Shown here: positions 1-64,000 of the stretch, one piece after another
Layout: the number at the start of each line of letters is the position of its first letter
Numbering within the stretch: position 1 is the first letter of the stretch
NCBI RefSeq assembly: GCF_042100115.1
Contig: NC_091280.1
Span: 2,108,001-2,172,000 of the forward strand
Length of the DNA: 64,000 nucleotides
From: Alternaria dauci
Lineage: Eukaryota; Ascomycota; Dothideomycetes; Pleosporales; Pleosporaceae
Direction: 5' to 3'
The notes under the pieces: generated by a model
The model's input: the letters and a program-made list of their open reading frames with translations, nothing else
What the model was told of the DNA's origin: nothing
The model's database searches: none
Program-made: the position numbers and the translations under genes

Positions 1-1045
1 GTGAGATGAGGTGGATGTAGCTGTCCAAGGCGATAAATGAACGTTAATGCGCATACACGCGATGCGGATGTTGAGTTGATGTTTGCATCTGCCGCTGGCC
101 CTGGGCGAGTGGTTATATGGGGAAAGAGGAGTGAACTGCACGCGGGTGCTCGGGAAGTCGCCATTAGCGTAGCGCAACCGGCTGCGCACTGTTCAACTCA
201 TGTCTTCCAACCTCCTGCACACCCACTCGTTTGATCCCTTGAATAAGAAAAGATATATGGGTACAGCTTCCGTGCCCTACCACCAAATGGGAATCCTACG
301 CTGCCGCTTGAAGAAACGCCTCCGCTGTCGATTATTCCGCCAGTTCGCTTAGGAAAGCCAGGTCAAACTGACATCGCATTTCTCAACTCAAAGTCAGACC
401 ATGGCGTTAATGAACAACAAGTGGAAGAGATAAGAGCCAATTCACAGGTTGCACAGGCCCCTTTGGTCGAGAAATTGCGATCTGGTGCACGTTGAAGATA
501 ATATAGAGATGCATGACGAGCATACGCAACTACTCAATCAGAAGATGACAACATCCAATCTTCTCCATCAAAGCTCGCACACGGAGCGAGATGCACCTTG
601 ATCTCGAGGATCTGGTCGTCAGAAGGCGTCTTCACCGGCCTGTGTGGCCGCTCTGCTATTCTGGAAGAACTAAGTACATACTCAGTGAGAGACGATCCCG
701 AACGCTCATCATGTGATGCTGATTGCCGTGGAGTCGATGATTGGCACGGATGTAATTTCTCTTGGATTACTGATACCGGGAGATTGTATGTCCGCTACGA
801 TTGCTTCTGGGAGAGGGGGGTAGGCAGAAGGCGGCGTCGACCCTGATGTGTGCGGCTTCTGCGATGGCGCTACGAAGACGTCTTCTCTTGAAGCTTCCAC
901 GCATAATCTCAGTCACGATGCCGTGAGGCTACGTTGAGTTTAATGAGACTCAACTCCTGATTCCGATAGTGCAATACAACTCACTACACGCGGCACAGCA
1001 TGTCTAGCAAAGAACACCGTATACCCGTCCACGTCCAGTCCACCA
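1..1045. other. no supported gene
   Basis: Short open frames on both strands lack recognisable motifs and show no coherent exon structure. I see no RNA gene or repeat here. The left part may belong to a gene outside the window. Confidence 0.5.
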
Positions 1046-1567
1046 TCATGCAGTTACATGTTCATCCATTCTTTTCTCCCACCTCGCAAGCACCACGAGA
1101 TTCGGCCACGCCCCTCGTATCTCAGCATCCCAACACTGCCTCGGAAACACTCGCTCCAGTATCTCCAAATCATCCGCTTCATAGGGCGTAATGTACTCGT
1201 CCCAGTCTGCTTCCTCAATACCCTCACATGTCACGGCTAGTTCATACAAGGTCAACATAGCAGCGAACCGCGCAATGGATTCCTCCTGCTCAGAGTTTTC
1301 TCGCGCCGAGTATTCAGACTGGGTCGGAGGAGAAGGCCGAGGGGACCGTGGATTGGGTTCAATGTCGCGCCAGGGTTTAGGATTCATTTTCTGATGCGAC
1401 AGTGATATTTCGGTCAGAGTAGGAGATGGCGGAGCAGTCTTGTCTGGCATGTGGGCGAGGATGGTGGAGGAAGAGGCCGTGGCGTCAATATATGCTTCTT
1501 GTTCTTTGGGGGTGGAGAAGGCGTGGTAGCGTGGAATTCTGTGTTTCGGCGCTAGAATGTTCCTCAT
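1046..1567 (-). CDS. hypothetical protein, 173 aa
   Basis: A single open frame of 173 codons with no family I recognise. The N-terminal half (about residues 1-95) is Pro/Ser-rich and probably disordered. The C-terminal half is acidic and better structured in appearance, with several Trp residues (WDEY, CWDAE, RWEKR) and the pattern YEADDLEILERVFP. No signal peptide or membrane segment is visible. The ATG at 1567 is the first in frame. About 100-200 bp upstream lies a segment that recurs upstream of the next minus-strand gene (see the repeat entries), so the two promoters may share ancestry. Translation is likely but unproven, and an upstream exon cannot be excluded. Confidence 0.5.
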   Translation of the reverse strand: MRNILAPKHRIPRYHAFSTPKEQEAYIDATASSSTILAHMPDKTAPPSPTLTEISLSHQKMNPKPWRDIEPNPRSPRPSPPTQSEYSARENSEQEESIARFAAMLTLYELAVTCEGIEEADWDEYITPYEADDLEILERVFPRQCWDAEIRGAWPNLVVLARWEKRMDEHVTA

Positions 1568-2076
1568 GTTGGGCTGAAGCCGGAGATGAAGGATTGATCT
1601 GGGAATTAATCCACGACGATGAGTTTCTTTGGAAGCAGAAGGAGAGGAACATGAGAGTTTGGGTCAGAGAAAAAACGTGTGAAGAAAGATGACGGCATTG
1701 GGTAGTATCATGAAGAGAACAACACGATGCTAAGGCGTTGCCGCGTTTGAAGTAAATATTCACTTGTGGTAGCTGTCGTTTGTCGTTCAAGTCGATATTG
1801 CTTCCTGCAGAGAAGAGAGCGTTGCGTGACTTGAACATTGAGAAATTCCTCTTCAGCTAGTGCCCTTTAAATGGGTATCCCACCTCAACGTAGCAACTTT
1901 GCCTTCCATCTACATCAGTATGAATGAGTAAATAGTTGTGTTGCATAAGACTCAGGTGTACTGGCTACGTACATATCTCACATGGCAGATACAAACAAAC
2001 GGTCTTGATTACAGTAACGTGACGCTGCCTACCTACGTACCACGTATCTGGTAAAGCACGCAAGCTGACGACATTC
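1568..2076. other. intergenic, contains copy A of a diverged repeat
   Basis: Region between two minus-strand genes. It holds the repeat copy listed at 1660-1782. The open frames in it are short and unsupported. Confidence 0.5.
1660..1782 (+). repeat. diverged direct repeat, copy A
   Basis: The core CGTTGCCGCGTTTGA (near 1734) and flanking sequence recur in the same orientation near 3382. Similarity runs over roughly 90 bp with small gaps: GAGAARAAACG, then AGTATCRTGAAGA, then ACGATGCTA, the core, and TATTCAC. Both copies lie upstream of a minus-strand gene. Confidence 0.55.
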
Positions 2077-3148
2077 CTATCTAAATTCCAATACGTTTTT
2101 GTCGTACGAGACTCCCACCCGGTCAGCATGCAGCCACTGCGACTCTCGATTATTTCCAATCCCACCCTGATACAGTCCGCTTGTGGAGTCTCTTGCTACA
2201 GCTTGTGTCTGCGCCATCGAGTCTTTTGTGTGCATAAATTTCGCCCATATACCTTCGCGTTCTAGAACGTGGTCGAGTGTATCCAACCATTTACCACCAC
2301 CAGAGAGCTGCAGCTTGTCAATATGTTGACTCTGATACACGCGAATCACTGATTCGGCACGAGCATGCGAGTCTTCGTACATGGCCGCTAGTTGGATCGT
2401 CGGGAGCAGAATAGCTTGCTCTAGGCTGTATGACTTGGGGCTGGACTGGCTCGCTGATCTAGTGTCGCGAAGACGTACAAGGAGATCTGCAAGCGTCATC
2501 TTTCTTGGGACTTGGGCCTCGTTGAAACAGTGAACCGGACCACAGAGTGTATCCGAGAGCTGTCGGGCTTCCGACTCAGACACGCTGTGAATGGATACAT
2601 CACCTTCGTAGTCGGCGCACAGATGCAGTAACTTGAAGAGGTCCCGGTAGAGGTTTGGCATGTCGAATTCCTGCTCAGTGCGGACATAGTCGACGGATTG
2701 TCGTGCGGTCCAGACAAGCCCTGGCACGTATATCATCAACTGGAAGCGGAAAATGCCACCCCATGAAGTGAATTTACCCCCAGGGACTGAGTCAAACTTT
2801 GGAGGCTGAAGTGCTATGTAAGGAATTTTGCAGGTTTTCTTACGGCATACTTGTTTCGCTAACTCAAGTGATACCTTCATCATGTCCTCGCAGCCAGACC
2901 AGTTGCGGAGAGACTGTCGAATTGGCTTGACAGAGAGCAGCAGATTAGTAGCATTGGTGCTACTGCGAGTCGACCCAGTTATTGACTCTTTGTCGGTTGA
3001 AGGTACGAGTGTTTCCTTTGCTACCCCGCCCGCCGTTTTTGGTCTTTGTTCAAGTACGGTAGCCAGCTTTATGAACGAGTCGTATAGGGTATCGTGGAAG
3101 ATTCCTAGCCAGTGTTCTCCATAGTATGTTTTTGTTCTTTGTGGTGGC
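2077..3148 (-). CDS. hypothetical protein, 5' end unresolved (at least 356 aa)
   Basis: The last exon is open from about 3148 to the stop at 2077. The first in-frame ATG is at 2883, but the frame stays open upstream with protein-like sequence (YYGEHWLGIFHDTLYDSF), so 2883 is probably not the start. An acceptor-like TTCACAG precedes position 3148, and an in-frame stop lies just beyond it. A first exon is therefore expected between about 3150 and 3434; I could not place it. The protein is soluble in appearance, with no signal peptide and no motif I recognise. Its middle part contains WGGIFRFQLMIYVPGLVW and a Leu-rich helical stretch (YRDLFKLLHLCADYEG). It resembles the many lineage-specific cytosolic proteins of filamentous ascomycetes. 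No function is proposed. Confidence 0.5.
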
Positions 3149-3299
3149 CTGTGAACGTGGTGTGCTAGGTGATGTCAGCTGTTGGTGGCGCTTTTAGAGC
3201 GGACAGAGTCTTATCATATGATAGCCAGAATTTGTCTCATATGCAGTTCGTACATGGAAACTGTATACTAAACTCAACTTTTGCCGGGAAGATCGCGTG

Positions 3300-3412
3300 G
3301 ACGTAACAGTTGAGCAAGAGAAGAAACGCATCAAGACGACGAAATTGACGAGTATCGTGAAGATAAAATACGATGCTATGACGTTGCCGCGTTTGATATT
3401 CACAATACATGC
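3300..3412 (+). repeat. diverged direct repeat, copy B
   Basis: Second copy of the segment described at 1660-1782, with the core CGTTGCCGCGTTTGA near 3382. It lies just upstream of the unresolved 5' end of the minus-strand gene ending at 2077. Confidence 0.55.
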
Positions 3413-3434
3413 AATGACCATAGTATATCCTTCA

Positions 3435-4490
3435 CTATATCTTACTCGACACCGGCCCATCATCCGTAGCCAAGATATCACATAACCAATCAGCAGCTTT
3501 ATCAGCCATCTGTTTAGGAAACGCGTGTTCTACGCCCTCAAACAGCACATCTTCAAACACAATGTCCAGGCTCGAATCTTCCGCCAATACCTGTTTGAAG
3601 ATGTTGTAAAAGGGCTCACCAGCCGAGTACGGCACGAGCTTATCCGCCTGACCACTGAGGTTCAGAATGCGCTTGCCCTGCAGTTTCTCTTTCATAAGCG
3701 CTTTCATCCTGGATAGCTGCGCCTGGTCGGGCGGTGTGTCATGGCCTATGGGATTGAACATGCCCGGTAGTAATAATCCAGCTGGGTCATACTGCGCAAT
3801 CGCATCTTGAAGTGCCTGTGGGAAGTCTGGAGATGCAAGAAAGGCGCTGCCAGGCGGTGTAGTCTCCGTGTACGTCTTTCGCTTGGACAAACGCGCGCGG
3901 TCGGTTAGCAAACGCGTATAGTCTGGACAGCCAATGCCGACGACTCCAACCGTGATGCGCGGATCACCAAGCAGGCAATGCCATGTCGCGTGGCCACCTA
4001 GCGAAATACCAAGAGCAAAGTGTTGTTGGATCTTGGGGCTGTCCTTGGCGGTGAAGATGTAGGATTCGAGGTGATTGATGAGCTGCGAGGTATCGGTCGC
4101 CGTGCCGTGAAAACATCCAAACATGTCCTGTGCATGCGTCTCGTTTCCTTCTCTCCAAGCCTGGTTGTGCAGGTCGTCGACTTTGCGTGACCCGTGGTTG
4201 CGCTGGTCGAATGCAGCGGCGATGAGGCCCTTTGGACGAGGACCAGCCCGCCCGTCTTGTACACGATGATTCCAGGCGGAGATGACGCGCCTGGCTATGG
4301 GAGCCATGGTCTCTTTGGTCTGTAAACGCGGATTGAGGAGCCATAGACAGGCAATTGAGGATGGGGAAGCGGGTAGCTCGTCTAGGCCGTGGACGTCAAC
4401 GAGGATGCCGGCGATTGTGATGGTTCGCGAGGAGACGGGGAGGTCGGACGAGTCGTGTGTCCCGTGGAGGGGGTTCGTAGTCGCAGCCAT
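3435..4490 (-). CDS. alpha/beta hydrolase, 351 aa
   Basis: An intronless alpha/beta-hydrolase-fold protein, probably a cytosolic serine esterase or peptidase-like enzyme. The nucleophile elbow is GISLGG with Ser163. The likely acid is Asp283 (QADKLVP) and the likely general base His322 (GVEHAFP). The order and spacing are those of a canonical triad. The N-terminal part contains FDQRNHGSR (about 94-102), the usual DxRGHG-like segment after strand 4. No signal peptide is seen. Length is normal for the family. The start at 4490 is the first in-frame ATG and leaves a 775-bp region shared with the divergent phospholipase D gene. The substrate cannot be deduced. Family assignment is secure, specificity is not. 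Confidence 0.85.
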   Translation of the reverse strand: MAATTNPLHGTHDSSDLPVSSRTITIAGILVDVHGLDELPASPSSIACLWLLNPRLQTKETMAPIARRVISAWNHRVQDGRAGPRPKGLIAAAFDQRNHGSRKVDDLHNQAWREGNETHAQDMFGCFHGTATDTSQLINHLESYIFTAKDSPKIQQHFALGISLGGHATWHCLLGDPRITVGVVGIGCPDYTRLLTDRARLSKRKTYTETTPPGSAFLASPDFPQALQDAIAQYDPAGLLLPGMFNPIGHDTPPDQAQLSRMKALMKEKLQGKRILNLSGQADKLVPYSAGEPFYNIFKQVLAEDSSLDIVFEDVLFEGVEHAFPKQMADKAADWLCDILATDDGPVSSKI

Positions 4491-5265
4491 GTTGACCTAG
4501 GAATAATAAAAACGATGAGAAATAATTGAGCAGTTGGCGCGACTAGGGCAGAAGATGTGAGGCTCTTCGTCTGAAGTAACTTGGGATGCGAGAGCGGAGG
4601 GGCAGCACCTCCGGGACCGAGGCTGCCCGTTGACGGCAGAACTACACCATCATCGTCTGGCATACGCGATAGCCACGCGTTGTGCCGATGACAACGCGTG
4701 GAGACATGGCATCAGTCGACAGAAGTATGGGAGGGCAGCCCGTCATGTGTACGTATAGGAATGCGGTGCACTCGTGTCCAGACGCCCTGGAGGTACAATG
4801 CGGGGTGCACGGTGAGAAGAGCGGTGCATGTCAACGCGACATGACAAATATACGGGAGCCGATTGCCGTCGTGTGCATGCAGGCGGTCAGCAAGGCGGAA
4901 GAGGGCCCCTGACACCAAAAGTGCTAGCGCATCCAGACAGTTCACCGGGGAGAGCACCTGGGAGATTACTCGAACCGCGCAGGGACCCGGCCAGTCGTAT
5001 ACCCATCAGCTGCGCCGCGTGTACTCTTTTTTCCCTCCGACTGCTGGTGACTTGGAATCATTACTGCCAACTCGCTTTCACTTGTCCTGGCCCAGCAATT
5101 CGCAGCAATTCCCATCGTGACGAGTGACGGCAGCCGGTTTCCTGCCAACACCACCATGGCCCTATAACCACCCACAACCCGAGCAACCACAGCCTTCCCC
5201 CCACGCGACCTCGCCGGAAGGAAATATCCTCGTAATTCCCTTCGTTCCCCCGTGTCTTTGCCATC
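4491..5265. promoter_or_regulatory. divergent intergenic region, hydrolase / phospholipase D
   Basis: Separates two divergently transcribed genes and so must carry both promoters. The 150 bp before the phospholipase ATG are C/A-rich on the plus strand, as is common in fungal 5' leaders. No specific factor site was identified. Confidence 0.5.
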
Positions 5266-8200
5266 ATGGCTGGCTCCAACAGCTCCTCGCCCATGGCACG
5301 CAGTCCCCGGTCCAGATCACCGGCAGTATCAGCAAGGGCAGACGACTCGGGTCGACTGCTCCCCCCGCTGGCGTCGGGACAGGTCCGGAATGAGACTCAA
5401 GACATACACAACCCGGGGCCGTTGGACGGCGCCCCCAAGATCATGCGGTCCGCCCCAACAGGCTCGCCCTTGTCCACCAAAGAAGCCGGCGAATTCCCCT
5501 TCCATGCGCCGGCGAATGCGAACGGGGGCAGTATCCCCCTCGAAGCCGCCGACGTCGCCATGCGCGCCCCGAAACCCTCGTCGCACATGTCGAATGCCTC
5601 CACCAGCTCCTACTACCCTCCCTTTGCGCCCATGTCGAGACACCCCACCGAGAGCGAGCTCTCCGACGCCCCACGAGAACGCAAGAGCGTCCAGTTCGCG
5701 CGTTCAGCCACATTCACAGCCGACCCGCCCGCAGCAGACTCGCGGCAGCAGTCATGGGAGGTGGACGAGGGCGAGGGAAAGGGCAAGGAGCGGATTACAC
5801 CAAGCTCGTCACTCATGGGCAAGCTGAGGGCACTGGCCGCCCCGATCCAGGGACACGGCCGGAGCCTCAGCGCTCTGACAGCTGCCGGCCACGAAGGCGG
5901 CTCACCACACGGCCAACTGTCGCCCACGTCTGAGCTCGACGAGCCGCGGTACGACAGCGAGGCTGACGCTGATGGCGAGTCGAGCGCTGGCGAGGGGGCT
6001 GCAAGGAGACCGAGACAAAAGAGGCGGAAGAGCAGCCGGCGCTGGTTCGATGGCGAGGGCGAAGGCACTCAGACAGCCCCGACCACGCCCAAGCAGTCCA
6101 CCGGCGGCTTCTTCTCGCGTGACTCACCCAACATGACACCCACTTCGACCCGTCCGGGCTTCCTGCGCCGATCGACCATGGACGACATACCCGAGAACGA
6201 GCGTCAGGGCTACTCAGAGGACGAAGGCCGCTCGCGCATCGCAAAGGAGAGCGCCTGGACACGCGGGCTGCACAGTGCAAGAGGACTCTCGTACGGGGGT
6301 CTGCGGAGACACGACCCCAACGCTGAAGAATCCGAAGGACAGAGCCGGCCCACGGGCAACTTGCGAAGCCTGACTACATTCAGGGGCGCTGCTGGTGAAG
6401 CTGGACAACCCTCACCATGGCGCATGCGTAGCGAACGAACATCGAGTTTGAGCGCCCAGAAGTGGAAGTCGATCAAGAACAGCCTGAAGCTTTTGGGGAA
6501 CCGTCAAAAGGCAGAACGCCAGATTGATCACGCAAAGTCGGCAGAACTCATGGCCGAACTGCTTGCAGGCGCACCCGCAGCCTTGTTCTTCGCGAGTATG
6601 TTTCAGCGCGATGAGCATGGTCACCGCAGGATACCAGTCCTCCTTGAGCAGCTCAAGGTTACCATCACCGACACGGACCGCCCCGCCAAGAAGGAGGGCG
6701 ATCGCCACACGGCCTTGCGTATTGAGTTGGAATACGGTAGTGGTCTGACTAGGATGAAGTGGGTTGTCTACAGGAGCGTTGCCGACTTTGCGAACCTGCA
6801 TCTGAAGTTCAAAGTCCAGGAGAAGCAAGACGCCTTCCGTAGTCGTCCGGCTAACCGCGTGCGAGAGATCAAAGACAAGACCGCCAAAGACGGCGAGAAC
6901 GAAAAGGAAGAGGAGAAAGAAGATCCGCGGACCAAGCTTCCGCGCTTCCCCAGGAGTGTTTTGCCCTACCTTCGAGGACTTCGCGGCTATGGCATCTTGG
7001 ACGACGAAGGCGAGGAAGAAGAGGAAGAGGTTGCAGTTGGCGGTACAGCCAGCGGACCCGAAGGCGATGCAAGCGCTACCGAACGACCAAATAAACCCAA
7101 GCGGGGAAAATCTTCATTCCTCGGACGTAGGCAGTCCAGCGTAAGTGGAAGTCAGGCCCAGGGCGCTGTCGCTGCACTCGTAGCGAGACAAGGCAGTTTT
7201 GCTGGGGCCGCTGGCCAGCCTCTACAGGCGAAACAGACCCATCACGACCGGCAACGGAAGAAGCTGGAACAATACCTGCGAGGTCTCATGACCTATCTCA
7301 TCTTCCGCCCTGACAGCAATCGCCTGTGCAAGTTCCTCGAGCTGTCTGCTCTTGGTGTTCGCCTAGCCGCTGAGGGTGGCTATCATGGCAAGGAAGGGTA
7401 TATGATGATCAAATCTTCAAAGGGCGTCGACAACAGGAAAGGCTGGACTAAGCTCGGCATGATGAACCGCCACTGGCCCAAATGGTTCTTGGTAAGGCAC
7501 AGCTACGTTGTCTGCGTAGACTCACCCGAGGAGATGAACGTCTATGATGTCTTCTTGGTCGACGCCGACTTCCATCTCGACACTAAATCCGCCAGAATAA
7601 GAGATAAAAAAGCCAGAGATCTTGCAAGCGAGGCAAAGGCATCTGCGACAGGTCATCACCAGCTGAAGCTCGTCAACGCCGAACGCAAGATGAAGTTGCT
7701 TGCTCGCAACGAGCGGATGCTCCATCAGTTTGAGGAGTCCATTAACTTCATGTCACAGAACACACTGTGGTCTCAACGCCAGCGCTTCGACAGCTTTGCT
7801 CCCGTGCGCAAGAAGATCTACGCGCAATGGCTCGTAGACGGCCGCGACTACATGTGGAATGTATCTCGAGCAATTAGTATGGCGCGAGACGTCATCTACA
7901 TTCACGACTGGTGGCTCAGTCCTGAACTGTACCTGCGTCGCCCAGCCGCCATCAGTCAGAAGTGGAGGCTGGACAGATTGCTCCAGCGCAAAGCACAGGA
8001 AGGTGTCAAGATCTTTGTGATTATGTATCGCAACATCGGTGCTGCTATTCCTATTGACTCCGAATACTCCAAGTTCTCTCTGCTCGATCTCCACCCGAAC
8101 ATCTTCGTTCAGCGATCGCCAAACCAGATCCGTCAGAACACATTCTTCTGGTCTCACCACGAGAAGATTTGCGTTATTGACCACACTGTAGCTTTCTGTG

Positions 8201-11031
8201 GAGGCGTTGATCTGTGTTTCGGTCGATGGGATACACCACAGCACGTTGTAGTTGACGACAAGCCTACAGGCTTCGAGCTGGATGACACACCCAAGGATGC
8301 CGACCACTGTCAGCTGTGGCCGGGTAAGGACTACTCTAACCCCCGTGTGCAAGATTTCTTCGCCCTCGACAAACCCTACGAGGAGATGTACGACCGCTCC
8401 AGAGTTCCTAGGATGCCATGGCACGACGTCGGCATGCAGATTGTGGGCCAACCAGCCCGCGACCTGACCCGTCACTTCGTACAGCGGTGGAACTACCTGT
8501 TGCGCCAGCGCAAACCTTCTCGGCCCACGCCCTTCCTTCTTCCACCACCCGACTTCAACCCAGCCGACATTGAAGCGCTTGGGCTGGACGGAACTTGCGA
8601 AGTCCAGATTCTACGTTCTGCTTGTGCTTGGTCACTGGGTACGCCCAACAAGGTCGAGCACAGCATCATGAACGCATACGTGCAGATGATTGCCACTTCC
8701 GAGCATTTTGTTTACATTGAAAACCAGTTCTACATCAGTAGTGGCGAGGTGCTTGGGACGAAGATTGAAAACAAAATCAACGATGCGATTGTCGACCGCA
8801 TCAAGCGTGCTCACGCCAACGACGAGGACTGGAGAGCATGCATCATGCTTCCGCTGATGCCTGGATACCAGAACACTGTCGATGAGCAGGAAGGCAGCAG
8901 TGTTCGCCTTATCATGACGTGTCAATATCACAGCATCTGCCGTGGCGAGGGTTCCATCTTCGGCCGCTTGCGAGCTGCCGGCATTGAGCCGGAAGACTAC
9001 ATCAACTTCTACGCACTGCGATCGTGGGGCGAGATTGGCCCAAACAAAATGTTGGTAACAGAGCAGCTGTACATCCACGCCAAGATCATGGTTGTCGACG
9101 ATCGAGTTGCCATCATTGGGTCTGCCAACATCAACGAGCGTTCTATGCTGGGATCACGAGACTCTGAGATTGCCGCTGTCATTCGCGATACTGAATTGCT
9201 TGATTCGTACATGGGTGGTCAGCCATACAAGGTCGGCAAGTTTCCGCACACATTGCGCATGCGCCTCATGCGAGAGCATCTCGGTGTTGATGTTGACTGC
9301 ATTTCCGAAGAAGAGATGCTCAGCCAAATGTCTGATGCCGATAGTGTCGGGTTTCAGACTGAATCCTCTGGACCTGGATCGCCTACAGCTCAGCGTGCGA
9401 CCGAAGAGAAGTTGGAAGAGAACCACTCCAGGATGCAGGATGAGCTCATCCAGAAGGCGGAGAGACTACACAGCTTCAACCATGACTTTGATTGGGCGCA
9501 GGACCAGAATCCTCATCTGCAAAGCGTCAAGAAGCCATCAGCCGATTCTCGAGTCCAGCACAACTCTGCGCACAGCAAGGATGTTAGGGGAGAGGGTACT
9601 GACCATATGCTTGAAGCTGTAGAGACCCGGCCAGTCACCACCATAGCCCGAGACTCCTACATCGACGAGCATGGTCATGAAAAACTCGTCACCGATATTG
9701 CTGCAGAAGGTGCTGCGGCTACACCACGAAAGAGCGCGACGCTCAGGACACGGAAGCGTAGTGGCACCACTGGTACCCGGACCAGCGCCATCAGCGCACA
9801 AACCGAAGGAACCGGTTATGCTGGCCTGCCACCTCCTAAGCTACCCCGTATGGACACGCTGAAGCTAGGCCTGACACAACTCAGTCAGCTGCCTGCTTTG
9901 CCGCTTCTGGATGATACCGACATTGGCGGTCCACCTGCCCTACAGCGAACCGTCAGCCAAGGTTCTTCCTCCATCCTCAATCCCCTTCTCTCCGAAATGC
10001 GTCGACCCATCATCACCGAAGACTGCATGCGTGACCCCATCAACGACACCTTCTTCCTGGACACTTGGCACCAAGTCGCAGAGAACAACACGAAGCTCTT
10101 CCGCCAGGTCTTCCGTTGTATGCCTGATAACGAGGTCCGGACATGGAAAGAGTACCAGGAGTATGCTGCCTTTTCGGAACGCTTCACCAAATCTCAAGGT
10201 GGAGACAAGAGCCAGATGCACAAACAGCAGGAAGCACCAGGTACCACTGGACCACCCGGTACCGGTCTCACAAGCAAGTTCACATCGGGGGCTGGTGCTG
10301 TCGGCAAGCAAGTCGGAGCCCTAGGCGAGAAGCTCAGCGAGAAGATGACCAACAACTCGGACCGCGTCAACGGCGAGAACGTCCACGGATCAACGCACCA
10401 CTCGAGCATGGGCGGCGTAGAACAATGGGCCAACGACCAAGAGAAACGCGTGCAATCCCAAAGCCCGCCTCCACCCACACGCGGTGGTCTTCACGTCGAA
10501 ACAGCATCCGGTTCGACCCTCAACGAGAAGCTAGCCCCAGAACCCGCTGACGATGCGGTCGTATCGCCTATGAACCCCGCTCCTCCGGAAAAGACTTTCA
10601 CATTCCCTGCTCCCCCTCCTATACCGAATGATCACACATCCCACATGGATTTTGCGAACCAAAACGCACCACCACAAACATCCCACTCGATGCGCGACCG
10701 CTCCCAACGCGTCACCATTTCCGAACCCCCAATCCACCCCTCCGCTCTTCCACAGAACCAAACTCACAACACCTACCAAAACGGAAACACGCCGAACCGC
10801 TCGAACACGAAACGCTCGCAGCGGCGCCGTGCGACGACCAAGAGCTCGAATAGGCAGTTCCATGCGACGGATGCGGATATCATGTTGGATAAGGAGGATG
10901 CGAAGAGGTTGTTGGAGTTGGTGCAGGGGCATATTGTGTTGTGGCCGTATGATTGGTTGGAGAGTGAGGAGAGGGGTGGGGGGTGGTTGTATAATGTGGA
11001 TCAGATTGCGCCGTTGGAGATTTATAATTAG
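5266..11031 (+). CDS. SPO14: phospholipase D, Spo14/PLD1 type, 1921 aa
   Basis: Phosphatidylcholine-hydrolysing phospholipase D, which releases phosphatidic acid at membranes and is involved in vesicle traffic and, in yeast, sporulation. Order: a long disordered Ser/Pro/Arg-rich N-terminus (1-450); a PX domain (about 455-570) with an acidic insert; a PH-like domain (about 710-820); and the catalytic core. Both HKD motifs are intact: His965-Lys967-Asp972 (HEKICVID) and His1271-Lys1273-Asp1278 (HAKIMVVD, followed by GSANINERS). The C-terminal tail, rich in Pro/Thr, ends in the conserved block HIVLWPYDWL...PLEIYN. The gene is a single uninterrupted frame. It is longer than the yeast protein (1683 aa), mainly because of the disordered N- and C-terminal stretches. 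The ATG context (catcATGGC) is good. The PX-PH-HKD order identifies the PLD1/Spo14 family with confidence. Confidence 0.95.
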   Translation: MAGSNSSSPMARSPRSRSPAVSARADDSGRLLPPLASGQVRNETQDIHNPGPLDGAPKIMRSAPTGSPLSTKEAGEFPFHAPANANGGSIPLEAADVAMRAPKPSSHMSNASTSSYYPPFAPMSRHPTESELSDAPRERKSVQFARSATFTADPPAADSRQQSWEVDEGEGKGKERITPSSSLMGKLRALAAPIQGHGRSLSALTAAGHEGGSPHGQLSPTSELDEPRYDSEADADGESSAGEGAARRPRQKRRKSSRRWFDGEGEGTQTAPTTPKQSTGGFFSRDSPNMTPTSTRPGFLRRSTMDDIPENERQGYSEDEGRSRIAKESAWTRGLHSARGLSYGGLRRHDPNAEESEGQSRPTGNLRSLTTFRGAAGEAGQPSPWRMRSERTSSLSAQKWKSIKNSLKLLGNRQKAERQIDHAKSAELMAELLAGAPAALFFASMFQRDEHGHRRIPVLLEQLKVTITDTDRPAKKEGDRHTALRIELEYGSGLTRMKWVVYRSVADFANLHLKFKVQEKQDAFRSRPANRVREIKDKTAKDGENEKEEEKEDPRTKLPRFPRSVLPYLRGLRGYGILDDEGEEEEEEVAVGGTASGPEGDASATERPNKPKRGKSSFLGRRQSSVSGSQAQGAVAALVARQGSFAGAAGQPLQAKQTHHDRQRKKLEQYLRGLMTYLIFRPDSNRLCKFLELSALGVRLAAEGGYHGKEGYMMIKSSKGVDNRKGWTKLGMMNRHWPKWFLVRHSYVVCVDSPEEMNVYDVFLVDADFHLDTKSARIRDKKARDLASEAKASATGHHQLKLVNAERKMKLLARNERMLHQFEESINFMSQNTLWSQRQRFDSFAPVRKKIYAQWLVDGRDYMWNVSRAISMARDVIYIHDWWLSPELYLRRPAAISQKWRLDRLLQRKAQEGVKIFVIMYRNIGAAIPIDSEYSKFSLLDLHPNIFVQRSPNQIRQNTFFWSHHEKICVIDHTVAFCGGVDLCFGRWDTPQHVVVDDKPTGFELDDTPKDADHCQLWPGKDYSNPRVQDFFALDKPYEEMYDRSRVPRMPWHDVGMQIVGQPARDLTRHFVQRWNYLLRQRKPSRPTPFLLPPPDFNPADIEALGLDGTCEVQILRSACAWSLGTPNKVEHSIMNAYVQMIATSEHFVYIENQFYISSGEVLGTKIENKINDAIVDRIKRAHANDEDWRACIMLPLMPGYQNTVDEQEGSSVRLIMTCQYHSICRGEGSIFGRLRAAGIEPEDYINFYALRSWGEIGPNKMLVTEQLYIHAKIMVVDDRVAIIGSANINERSMLGSRDSEIAAVIRDTELLDSYMGGQPYKVGKFPHTLRMRLMREHLGVDVDCISEEEMLSQMSDADSVGFQTESSGPGSPTAQRATEEKLEENHSRMQDELIQKAERLHSFNHDFDWAQDQNPHLQSVKKPSADSRVQHNSAHSKDVRGEGTDHMLEAVETRPVTTIARDSYIDEHGHEKLVTDIAAEGAAATPRKSATLRTRKRSGTTGTRTSAISAQTEGTGYAGLPPPKLPRMDTLKLGLTQLSQLPALPLLDDTDIGGPPALQRTVSQGSSSILNPLLSEMRRPIITEDCMRDPINDTFFLDTWHQVAENNTKLFRQVFRCMPDNEVRTWKEYQEYAAFSERFTKSQGGDKSQMHKQQEAPGTTGPPGTGLTSKFTSGAGAVGKQVGALGEKLSEKMTNNSDRVNGENVHGSTHHSSMGGVEQWANDQEKRVQSQSPPPPTRGGLHVETASGSTLNEKLAPEPADDAVVSPMNPAPPEKTFTFPAPPPIPNDHTSHMDFANQNAPPQTSHSMRDRSQRVTISEPPIHPSALPQNQTHNTYQNGNTPNRSNTKRSQRRRATTKSSNRQFHATDADIMLDKEDAKRLLELVQGHIVLWPYDWLESEERGGGWLYNVDQIAPLEIYN

Positions 11032-11817
11032 AGGGTTGGGCGGAGAGAAATGGGGAAGGAGGGGGAGTTTAGTGGGAGTACTTTTTTTGAAGATTTTCTT
11101 TCGCTGTCTGTTTTGTCTCGCGTCTTGATGGTTGACTTGCTGCATAGTTGGGGGTTAGGTGGGAAGGAAGGCAGTATATTGCGCTGTCGTTTGTATATAT
11201 TTATATCTTTTTCTGGTCTTTTATAATATTTGTCTGGAAGACTTTGGTCTCTTTCTCTTTCTCTTTCCTTATTCTTTGCTTTTACCCAATGGCAACGTCT
11301 TCCGTCGTTTGCGTGTTTTGTTAGAAAATTGGGATTAGTAAAATAATAATATTCATAGATCTAGGCTCGAGAATGGATTGGAGGAAACTCCGTCTTTCAC
11401 GTCACTTTCATATCGCTCGCGCTTTCCTACACTTCTTTCAGTCGTTATTGCATACGAATGTGTGATGTGGCTGCAGTATTGTCTACTTGGCCCAGTCTAA
11501 TTGGGTATGTTAGCACTATAACGGGCCTATTCTCACAACGAGCTGAGCTGGTAGATCGAGTATATGTACGTCTACATCTTTCCTTGTATATCCCTATCCC
11601 TGACGTTACAGCAGATTTCTTGCTGGAGCTTTCGAGATTCTTTCTGCTATCAAAGGACTACTACCTAGGTACTGTCTCGTAGTTGACTCGAGACTTTTTC
11701 CGTTACCGTGTCACCACAACACAACAACAAATTAACCGCCTCGCTCTGATCGTAAGTCGAAACTTGTTTCATCAAGCGGATATACTAAATAAGGCCATAG
11801 AATCAGTGCTACACCAC
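11032..11817. other. 3' region of phospholipase D and upstream region of the bacterial-type locus
   Basis: T-rich after the phospholipase stop. It contains one perfect TACCTAGGTA palindrome (11662-11671) about 150 bp before the MazG-like start. An open frame just upstream of the MazG ATG, in the same phase, has no recognisable content. Confidence 0.5.
11662..11671. repeat. TACCTAGGTA palindrome, copy 1
   Basis: Perfect 10-bp palindrome, one of four identical copies in the window, all outside recognised coding sequence. Confidence 0.8.
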
Positions 11818-13948
11818 ATGGGCGAAACCTCAGTCCGCGACGCACTCGTGGCATTTGCCGCGGAGCGTGATTGGCAGCAATTCCACACTCCCGAGAACCT
11901 CGCCAAGAGCATATCCATCGAAGCAGCAGAGCTGCTCGAGTGCTTCCAGTAGAGCGCAGACGCTGATCCAAAGCGTGTGCGCGAGGAACTCGCAGACGTT
12001 CTGACGTATTGCCATCTACTCGCTATCCGCATCGGAGCCGACCCGGATCAGATTGTGCTCGAGAAACTGGAAGTCACGCGCAAGAAGTATCCTGTGGACA
12101 AGGCGCGAGGTGTGAGTACAAAGTATGACAAGCTTGTTCCAGATAGCTCGAGTTGAGTTCTCTAGACCTGCTGTTGCTACGTAGAGGTCGCAGGATGAGA
12201 AACATGGGAACTGGCCGGTGGTATACGTGCTAGACAACGATGGCCGCCCGGGCGGGAGAAATTCGAACAATGTGCTAAGACACATCTACGTTGGAGAATC
12301 GCTTAATGCCGTGGGTCGATTGCGCCAACACCTCGAAACACCAGCTAAACAACATCTCAAGAACGCTCGGGTCATCCTGCACGAGAAATACAACAAGTCG
12401 GTCTGTCTGGATCTGGAGTCGTATCTTATCAGAATGATGGCCGGTGACGGCGCGAATCAAGTACTTAACCGAAACAACGGCATCACCGATGCGCAATACT
12501 ACCAAAGAGAAGCATATCGCGCAGGGTTTCGTGCCATGTTCGAACAACTCAGATCCGACGGTGTGTTTACGCGCAGTATTCCGGAAATCGAAAACAGCAG
12601 TCTCTTCAAGCTATCTCCTTACAAGGCGCTGACGGAAGACCAAGCGGATTCCGTCGAAGAGATTCTTACCAGGTTCTTCATCGACCTCTCGACGGGCGGG
12701 AGAAGCAATATCGTCATACAGGGCGACCCAGGCACTGGCAAGACAGTCGTGGCTATATACCTGATCAAACTCCTTGTCGATATTGCAGCGCTCAACTCCC
12801 TCGATGATCTGGACAGCGACTCGCGATTCTCTGAGTTCTTCACTGCCGGAAATCAGCAACTCCTCCAAGATTGCAGAATCGGGCTCGTCGTTCCACAGCA
12901 ATCGTTGCGCGGCACCATCAAAGACGTATTTAGAAAGACGCGCGGGCTCCATCCGGACATGGTCATGACGCCGTTCCAAGTAGGAGAAGCAGATGGCATT
13001 TTCGACCTGCTCATAGTCGACAAGACGCACCGGCTCAATCAACGCGCTAACCAGCCGTCGGGAGTGCTCAACGGGAAGTTTATGACTATCACAAGACATC
13101 TGTTTGGCAGCGACGACTTCAGTAAGACGCAGCTTGACTGGATCCTGGCGAAAAGCAAGCAGCAAATGTTTCTGCTAGATGCGATGCAGAGCGTCCGACC
13201 AGCTGATCTTCCACAAGAACTGCTCTCAGCACTCGTTTCCGATACACGTGCAACGGGCCAGCATTTCCAGCTCCGCACTCAAATGCGTGTACAAGCAGGT
13301 TCCGACTTCGTATCTTACATCCGATGGATTCTCGATCCCAACCCTCTCTCTGTCCCACGAGCACGACTGAATCTCGGAGAATATGACTTTCGCGCCTTCG
13401 ACACCGTGGAAGAAATGCGAGACGAAATCTTCCAGCGCAACGCTGAAGCCGGGCTTTCGCGCATAGTCGCAGGCTACGCGTGGGAGTGGAAGACACAAAA
13501 GGATAAGACGGCGTTTGATATCGAGATTGGCGATACGAAACTCCGCTGGAATAGTACGCCGACGGATTGGGTGTCGTCTGACAATGCGCTGCAGGAAGTT
13601 GGGTCGGTGCACACGGTACAAGGCTACGATTTGAACTACGTGGGTGTCATAATCGGTTTGGACTTGCGCTTTGATCCGCTCCGACGACGGCTTTATGTCG
13701 ATCGCGACTCGTACTTTGACAAGAAGGGCAAGGAGAATAATAGGGCGCTTGGAAGGAAGTATTCGGATGACGACTTGTTGCGGTTTATAACTCAGATCTA
13801 TGCTGTGCTTTTGACTCGCGGGATTCGCGGCACGTATGTGTATGCATGCGATCCTGGCTTGAGAGCATATCTGTCCGACTTCATCCCGTCGAGTTCTGGG
13901 AATCCTGTCAATTCGGTTTTCAACTCTGGCGGTGACGCTATTATCTGA
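11818..13948 (+). pseudogene. MazG-like + GIY-YIG/DUF2075 helicase, bacterial type, interrupted by TAG
   Basis: The model is exon 11818-12111 and exon 12185-13948 with a 73-nt phase-0 intron (GTGAGT...TAG), about 686 codons. Residues 1-98 are a MazG-like nucleotide pyrophosphohydrolase with the metal-binding pattern EAAE (35-38) and ELAD. Codon 45 (11950-11952) is TAG where the family usually has Trp (after ECFQ). Residues 110 to about 175 are a GIY-YIG-like module (VVYVL...HIYVGES, then LDLESYLI). The rest is a DUF2075/Schlafen-group-3-type ATPase-helicase: Walker A GDPGTGKT at about 278-285, Walker B IVDKTHRLN with Lys378 replacing the catalytic Glu, then conserved blocks such as VHTVQGYDLNYVG and LLTRGIRGTYVY. 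Such sequences are bacterial, often actinobacterial, with MazG and helicase as neighbouring genes. The helicase frame of 588 codons is otherwise clean, so it may be translated alone from a downstream start. Confidence 0.8.
12112..12184 (+). other. predicted intron joining MazG and helicase parts
   Basis: Donor GTGAGT and acceptor CGTAG, phase 0 on both sides. The first bases of the intron still read as VSTKYDKL in the MazG frame. That resembles the usual tail after the family's KYPVxKxxG block, which suggests former bacterial coding or spacer DNA turned into an intron. Confidence 0.55.
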
Positions 13949-14145
13949 GTAGCAATCTACCTCTTGAAACGTCCCTCATATGGTTTGAAATACCTCCAGA
14001 GATATACATGGCCGGCTATCATGGGGAAAAAGGATTACTGACAAAGCGATGTCACCTAGAAGATCAAGCGTCACTTCAAATCAAAACATGGTCGTTGCCA
14101 TTCCCCCTTGTATTTATACTACCTAGACTAGCAGCCTCATACATC

Positions 14146-15207
14146 TCACGTCTCCTTGAACCCAATAAGCTCATTGCTCATGGCCCACAGTCTCTCCTCA
14201 CCCTCGGGGTCATATGCCCACTCTGCATAACCTGGCTCCATAGGTCCTTGCCCCTCCCGAACCGGCTTACTAACCTGGCAATTCTCCAGATACAAGCCTC
14301 CCTTCCCCTCCAACACGTGTGCCGTCGCAGCCCACACCGTCGTAGCAGCGCCCTGCTCTGGGGTCTTACGCGTAACCGCCAGCACAGGATCATTCTCATA
14401 AGCAGCAAATTGTTCCTTTGGAACAAACTTGGACAGCGCTGTGAAGATGACGCCTGGGTGGAGCGACAGCCCGTGGAGACCCTGCGCCCCGTAGTGTCGC
14501 TCAATGTAGTTTGCAAACCAGATGTTTGCCATTTTGGCGTGGGCGTAGGCACGGTCTGGATGGTATTCGCCGTTGCGCAGCTGGAAATTGTCGAGATTGG
14601 GGGGGAAATAGCGATGACCCATTGATGCTACGCTGATCACGCGGGAGTGGAAATCGGGTTTGGAGGAGGCCAGGAGCGCAGGCTTGACGAGCTGGAAGAG
14701 CAAAAGGTGCGCCAGGTGGCAGGTGCCTACTTGCAGTTCGAAGCCATCTTCAGTGGTGCCCTCTGGGCAGGACATGATGCCCGCGTTGTTGATGAGGATG
14801 TTCAGCTGGTTGTTGCTGGCGGCGAGGAACTCGGCAGCAAATTTGCGAACAGATGTGAGGGAGTTGAGGTCAAGGTGGCAGAGCTCGACCTTTCCGGGCT
14901 CAAGGATGTCGCCAAGGGCTTTCTTGCCCTTTTCCAGATCACGGACTGTAGCGAAGATGTGGGCACCGGTCAACTTGAGGGCACGGGCAGTCTCGATACC
15001 GATGCCAGAGCTGCAGCCAGTGATTAAGATGGGTTTTCCGGCGAGCTTGCCAGCGAGACCTTCGTCTTTGATAATTTGCTCCGCAGTTGGGCGTGCATCG
15101 CCAGGGCCCTTGGGGTTCGCATGGACAGCAGCGTAACGCGTAAACTCGGGAGAGCTGTATTCGGCTGGGTCAAAAGCTGGAAAGGGCAGGTTGATGGAGA
15201 GGGGCAA
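14146..15207 (-). CDS. short-chain dehydrogenase/reductase, 353 aa
   Basis: NAD(P)-dependent oxidoreductase of the classical SDR family, in the WW-domain-oxidoreductase/retinol-dehydrogenase-like group common in fungi. Rossmann motif TGCSSGIG at 63-70; NNAG at 140-143; catalytic Ser near 195 (SVAS); YxxxK at Tyr221-Lys225 (YAHAK); LHPGVIFT follows, as expected after the active site. An extension of about 55 residues precedes the fold. There is no membrane segment or signal peptide. The gene is intronless and converges on the bacterial-type locus, with about 200 bp between the stops. The substrate is unknown. Family assignment is firm. Confidence 0.92.
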   Translation of the reverse strand: MPLSINLPFPAFDPAEYSSPEFTRYAAVHANPKGPGDARPTAEQIIKDEGLAGKLAGKPILITGCSSGIGIETARALKLTGAHIFATVRDLEKGKKALGDILEPGKVELCHLDLNSLTSVRKFAAEFLAASNNQLNILINNAGIMSCPEGTTEDGFELQVGTCHLAHLLLFQLVKPALLASSKPDFHSRVISVASMGHRYFPPNLDNFQLRNGEYHPDRAYAHAKMANIWFANYIERHYGAQGLHGLSLHPGVIFTALSKFVPKEQFAAYENDPVLAVTRKTPEQGAATTVWAATAHVLEGKGGLYLENCQVSKPVREGQGPMEPGYAEWAYDPEGEERLWAMSNELIGFKET

Positions 15208-15667
15208 GTGAAGAAACTTGGAAAACAGGAGAAGTTGAGTTGAGATGTAGGAAGTATGATCCAGAAGAGCTGATACTGTGATTTGGATTGATTGTGGAAG
15301 GATAGAGACACATTATATAGTTCATTAGCACAACGGACACATTTCGAGACAACTGCCATAATTGCACAGCCAAGACATGAATTAGCAATACATTCTGGAG
15401 TGAAGACGGGGTTGAGATTGTCAATTTGGATCTCGGGATGCGTAGGTTCCTGTTCAGATTCTCATTCTAGTGCTGTGTACTAAAATGGACGTGCACTTGA
15501 TTATGGGGTAGGTCGGAGGTTTCGGAGCTAGGGCGGACTTAATTGTGCAACGAACGAAGGTAGCCCAGGCGCTTGTTGGGCTGAAACACATTGTTGTTCA
15601 AGCTATCCAAAGACCAATCGCGTTCTCAATGTTTGATGCTCAGTGGACCGATACCTGTTTTCATCCC
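15208..15667. other. intergenic, no gene seen
   Basis: Upstream region of the minus-strand dehydrogenase and downstream region of the minus-strand gene ending at 15668. Only short unsupported frames. Confidence 0.5.
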
Positions 15668-18600
15668 TCAAACCTTCTGTCTGAGCTTCGCCTTGATTCC
15701 AGTATTCGCCTTTCCCTTCGTCTCCTTCTTGTCTTCCTCTCGCATGTTTTTGATCTGGTCTTCCACCGCAGTCGCATGACGCGTTTTACGTACAGAAGGC
15801 TGGTTGGGCACTTCGGTGGTAGCCGTAGCCATCGCAGTAGACCTTTTGACCTTGCCTTTCGGTGGAACCTCGAGCATAGCAGTTGATGCTTCTTTAGGTT
15901 CTTCTATATCTGCCTCTATTCTATCACGAGTAGTCTTCGCTTTACGCTTCGCAGGTACCCTGGCCTTCGGTACGGGCACTGATTTCGGTTGCGATACTGG
16001 AGGAGCGGGCGCTGCAGAATCGGCAGCTGCCTTACGCCCTGCCCGTGTGCGTGGTGTTCGTGGGCCTTTTGGAGAAGGCTTGAATCCGTATCTATTCGTG
16101 GCTGGCGCAGCTGCAGACGCAGCGACATTAGATGTTGGTGTATCCTTGCGGGAATCGAGTCTACTGAGCGACTGGTTGCCCAAAGTTGAGGACTTGTTCT
16201 TGAGCTTAGACTTCTGGTTGATTTGGAGGGGAGTTTCGGAGTAGTCATTATCAGCATCATTGTTCTCATACTGTGCGTCCATGATCTCTTTTGCGTCTTG
16301 GAAGTTGCCATCTTCCTCCTCGGAGAGGTTTGGTACGTCTTGATACTCGCTAATACCGGACGACAGATCCTCATCGTCTAGATCGCCATTTGCCACAACA
16401 GGACTATCTTCGACCACAGGTGTGGCGTCCACATCTCGATCGATGTTCTGCTTGCTCCTGGCTGCCCTGCGAGCGTTCATGAAGAGCTCTCTTGGAGGCG
16501 CAGCAAGTTCTAGTAAAGGAGCAGGCTTTGTCGTGTCTATCTTCGGTGCTGGGAACAATCCTTCTTCTTCCTCTTCTATGGGTTCGGTCTTTTGCTTCTT
16601 CGTAGGGCGAGCAGCAAAAGCCTCCATGGTAGCCGGTACCAGTCCCTTAGACTTCTCTTGTTTCTTCACTAGTGCTGTAGAAGCTTTCGGCTTTGCAATG
16701 TGTGGCTTGATCGCGTTCAGGGTACTACCTGTAGCACCGCCACCTTCGATGAAGGCGGATAAGTCGTCATTGACCTCGGGGACGGCTGGTGAACGTTCAA
16801 GAGCGATCGCACTTGACTCAAGTTTATCCGGTGTATCCAGCTTGAACAGCTGACGTGATATGGGCAACGTGTCTCGCTCTGCCCTCGAAGGGCGAGTTCG
16901 GTATTGGGTTGGGCTGAGTCCTTGAAGTTCGCGGTTGGAGACTTTTGGTCTAGATTTCGGTGTGCTGAGGACTTCGTCAACTACATCAGTGTCCACCCTG
17001 GGTGTCACTGGAGTCTCAACGTCGCTGTAGTGTTCTTGCATATCGGCATCGTTACCTTCATGATCAGGCTGTCGCATTTCCGTATCGCTACCGGCAAGCA
17101 TCCTCTCCGATTCTCCATCTGCTTCGTACATAGGAGTGATGTCTTTCTTAGACTTGGCTGTACCACGTCTAGTCCTTGGGAGCGATGGCAGGAGTTCAAG
17201 TTCGTGCCCTTCGAGAGCGTCACTCTGCTTCTTGACTGCGCTAGGACATGGCTCAGTAGGCGCACCACGCCTCGCCCTTTTCATCGGTGGAGCATTTGAC
17301 TCTGTCTCTAATGCATTGCTTGTATTTTGGAGTGGTTTAGAGCGTTTGCGAGGGCGCGCGGGCTGGGTCTTGGGTGCTGGAGCTGGCGTTGAAACGCCCA
17401 GGTATGATGTAGGGGGTGTTCGAGAACCTGGCTGCGTTGTACAGCCTAGATCCTTGGATATGTTCCGACTGTCAGAAGATGAATCACCTTCTACGAAACC
17501 GTTCTCGTATATCGCGACGGCAGTTTCGCTCCTTTCCAAGTCGGGTATAGGCACATGATCTTCAGCTTTCGCGTCGAGCGGTTCGACCTTGGAGGGAGAT
17601 AGAAACTTCGGTGACCTCCGAGCTAGTTCTGTCTTAGATGCTTCAGCCAGCACAGCCTCGGATCCCTCGTTGCCTGCTGCATCATACTCAGATGCGACAG
17701 GCAGCGGCGGCAAAGACGCACCTTCCTCAGGTTGCTTTGCTGGTAGCGGGTCCGTCAGCTGTGAGCTAGCGCGCGGACACAAATCGTCGTCGGTAATCTC
17801 TGGAGATGATTTGAAGGAGTGAACGTTGCAATCACGGTGTCTCAATGGCAAAAGCCCGGCAAGACCATCGGAAGCTGTGTTGTCAGCTGCATCTTGTACT
17901 TGCGCTTGCAAGGGCCCGTCAACGTTCTCTTCGCTACGGAATAGTCCCTCAGAAGACTCTGGTGAGCCAAATGTATCGTCCTCACTCGGCGCAGAGGAAA
18001 TCGCTTGGCCGACAGTCGTATGTTGAAATCCGACCTCTGGTGCATCACTCATTGGTGTGTCTTCTGAGTATGCCGGAAGAGCTGGCACTCCAGAAAGCTG
18101 TGCTAGTGGCGACCGTGGATCAGCGGTCTCAAGCTGATCTCGTAGTACGGAATCGTCTTGTGGCGGATCTTGAGCCTTGGGCTCATGCTTTCGGGGTTGT
18201 CGCTGATCCGATGCCTCCAAAACGCTGTAGGTGGCTTTGCCGTTATCGCCGTTGTTAAAAGAACGCAGTGCTGACAGCAATTTCAAATCTGCTGTTGCGT
18301 CTTTCGTTGGTAGGTCCGAGGCGTTGACGATTTGTGAAGGTGTTTTCAAGTCTGGTTCGTGTACAGGGTGATTGCTATGGTGTGAAGAAGCTAGCGAAGG
18401 TGCGACGGGTAAAGATTTGGCCCCGTCGTTGTGATTTGAGTTGGTGCTAGGTCCCATCTCAGATGCTATGTTACCTACGACGTGTTCTTCCTGGCAGGCT
18501 GGCAGATCAGGCATGGTAGCTGTCCCCTGTTCGGCAGTCGCATTGTCTGCTGTCCCAAGACCAATATCCGCACACCCAGTAGCAGCGGTGATCGAAACTT

Positions 18601-19279
18601 CGTCAATGTCCATGGCATCTTGGGCCTCGGTATACTGGTTGCCGACAATACGCGAATCTGATCCAACTTGCTTGGTATATGGAGGCGACGCAACGGTGTC
18701 GGTGACTTCGATGACTGGCGCAGTGACTTTCGCTAGTGGTAGGTCCTTTGACTCATGAGTTCTGTCTTCTGGCCGAGCGGTCGGTGAGTCTGGACTTCCG
18801 TGTAGATGTTCAGCGTCACCGACGAGGTCTAGGTCTTCATCTTGGTCGATCCGACACAACGTGTCGGCAACTCTGCCACTAGCAACTGCAATCTCCTCCT
18901 CTTCGTGAACATCGCTATTCGATGTACCGGCGTTTTGCTCGTTGTCTTTACTAGCCGACCAATCAAAGTCCTCAATCGCCTGCAAGCCTTCCTCCCAACT
19001 GTCTGCGGGCGAGCTGTACGCGTAGTAGTCCGGCAGGTGAGCTTGGTCATCTATTTGGTCGTCGACGTGAACACTCGGCGCATCCTTTGTGTAACCCAGT
19101 TCCTCCAAAGACCAGGGTGCCAAGCATTCGTTGGCCGGCATCTCATGACCGATCTTCTTTGGGAAGACCTCGTAATCAACCAGCTCACTGAAGAACTCTG
19201 CACCATAAGCCGTAGTAGAGGGTAGGTTCGGGTCGTCAAAGGTGACAACAGGTTCTTCTGAATCATACTCAGAATCCAT
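15668..19279 (-). CDS. large disordered, probably nuclear protein, 1203 aa
   Basis: A single long frame with no family I recognise. The N-terminal 100 residues are acidic with scattered aromatics (DSEYDSEEP, APWSLEELGYTKD). Most of the rest is acidic or Ser/Thr/Pro-rich and probably disordered. Basic clusters that look like nuclear localisation signals lie around 640-690 (RPRKRSK and MKRARRG) and 900 (RPTKKQK). The last 170 residues are Lys/Arg/Ala/Pro-rich, including AT-hook-like stretches (PKGPRTPRTRAGRK) and KAKLRQKV at the end. S/T-P sites are frequent (for example SPTQYRTRPSR). The composition suggests a chromatin or DNA-associated scaffold; that is inference from composition only. A length of 3.6 kb without a stop strongly supports coding. 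Confidence 0.8.
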   Translation of the reverse strand: MDSEYDSEEPVVTFDDPNLPSTTAYGAEFFSELVDYEVFPKKIGHEMPANECLAPWSLEELGYTKDAPSVHVDDQIDDQAHLPDYYAYSSPADSWEEGLQAIEDFDWSASKDNEQNAGTSNSDVHEEEEIAVASGRVADTLCRIDQDEDLDLVGDAEHLHGSPDSPTARPEDRTHESKDLPLAKVTAPVIEVTDTVASPPYTKQVGSDSRIVGNQYTEAQDAMDIDEVSITAATGCADIGLGTADNATAEQGTATMPDLPACQEEHVVGNIASEMGPSTNSNHNDGAKSLPVAPSLASSHHSNHPVHEPDLKTPSQIVNASDLPTKDATADLKLLSALRSFNNGDNGKATYSVLEASDQRQPRKHEPKAQDPPQDDSVLRDQLETADPRSPLAQLSGVPALPAYSEDTPMSDAPEVGFQHTTVGQAISSAPSEDDTFGSPESSEGLFRSEENVDGPLQAQVQDAADNTASDGLAGLLPLRHRDCNVHSFKSSPEITDDDLCPRASSQLTDPLPAKQPEEGASLPPLPVASEYDAAGNEGSEAVLAEASKTELARRSPKFLSPSKVEPLDAKAEDHVPIPDLERSETAVAIYENGFVEGDSSSDSRNISKDLGCTTQPGSRTPPTSYLGVSTPAPAPKTQPARPRKRSKPLQNTSNALETESNAPPMKRARRGAPTEPCPSAVKKQSDALEGHELELLPSLPRTRRGTAKSKKDITPMYEADGESERMLAGSDTEMRQPDHEGNDADMQEHYSDVETPVTPRVDTDVVDEVLSTPKSRPKVSNRELQGLSPTQYRTRPSRAERDTLPISRQLFKLDTPDKLESSAIALERSPAVPEVNDDLSAFIEGGGATGSTLNAIKPHIAKPKASTALVKKQEKSKGLVPATMEAFAARPTKKQKTEPIEEEEEGLFPAPKIDTTKPAPLLELAAPPRELFMNARRAARSKQNIDRDVDATPVVEDSPVVANGDLDDEDLSSGISEYQDVPNLSEEEDGNFQDAKEIMDAQYENNDADNDYSETPLQINQKSKLKNKSSTLGNQSLSRLDSRKDTPTSNVAASAAAPATNRYGFKPSPKGPRTPRTRAGRKAAADSAAPAPPVSQPKSVPVPKARVPAKRKAKTTRDRIEADIEEPKEASTAMLEVPPKGKVKRSTAMATATTEVPNQPSVRKTRHATAVEDQIKNMREEDKKETKGKANTGIKAKLRQKV

Positions 19280-20880
19280 CGCGTGGATGGGGGGAGTAGA
19301 TACGCACGGCTGTTATGTAAACAAACTGACCTTAAAGAGTATATCGTGCAAGTGGTCTTTTGTCGACCTGCAACCTCTTGCTCTTTCGCGCGACCAAAAG
19401 AAGGGATTGCTGCGAGTGGGAACAAGCTTTTCTTTCTGTTATCCTTCCATAGACAATTAGATCCTCGCGGGCGCTCTTGGTTCCGAAGCTGGTGGAATTG
19501 GTTAAAAGTGCAGCGCTGCACGTCAGCAAAGTGACTGATTGTTGTAGGCGACAAAGAACGTCACAATCCCACAATGTGCGATCGCGGGACCTAATCTAGA
19601 AATCTAAAAGGTTACCCGCTTATTAATTTTAATTCTCAGGGTGAAGGGGAGAAGGTGAGAGCAACGCGTTCTCACGTGTTGACGTGGCACGATGTGCCTA
19701 GCCGAACAAACGCACCCGTGGGAGCTGTACTACGTCTCACCGTTTACGTCACCGAAAGAGTGTCAGAATCGTAAAAGAATTGATTAGGTTGATTAGGAAT
19801 CCAGTTGCTGGTGGGTATCATGTTCAAGTCACCAGCTCCTCACCAGTCCTCCAACTCTTGCTTCGCTAATGGTAGTGACGCTTGCAGAATAGGTGCTGGA
19901 GAATAACTTGTAATGTAGGAAGGTCGCAGGAGTTTTGTTGCATCGCATGAGTCTCGTCATATGGGTATCGCATTACTGATGGCGTTGCCCGTGTCCACAG
20001 GGAGAGCCAATACGCTGCTGTGGTCAGTGCTGAATTCGCAGATGTGTACAAGTAGCTCACCTCTTTCCCGTATCAGTGGCGCAGCAGCAGCAGAGGAGCG
20101 ACGCAGGCCAACAGAAGATCTAAGAAACATGAGTAACTGATTGCGCGCGGTTGAGGTGATACCTACAGCCATGCCCACTGTGACCACGAAGCCCAGAGTA
20201 GGTCCAATAACTTTACAATGGCACGGGTTCTGGTTGCTATTCACGTAGCCGTGGTTAGCACAACGCGTAAATTTTGGACTAGCCAGTCACATACGTTCCG
20301 CATTGGAAGCACACGATCGGAAGAGGAACGCAGTCGCACATAGTGACAAAAGAAGGGTAGTAAAGAAGATGAAGATAGGCTCTTCTTTGTTAGCGATAGC
20401 AGATGCGAGATGGGAATCTGGACGTTGCCAAGTGAGGAGACGCAGAGTGGAGATAAAGATGTGGGAAGGCTGAAGCTGTCATGCTGTTGTCACGCTAGCA
20501 TACGTCATCACCGGCGATCGCGAATCGGAAACACGCGTCAGCCACATCGTCCCTCTTCAATTCGATCCTTCGTATTCAACAACGCCTGGGCCTGTCTAGC
20601 AAATGCAGCTATGCACAAGATGCGTTTCCATGAACTTGTTTTCGGACACTTTTTTCTGGCCAATGGATGACCAGCGTCTGGTCTGTACAAACATCGAGAA
20701 CAAGGACGCGTGCAGTCGGTGAACATAGCCTGCGTGCTCGGGCTTGTTTTGTCTTGTCTCCAAGACATTTGTCGCGAGCGCGCCGAAATACAGGGCCTGG
20801 AACCCGGAATCTGGAATCTGGCGACTATTTGCAGCCCAATACGAGGCTCACCCAAGGCTGTCGAGAAGCGTTGTTGGCGA
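19280..20880. other. 1.6-kb intergenic region
   Basis: Upstream region of the 1203-aa gene, then sequence with only short frames lacking recognisable protein content. No RNA gene or mobile element was identified. Confidence 0.5.
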
Positions 20881-21519
20881 TCAACCCTCTATCTCTTCAC
20901 GTACCAGCTCCAGCTCGACAGTCCTTTGGCCTCCTCGGACCCTGCCTTTCAAGCCATCATTAAATTTGTCGAAACAAAGCGCCCACAACCCCGGCTCGCC
21001 CCCAGTCTCCACGGCAATAAACCCCTCCCAACCCTCAAAGGTGTATCGCTTCTCACCGTTTGGGCACAAACGAGCATCCCAAGGACCAGCTTGGCCCTCT
21101 TCTGCATCAACACGTAGTCCGTGGCTGAGCTGAAAGATTTCCGAGTCGGTATTTAGATACACCCAATTGAGCTGTGGTGGATGATCCGAGATGGTAGATA
21201 CAATGCCTTCGTAATCCTTCTTTGGGAAAGGCAAGTAGTATCCGGTAAATGGGTGATGTGCCGGTCCCTCGTATGTCGATAGCTCGATGTACAGTCGCCC
21301 TCCACATAGTACGACGCGACTGTCCTTGAACAATTCTTTGCGGTCTTCTGGTGTCCTCGCAGTCGGTCGGCATCGCATGTGGCACCTCTCGCCCTTCCAG
21401 TCGTCTGCGTCCTCGTCGGCAGCATTGTTTTTCGCGTTCTCAGTCTGACTCTGCAGGGCAAGAACGGATGTCGCGGTCAAGGGAACTGTTCCCACGAGAG
21501 CCAGGAGGCCGAACACCAT
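20881..21519 (-). CDS. conserved-looking hypothetical protein, N-terminal hydrophobic segment, 212 aa
   Basis: An intronless frame starting with a hydrophobic stretch (about residues 1-22, MVFGLLALVGTVPL...) that could be a signal peptide or signal anchor. A short linker rich in Asn/Asp follows (about 26-41). The remaining 170 residues look globular: HMRCRPTARTPEDRKELFK, then VVLCGGRLYIEL, YYLPFPKKDYEG, a Trp-rich middle and the C-terminal WALCFDKFNDGLKGRVRGG. Three Cys in the first half could form disulphides if secreted. I do not recognise the family. The start at 21519 is the only ATG that keeps the hydrophobic segment. Secretion or membrane location is inferred, function unknown. Confidence 0.7.
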   Translation of the reverse strand: MVFGLLALVGTVPLTATSVLALQSQTENAKNNAADEDADDWKGERCHMRCRPTARTPEDRKELFKDSRVVLCGGRLYIELSTYEGPAHHPFTGYYLPFPKKDYEGIVSTISDHPPQLNWVYLNTDSEIFQLSHGLRVDAEEGQAGPWDARLCPNGEKRYTFEGWEGFIAVETGGEPGLWALCFDKFNDGLKGRVRGGQRTVELELVREEIEG

Positions 21520-22369
21520 CTTTTACGTTCTAAAGATAATGCGAAGAGTGAGCCAGTCAAAATGATCAGGAGGATTGTCTCTTGGTGTATAGTCCCTAGG
21601 TATAGCATGTGCTAGCTGATCAGGCGTCGCTACCCAGGTATCTATTGGAAACCCCACATCAAGGTGCCAGAAAAAGAAAGGCTTCTGTATGCACCTTGAT
21701 CGCTCGTGTAAAAGCCCATGACGAAAAATAAAAGACGGTCTCCGTGTGGCTGCATGAATCAACTGCAGAAGCCAATCAAAGAGTTAGTGGACGAATGGCT
21801 TCAGGTTCCCGCTACGCTTAGCTTCAAGACGATCGACACGGTCGATAGTGAATGCCGGGGCCAATGACGAAGAAGAAACCCCATACGGCTGATCCGTGGA
21901 ACTTGATGAGCTGCGATGCTGCATTGGGCGAGAAGCGATTACCCTGTTGAGGAATTGTACTCGAAGCTACAGCGCTAGCCGGCAACTCCACGCATCTCCT
22001 GCATTAGAGCCATAGGTGCACGCGAATCGCATGCGAGATCGCAACCAATCCAGCACTCATACTCGTGGAGATCACCTCGCCGACCCGTAGATCGATGATG
22101 CAGCTGCAGCTGATAGATGCGGGCACTTCGGACATGTCCGTCTAGTACCTTGCGTCGAGAGGTTTATCAATCAACGTACGCTCGCACAGCGCTTCCAACC
22201 TTGCCATTCAAATCCCTCCGTGTCAAAGTTGTGAGAACTGGCGTGGTCAGCGCAACTTCCGCATCGCAGGAAAGCGACAATACCTCAATTGACTTTACCT
22301 CCACCACAACCTCAACTCACACCACCACAAACCCCAGATAGTGAAATCGCGCCGGAATCTGAGCTCAAA
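21520..22369. other. intergenic region, no supported gene
   Basis: Divergent region between the minus-strand gene starting at 21519 and the plus-strand gene starting at 22370. A 74-codon frame at 22117-22341 begins like a mitochondrial presequence but ends without homologous content; it was not accepted. Confidence 0.45.
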
Positions 22370-22734
22370 ATGGATAACCTCACGAAAAAGTAGGCTATTG
22401 ACACTTCCCTAACACTCTTGCCACATTCTAAGTCACAACCAGCGTAACCGACACTGCCGACAACGCAACCGGCGGCCGTGAGGGAGGACCCGGCGACACA
22501 ATCGGCAAACTAGGCAATACCGTCACCTCTACAGTGACCCCAAAGAACAAGAAGAAGTCGAAAAAGGGAGGCAACAACAATGACGAGGAGGACGAGGAGG
22601 CAAGCGAGGGCTTCGGTCTTGACAATGGATCAGACGTGAAAGGCAGCCTGAAGGTACACATCAAATTGGATTTGGAAGCTGATATCAAGATTTATGCGAG
22701 AATCAGGGGAGATATTGCTATTGGGATCTTGTGA
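22370..22734 (+). CDS. small conserved-looking fungal protein, 103 aa, two exons
   Basis: Exons 22370-22389 and 22443-22734, joined across a 53-nt intron (GTAGGC...ACCAG) with a good CTAAC branch site. Splicing gives MDNLTKNVTDTADNATGG at the N-terminus. The middle is a Lys/Asn/Asp/Glu-rich low-complexity linker (KNKKKSKKGG, then NNNDEEDEEASEG). The C-terminus alternates hydrophobic and charged residues (SLKVHIKLDLEADIKI then GDIAIGIL), suggesting amphipathic beta strands. Small proteins of this plan occur in filamentous fungi, but I know no function. The gene converges on the HET gene, with only 28 nt between the two stop codons, so the transcripts almost certainly overlap at their 3' ends. 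Confidence 0.75.
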
Positions 22735-22762
22735 GAACGACATAATACAACAAGTGCTTCTC

Positions 22763-25688
22763 TCAAAGAATCGTGACGCGGACCTTTGGATCCTCAGCTG
22801 TGATCATGCCCCAAGATTCCCCCGATTGTGTCATCTCGATATCTTCCAGTCTCAGCCCATTCAGATCCGGGTATGGTTCATCTCTCCTTGGTTTCTTCTT
22901 GTTTTCACCGCTGTTTGTAAAGGTTGCGAGGCCAATTCTCTCAGCATTAGCCACTGCCTGGAAAACCCACGTTTTCGTCTCTGGCCTCTGCTGAATCTGT
23001 TCGATGATGTCGTTCGTGGTAAGGATAGCTTCAGGCATACGATCAAGCTCACGTTCCAGCACCTTCCTCAATGGCTCGTCTAGTTGTGAGGCTGAAGGGC
23101 TTGGTCGCGGGCGCAACACGAGAGCGTTTCCCGAATCGAGGAACAGGGCATAGAAATTTGGTGGTAGAGGTTCATCACGATGGTCAAGATACATGTGCCC
23201 CAGGGAAATGCCGCGATTGTCACCTGGCAAGAAGCGAATCTCGACTGGCTCTCCGTGTGTGGCCCACTCGTTGTCTCGGCGAGCGCGAGGGAAGATTTCG
23301 TAGATAGGGCCCTGGTCATGTCAGTAAAAGCTCTTTCATCCAATGCTGGGGTTCAAAGTAAAGAAGAGTCATACCTCCATCACGAGCTTGCCCGCCTTTA
23401 CCTTCCCGTACTCATCGACACCACTCGGTGTGGTAGAACAGCTAATGATCCGACAAACGAGACTCTTGTAGGTGAGAGGAAGGAATTGGACAGGTGCATC
23501 CAGCGACGCCCACGACCACGAGGGCGCTCGGTATTCTTCCAATCTTGTCACACGGCCTAACAATTTCCCCTTGACCGGAGTTTCGCCTTCGAAGGACTCT
23601 TCCCACGGGTAAACGCGCCAAAACAAATCTTCTGGGATATGACGCGCCCAAAGCCCAGCAAGATACCGGTCTCCGGTTGCCTTGGCCAACATTCGCGCTA
23701 AACCGGATAATGCTGGAAGCTTGTCTGGTCGTTTCGTCAGCTCTCGCAGAGAGTAATTCTGAATCAAGCTAAGCCATCCACCGTCCCATCTTCCATAGTT
23801 TTGTGGTGTCGGCTGATGGCCTGGGATGAAAGACATGCTATCTTCTGTTACGCCGTGGTCCTTGAAAGGAATCATATGAGTATCAATTAGTAGGTCCAGG
23901 TTAAAGAATTTGTTTGGCAATTTGAACCCGTCTTCAGATTGCACCGTGCAGTCGCACTGGAAGTATATTTGATCCTTGGCGTAATGAACAACCCTCGAAG
24001 GAAGGAGTCGTTCTTGCAGTGTCCAGCCACGACTACTCAGCGGTTCATCTTCGAGCGGATCCAGGACCTGACCAAAAGAACCGATCATGGCCATTTGTGG
24101 CGACTGCGTGCAGGAGCCTGGGAGCCACTCTTTGAAGAAGTACATATTGGAGTCGTTGTTGCTATAGAGATTGGGAAGCCTTATCTTCTTTGCAAGCGTG
24201 TTCGGGCCTCGAGCGTGAACTGTGGTATTGTAACCTAGTGATCGTGACGGCGATGAAACATAGGGCGTATCCGTACGCTGCGGGAAACAGCCCGTCTGGC
24301 TATCGGTAGAATTCGCTGCGGCGATGGTGATGTAGGAATTGTAGTAGTACTCTCCTATTCGCGACGCCTCGTATTCCCAATTAAGACCGCCGACTGAATT
24401 TTGTATGATACAGAGACAGTCTATCCACAGAAAACGGATACCCAGACGACGGGTAATTTGAACTGCATCCCGAAATGTTTTTGGAAGCGAAGCAACCATA
24501 ATCCCGCGTTTCGGGTCTTCATAATTCGATACGGTAGCTGTGAGCCTCGACGACGTACCCCATCGGTGGCTCAATGCGATATATTTGCCGCGTGCACCAA
24601 GGCTCTCATAAAGCGGTATCGATTCATCAGAACCCGAAACGTCAAGTACTCTAGTGGGCAGTAATGGGTTCTCCGGTGGGCCTCTGCATGTATGGTGTTT
24701 GGTGCCGTTCTCGATCCAGTGGCTGATCCGTTCGTACGCTATGCTCGAGCTGGAATCGATCTCAGGAAACCGACGAGGCATGCACGGTATCGGAAATGCT
24801 AGTGGACTTAGTGATGCGGGCTTTCTATGATAATCTGCAGGTGAAATACTAACCACCATCCGTGGATACCGAGAGAGCACTTCCGCGGATATGTACGTCT
24901 CTCCTGGGGTTGTTGATACTATCAAACACATGACCAGACGTTCCAAATCGAGCACCGATACCCATGATGTACCACCCATCGATGGGATTTCCACCAGTCT
25001 CCGGCTGGTTCCAATGGTTACCATACAGCCAGATTCCCATGTTCTTCGGGATCTGCGCGCCTAATTCATTTAGGGTAACGGCGGCACTTTCTACTGGTTC
25101 GACATCCTGAGCCTTTGTGAAACCCGTGACACTCACGAATACTGAACGTGAATATATCATCTCAGTATCCCACTCAAATTTCATATGAGTGAAGTAGCCG
25201 CCACGTTCTCCAGATACAACATCTGATTCGAATTCAGGCATGGCGGGTCCTAGTTCCTTGATGTAAGCTGCCCTACGGACATTGTTTCCGCGTTCGTCTT
25301 GAGGCACACAGACAGTCTCATAGCGTCTCCAGCAAGGGCGACTACCCGGTGGACGTTCCTGAGAGCGGCGAAAGTTGGAAACGGCGGCATGGAAAACGAA
25401 TGCGCAGAGATTGCACGTTTTCATGGAGTCAATTAGGGCTTGAAGAGACTCATGGTGGGGTTCTCCTTCCTCATCTTCGAACGGCAGGCAGTACCAGTTA
25501 ACCCGCTTGCAGGTGTCACACAAGACAAGCTCGTTATCCATTCCCGTCTGTGTTTGTGCTAACCTCGGTGCGTCCGACGGATCTGTAGAGGTTGCAAAAG
25601 GACTTTCATCCACTTGTGGCTGTTGTGATTGTGAACTGGCTGACGGAGGCTTCCAACGCGATCGGAGGCGTCTGCTTGGCTCTATCAT
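22763..25688 (-). CDS. HET-domain protein, 935 aa, three exons
   Basis: Heterokaryon-incompatibility-type protein. Exons (minus strand): 25688-24854, 24798-23375 and 23311-22763, with introns of 55 nt (GTTAGT...CTAG, phase 1) and 63 nt (GTATGA...CCAG, phase 0). The joined frame is exactly 936 codons including stop. The N-terminal region carries LCDTC and CNLC Cys pairs (about residues 57-95), as in many HET proteins. The HET domain spans about 345-450, with YIALSHRWG, LGIRFLWIDCLCIIQ and YITIAAANS. GWTLQERLLPSRVVHY and RAPSWSWASLD follow, both typical of the family. The C-terminal exon has the usual ending with ERIGLATF. Function is inferred as a non-self recognition or cell-death trigger; many family members have no proven role. 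The 25688 ATG is the first in frame; Met50 is an alternative. Confidence 0.9.
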
Positions 25689-26835
25689 TAAATAATCATC
25701 CCATCGATTTCTGTAGACACGTACCGCAGCTTGTCTTCTACATACTTGGGTATTCGACGGATGCGCCCTGCCTCTGCCATATTGAGGCTATAACCCTCTC
25801 TCGTTCCAAGCAGGAGTAGGTACTAATTGTAGGTCTCAGAATCCAGAGGGCGGTACCACTGGTTAGGCTTATGGTGTGGCTCGCTATGGAGTATCTTATG
25901 AAGCTACTGCTGGTGAGAGTTTCGCTGCACGGCCTTGTATGTGCACGTAGCCCTCGTCGAACGACCGAGACAGGATAGATGAATGAAGCAAAAAGATCCT
26001 CATCCTCGGTCCAGAAGGTCATATGTAGTTTGGCAGCTTCAGCCTGCCCGTGGGCTGATGAAAATAGCATCAGGACTAGGGGTTTGTAGTATTGCCAAGA
26101 ATGTCTCCGCACCTAGCAGCCACCACGACAACCACGGGAGCGTCCGCTCAGCTGAAGACAACCGGGTTTCACCACGTACTGCGTGATCATGACGGAAAGC
26201 CTGCATCTCATAGCATGGCTCTATTCGCCAGCTATCTGCAAACCCAAGATTGGAACATTTGGACGATGTTCCAGCTGCCCAGTTGGATTTCTAGGCATCA
26301 CGTTCAGCAAGATACAGGATTTTTTTGAGCTGGAGGCTCTCCACGAATGAGGGACGAGTGGCGCAGACCCTCGCCGTCTACGAACACCTTAGTACGATAT
26401 TGCTAGGCATGGCTGCGAACGGGGGTAATATGAGGATGGTGGCCTGAAGATTCGGTAGGGTTCCGATTCCGAGGTGCATATTCTCTACAGCAGCTATTTT
26501 GCCAGGCTACGATACATCAGGATGAGGTTGTATCGCGAAGTGTAGAGTTGACAATTCTAGTGACCAAATCGAGATATGAATGTCGGGGACTGCCAAAGCA
26601 GGCACGTGGCGGGAACAGTGCAGACAGACCCAATATCGGTCGTTTGGACGAGATATGATTCATCGTGAGATGAAGACTGCAAGGTCGGACAGATAAGATC
26701 GAAGACGCGGTTGAGATGTGGGATGCAACGATCCACCCAACCCACCTTTCCTGCCTCGGCTAGACGCGCTGGACCCTGAACGTCAGGCCGCATACCAAAA
26801 ATAATACTGAGAGTCATCCACGATGTAGTCGAACA
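25689..26835. other. 1.1-kb intergenic region
   Basis: Divergent region between the HET gene and the pseudouridine synthase gene. Frames on both strands are short, and none has a recognisable motif. Confidence 0.5.
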
Positions 26836-28791
26836 ATGCGCGGGCCGCTACCCCACGCCTTTCCCGAATTCCAACGATCGCTCCATCGGCTATTCTGTTC
26901 GCGGCGCAGCTTCCACAAGCTTTCGAGAGTCCCGCGACGCGTACAGTTGCGGGAAGCGCATGGGAGAAGAGGGAACATGGCGGGGTATGAAGAATGGTCA
27001 CAAGAGCAGTTGATTGCCAGAATACAGGAGCTGGAGAAGCAGATCGGAGGGAATGCGCAAGGAGTTGCCGAACCGACCTCTTCGTCCCCTACGAACGAAC
27101 CGGCATCCGTGCCTACTGAACCGCTCAAGCCATGGGAACTACGCACAGTCCGCAAGGCACCGCCGAAAGCCTTTGATGCTTCGAAATACAGCACACGGTT
27201 GATCGCGCTGAAGTTTGCCTATCTGGGACAGAAATACAATGGCTTTGAGCACCACAAAAACAACAGCACACCATTACCTACAATTGAGGAAGAGGTCTGG
27301 AAGGCGCTGGTCAAGACGCGCTTGATCAACCCGATACCCACGGGCGGCGACGAAAGGAAATATGAGAGAATTGACAGAAAGGCTTTTGCAAAATGGGATA
27401 GGGAAGGGGCCGATGTGAACTGGGACGGCTGTGAATACTCAAAGTGCGGGCGGACAGATCGGGGCGTGAGTGCTTTTGGACAGGTCATTGGCGTGAGGGT
27501 CAGGAGTAACAAGCCATTACCAAAAGTATCCGAGCCTGTACAACGTGCGGACGGAGAAAGAGAAGCAGGCAACGAAGAATCACCGTTATCATCAGACGAC
27601 GTCCACGACACCCCACAAAAGCCGTTCAACGATCTTACCGACGAACTCCCATATATCCAGCTTCTGAACCGCGTCCTACCTCCGGATATTCGTGTTTATG
27701 CGTGGTGTCCAAACCCACCAGAAGACTTCAGCGCTCGCTTCTCCTGTAAGGAACGGCGGTACAAGTACTTCTTCACAAATCCTTGCTTCGCACCAGTACC
27801 TGGATCTTCAGGGCAGTACAAGACCAACACCAACTACAACAACTCCAAGCCTGTTACTACAGAGAACCAAGAGACAATGCGCGAAGGCTGGCTCGACATC
27901 GAAGCCATGCGAAAAGCGTGCAAGTCACTCGTCGGCCTCCACGACTTTCGCAACTTTTGCAAAATCGACGCAAGCAAACAACTCACAAACTTCCAACGCC
28001 GCATCTTCCACGCCGACATTGAAGAAGTGTCTTCCCTGTCGGTACCAGGCTTCCTCTCCCACCCCGCTCTCTCTGCTCCCCACATCAACGGCGAGCAACC
28101 AAAGCTCTACTCCTTCACCCTCCACGGCTCCGCCTTTCTCTGGCACCAAGTCCGCTCCTTGGTCGCGATCCTCTTCCTCATCGGCCAAGGCCTCGAGTCC
28201 CCATCCCTAGTCCCCAAACTCCTTGACATCACCGCCAACCCCCAACGACCAAAATACGAAATGGCATCGGATGCCCCGCTCGTCCTCTGGGACTGCATCT
28301 TCCCACACGCACACGAAGTCCGCAGCACCGAGGAGCGCGAACACGGCTACCAAGACCGCCTCGAATGGATCTACATTGGCGACGAAGGCGGCAGCGAGCC
28401 AAAGGCAAAAGGGAAAGCCAAGGGCGGAGGAGGTCCTGCGACCATTGGTCGTGGGAAATGGGGTCGTGGCGGTGTCATTGACGATGTCTGGGAGGTGTGG
28501 CGCGGAAATAAGATTGATGAGACGCTTTCAGCGCTGTTGCTCGATAAGATTGCGGGCTTGGGACACTCGACGCTGGATGCTGAGGTGCCGGTTGAGCAGC
28601 AGAGTATTGGGATTGCGAGGGGTGGGCCGAGGGTGTTTGATGGAGGGGATTTGGGGAAGGCAAAGGGGAACTATATGCCTATTTTGCAGAGGGAGAGGCA
28701 GGAGAGTGTAGAGGTGGTGAATGAGAAGTATAGAGTCAGGAGAGGCATGCCAGAGCTCACTCAGGCGAAGGAGGATGACGGGGATGAGTAG
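26836..28791 (+). CDS. DEG1: tRNA pseudouridine synthase, Pus3/Deg1 type, 651 or 604 aa
   Basis: TruA-family enzyme expected to convert uridine to pseudouridine at positions 38 and 39 of the tRNA anticodon arm. The catalytic Asp is in CGRTDRGVSAFG (Asp208 counted from the first Met). Other supporting blocks are LKFAYLGQKYNGFEHHKN at the start of the fold, RRYKYFF, LVGLHDFRNFCKIDAS and SFTLHGSAFLWHQVRS. The C-terminal 130 residues are a fungal extension with a Gly/Lys-rich loop. There are two in-frame starts: 26836, and 26977 (MAGYEEWSQ, context aacATGG). The 47 residues between them are Arg/Ser/His-rich and almost free of acidic residues, like a mitochondrial presequence. The shorter form matches the usual Deg1 N-terminus with its coiled LIARIQELEKQ segment. 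Family assignment is firm; start choice is open. Confidence 0.92.
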   Translation: MRGPLPHAFPEFQRSLHRLFCSRRSFHKLSRVPRRVQLREAHGRRGNMAGYEEWSQEQLIARIQELEKQIGGNAQGVAEPTSSSPTNEPASVPTEPLKPWELRTVRKAPPKAFDASKYSTRLIALKFAYLGQKYNGFEHHKNNSTPLPTIEEEVWKALVKTRLINPIPTGGDERKYERIDRKAFAKWDREGADVNWDGCEYSKCGRTDRGVSAFGQVIGVRVRSNKPLPKVSEPVQRADGEREAGNEESPLSSDDVHDTPQKPFNDLTDELPYIQLLNRVLPPDIRVYAWCPNPPEDFSARFSCKERRYKYFFTNPCFAPVPGSSGQYKTNTNYNNSKPVTTENQETMREGWLDIEAMRKACKSLVGLHDFRNFCKIDASKQLTNFQRRIFHADIEEVSSLSVPGFLSHPALSAPHINGEQPKLYSFTLHGSAFLWHQVRSLVAILFLIGQGLESPSLVPKLLDITANPQRPKYEMASDAPLVLWDCIFPHAHEVRSTEEREHGYQDRLEWIYIGDEGGSEPKAKGKAKGGGGPATIGRGKWGRGGVIDDVWEVWRGNKIDETLSALLLDKIAGLGHSTLDAEVPVEQQSIGIARGGPRVFDGGDLGKAKGNYMPILQRERQESVEVVNEKYRVRRGMPELTQAKEDDGDE

Positions 28792-29078
28792 ATGATAGAG
28801 AGACGAGATGTACATGGGATTAGGTGGTGTATAGCACGCCATAGAAGGGAAAGATCGAACGCCCCCCCTGTAGTCACCTAGGTAGAGTATTGCTCTCCTG
28901 TAGTTGCCTAGTAGGCTGATCGCTGGGATATCTGCGTGCCTGATCAAGCAAGAAACACTTTATTGGGTATCATAATCTGTCGCGATTTCTCCGTGTGGCT
29001 TTGCGTTACACATGCACCAATATATCCATCTTCTCCCAGCCGCCCCAGATAAACCTTCTCTCCTTCCTTGCTCCTACC
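28792..29078. other. intergenic, convergent 3' ends
   Basis: Between the pseudouridine synthase and Hub1 stop codons. Contains CCTAGGTA-type sequence near 28876, related to the palindrome found elsewhere in the window. Confidence 0.5.
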
Positions 29079-29669
29079 TCAATCCCCGGTATTCAACTCC
29101 AAATCAATCTGCACACCATTACTAATCGCATAATCTGCACACGTAAGATTATCATGAAACGGCCTCTCCCCCTGCCTCTTGAGCATAATCTCATGCACCG
29201 GCCTTCCAATCTTCGCCGCAACCATGGCCTTCAGCAGCTTAATAGGGTCGCTAGGGAGACAGGGGACCTGTGTCTTTGTGCCCAGGCGGTCGTTGATAGT
29301 GACGAGAATCATGGGCTCAGAGGGCGCAGCAGGCGCAGCGGGTTTCTTGTCCTTGGGCTTGCTGTCGCGGTTCGCGTCGCGTGGTTTGCGGTCGCGCGAG
29401 CGGGAGGAGCGCCGACGCCGCTCGCGGCTCGAGTCTCGTCGTCTGTCGCGCGAAGGGTCGCGGGGCCGGCGATCGCGGTCACGGTCTTGGTCGCCGTCGC
29501 GTCTGCGATCGCGGTCGAAATCTCGTGGACGCCTGTCCCTTTCTCGGTCTGGGTCGCGGCGGTCGCGGTCGCCTTTGAATTTGAGGTTGCTGAAGTTTTT
29601 GGGTTTGCGGGGAGCGGGGGATCGGCGGGGGGAGCGAGAGCGGTCGCGGTCTGCTTTTGAAGAGTCCAT
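29079..29669 (-). CDS. HUB1: Hub1/UBL5 ubiquitin-like modifier with RS/DR-rich N-terminus, 196 aa
   Basis: The last 77 residues (from about 120) match the ubiquitin-like Hub1/UBL5 fold: ILVTINDRLGTKTQV, LLKAMVAAKIGRPVHEIMLKR, FHDNLTCADYAISNG and QIDLEL. Hub1 binds non-covalently to the tri-snRNP protein Snu66 and affects 5' splice-site choice. It lacks a C-terminal GlyGly, and none is present here. Residues 1-118 are an extraordinary run of Arg/Asp/Ser (RDRSRSPRR, DRDRRPRD, RRRRSSRSRDR), resembling RS domains of spliceosomal proteins. Yeast and human Hub1 are only about 73 aa, so the tail is an addition. The gene is intronless. Its start lies 216 bp from the divergent Gpi15 gene, implying a shared promoter. 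Internal initiation near Met120 would give the classical short form. Confidence 0.88.
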   Translation of the reverse strand: MDSSKADRDRSRSPRRSPAPRKPKNFSNLKFKGDRDRRDPDRERDRRPRDFDRDRRRDGDQDRDRDRRPRDPSRDRRRDSSRERRRRSSRSRDRKPRDANRDSKPKDKKPAAPAAPSEPMILVTINDRLGTKTQVPCLPSDPIKLLKAMVAAKIGRPVHEIMLKRQGERPFHDNLTCADYAISNGVQIDLELNTGD

Positions 29670-29885
29670 TGTGACTGAGTTTACTCGAGAGGTTTATCGT
29701 GTAAAGAAGAGGGTGGAGCGCAAGTAAGCTTGTGTGAGGTGAGGCAGCTGCGTAGAAAACGTGACGGTCTTATCGATAAGAAGCGTACTGAGCGCGTCAT
29801 CCCGTTGCCCAAGGTTCCTCTCATCCCCACATTCCGCCGCCTACACTCTCGGTCCTCTAGCAATGCCTGTTTCCGTTCCAGAGCC

Positions 29886-30641
29886 ATGTTGTCGCTCGTT
29901 GACCGCTTGAACTCTCCGCCCGCGCAAACATTCCAGGTGCTGCAGCCAACGTCGTCCACCATCACATACACCGTTTCGACGCGTTCTGTTCCCAAGACAC
30001 TGCCTGCTCTCGTGGGATACTATGCAGGAATATTGCTGAGAGTCTTGCTCGGAATCGCAAGTGTACTATCCTTATGGCTCAAATTCCGCGTCACATATGA
30101 AGCTCAATACGATCCTGCTCTTACACTATTCAAAATGGGCCATGGTGTTGAAGCGCATCTCGTGAGGCTTGCAGAAGCGTGCCAATGGCGATACCTAGTA
30201 CCTAGCGCATGTCTCATGCTCTTTCTGGTCTTGCGCCGGAACTACACAGGTAGCTCACTTCCCTGATCGTCTCTTCTCACTTCCAAGCTAAGGCAATCCA
30301 CAGAAGAATCTCTCACCATACTCCGGGGCCTCGGTGTCCAGACGTCGACTACATCTTTGACATATCTCCAGACGCCCACTACGCGCTTTATACCTACGAC
30401 GAGCATACAGGACGTCTTCATACACGAGGCTTTCAAGGGGTTCGAGGTCAGATTCTATCTCATGATAGTAGTCGAGGACGAGGAAGAGGTCGTTGTTGTG
30501 TTTCCGCGATTGCTCCCGAGAAGAGGGACCCTAGAGATCGTTTGGAGAGGCGTAAGAGGGGGACTATGGGAAGACAGCGTCAGGGGCGCAGAACGGGAAA
30601 AGAAGGTTGAGAGCAAAGCAGGGGAAACGGTAGAATCGTGA
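29886..30641 (+). CDS. GPI15: GPI-GlcNAc transferase subunit Gpi15/PIG-H, 233 aa, two exons
   Basis: Subunit of the ER complex that transfers GlcNAc to phosphatidylinositol, the first step of GPI-anchor synthesis. Exons 29886-30249 and 30304-30641, with a 54-nt phase-1 intron (GTAGCT...CACAG) containing GCTAAGG as a possible branch site. The N-terminal half carries two hydrophobic segments: about residues 43-63 (LVGYYAGILLRVLLGIASVLS) and about 103-115 (LVPSACLMLFLVL). The C-terminal half is the PIG-H domain: EESLTILRGLGVQT, RFIPTTSIQDVFIHEAFKG, VVVFPRLLPRRGTLEIVWRGVR. The ATG at 29886 is chosen because upstream codons in this frame have no conserved content. Divergent from HUB1 and convergent with DIB1. 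Confidence 0.85.
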
Positions 30642-30940
30642 GATGAATCAAGTGTTTCAACATATGTCGTAACAACCACATGATTAGAACCTCATTACGT
30701 CATGAACATTCTCCAAAGGCATATGTAAGCCCCCTCATAGAGCTGCCGTGATATCGTATCCATACCTTCAGCTTCAACACACTCTTGCAACCATCCTATC
30801 TCTCCATCCACAACAGTCTATCCAGTCTCTTGAGACTTGTAGCAGGAACCACATCTGCACCAGTCCTTTTGGTATCAATCTCGTTGTCATATCCAAACCC
30901 CAATACGCCATGTATCCAGACCCACACAGTGCCCATCCCT
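30642..30940. other. intergenic, convergent 3' ends
   Basis: Between the GPI15 and DIB1 stop codons. No gene seen. Confidence 0.5.
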
Positions 30941-31372
30941 CTAGTACCTGTACCTAGTACTATAATCCTTGGGCGAAACCACCAAACCCCTCCCCTTCTT
31001 CGCCCCCCGATACACCGTCTCAATAATATCAATAAACTCCTGCTTATCCTCCAACACCCAGTTCAACTTATTATTGTTACCCGTCCCAAAATCACACATC
31101 ATGTGCTTATTGCGGAAGAAGAACATGACGGTACAAGGATCATACAACTCGTACATGGCTTTGAAATCGGGCACTTCGTCGAGATCGCAGAGGTAAATGG
31201 CACAAAAGTTTTTGACGCGGTCCGCAATCTTGTACAGCACTTCGTCTTGCGACATGCAGTCGGGGTCCGAGTCGCGGCCGAAGCGGATCAGGACTAGCCG
31301 GTCCTCTTCGCTGAGGATGGCTTGGTCGACGTGCCATCCTGTGCGGAGGTGGGGGAGGACTACGGAGCCCAT
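30941..31372 (-). CDS. DIB1: U5 snRNP protein Dib1 (Dim1/TXNL4A), 143 aa
   Basis: Thioredoxin-fold spliceosomal protein of the U4/U6.U5 tri-snRNP that must leave before activation. The sequence follows the family from end to end: VLPHLRTGWHVDQAILSEED, LVLIRFGRDSDPDCM, IYLCDLDEVPDFKAMYELYD, VMFFFRNKHMMCDFGTGNNN and the C-terminal GAKKGRGLVVSPKDYSTRYRY. The length (143 aa) equals that of the yeast protein. The gene is intronless here. Start context and length leave no ambiguity. It lies close to HUB1, which acts on the same particle; whether this linkage matters is unknown. Confidence 0.97.
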   Translation of the reverse strand: MGSVVLPHLRTGWHVDQAILSEEDRLVLIRFGRDSDPDCMSQDEVLYKIADRVKNFCAIYLCDLDEVPDFKAMYELYDPCTVMFFFRNKHMMCDFGTGNNNKLNWVLEDKQEFIDIIETVYRGAKKGRGLVVSPKDYSTRYRY

Positions 31373-33738
31373 GGTGGGTGTATGTGAGGGTGGGTATGCA
31401 CGAGCGCGTGAGGGTTGGGTTGGAGGTGGGTGGCGGTGGAGGATGAGAGGTCCAAGTATGCGGGGTTAACGGCTAGATGCGGCGCGTAGATGTGTGCTTC
31501 GTGCGAGCGCGAAATATGGATACGGTGTGCTTCAGAAAGGTTCGTATACTTGGGTTTGCGCAAGCGTCAAAGGAATAAATGGGTGTGCTGAAAGAAAGTT
31601 GCGCGAGGCAGCTATCGCGCCCGTGATCTAGAAAGTTCGGGAGGTCCCGAGATCGCCCCACTTTAGCGTCCCTAGGTACTCAACTTCGACCTAGACACCT
31701 TCTGCACCTCTCAGCCACTCCATCACTACCAGATACCCTATGACCTTCTACAATCACGGTTCAACTAAGAAAGTCGCCCTACTTTCAGATCGTCTTGTTA
31801 TCTGACAGCAATTAGACGGAACTGCACAAGAGAGCACCTCGCATGCGTTACTGTATGGTGCCGCTTTACCAGGAAGCATGCACGTAAGACGCTCGGGTCA
31901 CTGTCATTACCGGGCAATCGATCTATGTGTGCCGTTGCAGTGTCTCCAATGATATCGTTCGGGCAGCTCTACCCGTCAGAGAAGGAGCTGGGTACCCGAG
32001 GAATGTCGTGCAGCATCACTGGTCGGTAGACCTAGCTGCCAGGTGCCGGTCTTCCATTCGAGCTGCCTAGGAGTCTCGAACCCGTCTACAAGTGGAGCGC
32101 AACCTCTTCCAATTATGGAGTACAAAAGGGGCATAATCCAATCATAGCCCGTTTGTTCGCGATGTGGGTGTGATGCGGAACGCCCCGCGCGGGGTCGGGA
32201 TTGCCGTTAGGCGTTAGCGGAGTAGTGTATGTCGACGTGTATTCAGATGCAACACGCCACCGTTATGCACATGTCGCAGCGTTACCGGAGCACACCAAGA
32301 TCTACATCTCTGTACACTACACCGATGATACCCGTCACCACAGCCTGCAGACGTATGTGTTCAGGGTGGACGTCAGCACTTGAACACGATTTGAGAAGGC
32401 ACCGCCGATATTCTACACAACCATCTTAGGTCAGTCGAAACGGCTTAAGCCTGATGCAGAGAGTGGCGTTGAGAGAGACTCGCAAGTGTGAGTGGGTCGG
32501 TGGGTTTGTGCTGATCCGAGTGCAGACACCTTCAGGTCAGAAATGCAGCACACCAACTTTATTGACGAGCAGCTGCAGTGACGCCTCACCTCGACTTCCG
32601 ACTAGCCCTGCTGTTCAGAAAACTATCCCACCTTGGTCTGACTGAGTAGCTTGTTCCATCGCTAATGGGCGTTCTGCAGTGCGAAGATGGCAGCAATGAT
32701 TCCGTTTCACAAAGTGTGTCGTGGATACTATTTCACATTGTATTGCCTTATCCCGCACCTAGGGCGCAGGCTACGAAGAGCTCGTCATGCCAAAACTGGA
32801 AAGCGATACCATTGCGGTCGCGTGGACTAAAAGCAATCTCACTCTAACACAGACCTGGCTACAATGAGCAGCCTCTGCTACGTCGGAGTGGACACTTGCT
32901 TCCTCGATAGTCCTAAGCGACAGAACATCCGCTTAGTACTGATGTTCGGTCCGATATCGTTCAACACTCTCGTGCATGCATACTGCACATGACTTACTGG
33001 ATCTGCGCCGTCCAGTGATGTTATTTCGCATTCGGAGCGTCGGGTAGCATGTCGCGACAGAGATCTAGAGCTGGAAACGCTACTTCGCGCATGTAAACGA
33101 ACATTTTCCTGAAACACACGCTTCACCGCTCTTCCGCCATATGCGTCTTCGTGTATCTTCCAGCTAATCGCTGGTATGCTTGTACCCAACCACCTAGTCT
33201 CTCAAACGACCACGCTTTGAAGAACCATGATCACACACAACAGGTTTACGATGCATTAAGTTCTCTTCAAAATTATATACTACATGACTGGTTTTGACAA
33301 TGAAGATCACGATAATGAAAGAGTACAGAGGGGAGTTAGTCCACAGTGATGATGCAGACTTGCATGCAGACTGAAACACCATCGGAAGGGCTGTCGGGAA
33401 TACACCTGACGGAGCTTAGAGGTCAGGGACTCGGCCCCTTGGCAATCGACGTAGGCCTAGCGACTGCTCTCATAGGCTTAATTTTAACTTGGCCTTCGAG
33501 GCGTCCAACATCATGGAGTAGATTTCAAGATTCTAGATCAGAGAACCATACTGCAGGACAGGAGATCGTCTAATGCCGTTCAGGAAGAGATGAAGTATGA
33601 GGAGTTGCTTTTGCTACCATCAAACTCTACAAAAGCCCTCCTACATTCCTCGAATTTTCATTCTCCTCACCATCATCTCTTCACCACTACATTTAAACGA
33701 ATCTTCTTAGCCAAAACCACCTTCTACACAAAACCAAC
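31373..33738. other. 2.4-kb gene-empty region
   Basis: Open frames are short and mutually overlapping. None shows protein-like motifs or a coherent exon pair. It includes a CCTAGGTA site at 31671. The last 150 bp before 33739 form the lectin 5' leader, C/A/T-rich with no ATG just before the start. No mobile-element relic was recognised by eye. Confidence 0.5.
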
Positions 33739-34392
33739 ATGTCTGACTACACCGGCCCCGGAATGTACGAAATTCTCCCCAAACATGCTCCGGAGATGAG
33801 CCTAAATGTTTGGGGCGGTGCGACCAAGGCTGGCACCCCAATAAAGCTATAGTACGTTTGCCTACCACGACTCAACATCGCCGTCTTCGACTGACCATCC
33901 ACTAGCCAACGGACCACCGGCGCCAACAACACCCACTTTGAGATTGTATCAGCAGGAGGCACGTCCGCCATGTCCGAGAAGGGCGACCGCGAATACCACA
34001 TCATCTGCGCAAACTCTGGTTTGTACCTGTGCATGAACGGTAGGCCATTCTATATCCTCCCGCGGCATACCCGTCTTCTAACCACCCATATCCATGTAGA
34101 CGAAGGCGGTAAAATCACCTCTGAGATCCGCCCTCCCCTCGACACCGCCATCCGCTGGAAGATTGCATACACTGGAAATGGTGCTTACGCGTAAGTTCTT
34201 TCTTTCGCAACTATCCGTGAATAGGGGAGATTATCTAACGCGTGCTTCAGCATCAACAACGCGAGCAGCAAGGCAAAGCAGCAACTCAACGTCCGTGGCT
34301 CTGGCAAGGACAGCGGAACGGAAGTGATTTCGTACACTATTACTGATAATGCCGCCAACGCCCAGTTCATCCTCAAGGCTGTGATGGCTTGA
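33739..34392 (+). CDS. ricin-B-type (beta-trefoil) lectin-like protein, 159 aa, four exons
   Basis: Exons 33739-33851, 33906-34039, 34100-34190 and 34251-34392, with introns of 54, 60 and 60 nt. The joined frame is exactly 160 codons including stop. The protein resembles single-domain fungal beta-trefoil lectins: LNVWGGATKAGTPIKLYQ is a typical ricin-type repeat, followed by HFEIV, YHIICANSGLYLCMNDEGG and AIRWKIAYTGNGAYAI. It has no signal peptide, so it is probably cytosolic, as is usual for these lectins. Fungal relatives bind carbohydrates and some are active against nematodes or insects; for this one only lectin fold is inferred. It has no catalytic A-chain-like domain. The second intron is a multiple of three and stop-free, so its retention would simply add 20 residues. 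Confidence 0.82.
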
Positions 34393-34826
34393 AGTCTGTC
34401 TGTATAGATAGTGTAGTCGAGTTCGTACGTTGAGACTGCCGTTACGACTAAACGCAGTGGTAGACTACTCAGTAGAGATACAGCATGTATCGTCTGTCGC
34501 TCTTTTAGCAAATCGATCCGGTATACATGTCCATGTACTTTTAATTGATTGTCACGAGTTGTTTCCTAGCCTTGTAGTGAACATAATAGGAATGTCCTGT
34601 AACCCAGCATAATTGTACACTTTGCTGGGCAGAATCGTCTTACCCTGACCTTAGTTCGGTGAATTTCGTTGGGTAATGCGCTTGATATAATCACCCAGAT
34701 GTTATGAGCACCAATTGCATATGCATTGTGTAAAATCTCATTTGATCATCGAAGAAGCCATCGCTTCTCTCATTGTTACATCTAAACAGATGTCGATACA
34801 CTAAGACATCTTCTCGTGGATCCAAA
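34393..34826. other. intergenic, convergent 3' ends
   Basis: Between the lectin and MFS transporter stop codons. No gene seen. Confidence 0.5.
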
Positions 34827-36523
34827 TTACAAAGTATATCGGTAAAACGGGCTCTTATCACCCATAAGCAACAACTCCTGCTCCGAATACCTCGCACGAA
34901 TAGCATCCTCACCATGCTCCGCAATCAGCTCATCCCTCAGTCTATTCTCCTTCGCATACGCCCACCTCAACACCAAAGTCATGAGAATGGCAGTACAACA
35001 CATGGCCAAACTAGCCGCGAAACCAGTCGTGTACTTTGGTGCCTCGCGCGAGAGATAAATGTTGCTTCCCATGATACCACCCATATTTCCCACGGAAATC
35101 AAGAGAGCCATACCAACGGCACGCTTGGACGATGGTGCGAGGGAGTTGCCAATCCACGAGACAAGGCAGGTAAAAGGGCAGTATAGACCTCCGGCTACCG
35201 GGAAAAGGAAGCCATAGGTGATACCGGGGTAGGCGGGCTTGGGAATGGCCAGTTGAGCGATGAAGCCGCACACGGCAATCGAGTATCCTCCAATGATGTA
35301 TGGGGAGCGCATGCGCGTCAGATCAGAGGCCCAGGCGAATACGAGGGTAAGGATAGCGGCGAAAACGTAGATGGGGATGGTCATGAGTTGGGCATTGGCA
35401 CTGGTGTACCCGAGCTCTTTGATAACAGATGGCACGGTGGCTGTGAATCTATATAAGAGTGTCAGTCACGGATCATAGCAAACATTGTCGTCGTCGACTT
35501 ACCCGTAAACTCCAACAGTATTTCCCCAGAACACAACCGTAGCGGCCCAAATTTTCCAATCAGAAAGGCCAGTGATGATCTGCTCTTTGCTAATCTTATC
35601 ACTGTTGGTGGCCTGACCCTGACCAGACCCTGAATCGTTGGACAACCGGGAAACAAGCAAGTCGCGCTCTGGTTGTGTAAGGAACTTGGCAGTTTCTGGG
35701 CTATCCGGCAGAATCTTCCAGATGATGAGTGCGAGTGCAACTGGGATCAATCCCTCAATGAGGAAGATCCACTGCCATCCTGCAAGCCCGGAGCGGCCAT
35801 CGAGCTGCTCAATACCGTAGGCGAGTAGACCACTGAAAGCACCAGCGAGGGAGGCGGCGATGTAGAAAACAGCCATGCGGCGCTGGAGTTCGAAACGGCG
35901 ATACCAGAGAGTAAGCAGGAATGTTGCTGCGGGGAAGAAGCCAGACTACGGGTGTGAGTATACGCTGTCAAGTCTGGATTTGGAGGTTATCGACCTACCT
36001 CTGTCACACCCAAAAAGAATCGTCCGGCAAGGAGACCACCGTAGCTGGTCGTTAGGCCCATGAGCGTCATAACGAGACCCCAAGAGAACATCAGGATTGC
36101 CATCCAATGACTTGGGCGCATCATTTTGAGCACGATGTTGCTGGGCACTTCGAGGAGTGTGTAAGGAACGAAGAATAGGGTGACTGCAGTATTGTACTGG
36201 ATACCGTCCATGCGAAGGTCATCCGTCATACCAGCAATCCTCGCATTACCGACTACAATGGGTTAGTATTTGGATACATGTTTGTTCGAGAGCCTGCACT
36301 TACTGTTGCTCCGATCGATGAACGCGACGAGATAGAGAAGAGACAACATCGGGACCAGTCTCATGTCTACTTTCCTCAGCACACGAGCAGCCTCCTTCTC
36401 CGCAAGATCTATATCCTGAGCTTCGAGCTCGCCACTGCCCGATGAATTCGAGATCTTCTCCGCGACATTCTCGGTTTTCTGGTGCTCGGCGGAGAGCTTG
36501 TCGTGATCGAGTGCTGTCGCCAT
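34827..36523 (-). CDS. MFS transporter, Dal5/anion:cation symporter type, 512 aa, four exons
   Basis: Exons (minus strand) 36523-36304, 36252-35999, 35945-35503 and 35448-34827. Introns are 51, 53 and 54 nt with GTAAGT or GTAGGT donors and TAG acceptors. The joined length is exactly 513 codons including stop. The protein has a charged cytosolic N-terminus, then about twelve hydrophobic segments. Family marks are RLVPMLSLLYLVAFIDRSNIGNAR after the first helix, VPYTLLEVPSNIVLKMMRPS, GRFFLGVTESGFFP and FLIEGLIPV followed by LPDSPETAKFL. This is the fungal allantoate/nicotinate/vitamin-type transporter group. The substrate cannot be predicted from sequence alone. A second member of the group lies at 62132-63811. 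Confidence 0.92.
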
Positions 36524-37403
36524 GGTGTAGTTGCAGGCAATATGGGAGAAGAATGTGACAGGGCAATGCACGACCTCAACCCCATGGGGAGCTTTTACCC
36601 TTTAATGCATCTCGGTATAATGCAAAGCCCGAATCGTAGCATCACGACGGCATACCTTCTTCGGCAACGTCACCCACTTAGCATGCATGCCTTGCCTCCC
36701 CAGGCACCCCTCAATGCAATTGACCCTCTTGTGTGGAGGCGGATCAAACGTCTCTTAGCTTCTGGGGTAGCAAGCGGCGTCTTTGCGGGGTAGTTTTGGA
36801 GGATCAACATGCACGGCGTCGGCACGTGCGCCGCGATCTGCATGTCGTAGTGACGTATGGTTCGACCATCTGTCAAGCGGCACAGCATAAACTGGAGACG
36901 TGCAGCGGCGGATTTGCCGATCTCATAAGCCGCGGCTTCGTTGTGGGCATCTGTTGAAGGGCCGGTGGTGCATTTGGCGAGGAGTTGCTGGGTGGTTGGT
37001 CGGATGAATGCCGTCGGCGATGGACCGAGGAAGAAGAAAGTCCTGTCGGGAGCAGCGCCGCCTACGACACCTTGGAGTATGTAGCTAATGGACATGCAAT
37101 GTCCGGGCCCTGTAGCCTGTGGTAGTCTGATGTTAGTCCACACTGCATACAAGACATATCCAGGTCATGGCCCATCGGGTTGGTAGCTTAATGAAAAGCG
37201 CTGCTCAGAATTGAGGATGTACCTATGTGGAACCCCAATATGGAACAAGGTTCTGCCTCGAGACGAGGTAACCACGCTCAAGCACCCGTGACCGCGATAC
37301 TTGAACCGGTTGTACGTGAGCAGTCCAACGCATCTCTCTGTTCGACATGATCAATCGCGCCCACGTTGGAGTCTAGGCAGGTTGCGCTTTCATATACGTC
37401 CAA
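36524..37403. other. 0.9-kb intergenic region
   Basis: Upstream of the MFS gene and downstream of the small GTPase gene. A 160-codon minus-strand frame (36670-37152) was considered and not accepted. Confidence 0.45.
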
Positions 37404-38126
37404 TTACATGAGGGTGCACACATCAGCTTTAGTTTTGGCGCCATCCTTGGTTGTCGTCTTTGCACATGTCTTTGCGACATCCTCCAACACCTGCCGACAC
37501 AGCTCCCCTGTCAGCGCACTACATTCAGCATAGTGATCGCACAGCATTCGTTGCGCAGTCTGCAATCCCTCGTGTGGCATAACGCTCGCGCCCTTGCCCT
37601 TCTTATCCGGGCCATGCTCCGCCAACGTCCATTGTCTCCTCAGATCCCTCTTCAGACCAAGGACCATCACAGGCAAGTTTTCGTCGTAATTGAAGTGCTT
37701 ATTCACTACCGGCAGCCATGTCGAGGAGAGCGATTCGAGCGACGCGCGCGAAGAAATGTCGTAGCAGAGGATCACGAATTGGGGGTGTAGAAGCGTATAG
37801 TTCTGAGGTGAAGCTGTGTCGTAGAACTGCAGCCTGTATGGCCGGCCATAGAGAGCGATATCGAAGGCATACGGCTGGTCGATGTCGCGCAGCTTGGGGA
37901 GCTCATACGGTGGGAGGTCGTCGTTCTGAGGCTGTACACCGAGTGACAGGCGACTTTGAACCATCAGCAAATGTGATGAGATGTCATTGACAAGCTTTGA
38001 TTGCCTCGATCGGCCTGTATGGTGCACGCCGGATGGTAGTACTCACGACAAGAACGTCGACTTCCCGACCTCAGCGTCGCCTAACAGCAGGACGGTAATC
38101 TCTGGAGGCAGTGAATTGTATTCCAT
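37404..38126 (-). CDS. atypical Rho/Ras-like small GTPase, 209 aa, two exons
   Basis: Exons 38126-38047 and 37953-37404 joined across a 93-nt intron (GTGAGT...CAAAG, phase 2). The P-loop is intact, GDAEVGKST (residues 16-24). The G3 motif is degenerate: DTAS at 72-75, followed by PQNY, instead of DxxG-Q. G4 reads GLKRD instead of NKxD or TKxD. G5 is recognisable as ECSALTG. The C-terminus is CTLM, a CaaX box, so prenylation and membrane attachment are likely. Overall it resembles the Rho/Ras superfamily with altered nucleotide handling. It may bind but hydrolyse GTP poorly. The first exon starts at MEYNSLPPEITVLLLG, which directly precedes the P-loop as in the family. Confidence 0.85.
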
Positions 38127-39094
38127 CGCGAGTCGTGGATGCCTCGCAGGCACAGGCAGATATCAGATATCAACGCGGTTTCATGTTTGCGTATGGGAGA
38201 GATATGAGAAGTGACGAACACATCTGGGCGGCGCGGAGATAGGCGTCAGCGACACTTGGCAAAAGCAAAGCCTTCCGCCCTTGCTGTCTCTACACCCCTT
38301 CATTCAAGTTCCCCAATATATCGCCCGCTCTCAATAATCATCTCTTATGTGCTCTAAGTTTTTTTGCGCTATTGTGACAGTGACTAATCAACAAAAAACG
38401 TCCGCTGCTGCTTCTTCGCCCGAGTTCGGCGTGCTAACCCAAATTACGGGCCTCTGCCCCGTTCTTGCCCTCCGTCACCGAAGCCCCGGTAACCACCCTG
38501 GTATACTACCGCTCGATCATGCATGCACTCAGTAATGCGATAAAATCGAACGACCCTCTTTACACAGCTGTGGGGTGTTCGACTTTACCTCATCACCGAG
38601 TGCATGGAAAGCTCCTGTGCCTCTCGAACTTGACAGCCTCGGTATAACGCTTATCTACACCACCATTCATACAGCCTCGCAGCCACAATCATCAGTGCCT
38701 TGCTAACCCGCCTTCAGCGGTCTTGGCAACGCCTCCGACACCACGAGCCAGGAGTCTGGATCCTTTAAAGCATTTTGCATCCTGTTTGCTTACCACCAAC
38801 ATGATGTTTTGCGTTAGGCAGGAATCCGTGTGGCCATAGCAGAAGATAACACTTAGGACCTGCTTAGAATCGTACAGCATGTACGCCAGCCAAGAGCGCT
38901 TGCCGTCTTGGAGTCTTGGAACGCCGTCCCCCGATTACCGCATCAGGAAGCTGGGAGCAATGCGCTCGTCTAAGAGGCTGGCAATACAAAGTACCAAGCA
39001 ATCGACTTTGAATAAATAACAACAGCATGGCGACAGTCTGTATCTGCACGACTTGCAACTTCTACTCGTCGCAGCATTCTTACCGCTGCCCGCC
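38127..39094. other. 1-kb intergenic region
   Basis: Divergent region between the small GTPase and the carboxypeptidase. Only short frames, none supported. Confidence 0.5.
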
Positions 39095-40611
39095 ATGAAG
39101 GTCTCCACTCTCCTCGGTCTGCTCCCTGGCGCTGTCCTTGCGTCGGATGTGCTGAGCGTTGCGTTCTACGCCAAGGAGAAGAACCAGCTGTACGACTTCA
39201 TCTCGGCCAACAGCGAGATCGACTATGGCTGCCGTCCTGTTGTCATGGCTGCTGGCGGCGAGCACAAGCTGCATGCTGTCATTTCAGAGGACCACTTGGA
39301 CCACTTCAAGCGAAGCCTGGATCCTGAGCTCGTTCGCGTTGAGCTTTTGCACAACATGAACAAGCGACAGACCGCAACTGCACCCATCGGCAAGGGCGAT
39401 CGTTTCAAGGGTGGAAAGGTCGCACCTCGCGGTCTCGGTACCAGGAAGCCCAGCGAGTATGCAGAGCTCCAGAGCGCCGGTGTCTTCAACATCAACGAGG
39501 TCTACACCGCCATGAAGGGTTTGGAGAAGGAATATGGCATGACACTCTTCACAACGCCAGAAAAGACCTTCGAGGGACGATCGATCATTGGCGGCGTTGC
39601 CAACAAGGCGGAGAAGATCAAGAATGACAAGCAGTACATTTACTTCACCTCTGGTACGCCTTTGGTCAGATTTACATTTCAAAGGATAAACTAACATTCA
39701 AAGGAATTCACGCCCGTGAGCGCGGTGGACCTGACAATCTCATCTACTTTGTCTCTGACCTGCTTTACGCAAACGAGCACCGCATCGGCCTGACCTATGG
39801 CAACAAGAAGTACACCAACAGCCAAGTCAAGAAGGTTCTTGGTGCCGGAATCGTGTTCATTCCTATGCTGAACCCAGACGGTGTGAACCATGACCAGGCA
39901 AACAGCAACCTCTGGCGAAAGAACCGCAATCCCGCCTCTTCCACTCCCGGCCTTCCTCTGAGTGTTGGTGTAGATCTTAACAGGAACTTCGACTTCCTCT
40001 GGAACTTCACTGAGAAGTTCGATCCCTCCGTAGCCCCGGCTTCAACCAACCCCTCTTCGCAGGCTTTCTACGGCACCGCGCCATTCTCCGAGCCAGAGTC
40101 GAGAGACATGGCTTGGGTCTATGACCAGTACCCCAACATTCACTGGTACATTGACGTTCACTCCGCTGCTGGAACTCTCCTCTACTCATGGGGTGACGAC
40201 ATCGACCAATCCCATGACCCAAAGCAGAACTTGTTCAACCCAGCTTACGATGGCAAGCGCGGTGTTGTCGAAGATGAGATTTACAAGGAGTACATTGACC
40301 AAGAAGACTGGGACAACATCCGTATCGCTGCCAACCGCACCACCGATGCCATGATCGCCGTCGGCGGCCGCGACTATATCCCCCAACAAGCCGTTGGTCT
40401 CTACCCTACCTCTGGTGCTACAGACGACTGGTCCTTCAGCCGCTGGCACGGGAACAAGGCGCTCACCAAGGTTTACGGCTACACCATGGAATTTGGCTAC
40501 CCGACCAACTTCTACCCCACAAGCGAGGAGTACATTCAAAACATCATCGATACCAATGCTGGGTTCATGGAGTTTATCCTCACTGCTGATGAGATTGGAC
40601 TCAAGGCATAG
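39095..40611 (+). CDS. secreted zinc carboxypeptidase, M14 family, 488 aa, two exons
   Basis: Exons 39095-39653 and 39704-40611 with a 50-nt phase-1 intron (GTACGC...CAAAG; ACTAAC branch site). The N-terminus is a signal peptide (MKVSTLLGLLPGAVLA). A propeptide follows, ending near the basic pair NMNKRQ. The catalytic domain has the zinc ligands His189 and Glu192 (SGIHARERG) and His339 (IDVHSAAG). LNPDGVNHDQ and NRNFDFLW are also present, and the catalytic Glu is Glu449 (YTMEFGYP). All residues needed for metallocarboxypeptidase activity are present, so it is not the inactive Ecm14-type relative. It should remove C-terminal residues from peptides outside the cell. The intron falls immediately before the HxxE motif. 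Confidence 0.93.
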
Positions 40612-40858
40612 GCCTGTAATGGTAGCAGTGGCCCACGCGCTGGGCATGTGGAGGTGATGATATCATGAGAAACGAAAGACGATGTGTTGTAGTTGTAGTA
40701 TTAAGGAGGGGGTATTACATACTAGTCATTAATTCATGTATTGGTACAGCACGCCTTAAGAGCTATAATCCTACAGAAACGCCATTTTTGATAGCTTTCG
40801 ACCCGACGCATCCACAGCAAGCGCATTTCGCCAAAGCTTTGTCCTAACGCAGTACTTC

Positions 40859-41986
40859 TCAATCGTAGCTGCCGTCCAACAACCGCCTTTTCTTCGCCTT
40901 CTTGTCCGTTGGCGAAAGAGGCTGCGGCTGCCGTATATTTGTGCTTCGGCTGCTGAGTGGTGAGGTGTTTGAGGACGATCGCAAGTGATTTGATCTGGAG
41001 CTTTTCTGCGGCGTAACGTTCCGATCGGAAATAGCGTCGCGGTAAACAAAAGGCGAGTGCCTGCCAATTGTTTCTGGACTGCTGACGCTGCGCTGACGGG
41101 TAATCGCGGTTTCTTCATCTTCATCTTCATCTTCTTTCGCTTTTTCACCACTTCCTTCCCCCTCTTCCCCAACATTACTGTAGTCCTCTTCCTCATCCGC
41201 ACCCACAGCACCCTCCACCATCGCTGTCCTCCTCTGCAATCCAACTTGCACTTCCCTTTTCTTCTTCATATTGTCAACAAACATGTCCGACCAATACCTC
41301 CTCCACGTTAAATCTAACCTAAATACCACCCTCCTCGCGTCTCTCAGACTTACATACCAATCTCTATGCTCTGTATAAGTCAACTTCCTAACCCACTTCT
41401 TCGCTGGCGGCGGCGCCCGCGACAGACTTGCAACATGATCAAACAACATGCTCTGCGTCGACGTATTAATATCCAGCACCTGGAGAAGACTCCTCACATC
41501 CCGATCGAAGCACAACCACTGTGTGGCCGGTGGATTAGAAGGAAGCCGGAAGCCGAGCGCTGAGCCGCCTAGCATGAAGACGGAGGGGAGATAGCCGACT
41601 TCTAGGCAACCGGGAGGGGTTTCATCGCCTGGTGGGGTGGGCGTGGAGGCCAGAGGATCGCCGCCGAGCAGGTAGTTGACGTAGCCGTGTTGTTGGCGGT
41701 TCAGCATGGAGCGGAAGTTTGGGACGGAGAGGAAAGAGGCGGCGTAGTGGTAGATTGGGATGTCTTCGTTGAACTTGTGGTATTGGATTTGCTTGAGTTT
41801 TATCCCCTTGGGTCCGCGGAGGCCTCGTGGTAACCTTGCGACGTTTTGGGGTTGCGCCTGGGTCCTGGGCAGGTCGATTTGGGGAGCTTCAATCTTGCGG
41901 GCTTTGGTGCAGTGGTTACGGTCGTTTTCGGGTGACGCATCTCGCTTCTTCCGTTTCTTGGGTCTTGTAGTCGTTTTTGGCGGCAT
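40859..41986 (-). CDS. hypothetical, probably nuclear protein, 375 aa
   Basis: Starts with a strong nuclear-localisation-like cluster (RPKKRKKRD) and ends with a second one (KKAKKRRLLDG). The middle (about 75-250) looks folded, with IYHYAASFLSVPNFRSMLNRQ, GYLPSVFMLGGSALGF, WLCFDRDVRSLLQVLD and RLDLTWRRYWSDMFVDNM. After that come acidic low-complexity (DEDEDEE, from a GAA/GAT-type repeat near 41115) and Ser-rich stretches. The family is not recognised. The frame is open upstream to an ATG at 42061 (400 aa). The inner start at 41986 is preferred because the 25 extra residues are unlike the rest and would place the TACCTAGGTA palindrome inside coding sequence, unlike the other copies. Function unknown. 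Confidence 0.65.
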   Translation of the reverse strand: MPPKTTTRPKKRKKRDASPENDRNHCTKARKIEAPQIDLPRTQAQPQNVARLPRGLRGPKGIKLKQIQYHKFNEDIPIYHYAASFLSVPNFRSMLNRQQHGYVNYLLGGDPLASTPTPPGDETPPGCLEVGYLPSVFMLGGSALGFRLPSNPPATQWLCFDRDVRSLLQVLDINTSTQSMLFDHVASLSRAPPPAKKWVRKLTYTEHRDWYVSLRDARRVVFRLDLTWRRYWSDMFVDNMKKKREVQVGLQRRTAMVEGAVGADEEEDYSNVGEEGEGSGEKAKEDEDEDEETAITRQRSVSSPETIGRHSPFVYRDAISDRNVTPQKSSRSNHLRSSSNTSPLSSRSTNIRQPQPLSPTDKKAKKRRLLDGSYD

Positions 41987-41995
41987 ACCTAGGTA
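41986..41995. repeat. TACCTAGGTA palindrome, copy 2
   Basis: Perfect palindrome abutting the preferred start codon of the minus-strand gene that ends at 40859. Confidence 0.8.
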
Positions 41996-42875
41996 GCGTT
42001 TAGTGATCGGTTTACACAAAATAAAGAGTAGTTGATAGTTGAAAGATGTGAGGACTTGCATCTTGGAGGAATGGGCCGGTATATATACAGTGTGGGAGCT
42101 GGTGTTGCCTTGCTAGGAAGTCCCAGGCAGTATTCAGGGTCTTGTTCACTGTGATGGTGAAATGTCTGCAAAGGGGAAACAGAGAAAAGCTCTATTGAGA
42201 AGCTGATCTTTGCCCCGTCGTCCCTCGGGTGTTTGCATCGTTTTCCAAGGTGGAGATCGAGGTATGGAGGAAGTGACAGTGTATACCTCGCTTCGGTACT
42301 AGTAAGTGTTAGTATGATAACTTGAAGCAGAACCGAGTAAAAGTGAACTCCATAGGAGAGGCCGACGACCTTAAGAGAATAGGTTTTTATTTCGCTCCAT
42401 GTTTGTTTTGATTAATAGAGCGTTGTCGATATGACGGGTTGAGGAATACCTAGGTAGGAACAGTGGTAAATTGTAGCTGTTGAATCACCTCGTCGCCTAC
42501 GGTTGTGTAATCTGGTATAGCCCATGAAATAACGCCCTAGGCCGTGCATCACGCGCCCATATATCTTGCTGCCTTGCTTTAATTACGTGTTCCTTCACTC
42601 AAGACGACCATCATGAGTGGAACCTACTTTCACGGGTTTGTGCTTATGACCGTTGCCCGTGTTACCACGTGTGAAATATAGAGGTGAGATAACCAAGAAT
42701 TTGGATAGGGATGGTGTTCTGGCACTTCTTACCTGATAATTATAGTCGCTCTTTGTCCAGTGAAGGTGAAGGTGAAATCGCTTAGCTTGCCTTACACGAC
42801 GCACACTTATGTCTCTCTCGCTCAACAATTGATTCCTTTTCCTAGATATAATCATCGGAAAGGCCTTTGGAAGTC
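41987..42875. other. 0.9-kb divergent intergenic region
   Basis: Separates the nuclear-type unknown from the secreted unknown. It holds palindrome copies 2 and 3. No gene seen. Confidence 0.5.
42447..42456. repeat. TACCTAGGTA palindrome, copy 3
   Basis: Perfect copy in the middle of the 0.9-kb divergent intergenic region. Confidence 0.8.
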
Positions 42876-44168
42876 ATGCGGATCGCAGGATTCCTTGGGT
42901 TAGCTGCCCTCTTTGCTACCGTCGCCGGGGACATCTGTCAAGAGTAAGCACTGCCTCACTACCTGTTTCAGCGCTGTCGACACATCGTAGTACTACGATA
43001 TCCCCGTAGATATATGATAGAAGAGCTCACTCTGACCTCCAGCTGCTCAACTAATAGCGTATTCTCCGCCAACTACAAGATCCTGGGGCCGCTGGATGCT
43101 GGTTTTGTCGCCGTCTCACCGAATCCAAACAAAGACTTTTTCTCTGCCAAAAGAATCGAGCCGGCAACAGATGAAGTTTGGAATCGTTGCAAGCGAAAAG
43201 GATGTATATTGGAATGGTCGATGCACCATAGTGACAACGAAGTCGGGCCCTTTTTCGTACCTCCCCGCACAAGTGCACAATCTCCATACCAACGGTGGGA
43301 TGACCTCGCCACGTGGTATTGGCACCCATATCCGGAAGCCTGGACGCAAAACGAGGACGAATTTCAATTGCACGATGAATGGGGTATCGGCGATGCATTA
43401 GACGAGCTTGGAGTTTCCTCGTACACGTACATGCAAGAGGGAGGCAAAAATCGAATCCTCGGTGTCGTCCACAAAGTCCCTCAAGATTCGCCTGTTGTTG
43501 ACCTTCAGACGTACCAAGTCAGCGGCCAGACGTACCGGGCTACCGGTGCTGATTTTATGCTTTCGCTCAACACAGAAGAGGGTGTCATCATTGGTTTGTA
43601 TCGCCACGGCCCCGCAGTTACTGCTGAAAAGAGGAAGCCACCGGTTCCAGCAGCTCAAATGCCTAGACTCCATCAATTTTCTGATGTGGGCTGGCTCATA
43701 TGGCAAGAGATGACCAGGAGGGATGGCCGTGATGCCAAGAACCTTCGATATTTGATCTCTGTCTTTATCGATAATAAAGAGACCAGGTCAGTGTGCCGGA
43801 GAGTGTTCGACAACAACAATCATGAGAAGCTTAGGCCATGGCCGGGGCTTACATTGGACGCTGGTACAGATGACTTTCACGCCATCCTGGGTACCCCGAA
43901 CATACAAGGCTACGGGTACATGCTGATTCAGCACAAAGCACAACTTGGGCACATGTATATCAGCAGAATACAAGTCTTCCAATGTACTAACAAAGAACTG
44001 TGTATCGTCGCGCATGTATCCCAACCCAGGCCTGCTCCAGAGCCCGACCCAGAGCCCACTCCAGAGCAGGTTCCAAACGAGGGCGTTGCGGAGCATATCT
44101 CAGGTAGAGTAAGACGCGACGAACACCATAACTTGGTGCGTACACACAAGATCTTGGCGAAGCTATGA
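42876..44168 (+). CDS. secreted hypothetical protein, 408 aa, two exons
   Basis: Exons 42876-42943 and 43010-44168 joined across a 66-nt intron (GTAAGC...CGTAG, phase 2). Exon 1 encodes a clear signal peptide (MRIAGFLGLAALFATVAG), with cleavage likely before DICQEY. The mature protein is about 390 aa with few Cys (ICQ, SSCS, NRCKRKGC, SVC, QCT, LCI) and several Trp-rich stretches (RWDDLATWYWHPYPEAW). Near the C-terminus is a Pro/Glu repeat (PEPDPEPTPEQ), then GRVRRDEHH, a possible Kex2-type dibasic site. I do not recognise the family. The genome context and features fit a secreted, possibly host- or niche-related protein; that is inference only. The frame after splicing is exactly 409 codons including stop. 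Confidence 0.75.
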
Positions 44169-45074
44169 GAAGTAGGCGTGGGCGCGGGAAAGAGGAATAT
44201 CAGGTACCTACCTAGGTAGTCTTGTGATTGTCATCCGGGTGTGTTTGCGTGTCTTGGATTTGGATGCTGAGTCGCGATTGCCTTGATTAGATGTGAATTA
44301 AGTTCTTTGCTTTCCGAACTGGTACTTTCTCAACCGTCAGTCCAATTCAATCCCGCCTCTTTTTCGCTTTGGAAATGCTCGATCCAGTCAGACAGCTCCA
44401 TCCACGCCACGCCTTGTAGGCAAAAGTAAATCCATATTGCCAGCCAATGACACGACCTCTACGTGCGCATCGCGACGAAGCGGATCCGGCAGCCGTGTGT
44501 GTGTGCCCGCATGTTATTATGAGGGGACCCGAACGCAGGGTAAGTTACTTGACATATACTGCAGCAAGCTCCGCTGCGTTTCTGACCCAAACTTGCGTCG
44601 CTCAACCACAGAATTCCCGCCTTGCGCCATCAATGGAGGATCAGCAGTCGTGTCGTGCAGCCGTGTCTGCTTCGGCACACCAGTACGTCAGGCTTGGCCA
44701 AACGTCATATGCCACAGCTGCCCCGCGCTGTGGGATGAAGGCGCACACATGACAGCGAACGAAGGAACATCTGCCGCCATTCCAGGCAACCAATTCGCAT
44801 CAACACAATGCGACCATGGGGTATTAGCCGTTCCCCCGAGCGAGGTACTCGTGACAGGTCCGGGCCATGTTCGTCTGGGACAGCGTAAAGGCTCTTCCTT
44901 GCCTCCTCGGCTTTCCTTACCCCGCTAGCGACTCAAGCGACTAAGCCTGTTGACATATCAGCCGAGTATCTTCGCCGTATTTCGCAACCGGGACCGCGGC
45001 CGGTAGCGAACGAAACGACTTCTGGACGCCCGTGGTTCTGCGTTTCCGAGGTTATACCACACCACCTATCAGCC
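44169..45074. other. 0.9-kb region upstream of isocitrate dehydrogenase
   Basis: Contains palindrome copy 4 and the presumed promoter of the dehydrogenase. A 163-codon Cys-containing frame (44437-44928) was not accepted. Confidence 0.45.
44209..44218. repeat. TACCTAGGTA palindrome, copy 4
   Basis: Perfect copy 40 bp after the stop of the secreted unknown, directly preceded by GGTACC. Confidence 0.8.
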
Positions 45075-46633
45075 ATGAGGTCTGCGACTACAGCGCCCGC
45101 CGCTTTCCGCGCCGCAACCTCCGTTGCACGACTCCCCCGACGACAGACTTGCAGCTTTGCGACGCGCTGTTTAGCTTCCCAGACAGCTGCGAGATCGGCC
45201 CAATTTTCGAGCCCGCGACGAACCACCGCACACAGCGCCCCAACAGCAACACCCAGTCTGTATACCCAAATTGGACAGTACAGGATGGCGTCCCAGACAG
45301 GAATCAAGAAGATCAAGGTCAAGAACCCGGTGGTGGAGCTGGACGGTGATGAGATGACCAGGATCATCTGGCAGGTCATCAAGGACAAATTCATCCACCC
45401 CTACCTCGACATCGACCTCAAGTACTACGATCTTGGCCTGCCATACCGTGACGAGACCGACGATCAAGTCACGCTCGATGCCGCCGAGGCTATCAAGAAG
45501 TACTCTGTTGGTGTCAAATGCGCGACAATCACCCCAGATGAGCAGCGCGTCGAGGAGTTCAAGCTCAAGAAGATGTGGCTGTCGCCAAATGGCACCATTC
45601 GAAACATTCTGTATGTCGTGCACTGGGGCAATGGAAGAAGCATGGCTGACAGCATATTTTAGAGGAGGCACCGTGTTCCGCGCGCCCATCGTCATTCCCA
45701 CCATCCCCCGTCTCGTCCCCGGCTGGAAGCAGCCCATCATCATCGGCCGTCACGCTTTCGGCGACCAATACCGTGCGAAAGACCGCGTTATCCCCGGCGA
45801 AGGCACACTCGAGATGGTCTTTACCCCCAAGGGCGGCAAGCCTGAGGTCATCAAGGTCTACGACTTCCCTGCGGAGGGTGGTGTCGCGCAGACCCAGTAC
45901 AACACTACCGAGTCCATCGCTGGTTTCGCACACGCCTCTTTCAAGATGGCCTTGGACAAGAAGCTGCCTCTGTATATGAGCACCAAGAACACCATTCTTA
46001 AGGCGTACGATGGAAAGTTCAAGGATGTCTTCCAAGCCATCTACGACAGCGAGTACAAGAAGGACTTTGAGGCCGCCAAGATCTGGTATGAGCACCGTCT
46101 GATTGACGACATGGTTGCCCAGATGATCAAGAGCGAGGGTGGCTACATTATGGCCTTGAAGAGTGCGTACATGTCCCACAGCTTACAAGACTCTACTGAC
46201 ATTTCTAGACTACGATGGAGACGTCCAGTCCGACATCGTCGCTCAAGGTTTCGGCTCCCTCGGCCTTATGACCTCCACCCTCATCACCCCTGACGGCAAA
46301 ACATTCGAAGCCGAAGCCGCGCACGGCACCGTCACCCGCCACTTCCGGGAACACCAGAAGGGCAACGAGACCTCGACCAACCCCATCGCCTCCATCTATG
46401 CCTGGACACAAGGTCTGGCTAAGCGTGGTGAGCTAGACAACACCCCTGAGCTCGTCGTTTTCGCCCAGCAGCTCGAGAAAGCTTGCGTGGACACTGTGGA
46501 TATCGATAAGATCATGACTAAGGATCTGGCCCTTGCGTGCGGAAAGAAGGACCGGGGTTCTTGGGTCACCACCAACGAGTACCTCGATGCGGTAGAGAGG
46601 AGATTGAAGGCGAGCTTGAAGGAAAAGCTATAG
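45075..46633 (+). CDS. IDP1: NADP-dependent isocitrate dehydrogenase, mitochondrial, 486 aa, three exons
   Basis: Oxidatively decarboxylates isocitrate to 2-oxoglutarate with NADP. Exons 45075-45610, 45663-46162 and 46209-46633, with introns of 52 nt (GTATGT...TTTAG) and 46 nt (GTGCGT...TCTAG). The joined frame is exact. The enzyme core begins near residue 72 with [37 protein letters not shown] and [19 protein letters not shown] are signature blocks reconstituted by splicing, which confirms both introns. Residues 1-65 are Arg/Ser/Ala-rich, a mitochondrial presequence. An in-frame Met71 (45285, MASQTG) sits exactly where cytosolic forms start, so a second transcript could give an extramitochondrial isoform. 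The C-terminus is KEKL, which is not a standard peroxisomal signal. Confidence 0.96.
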
Positions 46634-47133
46634 ATGCATACAAGTTGAATAGCTGCGGCAAGGTTTGGATCAACATCCATTGGGAATATCATAATACCTA
46701 GCTACCCTGTAGACGGAACTCTGCTTACTCTTGGGCAGGAAGCAATCATCCTCCAAGTAAATTAGGCCTGTGCATCTCTCCGTTTCCCAGTGAGGCGACG
46801 CGGCGCAACGCATCTTTTTTTGGTATGGAGCTCGTGCCACGCAGTCTCCACATGTTCCCGAAGCACGTTTCTTTTGATGAGCTGAGTGCACGCTAATTTC
46901 CGACGATACCTAACTCCTCAAAAAGAATCGAGCCTCTTGCATGTCTCACTGCAGTATGCATATGCGGGACGATTTGATGTTTGTTTGTCACACAACTGGT
47001 CGCAGAAGATTTGTCGCGTTTTCATCTTGAACTCCCTATAGTTTGCTTGATTGATCCATTCCTTAGCAGTCTTGCGTGCAGCGCTCTTGGTCTCTCCAGC
47101 ACTTGCTGTCCGTCTCATCATAGACGGAATCAC
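46634..47133. other. intergenic
   Basis: 3' region of the dehydrogenase and upstream region of the S/T-P-rich gene. The frame of the latter is open upstream to 46981, but that part looks non-coding. Confidence 0.5.
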
Positions 47134-50100
47134 ATGATGGAGCCGTTCACCGGTATCGATAACGGGATCATCCCCACTGCAGCGGCCATGGCCTCTAGTG
47201 CGAACCCGACCACCACACCAGCCTCTGTACCAAACGAGAACGCTGGAATTACAGCCACCATTACCACGCCGCTGTCGTCTCCTACAAAGCACAGCAGTCC
47301 CTCTACTCCTGATCAAACTCCATTGCGTCAACGCTTTCTGCGGGCGGTCTCTATGTCGCCTGCGATACCGTCTCGCCCGTCTATGGGGGGCCGCAAGACG
47401 TCGGAGAAGGCGCGCGATAGCCCAATCGTAGTCCGCCATACACCCAAGAAGACGAATCAGCCGCCGATGAAGCTCGAAGTCGGCCAGGGTGCGTTCTACT
47501 TTTCCATTGAGCTAGCACCCAGTAAGATCACAAGCAAGAAGAGCGGGGCGACAAGCAAGAGCGGGACGCCCAAAAGAGGAGAGACGCCTACCAGGACGCG
47601 GACGCCCAGCCCGTTGAAGAATGAGAGCCCAACGAAAGAAGACGCAGCAGGTACGCCCACGAAGACGACACGCAGCCCGCTGAAGCGAAGAGAGACGATC
47701 CACCAGATCTCTGCGAGACCTTTGTTTGGTACACCAACGAGGACGACGACGCCCAAGCAAAACACGGATCCGCAAACTCCTACCCGGAGGACGCCCAGTC
47801 CGCGAAAGGCCCTCAGCGCGGTGAATCAGAGCCCCACTAGGATATCTGTAGGAACACCAAGGAGGAAGGCGCTGGGTGACACGTCTGGTAGCAACCGCCC
47901 TGGAAGTTCGGTCAAGCGCTCGATCGAGCAGGACGCATCGCCCACAGATCCGATCAAGACATTTTCCCTATTGGCGAACAAAGTTCGAGCAGAATCAAAA
48001 CACACATCCAGGAAACCAGTCGCAGGTCTAGTCAGTCTGGAAGATGGACATGTTCCAAACATAAATCCAGTCGCGACTGCCTTCACCAGCCCGCCACCCC
48101 CACATACTGAATCCACAGGGCAGGCGCCAGCCGCAAAAACCAGCCCAGAAAACATCGGTCAGCTTATGGCGAGCCTTATCAGCGACAGTACCAGCACCCA
48201 TGACTGGGCATCTTCCCACCACAACAGCGACACGATCTCTCCCGTACCGACGCCCTTACGCAAGGCTGGAGAGAAGCTCAAACTGGGAGAGTCGCCCTCT
48301 TTCCTGCGCATGTCAGCCAATGGAACCACGACCGTCACTAGCGAAGACCCTGTCGCCGATATCATCAAGATAGGGTCGCTGGTTCGGCACGAACCTGCGT
48401 CAACTGAACTACAACCGGATCGAAGCAGGCCGATTAGAAGCTCATCGTCTGGACTCATGGCAGCAGAAGCTCCATCACCTATCCCCGACGGTCAGGTGAC
48501 TAAGCTTGATCACGCTGAAGACATGTCACAAGAACCGCGACGTGCATTTCCATCGCGTCAAGGTAATCTGGAACCTATGAGTACTCTGGATATAATGCGC
48601 AAGGTACCAGCCCCACCACTTCTCCCACTTTCTTTCCCAAAGCAGAGGTCGGAGACAACGCAGCGCGAACTGTCTCAAAAGGAACGCCAAGCTAGTGGGC
48701 AAGAAATGGAGAAAGCCCTACCAAAATCGTTCCTGCCTATGCCTGCAAACCGGCAAAGACGGGTAGGCACTGACCCAGGCGTGCTTCTGAAGATGCAGAA
48801 GGATATGGTCAATTTGGAAGCGACCATGCGCCATTCGGCGGGAGTCATCGACCCAGACTTTTGCGGACCTCTTCACCTAAACGGGCTTCCAGAAATGCCG
48901 AATGGTCTCTTCGTCAGGAACCAACAGGATGTCAGAAGCCCAGGCGCTGCGGGCACACCACAGGTACTCAGTAGAGCTACCTCTGACGACTCGCATGAAT
49001 CAGTGCAGGCGAATGGAGAGAAAGGTATTGGAACACCGATGGCAGCCGCAAGAGTATCTAGTGCGCCACGCATACCCCGGTGGAAGCCCGGCGGTACAAC
49101 GCCAGCACTTGTGAAGGAAGACCGCCTCGCTGCCGCCAAGCGAAGGGACTCTCAGAGCCAGGGTGCAGACAAAACGGTCGCTCTGGGAAGAGCCCGTCCT
49201 CGTGCGGAGAGTGTGGTGTCAAGACCAAACAAGTCGGGCATGGTGACTAGCACGCTTCGTCGTAAGACGCTAGCGACGCCTATCAAACCAACGGTGTCTC
49301 TTGAAGCTACAAATCGTAGCTCACCACACAGCCGAATACCATCTCTCACGTCTGCTGATACAAAGAGCAACACGCCGCCCGTTCCAAGAATTGTACGAAA
49401 GCCTCTTCCTGGTACTTCGGGTCCCGGTAAGTCCGTTGCAGCCTTGAAAGATCGTCTACCAAATGTACCATCCGCTCCCATCAATCCTCGCCCTGTCCCG
49501 ACTCGAAAGCCTCTCCGCCCATCCGCTATAGAGCCATACAATCCATCAGCGGACCCACGACCGTACGAACAGAAGTTTGCTAGTGCAGGAGACATTGCCG
49601 ACCGCCTTGCTGGGTGGCATAATGAAGATCGGAAGAAGGCGCAAGCAGATCGCCTTACTATCCCAACAAGACCAGCCAACAAAACACCAGCGAAGAGCCA
49701 GGCCAACGAGTCCACCACACCGGACGGCTCTCCTACCCAGACACTTACGCTGAATATGGTATCCGCTGCGACGAACTCTTCCAACCCCCTCTCTCCTACC
49801 AGCGACACAAGGTCGACGCCATTCTCCGCTAAGCCTCCTCCACCAACAACACCCAAAGCCAAGCCACGTGCCCCAGCACCCGCGCCAAAGACTCCAGTCC
49901 CCAAGACTCCCGCTCTCGGTACCCGCAAGGCCGCCGTCAACGATCACAGGAAACCTATCACTACTAGTGCTGCTGCCGGTGCTGCTGCCAAGACTCCAGT
50001 GAGTCGCCGTGTACCTGTTCTCGATCGTAACGCGACGCGCACACCCAGTAAGGCCATTGTGAGCAGCCTAGATGCCGCGATTGATCGAAAGATTGCAGAA

Positions 50101-50187
50101 GATGCAAGGAGAGGATTAGAATTCACCCCTGGTGGAAACAGGTTGAGGGACTTGTTGGACGCAAAGAGCGGGAAGATAGATGAATGA
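47134..50187 (+). CDS. S/T-P-rich disordered protein, 1017 aa
   Basis: A long intronless frame with no recognised domain. Residues about 1-330 are packed with proline-directed sites of the CDK type (S/T-P-x-K/R): TPKR, SPLK, TPTK, SPLKRR, TPTR, SPRK and TPRRK. Only a short stretch (VGQGAFYFSIELAPSK, about 115-130) looks structured. The middle has TPLRKAGEKLKLG and a helical LLKMQKDMVNLEATMR. The C-terminus is basic and Pro/Ala-rich, then ends in the well-ordered AAIDRKIAEDARRGLEF and RLRDLLDAKSG. The pattern suggests a cell-cycle-regulated cytoskeletal or chromosome-associated scaffold, by composition only. The start at 47134 (tandem ATG ATG) is preferred over 46981, whose extra residues are hydrophobic and unlike the rest. 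Confidence 0.8.
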   Translation: MMEPFTGIDNGIIPTAAAMASSANPTTTPASVPNENAGITATITTPLSSPTKHSSPSTPDQTPLRQRFLRAVSMSPAIPSRPSMGGRKTSEKARDSPIVVRHTPKKTNQPPMKLEVGQGAFYFSIELAPSKITSKKSGATSKSGTPKRGETPTRTRTPSPLKNESPTKEDAAGTPTKTTRSPLKRRETIHQISARPLFGTPTRTTTPKQNTDPQTPTRRTPSPRKALSAVNQSPTRISVGTPRRKALGDTSGSNRPGSSVKRSIEQDASPTDPIKTFSLLANKVRAESKHTSRKPVAGLVSLEDGHVPNINPVATAFTSPPPPHTESTGQAPAAKTSPENIGQLMASLISDSTSTHDWASSHHNSDTISPVPTPLRKAGEKLKLGESPSFLRMSANGTTTVTSEDPVADIIKIGSLVRHEPASTELQPDRSRPIRSSSSGLMAAEAPSPIPDGQVTKLDHAEDMSQEPRRAFPSRQGNLEPMSTLDIMRKVPAPPLLPLSFPKQRSETTQRELSQKERQASGQEMEKALPKSFLPMPANRQRRVGTDPGVLLKMQKDMVNLEATMRHSAGVIDPDFCGPLHLNGLPEMPNGLFVRNQQDVRSPGAAGTPQVLSRATSDDSHESVQANGEKGIGTPMAAARVSSAPRIPRWKPGGTTPALVKEDRLAAAKRRDSQSQGADKTVALGRARPRAESVVSRPNKSGMVTSTLRRKTLATPIKPTVSLEATNRSSPHSRIPSLTSADTKSNTPPVPRIVRKPLPGTSGPGKSVAALKDRLPNVPSAPINPRPVPTRKPLRPSAIEPYNPSADPRPYEQKFASAGDIADRLAGWHNEDRKKAQADRLTIPTRPANKTPAKSQANESTTPDGSPTQTLTLNMVSAATNSSNPLSPTSDTRSTPFSAKPPPPTTPKAKPRAPAPAPKTPVPKTPALGTRKAAVNDHRKPITTSAAAGAAAKTPVSRRVPVLDRNATRTPSKAIVSSLDAAIDRKIAEDARRGLEFTPGGNRLRDLLDAKSGKIDE

Positions 50188-50548
50188 TTAAATGGGCGGG
50201 GATCGGGCAAGTTTAAGTAGGTGTTTTATTTCGGAAGGTATTTGTGAATGGACGGTCGGCCGCATGATGGCGTTATGTTACTGTCATCGCATGCGCTTCT
50301 GAGGGCACGAAAAGTACGCCGGTCATCTACGACTACGGTGGGTGTACGTAGCTTCTAGATTGATGATCTGCAATAGAACAATGTACACATGCAGTGATAG
50401 ACCAATAATATAGTCACACTTTGTTTAAATTTATTAGCCTACTGTCTTCGTATCAGTCTGGATGTAAGACAGCATGAATACGTCAATGTTCAAGGCTCTA
50501 TGGCTGAGAATACCTCTTTCTCATCAATCTAGGTACCAAGCATGCTCT
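50188..50548. other. intergenic, convergent 3' ends
   Basis: Between the S/T-P-rich gene and the F-box-type gene. No gene seen. Confidence 0.5.
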
Positions 50549-51491
50549 TCATAGAAACAACGTCCTCGTTTCTTTTTCGGTGCCTGCCAAATGTCCGACG
50601 ACCATGCTGCGCATCCAGCTGCGAGCAACCATACCCAGGCTTCCGCTGACGCACCAGAATACAAAACTCCGACCATAACGATTGTTCAAATGATCAACAA
50701 AGTTTTTGAAGATGCGAATTTTCTCTTTGTCGCTCGCTCCGTTGTCAATTCTAGCTCGTAAATGTAACGCGACATGTTCACCGTAGAACGTCACTCCGTC
50801 GGGGAGTATATCTTTGTCGGGGCTTTGAAAACGGACATGTATTGCTGTTATAACTTCCTCTCCTGATTTTCTGTCGACAGCCGTCGTATCATATGGCGAC
50901 ATCAGGAGATGGATGGGGAATTCGCGCGTCACGTTGTTCACGTGGGGATCTTCCGAGGCGGTCATGGAAAAATTAAATAGACTTGGATCCACGCGTAGAA
51001 GAGGAAGAAGATCGATGCTGGGGTCTGTTCGTCCTAATTTAAGGTTGTTGACCTTCCTCAATACTTTTATGACGGTGGCAGTCAGAGCTGCATCGGCGAG
51101 GGGAAAGGTTTCGAGGTAGCTTGGCACCTCATCCGTAGCAATGACCGGTCGAACCACGACCATGTAGAGCGGCTGAAACTCGCTACGAAGCATCCGGTTT
51201 GCTTGGGTGAGGCCAAGATACTGACGATGAGGATGGCGGCCCATTGAAAAGCTTTCAGAATTGGATGACCAATCGGGATACGGGCGGTATAGACGGATCT
51301 CTTTGGGCCCTTTGTCGTCGGTGATGGCTTTGTATATGCGATTGCGTAGCTCTGCAGCAGAGATTGGTATACGATAAGATCAAGGTAAACAAGAGACGAC
51401 ACTCACCGCCAGGCAGCTCCAGAAGGCGAGATACTCCAGCTGGGGCTGATGGGTTGGTCTTGACCATGTTGGTGTCCATATGTAGTCGCAT
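50549..51491 (-). CDS. F-box-like/2EXR-type hypothetical protein, 295 aa, two exons
   Basis: Exons 51491-51407 and 51351-50549 joined across a 55-nt intron (GTGAGT...TGCAG, phase 1). Splicing rebuilds LLELPGELRNRIYKAI, the LP-x-E-L-R-N-x-I-Y signature at the start of a large fungal family of F-box-like proteins. After it come LGLTQANRMLRSEFQPLY, typical of the same family, and a C-terminal part (about 110-290) with no recognised domain. Fungal genomes hold many copies; a role as a substrate adaptor for ubiquitin ligases is possible but unproven for this subgroup. The start is at MRLHMDTNM; Met5 or Met9 are alternatives. Confidence 0.8.
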
Positions 51492-51944
51492 GCGCGTGTA
51501 GGAGAGCACAGTATCTGACTGAGAAAGTGTGGTTGAAGGGAAGGTGATTGAGAAACAGGTCGCAAATCTCAGCAAGAAGTGGAGGTCACACTGGAGCGTG
51601 CACGGACACGGGTGAGAGGGCGTGACCAAACGGTGCGACTCTCACTTGGTGGCATAGACCCACTTTTGGTTTCATTTTGGTCAATCACTCAAGGAGGTCA
51701 CCTTGCAGATAGCGGCTTCATTCTCACCTGGCCAACTTGTGAGCGAAGAAGACATGCAGGCGGAAGCTAATCGCTGTCCAAGCAACCATATGATAATGGA
51801 CGAAACAATGGAAATCATTCTGGCCAAGAAGATGCGATTGATACCTCTGTATTCGTGGCTGGTAATAATACCAGCTCAATGCTTCAAACACTAATCATCC
51901 GTCAAAATGCAAATCAAGCACCAAACGCCAACAAACCAATCCAT

Positions 51945-53733
51945 CTACGCTATCTTCACCTCCACATCCTCAGCGCCAACCAACTCCCCCCTCTCATCCC
52001 TCTCCCACTCACACTCTCCCCAATCCGTCGTCTTACAAGGCACACACGCACTTCCGTCCCCCAAGCTACGACACGCATCTACCCCCAACCCCCTAATCTT
52101 ACACCTCTTACACACAGCCAGCTTCTTCCCCCTCTTAAGCTCATCTCTCCAATTCTCATCATCCATAATCCGGTAATTAATACCATTAAAGCGCCAAAAG
52201 TCATCACTGTCATACATGAGCTCCTCAACCGGCAACTCCTCGCCATGCATATACGGCGGGATAAACGATTTGCCGGACGGAAATGTCTCCCGCGAGACCA
52301 GAAAATGCGCATTCGCACTGTAGCACTTGAGCATCGAAGCAATCTTGTACGTAGCCGCGCGGTCAAAAAACAGTGCGCTGAGCAGGTGCGCTTGCTCCGT
52401 TGCGTCGACGATTTCAAAGAGCCGGAAGAACGAGTGGTCGGAAAACTTGAGGTGCAGTGTAAATCCATCTGCTAGCGTCCGTGGCAGACACGCATCTACG
52501 AGCGAGGTGAGGGAGCGGAACGCGATGTCGGATAGGGAGCGCAGGTCGTGGCCGGAGTTGATGGAGATGGCGGAGTCGAGCATCTTGAGCGATTTGAGGG
52601 CGGGTGGGAAGCCGCTTTGACGTAGGTAGTAGTACAGGTGTGATTCGAAGCCCAGTTCGAGGTACTCTAGATCGACGAGGGAGCGTAGCTTTTCGGCGCC
52701 TTCGGGGTCGGTGTCGCGTGCGGTTAGATAGCCAACGTGGCCGCCGCAGTGGGTCAGGCGCTGTAGCGAGTGCGCTTGCTTCTGCAGTGCGAGGAGAAAT
52801 TGGCGGGAAGAGGTGCGGCGTTCGGGATCCGTGGATGGTTGGCATTCCGGGAATACGTGCAGTCGCTCCCCGATCGAAAGTTCCTTGAGGGCTTTGGGTA
52901 GGCCTAGGACCTGATCGAGAAATTTTACGTTGACGTTGCATTCAATAAGCGTCAGAGAGCGGAGAGGCGTCGTCTTGGTCGCCGATTCGGATACCTCGAG
53001 TTCTCCGTCAAAGTCCAAACACGACAATGTGATGTTCTGTAAGGTCGGATGTTTAAACATGGCAACAGCGCGGCCTACTTTATATTTGTTGGCTCCCGAG
53101 CCATGTGCGTGTAGCGTCACTACGTCCTGTTAGCCAAGCTCCTCCGTATCGAAACTCCAACTCACGTGATTGTAGCATCGGCAGCGTCATCGGCATTCCC
53201 GAACGTGGATACACTGATCCTGCAAGCAAATTCGTGTAGTCAATCCTCGAGTACCCATCAAAGTAGATACCGCCGTGTTGCCACTCCACATTGTTCGGAC
53301 AAGGACTCTCAATGTGCAGATGGCGCAGTTTACTCATCAGGCTCAAAGAGTGGTTTAATTCCTCTATCCCGTCGCGGTACGTGTCGTTGTATCGAATGGC
53401 CAGATCCTGGATATAGTCCATCCGGTCATCCCTGCTGTTGAGCGCTGTGGCAATGCTACGCGCATGTTCCCCTGTCAAAACTTCCAACTTGCGCCAGACA
53501 AAAGGTTCTACAAGCCCTTGGAACCGCGTGCACGTCGCAGCAAGGCTGCACAGAGCATCCTGGCTGTCGACGTGGTCGATGATGTTGAGGAGTAGTTCAT
53601 CGACGAGGCGCAAAAGTCCGCTCTCGGCTGGGCCAAGCATAGTGATTCCGATTCCTTGACGTGCCTTTGTGAAGGTAAAACCGGAATGACGCGTCTTGCG
53701 TTTTTTGGCTCCTGCAAAGGATATGCTTGGCAT
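51945..53733 (-). CDS. F-box protein with leucine-rich-like repeats, 580 aa, two exons
   Basis: Exons 53733-53166 and 53119-51945 joined across a 46-nt intron (GTGAGT...CGTAG, phase 1; GGCTAAC branch site). The joined frame is exactly 581 codons including stop. The F-box lies at about 40-85: LLRLVDELLLNIIDHVDSQD, ALCSLAATCTRFQGLVEPF and VWRKL. Irregular Leu-rich repeats follow (LRHLHIES, LQNITLSCLDF, LRSLTLIECNV, LEYLELGFE, LKSLKMLDS). The C-terminal 100 residues have Cys-rich CKRCKIRGLGVD and CVPCKTTDWGECEWE, a possible small metal-binding finger. The likely role is substrate adaptor in an SCF ubiquitin ligase; the target is unknown. Start Met1 adds a basic N-terminus; Met32 is an alternative. 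Confidence 0.85.
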
Positions 53734-54293
53734 CCAAATATTCCAGAAGTGGGTTTATACTTGAGCAGAAGACAGCGTGGGGTGTTTGTGGGTTTGGAGA
53801 TGGTCGTGCAGGCGGAGATAATGTCGGTGCTGTTCAGCCACCAAGACCGGGATGATGTCAGGCACTAGTACGATTAAGGTCTAATGTACCACGTGAAGAT
53901 TGGTATTCGTGCATCAGCCCAATATTGTCTGTCGCACTTCTCCCATAGTCTATCAGATGACATGTGTCCTTTCTGCAGCCAGTCGTATGGCATAGATGCA
54001 TTGGCTATACCCTTGTGCGTTCCAGTGACCGAAGCTGCCACGTTAACCTACAAGCTTGCAGTCATAGACATATTTTGGGAGAAGCACTTTCTAGCAATGT
54101 CTGGCGAAACAAACTAAGATGCATGAATGAATATATTGGTGATGGAATATACTTTTTCTACCAGTTCATGCTAAGTCAATACTGAACCCCCATCCTTACT
54201 GTATCGACCCAAGCGTATCTACATATCAACCAATCAGTCCGTCTGGTTGACCACAACATCCTACTCACAGTCAGCATTCATTCACGCATCACA
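53734..54293. other. intergenic
   Basis: 3' region of the AROM gene and upstream region of the F-box gene, both on the minus strand. Small plus-strand frames are not supported. Confidence 0.5.
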
Positions 54294-59712
<5,419 letters not shown>

Positions 59713-60476
59713 ATGTCGACTTCAGTCAAGGTTTTGGTGACTGGCTTTGGTGTTTGTCAACGCTGTTTACACAATGCGCCGCTCAGCTAACACGCTCTTA
59801 GCCTTTCCTTGATATTACGAAAAATCAATCTTGGGAAATTGCGCGGCGACTACCATCTTCCATTACAGGCCCCAATGGTGAAACCATCACTATCGTTGTG
59901 CCAGCTGATCCCATCCCAGCAGCATACCACAAAATACTAGCCCAAGTCCCCGCGTTGGTCCAGGAACATGCGCCTGATCTGGTTGTGCACATGGGTCTTG
60001 ACGTCGACAGCGGACCCGGAGTATTCAAGATCGAACAAAGTGCGCTGCGAGACGGATATCACGACATTCCAGATATCGAGAGGCGCGTCTTCACCAGATC
60101 AGATAACAAGAAAGTGTTTGGGAAGGCATCGTCGTCGCTGGCAACTACTCTCGACATCGATGCAGCAGCTGGGATAGTGCAGGAAGCTTGCTTTTCTCTT
60201 AGCCTTCCGACCGCCGCAGCGGCACCAGGGAGTGTGAAAGTCAAAGGCAAAGGCAAATCAAGACAAGCTATCGAGGTAAGACTCAGCGATGATGTGGGCT
60301 CATATGTATGTGGTTTCAACTACTACATCAGCCTACTCGAGATGCAGAAGCGTACCACCAAGCGGGACAGCATCTTCTTCCATGTACCTAAGCTAGAGTC
60401 CGAGGAGGAGATACAAACTGGCGTAAAGGTAACGGAGGAGCTCGTGAGAGCGCTGGTAGCAGTGTGGAAGCAATAG
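59713..60476 (+). CDS. pyroglutamyl-peptidase-like protein (peptidase C15), 237 aa, two exons
   Basis: Exons 59713-59751 and 59802-60476 joined across a 50-nt phase-0 intron (GTTTGT...CTTAG, CAGCTAACAC branch site). Splicing rebuilds VLVTGFGPFLDITKNQSWEI, the family's N-terminal signature. The triad candidates are Glu91 (KIEQSALRDGY), Cys183 (GSYVCGFNYY) and His207 (FFHVP), in the right order. HMGLDV is also conserved. The family removes N-terminal pyroglutamate from peptides in the cytosol. An insert of about 25 residues (Ala-, Gly- and Lys-rich, AAAAPGSVKVKGKGKSR) before the Cys is unlike bacterial relatives. The family and triad look intact; enzyme activity is expected but not shown. Confidence 0.9.
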
Positions 60477-62131
60477 AAAGTAGCACGTACCATTTCCCCT
60501 CTTCTTCCTTGTGTACTCGCCATTCCAGCGGATTCTGTGCAACGGACATATGGCAGTCAGGGATCTCCACGTGAAGCTGTACCGGTGAAATGGTGTCTTG
60601 AGTCAAAGTTGGCGGTCTTGACGGCTTAGCATGCTATGTCCAGATCGTGGTATGCCTTGCTACAGTGAGTCCTGGGGCGCGATGACTAAGTCGATGCGCC
60701 TTCCAAGACGCGCTGTCCCTGCCCTCGTCTCATGTATCCCCAGCCTCCGCCTCCGGCCAATCCATAAGCCACCACCTTCATCGTCAGCGGCACTATATAC
60801 CGACTCATATTCAAGACGCTGGGCATATTTTCGGCGCTTGGCCATCTGTTGCATCCTTTTGCCCGCTCTGCACACCACGCGTGCTTCGTTCTGAGAGTGC
60901 GAAAGTGCACCGCACCAAGCATTCATCTTTCCGCACGAGGCGCAGCACTGCTGCAATGTTTCCACCATCAACTTCGAATCAGCGTGTTGATGCGCCGGCG
61001 CAGTATACATCATCACCGATGGGCCCGGCTGGGCAACGACGACGATGAGCCATCAACGCGCCTCACATCGCGCAAGAAGTGATCGCGAAGTCTCTACAGA
61101 CACGTTGGTATATCGCTATACGCGAACCTGTCAGGAACACTTTGCCATTTCGCTACTGTATCATCTCATGAGCAATGTCAAATGCGCGAAGGATGGCTCC
61201 CGTGCATGTCAACCTGCCAAGTGCAGAAACGTAGGCTAAGCACTTGGCGACTTGGATTTCGACATGACAACAACAAATGCGGAGTAAAGGAACGCAGCCA
61301 TCGTGCGCGATCTCATGGACTGGGCACTCCTCACCAAGTTGATAGCGTTCCCCGGTCGAGTCAAAACTCGTTCGTATCCCAGAGTCCCAAGAATGCGGAT
61401 CCTCAGCATGTGTACACATGATGACGATAATCACCGAAGCCGCTTCATATGTTACTCATATCCCAGGTACTTTGAGTACAGGCTTAGTTCAAACTGTATT
61501 AGAGTAAGAAGAGTTCTCGGGCGCAAAAAGCTTCGACACCACCGAGAAGCTGGAGTTCACGAGCTCCGTTGAGATACGTGAGGTTGTACACAACATACGC
61601 ATGACGCTGAACATCACAGCATCAAGGATTGCGACTACCTTTCGAGCACATCAACTACGTGAAGTGATCGGACAACGTAGAAGACATGGGTCTATTCTAC
61701 CAGGGATCTTGTCGCATCGAAACGATCCACAGTCAGCCTTACCAAACTTAGTTTAGAACCCAAGATGTCGAAGATCTTGGTCAATCATCATGATCAAAGA
61801 AACCTTGGAAGCACCGCAGCAGAAAGCTCCCAAGCACGCCAGGACGGAACAGCGGTTATCGGCACTCGAGCGATGATATTGTCAAATGTGCTTCGGTCTT
61901 TCTGCCTGATCCATTGCCAACGGCGCGTCTCCGGATGCTAAGAAAACGGCACACCCACGATCCCCATGGGGCCGGCACAACTTCCCCAGATATTCGGAGT
62001 ATAAAGTTCAAGACTGGTTCCAGTTATTTTGGCACCATCAACGACGATCTTCGCGTCTCTACCTTTCTGTCGGAAGTCGCTTTTCAGTTCAACTTACACG
62101 CGATCAAACTGCTGTTTCTTGCGTTTGCAGC
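60477..62131. other. 1.7-kb intergenic region
   Basis: No gene accepted. Overlapping short frames on both strands near 60631-61082 have no recognised motif. The last part is the MFS promoter. Confidence 0.45.
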
Positions 62132-63811
62132 ATGAACAACCACGCCCAAGACTCTGTGCCCCATGTATCGGAGTTCAAGGATGAGAAAGGCTCCGATATA
62201 TCGCCAACCCCGCCTATCAACGTAGAGGATGTTGAACACAATGGATCGTTGATTGAGGTTGATGCAGCTACTGAAGCGAGACTGCTAAGAAAGCTGGACA
62301 TTCGCATCGTACCAATGATCTGCTGGATCTACCTGATGAACTTCATGGACCGAGGTGTGTACACATTGCTCATTCTCATTATCAGACCTCAACTGACGAT
62401 ACTATAGTCAACATTGGCAATGCTCGTCTCTACGAACTAGAAGCAGATCTTGGTATGAACCCAAACACCAACCAGTTCCAGATCGCGGTGTCTATCCTCT
62501 TTGTCACCTACGTTCTATTCGAAACACCCTCAAACCTTATCTTGAAGCGTATGAAGCCAGCGCGGTACCTCGCCGGTCTGATGTTCTTGTGGGGCCTGGT
62601 GGCTACATTCTCGGCTTTTGTCAACAACTTTGCTGCGCTGGTAGCATGTCGTCTCCTGCTGGGCATGTTCGAAGCCGGTCTATTCCCAGGCGTTATTCTC
62701 TACTTGAGTATGTTCTACAATCGGCGCAACGTCAGTCTGAGACAGGCGTGGTTCTATGGCACATCTGCACTAGCAGGTGGGCTAGGTGTGAGTGCTGCCT
62801 GTCCATATCCGATGGATGAGACTAACGAACCTAGGGCGTCGTCGCCTATGCCATCGGTGAGATGGATGGAGTAGGAGGCTGGAATGGCTGGAGGTGGATC
62901 ATATTAATCAATGGCATCCCGACCGTTCTAACCGCCGTCGCTGTACCCTACGTTCTCCCAAACAGTCCAGAGACAGCGAGCTTTTTGACCGAAGAAGACC
63001 GCCGAAACCTCGTCTTGCTCCGGATGAAGGAAGTCGGCCAGACAGCAGCCGGTCAAGAGCTACTGAAAGAAGACGTCATGAAGGGTGTAAAAGACTGGAA
63101 GGTATACGCCTACGCCATCGCTCAGTTTGTTGGCCTCGGAATGCTCTACAGCTTCTCCGTGTTCCTACCCACCATCATCAACGGCCTTGGAGGCGGATGG
63201 AATCGCCAGGTCGTTCAGGCTTTGACTATCCCCGTGTACTGTGCTGGATTCATTACCTACGTCGCGGGAGCATACTACAGTGACAAGACGCAGAACCGAG
63301 GTCTGTTCTGCATTGCTGGACTGGCTGTCAGCATGATTGGATATATCTTTCTCATCGCAAACAAAGTAAGTAAATCATCTGATTTTTCAATCTGGACTTG
63401 TATTGATGAAAGCGAAAGGGACTTGGTCTCAGCTTCGCCGGCTGCTTCATCGTCGCGCTCGGCCTGTGGGTCGCCACCGGCATCGCATTCTCCTGGATCG
63501 GCGTAAACAACCCGCGTTACGGAAAGCGAGCCTTCGCCAGCGGCATGCAAATCACCATCGGTAACTGCTCGGGCGTTGTGGCGCCTTTCTTGTACTCTGC
63601 CGAAGACGCGCCGGAATTTACTGCTGGATACGGTGCGACGATTGGGCTGCTGGCCCTCGGTATCGCTATCTATGTTGCGCTGCATTTGTACTTTCGCATG
63701 AAGAATCAACGGAAGTTTTCTGGGAAGGAGGATTGGAGGATCGAGGGGAAGACGGAGGAGGAGATTGCGGAGATGGGGGAGGATAATCCGAGGTATTTGT
63801 ATACTATTTAG
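62132..63811 (+). CDS. MFS transporter, Dal5/Tna1-like, 508 aa, four exons
   Basis: Exons 62132-62354, 62408-62787, 62835-63365 and 63419-63811, with introns of 53, 47 and 53 nt (donors GTGTGT, GTGAGT, GTAAGT; acceptors TAG, CTAG, AAAG). The joined frame is 509 codons including stop. Family marks are KLDIRIVPMICWIYLMNFMD, VNIGNARLYELEADLGM, LFETPSNLILKRMKPARYL, CRLLLGMFEAGLFPGVILYL, LPNSPETASFLTEEDRR and the penultimate-helix block NNPRYGKRAFASGMQ. It belongs to the fungal anion:cation symporter group that includes nicotinate and allantoate permeases. The substrate is unknown. Splicing was checked by the continuity of each transmembrane segment across the junctions. Confidence 0.92.
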
Positions 63812-64000
63812 AGGCTTGTTGCGATCTTGTTGGGGTATGCAGAACTTGTAGTCTCTCTTGTGGCCGAGATAGAGTGGCTGGTTGCGATGATAGAGATATC
63901 TAGTAATTCTCAACGATATCTGTTTCGCCTCACACTCCAAGGACTATTTTAGTGATGGTCGTGTATACGACGAAAATATGATTGCTAAGATTCAGGGTTA

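Follow-up and report, generated by a model that had tools for sequence, protein, structure and literature searches.

How does a two-gene operon of bacterial type come to stand in a fungal chromosome, and what becomes of it there? Kominek et al. reportedly described in 2019 an iron-scavenging operon that had been transferred into yeasts. The portions of PMC13376923 and PMC11952965 drawn on here treat the transfer of bacterial operons into yeasts as known, both for an iron-scavenging operon and for thiamine salvage operons, and describe the transferred operons as having been rearranged or adapted to eukaryotic-style expression. In the same portion of PMC11952965, operon structure is said to be retained in none of the cited examples, the genes having become monocistronic units, and the open question is raised of how a bicistronic operon from bacteria is first handled by a eukaryotic host.

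The locus described here lies in a stretch of 64,000 nucleotides of the Alternaria dauci genome (the window; NC_091280.1, positions 2,108,001 to 2,172,000). It has in common with the yeast cases, as those portions describe them, a multi-gene bacterial operon in a fungal chromosome, and it differs in that the gene overlap is kept, the cargo consists of a nucleic-acid enzyme and a nucleotide enzyme rather than a metabolic pathway, and the copy is broken. What is new is that an overlapping operon for a nucleotide enzyme and a nuclease-helicase can still be recognised, by its layout, in the chromosome of a fungus, and that possible splice sites lie where they would matter most; the gene overlap is visible, and a candidate intron lies where fusion of the genes would solve the bicistronic problem. 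The reading we prefer, at a probability of roughly 0.6, is that a defence-type operon, serving bacteria as an anti-phage or anti-mobile-DNA module, was transferred, kept under constraint, perhaps remodelled in part into a eukaryotic gene, and recently inactivated.

A MazG and nuclease-helicase pair between fungal genes

Both genes lie on the plus strand. The first, a MazG-like (PF12643) nucleotide pyrophosphohydrolase frame, extends from start codon to stop over 11818..12156 with one in-frame TAG at 11950-11952; the second, a gene for a GIY-YIG nuclease joined to a Schlafen-group-3 helicase, occupies 12125..13948, begins with an overlapping start codon of bacterial type, and carries an in-frame TAG at 12182-12184. 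The two frames overlap by 32 nt (12125..12156). With the MazG start codon at 11818 and the helicase stop at 13946-13948, the span given in the original prediction, 11818-13948, is exact. Both terminators are TGA, and both internal stops are TAG.

On the part of the MazG frame downstream of its TAG (11953-12153), Pfam gives PF12643 at E 1e-14 and 55 bits, above the cut-off of 27, and a family search of the genome scores the whole frame, with its one TAG inside, at 68.7 bits. The ExxE...ExxD module that had been read from the sequence is present as E35, E38, E57 and D60 of the MazG alignment. The best match of the MazG profile is to dCTP pyrophosphatase 1 (DCTPP1) chains, at E 9e-24, so that the frame has in common with DCTPP1 and the MazG-like all-alpha NTP pyrophosphatases both the profile match and the motif, and differs from them in being broken at an invariant Trp.

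The helicase frame is uninterrupted from 12185 for 587 codons, and its first Met is codon 84, which lies 3' of the GIY-YIG match. That match (PF01541; 12269..12433, residues 29-83 of the open frame) scores 19.9 bits at E 9e-4, just below the curated cut-off of 22.6; Y14, Y35, G37, R45, E78 and N95 of the open frame, which we take to be the GIY-YIG catalytic residues, are identical in 34 of 34 alignment rows. The superfamily 1 helicase domain (PF09848, SLFN-g3_helicase or DUF2075; 12704..13852, residues 174-556) matches at E 3e-61 with 208.1 bits against a cut-off of 24, covering positions 2-354 of a profile of 354. Of the Walker A and Walker B sequences, presumably the ATPase motifs of the helicase, Walker A is intact as GDPGTGKT (12722-12745). 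An AlphaFold2 model of the helicase gene product has a mean pLDDT of 83.8, a pTM of 0.83 and an SF1 helicase core, and the folds nearest to it include SLFN11, SLFN14, UvrD and FBH1, at identities of only 13-16%. What sets the predicted protein apart from these Schlafen-group-3 or DUF2075 helicases is its N-terminal part, which is the GIY-YIG match, sub-cut-off as it is, by Pfam. Searches of NCBIfam and of PDB sequences with the helicase profile gave weak partial helicase matches only, the best in each being RecG (1.7e-5 and 7e-6).

The surroundings are fungal, again as predicted. A phospholipase D gene lies upstream (5236..11031, plus strand, stop-to-stop frame; PLDc, E 3.5e-16) and a short-chain dehydrogenase (SDR) gene downstream (14146..15312, minus strand, stop-to-stop frame; adh_short, E 2.1e-16), within 0.8 kb and 0.2 kb of the locus, respectively; Pfam also places a pentafunctional AROM gene in the window, away from the locus. 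Searches of this genome by protein, DNA and MazG family each give a single place. The window also holds a HET-domain (heterokaryon incompatibility) gene at 23372-25060 on the minus strand. Elsewhere in the genome, the sole 5.8S rRNA match among the best candidates scored falls at C7:2724500-2726500, in a stretch saturated with changes of C-to-T type; its indices (TpA/ApT 2.05, (CpA+TpG)/(ApC+GpT) 0.06) are those of heavy repeat-induced point mutation. The spacer beneath these changes would seem to resemble that of Alternaria section Infectoriae or of a near relative in the Pleosporaceae.

Could bacterial sequence have been joined to a fungal contig by mistake, or could the stops be errors of the consensus? 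Every break affects just one codon, standing alone, which fits such an error, yet the window lies 2.1 Mb inside one contig of a 34.9 Mb, 10-contig assembly, the fungal frames stand close by on both sides, the codons are host-like (see below), and a Walker-B codon is changed besides the stops. In addition, tblastn against the fetched bacterial loci found no remnant of them in the flanks. An artefact of this kind is exceedingly improbable, and contamination as such is unlikely because the contig is of megabase size, fungal genes lie on both sides and the codons resemble those of the host.

Bacterial relatives and the origin of the pair

A short-pattern scan of a prokaryote-only (bacterial and archaeal) genome collection found 51 loci that are close relatives, all actinobacterial (Micrococcales, two being named only Actinomycetota) and mostly from Microbacteriaceae, with Cryobacterium, Mycetocola, Salinibacterium, Plantibacter, Herbiconiux and Microcella among the genera. 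MazG lies upstream of the helicase in 50 of the 51 (the other, L048, is a partial match); in all 30 of the loci taken from a second search, which partly repeats the same organisms, MazG is present as well. The pairing had been claimed to be a bacterial arrangement, and a two-gene operon in 50 of 51 actinobacterial loci agrees with this. A 14-nt overlap joins the genes in 47 of the 50 MazG-bearing loci, the exceptions being L017, L024 and L041. Within the family of Cryobacterium gelidum the presence of the operon is patchy: of 398 genomes, 109 have a match at or below E 1e-30, and no match exceeds 67% identity.

The fungal copy shares with operons of Micrococcales such as those of Cryobacterium gelidum (L010), another Cryobacterium (L004) and Naasia (L011) the two genes, their order and the overlapping start, the second start codon being retained at the bacterial position; its overlap measures 32 nt because the first gene's stop sits further downstream. 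Identity to the nearest of these relatives is about 61-67% for the helicase, 67% being the best, and up to 79% for MazG. The fungal copy has two TAG codons, a Walker-B Lys, a 32-nt overlap, host-like codons and candidate splice sites, whereas the aligned bacterial copies keep the Walker-B Glu (50/50) and the MazG Trp (51/51).

Among ORFs of at least 80 aa, no third operon gene was found, the largest flank cluster being common to eight loci, all Cryobacterium. In viral contigs, none of the five stretches with a pattern match encodes a relative. Four phage records gave a match, one of them at 50% (L053). That record, MT836409.1, is an unannotated 10.6 kb contig named 'Bacteriophage sp.' from human faeces, and it holds both genes at 6661-8713 with a 20-nt overlap. 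Among plasmids, 39 records matched, the best at 32% among the matches listed. A Lactiplantibacillus plasmid (L055, NZ_CP028230.1), from another phylum, has an annotated nucleotide pyrophosphohydrolase that matches the MazG query directly before a gene of GIY-YIG/SLFN-g3 type; it differs in its 27-31% identity, in having a 17-nt gap rather than an overlap, and in a larger cluster with an annotated (deoxy)nucleoside triphosphate pyrophosphohydrolase, a DEAD/DEAH box helicase and DUF2357.

In the helicase tree, built from 53 rows (the window, 49 rows from the genome collection and L053-L055, with L048 and L017 dropped), the window groups with Naasia as its sister (95/70), within a Microbacteriaceae group. 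The nesting foreseen for a transferred gene appears in the best tree, but the AU test rejects neither a fungal copy placed outside 50 of the other rows, L053 and the 49 from the genome collection (p 0.355), nor one placed outside a 27-row core (p 0.188). The MazG tree gives no resolved placement. Mean identity is 61.7% between the window and the core, 54.8% between the window and other rows, 59.1% between core and other rows, and 70.9% within the core. Across the prokaryote, phage and plasmid collections, the two genes are adjacent in the donors and both are nearest to the same bacterial group. That the two genes passed together from a bacterium to a fungus is as good as certain, the direction leaning on operon structure and bacterial breadth more than on the tree, and the donor was in all likelihood an actinobacterium belonging to Microbacteriaceae or close to that family. 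This is what had been proposed at the outset, a joint transfer probably from an actinobacterium, and 51 of 51 actinobacterial close relatives, with an operon layout that the fungal copy shares, speak for it. As far as sequence can show, the whole two-gene actinobacterial operon entered the fungal chromosome as DNA from a Microbacteriaceae-like donor.

The fungal terminal branch is long (0.66), and one may ask whether the transfer reaches back to an ancestor of many fungi, most of which have since lost the locus, leaving the window copy as a survivor that has just died. Host-like codons and the long branch would fit such an age, but one can still see both the order of the operon and its overlapping start, which would be unlikely after so long a time, and we consider an ancient transfer very improbable.

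Conservation, interruption and candidate splice sites

Our preferred reading holds that the pair was kept under constraint after its arrival and inactivated only recently. The MazG frame keeps 28 of the 29 columns that are invariant in 51 bacterial rows (L055 left out), and the single one lost is the Trp where TAG 11950-11952 stands, a residue that is Trp in all 51 rows and in 30 of 30 further, partly overlapping loci; on account of this TAG, MazG is not an open reading frame. The position of TAG 12182-12184 carries Trp in most bacterial rows (38 of 50, and 27 of 30). In the Walker B motif (13019..13030), the Glu is replaced by Lys at 13022-13024, and this residue is Glu in 50 of 50 aligned rows and in 30 of 30 further bacterial loci, which partly overlap with them. 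Of the 114 helicase columns that do not vary among 50 bacterial rows, two differ in the window, one being the Walker-B residue and the other an I to V change. Individual bacterial rows depart from their own invariant columns at 0-3 places, and L053 at 10, in a count made without L048 (a partial match), L017 (second frame interrupted near its start), and L054 and L055 (too distant).

The stops at 11950 and 12182 and the loss of the Walker-B Glu are thus plain to read, and from them we infer that the copy is inactive. The fungal protein would be a Schlafen-group-3 helicase by descent and probably not an active ATPase, because the Walker-B Glu has been replaced by Lys. The original prediction saw here the best candidate for an undescribed system in the window; the wording suggests a working system, and as such it is not supported for a copy that TAG interrupts in both genes. 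Inactivation in this strain would be recent, through a stop in each frame, the second of which could be spliced out, and through the Glu loss with its presumed effect. A neutral simulation over 12185-13945 tolerates about 30 substitutions (1.7%) at most: the probability that no stop arises and that no more than two invariant columns change is 0.06 at 30 substitutions and 0.012 at 40. The few changes in the open frame therefore mean either that constraint was lost recently or that the transfer itself is recent.

Codon usage bears on the choice between these two. The codon score of the locus is +0.083 per codon toward the host, where 14 host ORFs in the window score 0.041-0.184 and all 23 core (closest) relatives are negative (-0.015 to -0.199); of 49 bacterial rows, seven also score positive, none of them belonging to the core, and the window MazG alone, at +0.018, falls below the host range. 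This score was used because GC3 alone overlaps with distant relatives: GC3 is 0.60 for the locus, 0.49-0.65 for three host frames, 0.69-0.91 for the 27-row core, and 0.49-0.65 for seven distant relatives. Host-like codons suggest, short of proof, residence under constraint in the fungus, during which the genes would have come to adopt host codon usage. An AT-richer unsampled donor combined with a recent transfer could mimic such amelioration.

The latter possibility amounts to an explanation in which DNA of an unsampled, lower-GC actinobacterial donor arrived recently, was never used, has no fungal role and has been decaying neutrally, the constraint being that of the donor. The small number of lesions fits a short neutral period, the operon overlap is nearly unchanged, and host-like codons do occur outside any fungus, in the seven relatives just mentioned. 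On the other hand, codon usage is unlike the host's in each of the 23 nearest relatives, the branch leading to the fungal copy is long and 398 family genomes contain no match above 67%, the flanks yielded no remnant of the fetched bacterial loci by tblastn, and consensus donors stand where a eukaryotic gene would need them. We consider this explanation unlikely, while granting it some weight.

Other sources of the stops were considered and set aside. Repeat-induced mutation gives a composite index of -0.53 at the locus and -0.52 in the whole window, with transition routes to a stop still open at 57 places in the helicase frame and seven in MazG, and TAG does not appear to be a reassigned codon, given that the neighbouring phospholipase frame ends in TAG.

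As for the donors, only two GTRAGT sites with a usable acceptor occur on the plus strand between 11032 and 12300, at 11752 and 12112. The first has acceptors at 11800 and 11806, among others, just 5' of the MazG start, giving a predicted 5' UTR intron of 49 nt (11752..11800, alternative end 11806; GTAAGT...CTAAA...TAG). The second has acceptors at 12165 and 12184, among others, and the predicted intron 12112..12184 (73 nt, phase 0; GTGAGT...TAG) is in phase: splicing it out would fuse MazG with the nuclease-helicase and eliminate three signals, namely the stop of MazG, the start codon of the second gene and the second TAG. Neither candidate intron contains a complete YTRAY branch consensus. 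Among bacterial operons, a frame-joining junction intron occurs with a GTRAGT donor in 0 of 49, with GTNNGT in 1 of 49 and with any GT in 43 of 49, these controls being mutually related and mostly GC-richer, with L017, L053 and L055 left out. In shuffled sequence, such sites arise under a loose branch rule in 4% of trials on the 5' side and 10% at the junction, and under no branch rule in 6% and 17%; across branch rules the range is 3-17% overall and 4-17% at the junction. Consensus donors that stand just ahead of MazG and where the two genes meet are suggestive, and a gain of splice sites may have begun to turn the bicistronic operon into one fused gene.

The first TAG (11950) persists even if 12112-12184 is spliced. 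Two ways of removing it were tried and rejected: no GTRAGT donor lies inside MazG 5' of this TAG, and an intron from 11752 to a point beyond it would take out the core of MazG, with no ATG left in frame further upstream.

If the junction intron is used, the locus might be working today, with the two genes fused by splicing at 12112-12184 and TAG 11950 either read through or edited, or with only a shorter product being made. The in-phase intron with its consensus donor, the contrast between TGA terminators and TAG internal stops, and the otherwise near-complete conservation would all suit a working gene, but there is no in-frame ATG from the first TAG to codon 84 of the open frame, the loss of the Walker-B Glu predicts a dead ATPase, and the TAG that ends the phospholipase frame indicates that TAG is a normal stop here, so a functional locus seems improbable. 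Returning to the preferred reading, one can go further and suppose that the overlapping operon became a single eukaryotic gene in place, by means of new splice sites, that it served the fungus, for example against foreign DNA, and that it was lately lost in this strain, with intact forms perhaps surviving in relatives; we regard this extension as possible, though rather doubtful.

A possible defence role for the bacterial operon

What does the operon do in bacteria? Its likeliest role is that of an innate anti-phage or anti-mobile-DNA module, a proposal to which we give a little less than an even chance. In such a module the helicase would travel along foreign or replicating DNA while the tethered GIY-YIG domain would cut it, and the MazG enzyme, nearest to dCTP pyrophosphatases, would lower dCTP or remove modified dNTPs that phage replication needs. 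Counted in its favour were the dCTP pyrophosphatase 1 match, the SLFN11/UvrD-type fold, the patchy presence, the lack of a third gene, and neighbours of defence type. These neighbours, a GmrSD restriction enzyme, a C5 methylase, Vsr, the MTES_1575 nuclease-helicase and a HamB-like helicase, come from ten ORFs chosen by eye for length or look, a non-random set in which three of ten lack a PADLOC match at E 1e-10. A defence role, which we infer from these hand-picked neighbours and from family resemblance, would mean that the bacterial operon, matched in 109 genomes out of 398 in the family, is plausibly a defence module not yet described, quite apart from its fungal copy.

Against PADLOC-DB 2.0.0 no full-length match was obtained; for the helicase the best was AbiO at E 1.2e-5 over 50 residues, followed by PDC-S14 at E 4e-5 over the GIY-YIG part, and the two MazG pieces gave none. 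That the helicase has just these weak partial matches counts against the defence role. Literature searches for the pair of MazG with GIY-YIG/DUF2075 (Schlafen) found nothing on the pair among the papers listed. The DefensePredictor study mentions an uncharacterised MazG defence domain, and in the main text of a BREX survey neither 'GIY-YIG' nor 'MazG' occurs.

Decay or interruption of the operon may take place in bacteria too. In Herbiconiux moechotypicola (L017, 2991-6161) the two genes are about 1.06 kb apart, with a stop near the start of the second frame, as if something had been inserted at the gene overlap. In seven genomes of the family (G321, G349, G158, G156, G277, G290 and G246), the helicase is in pieces, either as two parts kilobases apart or short; in G156 the piece lies beside a longer copy and in G246 at a contig end. 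In Microbacterium sp. G2-8 (L041, 4625-4930), MazG is five codons shorter and ends in a TAG just 5' of the second start, so that the two genes do not overlap.
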